Under the pieces are notes generated by a model. The model had not been told where the DNA came from, ran no database searches, and saw only the letters and a program-made list of their open reading frames with translations. From IMG/VR virus record IMGVR_UViG_3300030339_000278, positions 1 through 20,210 of that record: 20,210 nucleotides of DNA. One strand, written 5' to 3'. This DNA comes from a virus. Shown in pieces: positions 1-20,210 of the stretch. The position numbers and the translations under genes were made by a program. The stretch's first letter is position 1; every line of letters starts with the position of its first letter.

Positions 1-1
1 T

Positions 2-2629
2 ACACAGCTAATTGGCTTGCGAAAAGTCATTGCACAAAAGAAAGAATACATCAGGCTACTTGATGGCAAGAAGCAGAAAGAAGCTCAAGCTACTGCTGCT
101 GCAATTTCCGGTACTAACAAGGAAATTGCTAAGCAGAAAGAGCTAGAGACTGCTGCTAGAAACGCTAACCGTGCTGAACGTGCAAGAGCCGCTGCTAAGA
201 TTGCTGAGACTCACAAACAGGTTCAGGCTCTACAAAGTACGGGCATGGCTCTTACAACTGTGGGTGCTTCTGCTGCGGCTGGCGGTATTGTTACAGTTGC
301 TGCACTTAGTAATGCGGCTGATGCTGCAATTGAATATCGTAAAGCTGCAACAACTACATTAACTCAGGTTGATGACAAGTTCAAAACTACACTTACTGAC
401 ATTGTTAACATCGGTCAGAACGTAGCTAGTAAATTTGCAGTCCCTCTTGATGAAATGCAGGGTTCTATGTATGACCTGTACTCGTCAATGGACGTTAAGA
501 ATAAAACTGTAGCAACTAACTTCATGGTACAAGCTGCTAAGGCTGCTGTTGGTGGTTCAACTGATATCAAATCAGCTACCGGATCACTGATTAGTACCTT
601 GAACTCGTATCAGCTTAAAGCAGGAGATGTAACAAAAGTAAATGACGTGATGTTCCAGTTAGTCCGTAAGGGCGTTGGTAACTTCAAGGACTTTACTAAC
701 GCTATGGCAACTGCTAACCCATCTGCTCACCGTGCTGGACAGACTTATCAGACTACAGCAGGTATGTTAGCTCTCTTGACTCGAAACGGTATTAAGAGTG
801 CTAGGGCTGGAACGTCTGTTGCACGTGCGTTTGATGCAATTTCTAACCCCATTACCGCGAAGAACTTCAAGGAAATGGGAATGAAGATTTACGACTCCAC
901 TGGCAAGTTGAAGCCAATGGTGAAGATCGTAGATATGATGAAGAATTCTATGAAGGGTCTTACGCAGGAGCAGCGTACTGCTAAGCTCAAGGATATGTTC
1001 CAAGGTTCTGGTGGAACTATTCAGGCATTGCGATTCTTCAACACAGCCCTGAACGATACAAAGGGCGCATACAAGGGTCTTACAAATGATATGAAGAACG
1101 CCTCTAATGTGACTGATGAGAATGGCAAGAAGATGGGTGCCGCAGCTATTGCTTACAAGCAGATGGCCGGTACTGATGCTTCCAAGATTCTCATTGCTCA
1201 GAATAAAATGGCTATTGCTTGGCAGAAGATCGGTGATGCGATCCTTCCTGTTAAGACAGCCATTATGGAGTTCTTCGGGCAAGTTGCAGAATGGTGGAAT
1301 AAGCTTTCACCAGACCAACAGAAGGGCATCGCACAGTTTGCAGCAATTGCAGCTGTTATCCTTGTTGTTGTTGGTACTATCGTAACGTTTGTTGGTGTTG
1401 TTATGTTGCTCGCTGGTGCATTCCTTGCACTTGATGCAGCTGCTTGGCCGGTTGTGCTTGTCGCTCTTGCTATCGTAGCTGCAATTGCTCTAGTAGCATA
1501 TGCTGCATATCTCATCATTTCCAATTGGGACCCGATTTCAAAGTTCTTCGTTGATCTTTGGACCACAGTGTCCACATGGACAGTCAATACATGGAATGGC
1601 ATCGTAGCATTCTTCGTTAATACTTGGAACACAATCGTTTCGAGTGTTGCCGGATTCGGTGCTTCAGTTGGAAAGTTCTTCACTGATCTATGGACTGGTG
1701 TTACGAAGAGTATCTCTGATGCGTGGGCAGGAATTGCCGCGTTCTTTGGTAATCTGTGGTCGCAGTATATTCAACCGCCGCTTACTGCAATGTGGGAATC
1801 TTTACAGACCTACGTTGCAACTATCCTGTCGGTTGTTATTGCAATTGTGACTGGTAAATGGGGCGAGATTCCCGGTATCTTTATGTCTGGCTTAATCAAG
1901 ATTGCAGGATTCTTCGTTACTGGATTCGCTAATATCTGGGCCGTCATTGTAGGCTGGGGAAATGGTTTCTTGTCATTCATCTCTGGTGTTTGGAACAGTC
2001 TTACATCGGGAGCTACTAATAGCTGGAATGGTCTAGTTGATTTTGTTAAGAGCATTCCTGCTAGAATGACTGCCGGTGTTGCTGCACTTTCACAGTTAGC
2101 AATTAATATGGGTATTTGGATTCTTGGTGTTAAAGATGCCGCTGTTAAGAAATTCAATGATCTTATTACTTGGGTTAAGTCGGTCCCCAGCTTGATTACA
2201 GGAGCTCTTAAAGGTCTTGGTGATTTGTTAACAAACATCGGCGCTTCTATCATCACAGGTCTCTGGAATGGTATGAAGAAGATGTGGGATGATGCTAAGG
2301 GCTGGATTACTGGCATCGCTGACTGGATCAAGCAACATAAGGGTCCAATCAGTTATGACCGAAAGCTCTTGCGTCCTGCTGGTAAGGCAATCTTTGAAGG
2401 ATTCAACGATGAGTTGCTTTCTGGATTCAAAGATACAAAGAAAATCATAGGACGAGTTGGTCCTTCGTTAACGATTGGCACTGCAACGGGTTTGGCATAC
2501 AGTTCTACCGGAGTCGGTATGAGTCATTCTGGTGCTACAATCAATATGCCAATTCACACACAAGAGATTGACCCCGTTAAAAACGCGGCTGATCTTGGGT
2601 ATGAAGTTTCGCAAAGGTTGGGGTTGTAA
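2..2629 (+). CDS. Tape measure protein, 5'-truncated by the window edge
   Basis: This protein sets tail length and lines the tail lumen before DNA ejection. The frame is open to the left edge with no stop, so the first TTG (17) is probably internal and the true start lies upstream. The visible part is about 875 residues. An Ala/Lys-rich helical stretch comes first, then a region resembling the TP901-type tape measure core (about nt 330-920). Two to three strongly hydrophobic segments follow (about nt 1340-1530), typical of tape measures that insert into the host membrane. After them comes a Trp-rich amphipathic repeat region with W-N/W-T/LW spacing (about nt 1550-2000). The C-terminal KGPISYDRKLL motif and the following EGF segment are a common tape-measure ending. 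The stop overlaps the next start as TAATG. Family assignment is by pattern, position and length. Confidence 0.93.
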   Translation, partial: TQLIGLRKVIAQKKEYIRLLDGKKQKEAQATAAAISGTNKEIAKQKELETAARNANRAERARAAAKIAETHKQVQALQSTGMALTTVGASAAAGGIVTVAALSNAADAAIEYRKAATTTLTQVDDKFKTTLTDIVNIGQNVASKFAVPLDEMQGSMYDLYSSMDVKNKTVATNFMVQAAKAAVGGSTDIKSATGSLISTLNSYQLKAGDVTKVNDVMFQLVRKGVGNFKDFTNAMATANPSAHRAGQTYQTTAGMLALLTRNGIKSARAGTSVARAFDAISNPITAKNFKEMGMKIYDSTGKLKPMVKIVDMMKNSMKGLTQEQRTAKLKDMFQGSGGTIQALRFFNTALNDTKGAYKGLTNDMKNASNVTDENGKKMGAAAIAYKQMAGTDASKILIAQNKMAIAWQKIGDAILPVKTAIMEFFGQVAEWWNKLSPDQQKGIAQFAAIAAVILVVVGTIVTFVGVVMLLAGAFLALDAAAWPVVLVALAIVAAIALVAYAAYLIISNWDPISKFFVDLWTTVSTWTVNTWNGIVAFFVNTWNTIVSSVAGFGASVGKFFTDLWTGVTKSISDAWAGIAAFFGNLWSQYIQPPLTAMWESLQTYVATILSVVIAIVTGKWGEIPGIFMSGLIKIAGFFVTGFANIWAVIVGWGNGFLSFISGVWNSLTSGATNSWNGLVDFVKSIPARMTAGVAALSQLAINMGIWILGVKDAAVKKFNDLITWVKSVPSLITGALKGLGDLLTNIGASIITGLWNGMKKMWDDAKGWITGIADWIKQHKGPISYDRKLLRPAGKAIFEGFNDELLSGFKDTKKIIGRVGPSLTIGTATGLAYSSTGVGMSHSGATINMPIHTQEIDPVKNAADLGYEVSQRLGL

Positions 2630-3873
2630 TGGTTGCGCCTGTGCTCAACCCTTACGAGTATCAGTTTACGGATACGGGCGTGCTGCTTAATAACAGCACG
2701 GCCCTCCCGTTTATTGATATCTCGAACATTCAAGGGTTAGATTTACCTGCTATCGACTCAGTCGATTCAGAATATGATAGTCGGCACGGTGGTTACGTCT
2801 ACTCACGCTTTGTGAAAATCCGTACTATTGTGTTGGACGGTACGCTTTATGCAAATGCTGCTTCGATTGATACAACGATCGAGACACTGATTGCAAATTT
2901 CATGCCACGGACTACAGATGCTCCCTTCTATTACCGTGGTGCAGGTGTTGCACAGCGTTATATAATGTGCAAGCCGGTAGGATTTAATTTCAATATTACA
3001 GCACTTCGTAATAACGGTTCCTGTGATATTCAAATCCAACTCAAAGCTGGCGATCCTGTTAAGTATGTCGATGACGCTGATCTTCCTGTCACTTCTGGAA
3101 CAGCATATGCAATTACTAACAATGGAAACGTTGAGACCTTTCCGAAGTTCGACATTACCGGCGCTGCCGCTGAGGTAGTAATGGTTAATACGGATACAGG
3201 CGAAACAGTAACGCATACGTTTACCACAGATGCGGACGATTCAGTTGTCATTGATTTCAAGACACGAAGTTGTACACTAAACGGTGTTAAAAACTCGAGT
3301 TATCTAACTTCACTAGGTTGGTGGTCATTTCCTCCGGGAGTTGCTACTAACTTTAAATTACTTGCGACTGCTGCTGAGGCAATGGTCAATGGTGGTTGTG
3401 AAGCAGACTTTGGTGCCGGATATGCTGTAGGAGCTAACTGGACCGGAACTCAACAGTCTACGGCTGATAAGCATAGTGGCTCTAAGAGCCTCCGTATGGT
3501 CCGTAAGAACAAGACAGCCGGTTCGGGCACTGTAACGGTCCCTACAACGCTCACAGGGCTAGCAGCAGGCTCCTATACAGCCTCAGTGTGGGTTAAGGGA
3601 ACGATGCCAAACATTACTGTTCTAGTGCAGAATGCGGGAGCTACTGTAGCAACTGCTACGCTGTTCGCTGTTAGTTCTACAACGTGGAGAAAAGTCCAGT
3701 TAAGTTTTACTCTTGCTGCTGTGTCTGGTGCAATGACTTTTGTGCTTAATGATACAGGGCAGGCTGCTTCAAAGCTTGCTAAAGGCAAGACATTGTATAT
3801 GGATGACTTCTCATTCAAACCCACTAGTGCCACTGTTACTGCTGTGGTAAGTTCAAAGGACGGATGGCTCTAA
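2629..3873 (+). CDS. Distal tail protein (Dit, Sipho_tail-like) with inserted CBM-like domain
   Basis: This protein should form the ring at the tail tip joining tail tube to hub. It has 414 residues, longer than a plain Dit. Residues 1-245 resemble siphophage tail-component proteins: an N-terminal beta-rich collar with the RTIVLDG strand near 65-71, then a DITG/FPPG segment. Residues about 251-398 look like a carbohydrate-binding jelly roll (CBM_4_9 type). They start with NGGCEADF (254-261) and include a W-T/HSGSKSLRM motif, TASVWVKG, and a closing LYMDDFSF. The last 15 residues (ATVTAVVSSKDGWL) resemble the normal final Dit strands, so the CBM appears inserted rather than appended. The gene overlaps its neighbours at TAATG junctions. 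The Dit call is fairly firm from position and fold pattern. The sugar-binding role is inference. Confidence 0.85.
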   Translation: MVAPVLNPYEYQFTDTGVLLNNSTALPFIDISNIQGLDLPAIDSVDSEYDSRHGGYVYSRFVKIRTIVLDGTLYANAASIDTTIETLIANFMPRTTDAPFYYRGAGVAQRYIMCKPVGFNFNITALRNNGSCDIQIQLKAGDPVKYVDDADLPVTSGTAYAITNNGNVETFPKFDITGAAAEVVMVNTDTGETVTHTFTTDADDSVVIDFKTRSCTLNGVKNSSYLTSLGWWSFPPGVATNFKLLATAAEAMVNGGCEADFGAGYAVGANWTGTQQSTADKHSGSKSLRMVRKNKTAGSGTVTVPTTLTGLAAGSYTASVWVKGTMPNITVLVQNAGATVATATLFAVSSTTWRKVQLSFTLAAVSGAMTFVLNDTGQAASKLAKGKTLYMDDFSFKPTSATVTAVVSSKDGWL

Positions 3874-4919
3874 TGGCCGATTTTATTCTGCGCTTACAGT
3901 ACCGCGACGGTACTTATATTGGAGAACCTCCGTTCTTTGATGGACAAGGTGAGTTCAGAATGAATGAGCCGGATGAGTTCCGATTCAGCTTGAGCTCAAT
4001 TGATCTGATTAACTATGTGGACCCCGTTTCGCAGTTAAAGGAAGGTCTTACAGAGGCTGTCCTACTGCGAAATGGTGTCCCCATTTTCACAGGTCCTATC
4101 TGGAATATCACTTGTACTAGTAATGACAAGATTCTAAAGTGTGTTGCGCAAGACGTTGCCAGCTATTTGAAGCACCGTAATATCGTCACAGCGACAAAGT
4201 TTACTAAGAAACGCTTTGCTGCTGCTGCTTGGAAGCTTATTCAAGACACACAAGCTCGTTCTTATGGAGATTTAGGCATCACATTAGGTCTTGATGCTGT
4301 TACAAACCCCACAGGAACGTTCAGTTATGCTGCTAAATCAGGTAAAACGATCTACAATGCCATTGATGACCTTGCAAAAGGTACGAATGGATTCGATTGG
4401 GAGATTAATACAGCGCGTCAGTTGATGATGTACTACCCCAGAATCCAAACATCGTCTCTTTTAACACTAGAATATGGCGGAAACATCAAGAATTATTCGG
4501 TTCAGGGTATGGGAGCATACGTTGCTAACGAGGTATTTGCTCGCGGGGGCAACAAAATCGTCTCTAGTACGTACTCTGATCCTGCTTCTCAGGCATTTTA
4601 CGGACTTCGACAGCTTTCTGTATCGAATAGTAATGCCAAATCGAAGGCAAAACTTGATGCTTTGGCACGAGGAAACCTGAATCTTCGTAAAAATCCCAGA
4701 TTAGTGCCTCAATTAACTGTTGATTCAGAGATGGTTAATCCATTTGAGGGCGATATCTGGTTCGGTAATCTTGTAAATACCGTTATCAATGACGGTTGGG
4801 TTCAGTTCAATGGCATTATGCGTTGTTCTGGCTTCCAGTTAACTATCGGAAAACATGGAGACGAGACATTCGTTCTCTATATCAACGATACGCGTGAGAT
4901 TGAGGATACTTCAGTATGA
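3873..4919 (+). CDS. Baseplate hub / tail-associated protein (ReqiPepy6 Gp37-like)
   Basis: The protein is 348 residues from this ATG. Its place after Dit, its beta-rich N-terminus (FILRLQYRDG, then NEPDEFRFSLSS) and a central SGKTIYNAIDDLAKGTNGFDW segment resemble the actinophage minor tail proteins of the Gp37-like family. These correspond structurally to the gp27/Tal hub that plugs the tail tip. The C-terminus has the usual GDIWFGN and 'NGIMRCSGFQLTI' style strands. Start choice: ATG at 3864 gives three more residues (MAL), but AAAGGA at 3855-3860 is then only 3 nt away. ATG at 3873 keeps the same TAATG overlap as the previous junction, though with a long 12-nt spacing, so the choice is uncertain. 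The stop overlaps the next start as ATGA. No peptidase motif is visible. Confidence 0.8.
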   Translation: MADFILRLQYRDGTYIGEPPFFDGQGEFRMNEPDEFRFSLSSIDLINYVDPVSQLKEGLTEAVLLRNGVPIFTGPIWNITCTSNDKILKCVAQDVASYLKHRNIVTATKFTKKRFAAAAWKLIQDTQARSYGDLGITLGLDAVTNPTGTFSYAAKSGKTIYNAIDDLAKGTNGFDWEINTARQLMMYYPRIQTSSLLTLEYGGNIKNYSVQGMGAYVANEVFARGGNKIVSSTYSDPASQAFYGLRQLSVSNSNAKSKAKLDALARGNLNLRKNPRLVPQLTVDSEMVNPFEGDIWFGNLVNTVINDGWVQFNGIMRCSGFQLTIGKHGDETFVLYINDTREIEDTSV

Positions 4920-7900
4920 GAACCCCAAAACTTGATGATATTATTGGCGATATCTACGATCATCTGGACAATGTTGAGGTAGACGATACTGATTTTGGTG
5001 ATGTTGCCAATAGTAATGTCGAAGTTCCTACTATCACTGACCTTGGTGCAGTGATTACGTACTACACTTCTCCATTAACTAAGACTCCTTATGCAAGAAT
5101 CACATGGAGTTGGACTCGTCCGCCGATGCACGATGAGGATGGCGGCATTATTAACCCTCTTGATCCGCTGATTCTCGATGATATCAACTTTGACCCTGTG
5201 GTAGACTATATGTTTGGGATCGCAATTAGCGGCGGAACTCCCACAGGGTATGCTTCTACAAAAGGATCAACATCTACACTCACTGAAAATCATGCATTAG
5301 GTGCTAACATTACTGGTAGCGTCTATGCTGTGCTTAAGAGTGGCATTATTGGTCCCACAATGAACTATACAGCTGTAGTTACAAGGGATACTACAGCGCC
5401 GGGACAGCCAAGTGCCCCTACTTTAGTTAGTACAGCCTCAATTGTGACTGCTACATTCGATGGTTTATTACAGGGTGGTGGCGCACAGCCTTCCGACTAC
5501 CTGTATACAGAGATTATGGCAGGAACTGCTAATCCTCCTACAACTAAAGTTGGCGAAGCTAATGGTCGAGGGCTGTATTCGTTCTATGCTACAGCAGGTT
5601 CAACGATTTATGTGCAGTTGTTCAGCTATGATACATCATTAAACAGAAGTGTAGGCAGCACAATTGTCTCAACTGTAGTAAAATCAGTTCTAGATGACAC
5701 TGGATTGTCTACTGCCCTTGACAATAAGAAGGTAATCTACGCTCAGAACGCTGATCCTGTCGGAAACGTTGGAGTTACACTCCATGATGGTGACTGGTGG
5801 TTCGTAACTAACGCTACAACTCCCAGCAAGATCGATACGATGAAGATTAGGGCTGCTGGTGCTTGGGTTGTAGACGCTATTAATGCTGCTACTGTCATTG
5901 CTGCATTGAGTATCGTTGCTGGTAACATTTCAGCAGATGCTATCACAGCTGATAAGATTCTAGCTGGTGAAATCTACGCTAAGCTCACTACAACTGGTGA
6001 GTTAAAAGCAGATGTTATCAATACCGGTATCATGACAGCTGCAATTACAGTGTCTGGTCTCTTCCAAACTGACACAATCGGGCATGATCGAGTTGTACTG
6101 GATAATGATGGCATCACTCTTTACCGTCATAATGCCTCAACTGGCAACGATGACATTGTAGTTGATATTCCTGTGGTGGGCGATGCGCAATTCTTTGGTA
6201 TGCTCAATGCTGCTGGTTTATCCGTCTATGGTCTTATGTCGTTAAGGTCTGCTGGTAATACGATTGAGCCTAGCGGTAGTTTATTGCTCAATACTGGTAT
6301 CGTTGCTCCTGCTACAGCACCCACAGTTACCAATATCTGGGATAGTGTGTCGATTGTTAATCAATCTGGTGCTACTCCATATGTGCGTGGTGGTTGTCTT
6401 TATGGAACTAGCTTCTTAATTGCAGAAGGCATCTACAATTCCGGTGTTCAGAATTTGTTTATCAATCAAGTTACTGCTGCCGGTGCATATACGCGTGGTG
6501 CATACCTTAAAAACTCTGCTGGTACTAACTGCGGGTACGGAACAATTGAGAGTACAACCTCTTCATGGAACTTCTTAGGCCCTGGGTCTTTTACAGCTTT
6601 CGGAGGCTATCTTTACGGATTAGCTTATGAGCAAGGTGTATCTACTGGCGGAGATATGAAGGTTAATCTGTACAAGTGGGTATGGAATGGCGGTGCTTCT
6701 GATGGAAACTTCGTAGCTCGCTATCCGCTTAGTTCAGTAACTTGGTTAGCTGCTTATCTTGATCCTATTGGTTTGACAAATGACGGTACTAACCTGTTTA
6801 TGGGATACCGTCACTGGACAAACTCGAAACTGTATGTGTTGAAATACACCACAGTAGGAGCATGGGTTAGCACAAACATCAGCACAGCCGCTCTTACAGG
6901 ACTTTATGGTGTTAATGGCTTCGCTATTGGTGTATTTGATTTAGCTGGTGCTATCATGTATGCAGCTGATATCAACGGTGTTGTACAGTTTGTTAATAGT
7001 ACAACAAACGTAATTGATCCTAACCCGCCATTCCCAGATTACGGTGCATATACAACGCGAGCATTAGGCTATGATGCATCCGGCTTCTTTACATTAGACC
7101 AAGCTGGAAAGATTGTTAGGTACACCGGAACAAGATGGGATTCATCTATTGGTGGACACACAATTACTCTACCTTGTGTCTATACATTCTACGATAGCAA
7201 CGGAACTGTGCATGAGAGCAAGGCTTCTCCTGTAACTAATGCTAGCGTTAAGAAGCGTTCTAAGACTCAGATGAGTGTTGCAGGTTGGGTAGCAGATACA
7301 TCAACAGTTGATTCTGTTAACTCTTTGCGGTTCTATTTGTACCCCGGTACACAATATCGACCACAGGGAATCAGTACAACAGGAACATTTATTGTGGTTG
7401 CGTGGGTGCTATCTGGTTCTGCGCCTCCGAGTTCCTCAACATTCCCGTCAGCAACTCCTGGGTTTATTGGTAACCCTGCTGGGACTCTGAAAATTTCAGG
7501 TGACGGTTCGATTGTTACAAATGATTTAACTGTAAATGGTGGCATTTACGGAACAATCGATCACGCAAGAATGTACAAATCAACTGTAGGACATTCTGCT
7601 GCTGGTACAGCATATGCGTCTGGTACTTGGTATCAGGTTACTGGCTTTACTAACCTAGAATGGGCAGTTGGTGTAACAGCTGACTACACAAATGGTGAGT
7701 TTGTGATTACCAAAGCTGGTACATATGATATCGACTTCTTCCAGCGTTGGCAGGACTACGGTACTGCTAACTATCGACTTGGTGCAATTATGGTTGCTGC
7801 ATCAGCCGGTGCGGTTGCTGCTCCGCCTACAGGAGCAGGTGCTGGAAATGGTAATGGTATTCTTGCTCTTAACCAGTCATATAAAGTAGACTGGGACGTT

Positions 7901-8050
7901 AACATGAGTTCAGCACGAGGAATCTATCTTCCTGTGGGGTATGCAATCTCATTCTGGATTCGTTCTGGTACTGGTTCTACATGGAACACGGTTGGAGATA
8001 CCTTGGTTAACAAATCACCCTATGTTTACATTAGACGTGTAAGCTCGTAG
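4916..8050 (+). CDS. Large modular tail protein, likely fibre / receptor-binding
   Basis: This 1044-residue protein is probably the host-contacting component of the tail tip. Apparent modules in order are as follows. An acidic N-terminal attachment region comes first, then an Fn3-like beta sandwich (about 160-255, starting APGQPSAPTL). Next is a segment with DGDWWFV and an ISADAITADKILAGEI helix typical of fibre shaft starts (about 275-400). A long repetitive region with recurrent LYG-type strands and LTNDGTNLFMGY may be a beta-propeller or beta-helix (about 465-760). The C-terminal head (about 885-1044) has TWYQVTGF, 'GTYDIDFFQRW' and LPVGYAISFWI strands like C1q/TNF jelly rolls, often the receptor-binding tip. 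The gene overlaps the hub gene by 4 nt. Module names are inferred from strand patterns. The sugar or protein receptor is unknown. Confidence 0.82.
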   Translation: MRTPKLDDIIGDIYDHLDNVEVDDTDFGDVANSNVEVPTITDLGAVITYYTSPLTKTPYARITWSWTRPPMHDEDGGIINPLDPLILDDINFDPVVDYMFGIAISGGTPTGYASTKGSTSTLTENHALGANITGSVYAVLKSGIIGPTMNYTAVVTRDTTAPGQPSAPTLVSTASIVTATFDGLLQGGGAQPSDYLYTEIMAGTANPPTTKVGEANGRGLYSFYATAGSTIYVQLFSYDTSLNRSVGSTIVSTVVKSVLDDTGLSTALDNKKVIYAQNADPVGNVGVTLHDGDWWFVTNATTPSKIDTMKIRAAGAWVVDAINAATVIAALSIVAGNISADAITADKILAGEIYAKLTTTGELKADVINTGIMTAAITVSGLFQTDTIGHDRVVLDNDGITLYRHNASTGNDDIVVDIPVVGDAQFFGMLNAAGLSVYGLMSLRSAGNTIEPSGSLLLNTGIVAPATAPTVTNIWDSVSIVNQSGATPYVRGGCLYGTSFLIAEGIYNSGVQNLFINQVTAAGAYTRGAYLKNSAGTNCGYGTIESTTSSWNFLGPGSFTAFGGYLYGLAYEQGVSTGGDMKVNLYKWVWNGGASDGNFVARYPLSSVTWLAAYLDPIGLTNDGTNLFMGYRHWTNSKLYVLKYTTVGAWVSTNISTAALTGLYGVNGFAIGVFDLAGAIMYAADINGVVQFVNSTTNVIDPNPPFPDYGAYTTRALGYDASGFFTLDQAGKIVRYTGTRWDSSIGGHTITLPCVYTFYDSNGTVHESKASPVTNASVKKRSKTQMSVAGWVADTSTVDSVNSLRFYLYPGTQYRPQGISTTGTFIVVAWVLSGSAPPSSSTFPSATPGFIGNPAGTLKISGDGSIVTNDLTVNGGIYGTIDHARMYKSTVGHSAAGTAYASGTWYQVTGFTNLEWAVGVTADYTNGEFVITKAGTYDIDFFQRWQDYGTANYRLGAIMVAASAGAVAAPPTGAGAGNGNGILALNQSYKVDWDVNMSSARGIYLPVGYAISFWIRSGTGSTWNTVGDTLVNKSPYVYIRRVSS

Positions 8051-8059
8051 GAGAAAAAT

Positions 8060-8557
8060 ATGTCAGGAGAGACAGAGGAACATGTATCTGGATGGACAGT
8101 TGACACCCTACATACACATTTCGATCGGTCTCTGCGGGACTTAGTAAAGCTGCTTGATGAGCGATATGTCACTCAGGTTGAAGGTGTTGATAAAGCCTTC
8201 AAAGCTGCGGATACTGCTGTTCAAGCAGCTTTACGAAGTGCAGAGAAAGCCACAGAAAAAGCTGAAAACGCGTCTGAAAAACGTTTTGAGGCTGTTAATG
8301 AGTTTCGAGGGCAACTTGCAGATCAAGCAAATACCTTCTTACCTCGCGCTGAAGGGAACGTTAGATTCAATTCCCTCGCAGAAAAAACAGATCAGAATCT
8401 AGCTAGAATAACAGAGCTTGAATTACGACTAAGTGCACGTCTTGATCTTGATGCTGGCAAATCAGTCGGAATTAATGCTACTGTTGTTTACGTACTAGCT
8501 GGTTTAGGGGCGTTAGGAACTATCGTCGCTATTATCATTGCTATTATTGGAGCTTGA
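8060..8557 (+). CDS. Putative membrane-anchored coiled-coil protein
   Basis: This 165-residue protein has a good Shine-Dalgarno (GGAG at 8050-8053), which overlaps the previous stop. Residues 10-50 are mixed charged. About 50-130 is Ala/Glu/Lys-rich heptad-like sequence consistent with a coiled coil (KAFKAADTAVQAALRSAEKA and onward). The C-terminus (about 138-163) is a single Gly/Ile-rich membrane segment ending IIIAIIGA. No signal peptide or enzyme motif is seen. Its place right after the receptor-binding protein and before the lysis genes fits either a lysis accessory (holin-like or spanin-like) or a tail-tip cofactor. I do not recognise the family with certainty. The stop overlaps the next ATG as TGATG. 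Confidence 0.7.
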   Translation: MSGETEEHVSGWTVDTLHTHFDRSLRDLVKLLDERYVTQVEGVDKAFKAADTAVQAALRSAEKATEKAENASEKRFEAVNEFRGQLADQANTFLPRAEGNVRFNSLAEKTDQNLARITELELRLSARLDLDAGKSVGINATVVYVLAGLGALGTIVAIIIAIIGA

Positions 8558-8973
8558 TGGTTAGAGAACGAAGACTAACTCCTTGGTCATTATTGAAGGA
8601 GCCAAAATTTGTTAGTGCAATGATGGCTACAGCATATGCATTAATGAGTGGTACAGGTTTGTTACTCATCTTCGCACCGCCAGACGAAGTTGTGTCTCAT
8701 TCGTGGTTATTAGTAGGTTACCTAGTTGGCGGCCTGTTCATTATGGGCGGAGTATTTGGAGCGTATAGCTTACATGGTGGGGAATGGTGGATTGAGCGAG
8801 CAGGAGTAATACTCTTGATCGGCGCAATGTTGGGATACGTATTCACATTTTGGAGTCTAGATAACTCCTTTACTGAAGATTGTATCCGAACCTTATTGTC
8901 ATTCGTTATTATGTGTCTTTTAGCTATGCGGTTCTACAAGATTCGGGGCTTAACCCTAGACCCGACCAAGTAA
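8557..8973 (+). CDS. Putative four-helix integral membrane protein
   Basis: The protein has 138 residues from the ATG at 8557. A TTG three bases upstream is in frame but less likely, because the ATG makes a TGATG overlap with the previous stop. Four hydrophobic segments are visible, at about residues 20-40, 49-72, 83-100 and 113-129. The N-terminus is basic (VRERR) and so is the short C-terminal tail, so both ends may be cytoplasmic. No catalytic motif is seen. Multi-helix membrane proteins of unknown role are common beside actinophage endolysins and are sometimes called holins. Position alone supports a lysis role here. Confidence 0.68.
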   Translation: MVRERRLTPWSLLKEPKFVSAMMATAYALMSGTGLLLIFAPPDEVVSHSWLLVGYLVGGLFIMGGVFGAYSLHGGEWWIERAGVILLIGAMLGYVFTFWSLDNSFTEDCIRTLLSFVIMCLLAMRFYKIRGLTLDPTK

Positions 8974-8988
8974 AGGAACCCATCCCCG

Positions 8989-9276
8989 ATGACACTTGAT
9001 TGGCCACTTCTGATTACTGCAATCTCAACACTTGCTGGTACATTAGGCATCCGTGAACTACTTAAAGGATGGTCTGCAAAAAAATCAGGTTCCGCGCAAG
9101 AGGAAAAAGAGCGATACAAGGAGCTCATGCGCGATAATGATAAAAAGGACGCACGAATCGATCGCATTCTAGAAGATAATAGAAAGCAGCGAGAGTATTC
9201 TGCAACACTACGTAGACTATTGATAGAGAATGGTGTCAAGGAGATTCCTCCTTGGCCCGAAAATATTGAACACTAA
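8989..9276 (+). CDS. Small membrane protein with coiled-coil tail
   Basis: This 95-residue protein starts with one hydrophobic segment (about 4-24, WPLLITAISTLAGTLGI). A very charged helical region follows (about 28-80), rich in E, K and R with heptad-like spacing, then a Pro/Trp end (IPPWPENIEH). AAAGGA at 8972-8977 lies about 11 nt before the ATG. The N-terminal anchor plus cytoplasmic or periplasmic coiled coil is the general layout of i-spanin/Rz-like or phage membrane accessory proteins, but no specific family is recognised. It sits between the four-helix membrane protein and the lysin operon, so a lysis-timing role is possible. Confidence 0.65.
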   Translation: MTLDWPLLITAISTLAGTLGIRELLKGWSAKKSGSAQEEKERYKELMRDNDKKDARIDRILEDNRKQREYSATLRRLLIENGVKEIPPWPENIEH

Positions 9277-9284
9277 GGAGAAAA

Positions 9285-9449
9285 ATGAGCGACACCGAAA
9301 AACCCGAATGGGTTGACGATGAAACTGAAGATGAGACACTCCCTGACCCTGTGGTAGTCACAGAAGAGGAAGTGCCGGAAGTTGATGTTTTTGGAACAGA
9401 GTCTGTACCGGCTGATCCGAAGATTGAAGGAACGGTAGGTTTAGTATGA
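9285..9449 (+). CDS. Short, extremely acidic protein (54 aa), unknown function
   Basis: This small gene is preceded by a strong AAGGAG (9275-9280) spaced 4 nt from the ATG. Its stop overlaps the endolysin start as ATGA (9446-9449), so the two are probably translationally coupled. About a third of the residues are Asp or Glu, with almost no Arg or Lys (WVDDETEDETLPDP, then VTEEEVPEVDVFGTE). There is no signal peptide, membrane segment or Cys. It is likely unstructured. The good ribosome site and tight packing favour a real gene over chance. Possible roles are an acidic partner or inhibitor of the lysin, or simply a coupling leader. Neither can be decided from sequence. Confidence 0.62.
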   Translation: MSDTEKPEWVDDETEDETLPDPVVVTEEEVPEVDVFGTESVPADPKIEGTVGLV

Positions 9450-10600
9450 CAATTGCACAGATGCAGAAAGTTGCTGATGATCTGGACAAGATGAATCTTG
9501 GCTACGATCAGGGTAACCGTTGGGATATTCGTAAAAATGGCGAGTGCGATTGTTCTAGCTCTAGTGGCTGGATTGCTAAAAATGGCGGATTCCCTGTTGA
9601 TTTAAAGGGTACCTTCTATACAGGCAACTTCGTTGCAAGATTCGTCGGCTCTGGCTACTTTGTGGCAATCCCATTCAAGGGCTTGTCACAGGTTAAAGCT
9701 GGTGACTTCTTAATTATGCCTGGGCATCATGTTGTGTTCGCTCGTACTGCAAAGAAATTCTTCTCTGCTGAGTTCGATGAACGCGGTCATGCGTCTGGTG
9801 GCAAGACAGGCGATCAGACAGGCCGAGAGGTCCGCTATAGGGCTGCCTACGTGCGTCCCGGCGGCTGGAAGTACATTGTGCGACCAATCTCTGCTGAGAC
9901 GTTTGAAGGGCAAATGCTGAAATACTACGCTACTGGTAACGGTAGTAAGTTTACAGTTGCTGCTCAGAAAGCCAAGGTTCGTGCTCCGTTTGATGGCCCA
10001 TTGTTCAATGAGTTTGTCAATCGATTAGTTGCAAATGATTCTGGAATGAATCCGGCTTATACAGTTAATGATTTGACTGTTCCCACAGTTAATCACACCT
10101 TTGTGATTCTCGGTGGTACTGTCAATCAGATGAACCACAGGCTGGAAACTGCTTTGCCCGCTATTCAAGCAAATGCTGCATCTAAAGTCATTGTGACTGG
10201 CGGTGTAAAGCGCGGAGCTTCTACAGAAGCTGAATACATGCAGAAATGGCTCACTGATAAGGGCGTTGATTCTACTCGCATTCTTCTCGAAAATGCTGCA
10301 ATTAGCACCATCGGAAATGCAAAGAACTCTATCGCTCTCATGGTCAAGAAGAAGATGGCGAGCTACACCATTGTTTCGCACTCTTCGCATCTTCGTCGCG
10401 CAACTGCTTTGTTCTTAGCTGCTCAGCTTAAGATTGAAACTGCTACAAACCATATGCTAGTGCTTAGTCGTACTAATGTTCTGGCATACAATGACAAAGA
10501 TGTGATTACCAAGCCTGTTTCTGCTACTACACGGTTAGAAATTGGCAAGGAAGTTGCATTCGTACTCGATCTGTCAGCGGAATTCGCTGCTGCGAAGTAA
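9446..10600 (+). CDS. Endolysin: NlpC/P60-type (Amidase_5-like) peptidase fused to a DUF218 domain
   Basis: This 384-residue enzyme should cut host peptidoglycan at lysis. Residues about 1-147 resemble phage Cys peptidases of the Amidase_5/NlpC-P60 group. ECDCSSSSGW (33-42) would carry the nucleophile (Cys36, in the DCS motif), and PGHHVVFA (92-99) would carry the catalytic His. After a linker (about 148-213), residues 215-376 match the DUF218 (SanA/ElyC/YdcF) pattern: VILGG at 220-224, KVIVTGG at 247-253, STEAEYM at 259-265, GVDSTRILLE with an N-A/S-T run near 273-290, and SHSSHLRRA at 311-319. No signal peptide is present, so export should depend on the holin. The usual C-terminal wall-binding repeats are absent, and the DUF218 domain sits in that place. 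Start: ATGA overlap with the preceding gene. Confidence 0.88.
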   Translation: MTIAQMQKVADDLDKMNLGYDQGNRWDIRKNGECDCSSSSGWIAKNGGFPVDLKGTFYTGNFVARFVGSGYFVAIPFKGLSQVKAGDFLIMPGHHVVFARTAKKFFSAEFDERGHASGGKTGDQTGREVRYRAAYVRPGGWKYIVRPISAETFEGQMLKYYATGNGSKFTVAAQKAKVRAPFDGPLFNEFVNRLVANDSGMNPAYTVNDLTVPTVNHTFVILGGTVNQMNHRLETALPAIQANAASKVIVTGGVKRGASTEAEYMQKWLTDKGVDSTRILLENAAISTIGNAKNSIALMVKKKMASYTIVSHSSHLRRATALFLAAQLKIETATNHMLVLSRTNVLAYNDKDVITKPVSATTRLEIGKEVAFVLDLSAEFAAAK

Positions 10601-10608
10601 GGAAAAAG

Positions 10609-10812
10609 ATGAAGAAATTCATTGACGAAAATGTCGCTCCGTACTGGAAAGCTGTTATGGGCTTTGTCATTCCGGGCGTTGTCGTTCTGTCAAATGCTCA
10701 GTTGTCTAAAGGTCACATCGATTCCGGTGATTGGGTGCTAGCGATCTTCGCCTGTGTCCTTACCTCCGGCGGTGTGTACGCAGTTGCCAATAAGTCGGTG
10801 GTTGCAAAGTGA
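10609..10812 (+). CDS. Putative holin (two transmembrane helices)
   Basis: This 67-residue protein has a short charged N-terminus (MKKFIDENVAPYWK), a first hydrophobic helix (about 15-30), a polar turn (SKGHIDSGDW, about 33-42) and a second helix (43-60) ending GVYAVANK. The two-helix layout with a 'GVYxxxN' ending is common in small actinophage holins and in membrane proteins beside lysins. GGAAAAAG follows the lysin stop directly and serves as the ribosome site. The gene ends in a GTGA overlap with the next gene. It would form membrane lesions that release the lysin, which itself lacks a signal peptide. Family call from topology and context. Confidence 0.78.
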   Translation: MKKFIDENVAPYWKAVMGFVIPGVVVLSNAQLSKGHIDSGDWVLAIFACVLTSGGVYAVANKSVVAK

Positions 10813-11102
10813 AGAAATTAGCTAGCATCCTCGCTGCATTTGTTCTTGCAGTTGGCTCGATGTTTGTACTGGCTCCTGCAGCTAGTGCAACTTCTACTTC
10901 GGTTTGTACATTTACAATGCGTAATGACTTGCTGAATCCTACATGGTCCGCAACGTGTAATACCACAAAACAGTATCGCGCTCGCGCTTGGTGTCAGGTT
11001 GCATGGGCATATGGGGATTGGGTTAATAAGCCTACTACATCAAAGGCTACCTGTTTCCTTGTCTTTGTTGACAAGCCTAAGTCTGGTGTCGATTTCCAAT
11101 AA
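10809..11102 (+). CDS. Secreted four-cysteine protein of unknown function
   Basis: This 97-residue protein starts at GTG, overlapping the holin stop as GTGA. A classical signal peptide is visible: KK at 2-3, a hydrophobic core 5-21, and an ASA cleavage site at 25-27. The mature part is about 70 residues with Cys at 33, 50, 62 and 82, enough for two disulfides, and is rich in Thr, Trp and Tyr (WCQVAWAYGDW). No enzyme motif is seen. It is the last gene before the terminator, in the same operon as lysin and holin. It could act outside the membrane in lysis, in wall binding or in superinfection exclusion. Which of these applies is not visible. Confidence 0.72.
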   Translation: MKKLASILAAFVLAVGSMFVLAPAASATSTSVCTFTMRNDLLNPTWSATCNTTKQYRARAWCQVAWAYGDWVNKPTTSKATCFLVFVDKPKSGVDFQ

Positions 11103-11130
11103 CATAAACTTGTCGCCCCTGTGGTGGCAA

Positions 11131-11191
11131 TAAAAAAGAAGGCCCGGTTAGTCCTTATCTCCTTGGGGACTAACCGGGCCTTCGTGTTTTT
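11131..11191. terminator. Strong bidirectional intrinsic terminator
   Basis: A perfect 17-bp stem is formed by 11138-11154 and 11167-11183, with a 12-nt loop. It is GC-rich in the middle (GGCCCGGTTAG). A T-rich tract (11184-11191) follows on the + strand. An A-run (11132-11137) gives the matching U-run for leftward transcripts. It lies between the last rightward gene (stop 11102) and the last leftward gene (stop at 11190), so it closes both convergent operons. Confidence 0.93.
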
Positions 11192-11723
11192 ACGTCCTAA
11201 AACCGAGGTCTAGGAGTTGTGCTCGAAATGCAATTTCATATGGCATCGCGTTGAACTTGAATTTCGTATTATTGACTGCAAAATAGATCAAATGCCGCAT
11301 ACCATCATTTGCGTGACGGAACGCTTTGGAATATAGGTTTAAATCCTTGAGAACTTGATCTGATACGAAACTCTTACCCTGAGCCGGAGTCTGAGAAAAC
11401 AGAGGATAACCTCTACGCTTCGCCCAAGTCTTAATCGTTCCGATATACTCCTTTGAATCTAGTCGAGTGCCTGCACGCGATGTATTGCGGAACTCGAAAG
11501 ACTCATACACGATGAAATATCGATCAACTCCCTCAGAATACTTTGCGAGGAAATCCTCGAGTTCTACGTGATGTTCCATAGGGCCGAGTTGTTCAACTAA
11601 AAACTGCGGAGTGAATGGTTCCGGCCTGTCAAAACCAAACTCTGGTTCAGGATTATCCATAAGAGTAACCATAGCAATACCTGTGGTACCGCCGGGATCG
11701 AATGCAATAATTCTAGTTTTCAC
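11190..11723 (-). CDS. RuvC-like Holliday junction resolvase
   Basis: This 177-residue protein of the RNase H-like RuvC superfamily is expected to cut branched DNA during phage recombination or before packaging. AFDPGGTTG at 7-15 carries the first metal-binding Asp (Asp9). IVYESF at 71-76 carries the Glu (Glu74). FRHANDGMRHLIYF at 135-148 holds the C-terminal acidic/His site (His137, Asp140). Length matches the family (about 150-190). It starts at GTG, overlapping the polymerase stop as GTGA, so it is coupled to the polymerase. Its stop sits in the T-tract of the terminator. Confidence 0.88.
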   Translation of the reverse strand: MKTRIIAFDPGGTTGIAMVTLMDNPEPEFGFDRPEPFTPQFLVEQLGPMEHHVELEDFLAKYSEGVDRYFIVYESFEFRNTSRAGTRLDSKEYIGTIKTWAKRRGYPLFSQTPAQGKSFVSDQVLKDLNLYSKAFRHANDGMRHLIYFAVNNTKFKFNAMPYEIAFRAQLLDLGFRT

Positions 11724-14107
11724 GTCAACTCACCCCAAGAATTTCCAACAGAAGAATCAACTGCGAACTTCACGTACCCTTCAACAGCCAGATCAGCAGA
11801 CTCAAGCATAAAAGTACGCAATACATTCTGAATAGTATCAACCTCATCTTCGTGGCACTCAACCATGATAGAGTCATGGACAAGATTAAAGATGCGAGGA
11901 CGATTTTCAGGATCATAGTTCTCAGCTGCCCACTTGTTAAATCGAATAGCTGCACGCAGACAAACATCAGAAGCCGTAGACTGCGGCATGAAAGCCAAAG
12001 CCTCATTCATGATGTTATTGATGTTTTCCTCAGTAAGAAGAGTGTAACGACGATGCCTCCCAAAAGGAGTCACCAAATCCTCGCCATTCTTAACCTGCAA
12101 TCGGATCATTTTCTGCCAATTGATGATCTGAGGAATAACTGCAAAGAAGGACTTCATATGTTTACGTGCCAATTCCACAGGAATACCGAAACCATGAGCA
12201 ATACCGTATTCAGTACGACCATAGTTAAGCCCATAGACGTAAGTCTTAACCATTGTTCGCTGTTCTTTCCATATGTCTTTGTTAAGCGTAGCCTTAACAG
12301 ACCCAGGATACAGCACTGGCACAAGTTCATCGAACACATCACGAGAAGGATCGTTGAAAATATCACGGAAATACGTGTCCTTTGCAAAGTAAGACAGAGT
12401 TCTCAGTTCGGCCTGAGAATAGTCCATATTGATGAATCGATTGTCTGGTCTTGACGGAACATACATCTTTTTGATGGGTGATTGACGTGGAATATTCTGT
12501 AGATTCGGGTTCCTACTAGAGAGACGTCCGGTAGTAGTTCCATGAAGAAGGTACGAGCTATTGATTCGGCCTTTATAGAGCCGGTCCTTAACTCCTGTGA
12601 TGTAAGTTCCGTTAAGTTTGGTTTCGTGTCGGTAGTCGAGAAGCATAGTGGCAAAGTCACGCACAAGTTTGTCGTTATTCGGAAATTTGCCATCATAATT
12701 AACGACCCCGGTCATCGTTTCTTCATCTGTGGAGTCTAACTTGATTCCAAGATCAAGGAACATCTTCTTGATTTGCATCCAAGAGCCGGGATTGATGCCA
12801 TCGCCCTTAACGTAACCCTTCGGATTAACCTGATAAGCCATCACAGACAAGTAGTGCTCTTTAGTCATGATTGATAGATCGAAATCCTCAACCAATTTCT
12901 CGAGATATTCCTTGTCAATTGTAATGCCTTCATATTCAACGTCCATAAGCATATCCGAAATCTCACACATGAAAGCATGTAGGTCTGTAAGACCTTGCTC
13001 TTCCATCATGACTTCAAAAAGCTTCTTCAGTTGATAAGTACATTCCACGTCATACGCATTGTAACGATACAGAATGTCTCGGGGAATCCTAGAGAAATCC
13101 CGATCAGTTCCAATATACGCTTTAATTGCATCGTCATAAGCAGGAGCACCAAGAAATTCCTGTGCCATGTACTTAAGGCCATGAATTCCTGTCCTCTCGT
13201 CTAGACAATAAGAAGCAAGCATGGTATCGAAACCAAGCTTTTGCTTTCCAACATATTTGCGGATACCATTAAGATCAAACTTGCCATTCTGAGCAATGAT
13301 ATTACACAGACGCATCAAACGCTTAAGATGTGCCCAAACTTCCTGAACTAATGCAGTATCAGTGAGTACCACAGGAATATCATTGTCGATCTTTAGACCA
13401 ACACAAAGCATAACGTGCCGCTCAGGATGCCCGAAACTCTCATCCTTGTCGAGAACACACTCAATGTCGATTGTGAGGTCTGGTTGTGTTGTGTACTTAC
13501 TAGTAACAGCTGCAACTAAGAAATCATACGCCTCGACCGGATCGTCAATTACAACGTATTTCGGTTCCTTGAATTGCTCGACTTTGTGGAACACTTTACC
13601 AAGGTCAGCTACTAGATTAGGAAACTGTGATTCCTGTCGCATACAAACATACGGATTTACTGTGGGAATCACATCGTTACTTATCCAATCTGAACGCTTT
13701 GCCGGGCCTACCCTAAGCGAAGCTATCCCGGTGCGTCCTAGCACGCTAGAGGCCGCCTCATTGCCTAGCGTGACCACAGGACCGGACGTAGCTGCCGCAA
13801 TCTCAGCTATAACTCTTGGCCGACAAGCAACAACTGCTTTAGCAGGAACTTTTTTATCCGCTGGCCGACAAAGTACAGCAGTAGTGTAATAGTAAGTTGG
13901 ACTATGACCGTGATGCTTAAAGACCTTGTTAACGAGTTTTCCCGCCTGAGTGTTCTCATATCCTCCATTGTATTTCTCCTGTAAGCTCGGCATACCACCG
14001 ATCAATACAATGTCAGTTTTGTGTGATGGGTCGTCATAACCCATAAACTCTGCATGACCGTAAAGAGGGCAGTTTTCACAATCAGTTAATGGGTGTAGGG
14101 GTTCCAT
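11720..14107 (-). CDS. DNA polymerase I with proofreading domain and N-terminal UDG-like domain
   Basis: This is the replicative family A polymerase, 795 residues from the ATG at 14107. Residues about 8-178 resemble a family 4 uracil-DNA glycosylase. The Fe-S cysteine pattern C-x2-C (10, 13) and C-x14-C (80, 95) is complete, but the usual GEAPG motif reads GGMPS (37-41) and the HPS-type motif reads VNPY. The 3'-5' exonuclease follows with DIE (Asp214, Glu216), NGKFD (Asp278) and YNAYD (Tyr349, Asp353). Polymerase motifs are intact: RLSS and NLQNIP, motif A DYSQAELR (562-569), motif B R617-x3-K621-x3-Y625-G, and motif C VHDSIMVE (Asp745, Glu750). There is no 5'-3' exonuclease. Tyr in motif B is T7-like. 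A TTG at 14167 would add 20 residues but deepens the overlap with the upstream gene. Confidence 0.95.
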   Translation of the reverse strand: MEPLHPLTDCENCPLYGHAEFMGYDDPSHKTDIVLIGGMPSLQEKYNGGYENTQAGKLVNKVFKHHGHSPTYYYTTAVLCRPADKKVPAKAVVACRPRVIAEIAAATSGPVVTLGNEAASSVLGRTGIASLRVGPAKRSDWISNDVIPTVNPYVCMRQESQFPNLVADLGKVFHKVEQFKEPKYVVIDDPVEAYDFLVAAVTSKYTTQPDLTIDIECVLDKDESFGHPERHVMLCVGLKIDNDIPVVLTDTALVQEVWAHLKRLMRLCNIIAQNGKFDLNGIRKYVGKQKLGFDTMLASYCLDERTGIHGLKYMAQEFLGAPAYDDAIKAYIGTDRDFSRIPRDILYRYNAYDVECTYQLKKLFEVMMEEQGLTDLHAFMCEISDMLMDVEYEGITIDKEYLEKLVEDFDLSIMTKEHYLSVMAYQVNPKGYVKGDGINPGSWMQIKKMFLDLGIKLDSTDEETMTGVVNYDGKFPNNDKLVRDFATMLLDYRHETKLNGTYITGVKDRLYKGRINSSYLLHGTTTGRLSSRNPNLQNIPRQSPIKKMYVPSRPDNRFINMDYSQAELRTLSYFAKDTYFRDIFNDPSRDVFDELVPVLYPGSVKATLNKDIWKEQRTMVKTYVYGLNYGRTEYGIAHGFGIPVELARKHMKSFFAVIPQIINWQKMIRLQVKNGEDLVTPFGRHRRYTLLTEENINNIMNEALAFMPQSTASDVCLRAAIRFNKWAAENYDPENRPRIFNLVHDSIMVECHEDEVDTIQNVLRTFMLESADLAVEGYVKFAVDSSVGNSWGELT

Positions 14108-14363
14108 CGAAATTCGATCCTGTCTTTTTAAATCCGGCTGTAGCTGCTTGCGCAGCCATGAATTCAAGAATGGACGAAATCAGAATCCCCGTCCGCTGTG
14201 CATGGAGAGAAATAGCAGCTAACTCAAGCTCTAAGAACTCAAGAGCATCTACTAAGTTTCCCTCCCCAGCTAGTGCTGGTAAACCCTCATTGATAGTAGC
14301 CATGTTATCCACGAACTTATCAATGTACTCGCCTTGCTTCTCTTCTGATAAACTAATGTCCAT
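14082..14363 (-). CDS. Small helical protein of unknown function (93 aa)
   Basis: The ATG at 14363 lies one base after the primase-helicase stop (TAAAATG), with AGGGA 5-6 nt upstream. The 3' end overlaps the polymerase start by 26 nt, so it is coupled on both sides. The sequence is acidic and looks mostly helical (KQGEYIDKFVDNMATINEG, then ALEFLELELAAISLH), ending in a Gly/Pro/Thr tail. It has no Cys, signal peptide or long membrane segment. Longer upstream frames (to 14423) start inside the primase gene and are less likely. Sitting between primase-helicase and polymerase, it could be an adaptor or replisome subunit. I do not recognise it. Confidence 0.72.
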   Translation of the reverse strand: MDISLSEEKQGEYIDKFVDNMATINEGLPALAGEGNLVDALEFLELELAAISLHAQRTGILISSILEFMAAQAATAGFKKTGSNFDGTPTPIN

Positions 14364-14364
14364 T

Positions 14365-16575
14365 TTAGTCCCTAACGTAGTACAGGAATTGGTCGCCGCT
14401 AGCCTTCTTCTCAATAATTCCACGATCTACAAGTGTGTCGAAAACAGCGACAGCCTCACGTGAAGAAAGTTTGAATGTACGCATAATACGACTACGACTA
14501 GCTCCCTCATTTCCACGCTTCCTGATAGATTCAAGAATTGTGTCGAGTTTACGCTCTGTTGTAGACTTGCCGACATTCTCAATAATTTCTTGTGAGTAAG
14601 CTCGCCACTGTTCTCCATACTTGATAGCTCTAAGAATATCTTGGAGTTCAACTAGGACAGTATCATCTTCTCGTTGCCTTGCTGATGCGATTAATACTGC
14701 TGCCTTAAGGATAGACTTAGAAAGACGATCACCAACAGGAGTATAAATATCAGGAAGAGAAGATTGAGTACCAAGCTCGACGAGTCGGAACTCCAATTTA
14801 TTGTATCTCTCCCAAGCGTCATCCGTAAGATACGCATCAAACTCTTTTTTACTTTCAATTTCAGCATCTGCACCTGCAAAATGAAGCAGTCTAATTCCAT
14901 TGTAGTGATCGTAAATATCCTTTAACTCAGCAGAGATAATTCCACGCTCAAGAGTAATCTTTTGAGTAGGAGGACCAAGAGGTTTGATCTTGCTAACATC
15001 AGACTCAGCTGTGATGAAAATAAATCGTGGCAAGAATCCAGATGCAACGTGATCGAACGTAACCGCAGATGTAACACGGTTCTTGATTCCTCCACCGAAA
15101 ATGATGAGCCGAGGATCACGAACCTCAATGATTTCCTTACGAAGAATGCGCTTTTGGAGTTTTCCATCGTACAGCTTCGTAAGCATTTCAGGCATTCCTG
15201 CCATGTAGTCCTTTTTAGCCATCGATTCGATCAAGCCAGAAAACTCGTCACGAAGGAAGATAGATGGCTGATTCGGACGCAGAGAAAGGCTAGTAAACAT
15301 ACCCTCAATAGAACCATCAGTTGCAAGGATTGTATTAGGATCAACTTCTTCCAGAAGTTCCATTGCAATGTCCATTGAAGTAGTTTTACGAGTCAGAGTC
15401 GTGTCTGCGAGAATCATAAACCACAGATTAGGATAGATATTACCGAATGAGGTTGGGAGTTTCACGCTACCACAGAGGATAGCAGACAACAGAATGAAAG
15501 CGCCAGCTTGATGATACTGATAAGCTGCGTCACCTAAAGAAGATGCCCAATCGATATAGTGCTCAACAAATCCCTTAGGAAGTTTTGCGACTAATTCAGA
15601 TTCAGCGCGTGTCATCAAAGTCTCGACATTTGCAAAATCCTCGACAGGCAAATTCTTCTTCAATTGTGCTGCTTGCTCGGCTCGACAAACTTCTTTCCAA
15701 AGCTGAGAACTAGCTCTCTTATCGCGGGCGTACTTATTACACGCAGCATCCCTAGCAATAATGAAAACCTTTTCCCGAGGGAATCCAGCTTCAAAAAGAA
15801 GGAGTTCAAGCTGCCATAGCTTTTCGCTCCATTTGTGTTCCGGCGGTACTTCTGTGAACAGCTTAATTACAAGAGGACTTACCTCTCGACGCACCTTTTC
15901 AAGTATCTGTTCTCCTGACTCCTGTGGTAGCTCGACAGGGAATTCCGCATCGATGTAATCGTAACCGGGAAGTAAAGGATAGTCCTTAAACTCGTCCATA
16001 CGATAGTACAACTTTTTGATTTCCCTGATCTTTACCACAGGGTAACCCATGTTGCCAACATCAGGATATTTGAAATTGAATGTGTCGGGAACGCGCAGAA
16101 GTTGAGTCAAATCCCAACCGCTAGTGTCTGCTCCTGTTTTTTCATGGTAGTAAGCAATGCGCTTACTTAAATCTTCAGCATCTTTAGGGTCAATCGTTGT
16201 AGAAGGATCAAATAGCCAATAAGCCTGATAGCGATTAGGCGACGATTCAATAACAACCGACGGAGGAATCAGCATATTGTCTGGATTACAACGATCTAAG
16301 TCTGACCATGCGTTAGTAGTTAGGGAGACGTATTCTTTCTTACGCTTCTTCTCTGCAAACAACTGTGGACAAAAGTAAGCATGATTATCTGCACCATACT
16401 GCTCGACGCATTCAAGCGCCTGATCCAGATCGTCGGGATAGGTGAACCAAAATTCCCGCATGTTACGTTTGTCAGATGTGTCCAGAAACGAAAGACATAG
16501 GTAACCCCTATTTCTTCCGAACAGGAGTTTGAAAAACATCTCACGCTTAAATTTAGAGCTAACCTCTTCAACCAC
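14365..16575 (-). CDS. Primase-helicase: AEP/RepB-like primase plus DUF3987-type ATPase
   Basis: This 736-residue protein should unwind DNA and lay primers at the phage fork. The N-terminal part (about 40-200) resembles archaeo-eukaryotic type primases. AWSDLD at 89-94 supplies the acidic pair, 'VVIESSPNRYQAYWLF' at 107-122 the second motif, and RVPDTFNFK at 161-169 the third. A linker follows (about 210-330). The ATPase (about 355-525) is like DUF3987. Its P-loop reads ADTTLTRKTT (390-399), with Lys397, and lacks the usual glycines. SIFLRDEF (438-445) is the Walker B (Asp443, Glu444). The C-terminus (about 675-735) looks like a winged helix. It starts at GTG, since an in-frame stop lies six codons upstream and no ATG precedes. 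The ribosome site is weak, and a structured leader lies 33 nt upstream. Confidence 0.88.
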   Translation of the reverse strand: MVEEVSSKFKREMFFKLLFGRNRGYLCLSFLDTSDKRNMREFWFTYPDDLDQALECVEQYGADNHAYFCPQLFAEKKRKKEYVSLTTNAWSDLDRCNPDNMLIPPSVVIESSPNRYQAYWLFDPSTTIDPKDAEDLSKRIAYYHEKTGADTSGWDLTQLLRVPDTFNFKYPDVGNMGYPVVKIREIKKLYYRMDEFKDYPLLPGYDYIDAEFPVELPQESGEQILEKVRREVSPLVIKLFTEVPPEHKWSEKLWQLELLLFEAGFPREKVFIIARDAACNKYARDKRASSQLWKEVCRAEQAAQLKKNLPVEDFANVETLMTRAESELVAKLPKGFVEHYIDWASSLGDAAYQYHQAGAFILLSAILCGSVKLPTSFGNIYPNLWFMILADTTLTRKTTSMDIAMELLEEVDPNTILATDGSIEGMFTSLSLRPNQPSIFLRDEFSGLIESMAKKDYMAGMPEMLTKLYDGKLQKRILRKEIIEVRDPRLIIFGGGIKNRVTSAVTFDHVASGFLPRFIFITAESDVSKIKPLGPPTQKITLERGIISAELKDIYDHYNGIRLLHFAGADAEIESKKEFDAYLTDDAWERYNKLEFRLVELGTQSSLPDIYTPVGDRLSKSILKAAVLIASARQREDDTVLVELQDILRAIKYGEQWRAYSQEIIENVGKSTTERKLDTILESIRKRGNEGASRSRIMRTFKLSSREAVAVFDTLVDRGIIEKKASGDQFLYYVRD

Positions 16576-16608
16576 TTTACGACTTTCTTAGATCGTGACG
16601 ATTAGGGA

Positions 16609-16701
16609 ACAACAGGTTATATGAGCCATGTGGAACGCATGAACACCCAGCTACCTCAGTGTTATAGCTCATATTATTACGTAGGTATCAGCACCTGTTG
16701 T
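16609..16701 (-). other. Predicted structured leader / three-way junction (RNA or origin element)
   Basis: This lies in the 134-nt gap between DUF669 and the primase-helicase. Outer stem P1 is 9 bp (16693-16701 with 16609-16617). Inner stem P2 is 8 bp (16667-16674 with 16619-16626). Inside P2 sit a 5-bp hairpin (16659-16663 with 16642-16646, 12-nt loop) and a 4-bp hairpin (16638-16641 with 16627-16630, 7-nt loop), packed without gaps against P2. An 18-nt bulge (16675-16692) separates P1 from P2 on one side, with one base on the other. Bulge 16683-16687 can pair with loop bases 16652-16656. Its polarity is unknown. It could be a leader RNA of the primase-helicase mRNA or a DNA hairpin at an origin. 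Confidence 0.5.
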
Positions 16702-16709
16702 CTTAGTTA

Positions 16710-17225
16710 TTACGGCAGAAGCGAATTGGTCTTACGCTTCGCGCCAGCCTTAACATTGGTGTCGTTAAGAGGCATGAATCCCTTAACAGAGTTCTCGTAA
16801 ACGGCAGGGTCTTTAGGATCAACGCCCCAAGTCTTACGCTTACGCTGGACATTGGCGATCAGCTTCTTGCCCTTGAACTCTTCAGCTTCAGGAACATCAG
16901 ACTTGGTCTCAACAATGTGAGCAAATCCTGTTGCCTTAAGCCACTGAGACATATAGTAGTTGTTCGGCTTGCCGGTTTTCTTGTCGTAGACCGTGAACAG
17001 CATGATGTTCGGCCAGAACTTACGATTGTTATAGGGAGAAGTCTCATCCTCCACAGTAAGCGTAACGTGGAACATCAGCTTACCAGCATTCTCGCCCTTC
17101 TTAACTTCAGCGAGTTCGATATCCGAAACAATGCAGGTGTAATCGCCAGCAGGAACAGGCTCGAAATTAGCGGAGCTACCCTCGGCAACCAAATCCTCTT
17201 CAGAAAAATCAATCTTGAAACCCAT
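16710..17225 (-). CDS. DUF669-like protein, putative ssDNA-binding protein
   Basis: This 171-residue protein has the DUF669 pattern: an acidic start (IDFSEEDL), FEPVPAGDYTCIVSDIE at 21-37, a beta-rich middle (LMFHVTLTVED, then NRKFWPNIMLF), YYMSQWLKATGF near 90-101, and a basic end (KRKTWG, then AGAKRKTNSLLP). Phage DUF669 proteins sit next to Sak4/RecA-like or Erf-type recombinases and are thought to be OB-fold single-strand binders. Here it follows the Sak4-like ATPase and precedes the primase-helicase, which fits. AGAAGGG at 17233-17239 is 7 nt from the ATG. The acidic tail usual for SSB is missing and the C-terminus is basic instead. Confidence 0.82.
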   Translation of the reverse strand: MGFKIDFSEEDLVAEGSSANFEPVPAGDYTCIVSDIELAEVKKGENAGKLMFHVTLTVEDETSPYNNRKFWPNIMLFTVYDKKTGKPNNYYMSQWLKATGFAHIVETKSDVPEAEEFKGKKLIANVQRKRKTWGVDPKDPAVYENSVKGFMPLNDTNVKAGAKRKTNSLLP

Positions 17226-17242
17226 TGTAATGCCCTTCTTGT

Positions 17243-17265
17243 TTACTTGCTTACTTGATTACTTG
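17243..17265 (-). repeat. Triple 7-bp tandem repeat with 8-bp period
   Basis: On the leftward strand CAAGTAA occurs three times at exact 8-bp steps (17259-17265, 17251-17257, 17243-17249), between the Sak4-like stop and the DUF669 ribosome site. Because 8 is not a multiple of 3, the three TAA triplets fall in all three reading frames, so the repeat works as a three-frame stop. It could also be a small operator. The gap is otherwise only 45 bp. Confidence 0.7.
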
Positions 17266-17270
17266 AACTG

Positions 17271-18002
17271 TCAGACTGCCATCAGTTTGTACAGTTTTTC
17301 CATTGTCGGGTCTTGGATAAGTTGTGGTAACTTACCGGATCGATCCTTAGCAATGGTTGTTTCAGTCTTGCCAGTGAGAAGCAACCTAAGTTGCTCAATA
17401 TCGCCAGTAACCTCATTAGCGCCTTCTGTCATAAACATGAAGAAAACCTCATCGAGAAAACCAGCAACCTCATTGGCTAACTTACCAGATAGAGCAGGAC
17501 CATATGTAAACTTGCTAGTCCTGATATCCTTATCTCTAACAGCTAGACAAGTGAAGATGGTGTTGATTTCGAGGTCTCGGAAACCCCGAACAAACTTGCG
17601 CATCTGCTCAAGGTTAATTCCCCATTCACGCATAGATGGGACTTCCTCGATCATCTTTGCATTATTTGCAGCAACATCACTCATAATGTGTAGCATGTTA
17701 AACTTCTGAGCCTCAGAGAGTGAATCAACAATCACTGTCTGATACCCATGATCCGTATCTGCAAGCGCGTTATACAATTGCTGCATTTCACGCCATGACT
17801 TAACACGGACAACCTGAACATCTGGATAAGTAGCACGTAAAGACTCAGTACCACCTTCCATATCGATGAACAAAACAGGGCGCATTGCTGCAACTGCATC
17901 AGCGGAACCAGCTAACACAGTCTTTCCAATACCTGGTTCTCCATAGATCATGAAGTTAAAGAACTGGCTTCTATTGCCAGCAGCCGAGATATCGAAGCCC
18001 AT
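17271..18002 (-). CDS. Sak4-like RecA-fold ATPase (phage recombinase)
   Basis: This 243-residue P-loop protein is likely a single-strand annealing or strand-exchange recombinase of the Sak4 type (AAA_24/RecA core). Walker A is GEPGIGKT at 21-28. VLFIDMEGG (43-51) is the next strand with an acidic end, and TVIVDSLSE (89-97) is Walker B. 'NTIFTCLAVRDKD' is a sensor-like strand. Its neighbours are a DUF669 protein and a Cas4-like nuclease, a known phage recombination set. Start problem: the ATG at 18002 has only a weak ribosome site, while a perfect AGGAGG lies 30 nt upstream, 6 nt from an in-frame ATT (18026), which would add eight residues. The ATG is given here as the conventional choice. Confidence 0.87.
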   Translation of the reverse strand: MGFDISAAGNRSQFFNFMIYGEPGIGKTVLAGSADAVAAMRPVLFIDMEGGTESLRATYPDVQVVRVKSWREMQQLYNALADTDHGYQTVIVDSLSEAQKFNMLHIMSDVAANNAKMIEEVPSMREWGINLEQMRKFVRGFRDLEINTIFTCLAVRDKDIRTSKFTYGPALSGKLANEVAGFLDEVFFMFMTEGANEVTGDIEQLRLLLTGKTETTIAKDRSGKLPQLIQDPTMEKLYKLMAV

Positions 18003-18032
18003 TTTCTCAAGTGAAAATGTACTAATCTTGTG

Positions 18033-18038
18033 CCTCCT
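18033..18038 (-). promoter_or_regulatory. Perfect Shine-Dalgarno far from the ATG of the Sak4-like gene
   Basis: AGGAGG is the strongest ribosome site of the leftward set. No ATG, GTG or TTG follows within normal spacing. The only in-frame candidate at a 6-nt distance is ATT at 18026-18024. The site starts four bases after the preceding stop. It suggests either a rare ATT start or ribosome loading before the ATG at 18002. Confidence 0.6.
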
Positions 18039-18041
18039 GAA

Positions 18042-18275
18042 TTATTTTGTTTTTGTTGCTTCTCTGTTGTATCCATATTGTTTTACGAGTCGCTCCCAAT
18101 GTTCACAGTGAGTATCACACCACTGAACTACATCTGGATCAGATTGCCACGCGATTTGCAAGTCCTTAAACCTGTGGGAGCGTGTACGCAAAAGTACCGT
18201 AAGCTCTTTATCAAACCTCCGTTTTCCTTTTGCATCGATGACAGGTTTAAAATCTAGGGTTACATTACCGCTCAT
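18042..18275 (-). CDS. Small protein of unknown function (77 aa) with Cys/His motif
   Basis: The ATG at 18275 overlaps the end of the nuclease gene by 11 nt. Upstream extension to 18365 runs through that gene and is unlikely. The N-terminal half is basic (KGKRRFDKELTVLLRTRSHRF). Residues 53-59 read CDTHCEH, a C-x2-HC-x-H cluster that could bind a metal, followed by HWERLVKQYGYN. No known family is recognised. It lies between a Cas4-like nuclease and a Sak4-like ATPase, so a recombination accessory role is plausible. The weak ribosome site suggests coupling to the upstream gene. Confidence 0.65.
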   Translation of the reverse strand: MSGNVTLDFKPVIDAKGKRRFDKELTVLLRTRSHRFKDLQIAWQSDPDVVQWCDTHCEHWERLVKQYGYNREATKTK

Positions 18276-19419
18276 AGTACGGGGCTTTCTTCTCGAACAT
18301 GGTTTCAATGGTGTATTCGTAATCTGCACCAGTCGCTCGACCAATACAGACTTGTTCAAACTCACAGTAAGTACAGTTGAACTTACCGGGAGACGGGTAA
18401 ATCACCTTCAGTGGATTTACCATTTCGCGGGCTGTGTTGTACAAGTCCTCATATGCGATTGCAAGATGATCCTTGTTACGACGAATAATCTCCCTGTGGT
18501 AGAATTCCTTACCGCTATTTTGCAGGAACTCTAAGAATTCATCATAAGCTCCTGATTCAAATCCTTCAGGATCACCAATAGAAATTTCTTCTACGTACAT
18601 ATCGTATTCAGTATCCTGATTCTTATCCACAGAATACCAACGACCCATACGCTTAGATGCGTTCCTCTTGGGAGGCTTTGGGAATGTCTTAAGAGCTTCG
18701 TGATAGATGAATCCAGCTACATCGAATCCAAGAAGCATCAGAGCAAGCAGGTAGTTAATGATCTGCTCATTAAGTTCCAGCCACTCATAACGATCCATGA
18801 GACGCGCTGTAGTTTTCCAGTCAAGAACCCAAACTTTACCAGTTCGCTTGTCCTTGAGAATCAGGTCAATTCGACCCTCAAGATAAACAGGCAGACCAAT
18901 CCACTGTGACCAATCAATGTTATAAACAACACCTTTAATAAATGATGCTTCAAACTTCTCACGGCATCGATCACACTTACAGTAAAGTTGTTCGTTAGTT
19001 TCAGGATTCACAATCGGGACTGAGAAATCCTGTTCAACGAACATGGGTTCAAGATTGATATCAAGGTAAGGAGCCAAAGTACCAAAGTAATACTCAAGCA
19101 TTCCTACACCAAGCTCGACACGCTCAGCATAATCTGCCTTCTGTTCAAGAGACAGATTTCCAAGAGCCTTCTTCTGCTCTTCGATTGTAGCTACGAACTT
19201 AAGAATAGCGAGTTCTTTTCTCGCGTCCGCAGGATAACCGTTTGTCTGCGGGTCGTAGTAAATCTGCTTTGCAGCATGATAGGCAGTTCCGAATTCAAGC
19301 GGCTTTGCTGTAACCTTCGGATAAAGCATATTAACGTACTTCAGTTTGTGCGCAAATCTGCACTTCTTGAATGCGTTGATTTCTGAGACGTGAATCTCGT
19401 GGATTAGTTTGTCACTCAT
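18265..19419 (-). CDS. Cas4/RecB-like PD-(D/E)XK exonuclease with Fe-S cysteines
   Basis: This 384-residue nuclease should resect DNA ends for phage recombination. The nuclease core has His48 (GTAYHAA), Asp185 (EGRIDLI), Asp200 and Lys202 (VLDWKTT), and the Q-x3-Y motif (Gln219, Tyr223). Four Cys for a 4Fe-4S cluster are placed as in Cas4 and AddB: Cys20 near the N-terminus and Cys349, Cys352, Cys358 near the C-terminus (CTYCEFEQVC). An extra CKCDRC (147-152) sits in an insert before the core. AAGG lies about 10 nt before the ATG. The stop overlaps the 77-aa gene. The context is recombination, with no CRISPR nearby, so this is not a CRISPR adaptation gene. Confidence 0.9.
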   Translation of the reverse strand: MSDKLIHEIHVSEINAFKKCRFAHKLKYVNMLYPKVTAKPLEFGTAYHAAKQIYYDPQTNGYPADARKELAILKFVATIEEQKKALGNLSLEQKADYAERVELGVGMLEYYFGTLAPYLDINLEPMFVEQDFSVPIVNPETNEQLYCKCDRCREKFEASFIKGVVYNIDWSQWIGLPVYLEGRIDLILKDKRTGKVWVLDWKTTARLMDRYEWLELNEQIINYLLALMLLGFDVAGFIYHEALKTFPKPPKRNASKRMGRWYSVDKNQDTEYDMYVEEISIGDPEGFESGAYDEFLEFLQNSGKEFYHREIIRRNKDHLAIAYEDLYNTAREMVNPLKVIYPSPGKFNCTYCEFEQVCIGRATGADYEYTIETMFEKKAPYYER

Positions 19420-19670
19420 ACTAGTGCGCCTTCTGTCAGGTGGTATAAAGCTCTGTTTGATCGAACATGATCTATGATCTTATGACGCCAACACTGACAT
19501 TCAGGAGCGCACTTCAAAGGGCCAAGAGTTTGTCGTAAAACGTCCCAAAACGAAAGATGAGAATCAGCCCAACAACCACCGGGATTATCTCTATGAACAT
19601 GGCATTTCCATATTTTTACGAGACGTTCCTGTTCTTCTTCGTATGACCATCCTTCATAATAGTCACTCAT
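19416..19670 (-). CDS. Small Cys/His-rich protein of unknown function (84 aa)
   Basis: The ATG at 19670 has GGAG about 7 nt upstream. The gene is joined to both neighbours by ATGA overlaps, so it is coupled. The N-terminus is acidic and Tyr-rich (DYYEGWSYEEEQE). Cys23, His24, His26, Cys33, His38, Cys54, Cys58, Cys60 and His63 form two clusters (CHVH..., and CAPECQCWRH) that could hold one or two metal ions. No known finger type fits exactly. Function unknown. Confidence 0.72.
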   Translation of the reverse strand: MSDYYEGWSYEEEQERLVKIWKCHVHRDNPGGCWADSHLSFWDVLRQTLGPLKCAPECQCWRHKIIDHVRSNRALYHLTEGALV

Positions 19671-19996
19671 AGCGTGTCTCCGAGGTTAGCGATTTTGATA
19701 GAGTCAATGATGTTAAATCCATAGCTGCCGTGCTCACTAAAATCTGCAATTGAAGCTGGCAACTGAGTTGGGCGCTTGCAAATAGGACAAACGAACCAAC
19801 CTCGTTTCTGAAGCTTGGTCCATCCATCTCTCTTATGAGGAAATGGGTTTTCTTGGTCACAGAATCTAGTAGGCGACTTATATGAGGCTACTAGTGTACC
19901 ATACCCTGTCAAGTTATTTGGTTGACCATTAAACCACTCTTGATGGAACCTAATAGCATCATCGTCATCCTCGAATAACACGTATGAGATAATCAT
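19667..19996 (-). CDS. Small protein with CxxC zinc-ribbon-like motif (109 aa)
   Basis: The start is ATG at 19996 with a weak ribosome site, 23 nt past a strong hairpin. The stop overlaps the next ATG (ATGA). The N-terminus (IISYVLFEDDDDAIRFHQEWF) looks like an alpha/beta fold. Cys46 and His54 precede VCPICKRP (69-76), so a C...H...CxxC metal site is possible. The C-terminus is a plain alpha/beta stretch. No family is recognised. Neighbouring Cys/His-rich small proteins suggest a shared theme, but no function can be named. Confidence 0.68.
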   Translation of the reverse strand: MIISYVLFEDDDDAIRFHQEWFNGQPNNLTGYGTLVASYKSPTRFCDQENPFPHKRDGWTKLQKRGWFVCPICKRPTQLPASIADFSEHGSYGFNIIDSIKIANLGDTL

Positions 19997-20018
19997 TTGA
20001 ATTACTTTCTAGTTTGTG

Positions 20019-20054
20019 TCGAGTCCTAGAAGCCGTAAAGCCTCTAGGACTCGA
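20019..20054 (-). other. 12-bp perfect intercistronic hairpin, possible terminator or processing site
   Basis: The stem is 20043-20054 with 20019-20030, and the 12-nt loop is 20031-20042. It lies in the 73-nt gap between the stop of the right-edge gene and the ATG at 19996. No U-run follows in either direction, so it is not a standard intrinsic terminator. It may be a U-less actinobacterial-type terminator, an RNA-processing or stability element, or part of the leader of the 109-aa gene. Confidence 0.55.
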
Positions 20055-20069
20055 TCACGATCTACAACG

Positions 20070-20210
20070 TCAGGCTGTGACAATGCTATCACGCTTGATG
20101 AACGGCTTTGCTTTCGGAGCATCGCTCATACGAACGATGTAACGAGTCTGAAGCCAGTTAATCATTTCATCCCAAGTGAAACACTGTCCACCTGCACGCG
20201 GACCACTTGA
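20070..20210 (-). CDS. 3' end of an unknown gene, truncated by the right window edge
   Basis: A leftward frame is open from the window edge to a TGA at 20070-20072, 46 codons in all. It reads GGQCFTWDEMINWLQTRY and continues IVRMSDAPKAKPFIK before ending DSIVTA. The composition and its place upstream of the leftward operon support a real gene whose start lies outside the window. The opposing + strand frame here is Arg/Ser-rich and looks like a shadow. The family cannot be named from this short piece. Confidence 0.6.
   Translation of the reverse strand, partial: SSGPRAGGQCFTWDEMINWLQTRYIVRMSDAPKAKPFIKRDSIVTA

Follow-up and report, generated by a model that had tools for sequence, protein, structure and literature searches.

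The slot between the SSB-like and primase genes of a large phage group is nearly always filled by a compact RNA structure

What fills the short non-coding slot between two replication genes of a phage, and on which molecule does selection act there? The question arises in the window, the whole 20,210-base stretch of viral DNA analysed here, where a gene for a DUF669/SSB-like protein (16710..17225, minus strand; Pfam DUF669, E 3.5e-8; PHROG 378, single strand DNA binding protein, E 3e-6) is separated by 134 nt (16576..16709, minus strand) from a primase gene (14365..16575, minus strand, GTG start at 16575; PHROG 10514, DNA primase, E 2e-101; DUF3987 and RepB_primase). Genes and element all lie on the same strand, and the element thus occupies the SSB-primase slot followed through the relatives below. 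The original prediction for this gap was a compact three-way junction with a possible pseudoknot, acting either as a leader RNA for the primase gene or as a DNA hairpin at a replication origin.

The stems themselves are present as described. The outer stem P1, a perfect helix of 9 bp, pairs ACAACAGGU (16693..16701, minus strand), which starts 8 nt past the SSB stop codon, with ACCUGUUGU (16609..16617, minus strand), the end of which we measured at 33 nt 5' of the primase GTG, the distance originally given. P1 encloses the inner stem P3, a perfect helix of 8 bp between AUAUGAGC (16667..16674, minus strand) and GCUCAUAU (16619..16626, minus strand). Inside P3 we found the two further hairpins that had been claimed, packed with no gaps between: an apical hairpin of 6 bp, AACACU-GAGGUAGCUG-GGUGUU (16642..16663, minus strand), and a small hairpin of 4 bp, CAUG-CGUUCCA-CAUG (16627..16641, minus strand). 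The 18-nt strand on the 5' side (16675..16692, minus strand) consists of an A-rich linker and, in the predicted fold, a weak 3-bp hairpin, UAC-CUAC-GUA (16678-16687). Perfect nested stems of 9 and 8 bp arose in only 3 of 4000 dinucleotide shuffles, and no other instance occurs within the window.

The three-way junction stood in part. It is the minimum of the DNA fold (z -4.5; none of 200 shuffles equally good), but among RNA folds it is suboptimal and lies about 1.8 kcal/mol higher than the minimum (z of the RNA fold -2.7; 2 of 200 shuffles equally good). In the RNA minimum, at -30.9 kcal/mol for the element, the inner stem grows from 8 to 11 bp and the CAUG hairpin is open; this hairpin therefore belongs to the DNA minimum and, as RNA, to suboptimal folds only; the apical hairpin is present in both RNA and DNA folds. 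A pseudoknot of 5 bp between the 18-nt strand and the loop of the apical hairpin could form by pairing UACCU (16683-16687) with AGGUA (16652-16656), and an alternative would pair CUAC (16681-16684), the loop of the 3-bp hairpin in the predicted fold, with GUAG (16651-16654). Roughly half of the ribosome-site region is unpaired in the predicted ensemble. We also considered a read-through stimulator at the SSB stop, which is ruled out by the tandem TAA TAA with which the gene ends.

To place the element among its relatives, we gathered homologous loci by primase similarity from IMG/VR and a collection of annotated phages, found the SSB gene with an iterated profile, and excised the stretch from SSB stop to primase. 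Removal of near-duplicates left 94 gaps with a median length of 126 nt, measured between the SSB stop and the point at which the primase profile begins. In this large phage group the slot is nearly always filled by a compact RNA structure. A strong stem was found in 72 of the 94 gaps (helix score of at least 25 in 58, and of 20-24 in 14); the rest comprise eight with tRNAs predicted by ARAGORN, three longer than 300 nt, ten of lower score, several of them three-way-junction types with short outer stems, and one with no gap. The median helix score was 31, against 17 in coding controls, 77 of 261 of which scored at least 20. Furthermore, a score of at least 25 was reached by 69% of slots versus 12% of the gaps of 60 nt or more elsewhere in the same loci, the other junctions of which mostly overlap (median -4, by a crude gene caller). 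The 5' arm of the slot helix begins at a median of 10 nt past the SSB stop, and the outer stem of the window follows the same layout: it begins within about 20 nt of the stop codon and closes short of the ribosome site of the primase. In many slots there is nothing more than a plain hairpin, its loop 6-10 nt long, and no sequence is common to the whole set. Two loci depart from the arrangement. In L168 (2485-2491), the only such relative among those examined, the SSB and primase genes nearly abut and the element is absent. In L198 an extra gene stands between the SSB gene and the structure, and a related structure stays beside the primase gene, which may mean that the structure belongs to the primase side.

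Close relatives of the window element are few. A DNA similarity search of annotated phages returned none, and a scan with the SSB protein matched only L001; a scan for the inner-stem pattern matched 104 viral stretches, of which L001 alone lay at the same locus, while L065, the sole other candidate examined from that scan, proved unrelated. The element in L001 is identical, with no variation in either candidate pseudoknot.

Comparison of stems in more divergent relatives indicates that pairing has been maintained by compensatory change, as the original prediction required of homologous gaps. The sets were compared in a register taken from flanking or loop sequence, independently of pairing. 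Hairpins with the loop CGCACC had 77 of 78 cells paired, and 11 of their 13 positions had changed on both sides; the group anchored by TAATTGAATAGGAGG had 84 of 84 cells paired and double-sided changes at 10 of 12 positions; and in the group anchored by TAAGCG all 44 cells were paired, with double-sided changes at 6 of 11 positions. These counts are somewhat favourable, since the arms were picked by eye within the anchored registers. Also, the window can be set against L003, whose primase is 82% identical: both flanks can be aligned and the element cannot, yet in this single comparison 17 of 18 cells of the outer stems are paired, with one C·A, even though both partners differ in 6 of 9 pairs.

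The mismatches in these helices identify the molecule concerned. Helices were sought with Watson-Crick pairs only, and G·T and A·C mismatches were therefore penalised equally. Across the family, the slot helices contain 34 G·U (G·T) mismatches versus 2 A·C, a skew with a sign-test probability of about 2e-8 when relatedness is ignored, whereas in segments of matched length taken from other parts of the loci the best helices have 51 and 50, respectively. Because G·U is kept and A·C is avoided, the selected molecule is the sense-strand RNA and not a DNA hairpin, and the orientation of the element is fixed to the gene-sense strand. The slot would be read as part of the operon RNA.

The content of the slot is exchangeable among simple hairpins, three-way junctions and tRNA genes. 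L151 and L156 are ~96% identical at the SSB end and 98% identical at the primase start, and the elements between are unrelated; their divergence starts near the SSB stop and stops just 5' of a common ribosome site. Similar turnover of stems between conserved flanks is seen in L231, L232, L193 and L248. Among cultured phages, the Curtobacterium phage Nonagon and phage Quantum have a strong hairpin in the slot, and tRNAs occupy the slot or its equivalent in Yappy (Leu), also a Curtobacterium phage, WaterT (Leu), Platte (Lys), Jojan60 (four tRNAs) and Molivia (Gly and a second, atypical tRNA). In Molivia, an Arthrobacter phage (L115:2597-2750), the two tRNA-like genes that fill the slot have atypical anticodon loops. 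A separate observation concerns L162, in which the slot (1688-1762) holds a predicted tRNA with the anticodon TTA that would read the UAA stop codon.

No known RNA class accounts for the window element. At the gathering threshold, Rfam, including its riboswitches and ribozymes, gave no match in the window or in 19 related loci, and at permissive E-values only weak and irrelevant matches appeared; this agrees with the earlier remark that no named riboswitch fits. A tRNA cloverleaf was found neither by ARAGORN nor by the Rfam model, and the idea that the element is a degenerate tRNA is unsupported. Nor was the simple terminator that had been offered as an alternative borne out at the window, where no intrinsic terminator is predicted and P1 is followed by UCCCUAAUCG, with no U-tract. 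With the slot structured in nearly all relatives, stems that covary and no Rfam match, the suggestion of an undescribed phage RNA element is supported. In a limited search of the open-access literature, we found no description of the SSB-primase slot, nor of any fixed non-coding site in phage replication operons that is nearly always structured and rarely with the same structure.

Some slot subfamilies do carry conserved motifs, among them UAAGARC with a covarying pseudoknot, UUAAACGAC and the loop CGCACC, which suggests that in these subfamilies the job is more specific than punctuation. The first of them is defined by the common motif CUAG-S-ACUAG-RUAAGAR. A scan of IMG/VR for this motif matched 54 contigs, some of them coding or chance, and ~20 share a common layout: a variable P1; P2 with the loop GCAC or GGAC; a linker; P3; GUGC or GUYC; and the 3' arm of P1. 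The loop is predicted to pair with its downstream partner, GCAC with GUGC and GGAC with GUCC, and the key pair covaries (C-G in 8, G-U in 4, G-C in 3 and other in 1). Because the motif search set the loop position to C or G and left the partner free, this pairing is an independent result. In addition, for the whole structure both the paired cells and the covariation score exceeded every shuffle and every slid control. We regard it as a new phage RNA, predicted to be pseudoknotted, in ~20 contigs (L336:8318, L337:8957, L340 on the minus strand, L356:1670, L371:1792, L378:1353, L382 on the minus strand, and others). It is often near tRNA genes (L335, L356, L361, L366 and L367) and in two cases lies upstream of a DNA polymerase or SSB gene (L336 and L382). 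For the slot members L137, L165 and L190 Rfam gave no match, and a BLAST search of cultured phages with this RNA gave nothing convincing.

The window element resembles this RNA in architecture and is not a member of it. Both have, in this order, an outer stem, a short hairpin, an A-rich linker and an inner stem with a loop that could pair back, in the window by the candidate pairing of CUAC with GUAG, and some members lie in the same SSB-primase slot; however, the conserved motif is missing from the window element, and a covariance model of 16 members found no match in the slot with filters off and up to E = 10. As for the other motifs, the UUAAACGAC subset aligns too poorly for a useful consensus fold, and among the matches listed for the GACGASGTTACRAAAGC motif of another slot subset, those outside the slot looked mostly like chance or coding. 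In L144, L158, L161, L163, L169, L180 and L185 the loop CGCACC is invariant and the stems are fully variable; CCCUAAC...AGGGCAG follows, in which the pyrimidines next to the stem would be able to pair with the ribosome site.

What might such a slot do? We tentatively favour, while rating it at somewhat short of probable, a structure-generic element with a processing or insulating role between the messages for SSB and primase. The slot can be filled by a plain hairpin, by a junction or by a tRNA, and a role that requires structure of any kind would be the simplest account; for the same reason, the wholesale exchange of hairpins, other folds and tRNAs fits such a role better than it fits recognition of one particular fold. 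The folded block would punctuate the operon message between the two genes. Stems in the slot might be cut by a double-strand-specific enzyme of the RNase III type, and slots bearing tRNAs by tRNA-processing enzymes; after processing, the 3' end of the SSB message would be protected, and primase would be uncoupled from SSB translation.

Other readings must be weighed against this one. It is possible, though we doubt it, that the slot is a cargo site for stable non-coding RNAs that are excised as tRNAs are and act in trans, with different RNAs in different phages and tRNAs as one kind among them. The tRNAs in the slot, the wholesale swapping of elements and the pseudoknotted subfamily, whose conserved sequence is also found elsewhere in genomes and often beside tRNA genes, would all fit; the many slots that hold only a plain hairpin, with a loop too small for cargo, and the lack of any sequence shared by all slots do not. 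A related proposal, which we consider unlikely, is a hypervariable cassette site whose swapped small RNAs work in trans, with host RNA metabolism or defence as possible targets. If true, the cassette contents would include the window element, the new pseudoknotted family and tRNAs, among them the one that reads a stop codon, and their roles would go beyond the separation of messages. Equally unlikely, in our judgement, is the leader of the original prediction, regulating translation or transcription of primase, perhaps through a bound ligand such as SSB, primase or a metabolite. The element does lie just 5' of the primase start, the structure in L198 stays with primase despite the intervening gene, and in several groups the ribosome site has a potential pairing partner in pyrimidines past the stem; but neither fold nor sequence is conserved and tRNA genes can substitute, a poor fit to specific recognition, and the ribosome-site region of the window is about half unpaired in the predicted ensemble.

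That the element terminates or attenuates transcription, such that primase and polymerase transcripts fall below those of SSB, seems more improbable still. Hairpins without U-tracts are reportedly used as terminators in some bacteria, many members are strong GC-rich hairpins right after the stop codon, and pyrimidines are frequent in the first bases past the stem (T 0.43 and C 0.43 at position 1). Nevertheless, only 7 of 75 slots have at least five T in the first eight bases after the stem, most helices being without a U-tract; outer stems that enclose around 50-150 nt are not terminator hairpins; and no terminator-like site is predicted at the window element. Two readings can be given very little credence. 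The DNA hairpin as a replication origin or primase loading site, the second half of the original prediction, would accord with the adjoining SSB and primase genes and with the strong DNA fold, but the tolerance of G·U and not of A·C places selection on the transcribed strand, there is no slot-wide sequence conservation, and tRNA genes can take the place of the hairpin. That the structure of the window arose by chance is just as hard to credit: its RNA fold alone is only moderately unusual, and helices scoring at least 20 are not rare in coding controls, yet the nested stems are unique in the window and seldom seen in shuffles, the homologous slot is structured throughout the family, and the stems of L003 remain paired despite altered sequence.

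Several known systems resemble the slot in part. The early region of phage T7 has RNase III processing sites, structured intergenic RNAs within one phage transcript, and the slot resembles them in that a structure stands between genes of one transcript and its position outweighs its exact sequence. However, the structures in the slot are swapped among relatives, tRNAs and three-way junctions included, the slot is confined to one fixed gene junction, and cleavage there by RNase III is a proposal. Similarly, polycistronic transcripts can be punctuated by tRNA genes, and extra small RNAs, such as RNA C and D of T4, accompany the tRNAs in phage clusters. Likewise, tRNA genes occupy the same slot in several relatives, and the pseudoknotted RNA of the slot stands beside tRNA genes elsewhere; in contrast, the window element is no tRNA and most slots are without one. 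The mRNA of T4 gene 32 has a pseudoknot on the 5' side of the SSB gene, to which it is specific; this too is a structured RNA adjoining a phage SSB gene, whereas the slot is found on the 3' side of SSB and has no conserved fold.

The slot can be seen as a natural experiment on what is required of intergenic structure, with hairpins, junctions and tRNAs all filling the same place, and its contents indicate at least one new family of pseudoknotted RNAs. The occurrence of tRNA genes just 5' of primase in actinophages may have its explanation here too. Beyond the slot, the window encodes at 11720-14167 (minus strand) a Family A DNA polymerase that carries a uracil-DNA-glycosylase-like domain at its N terminus.
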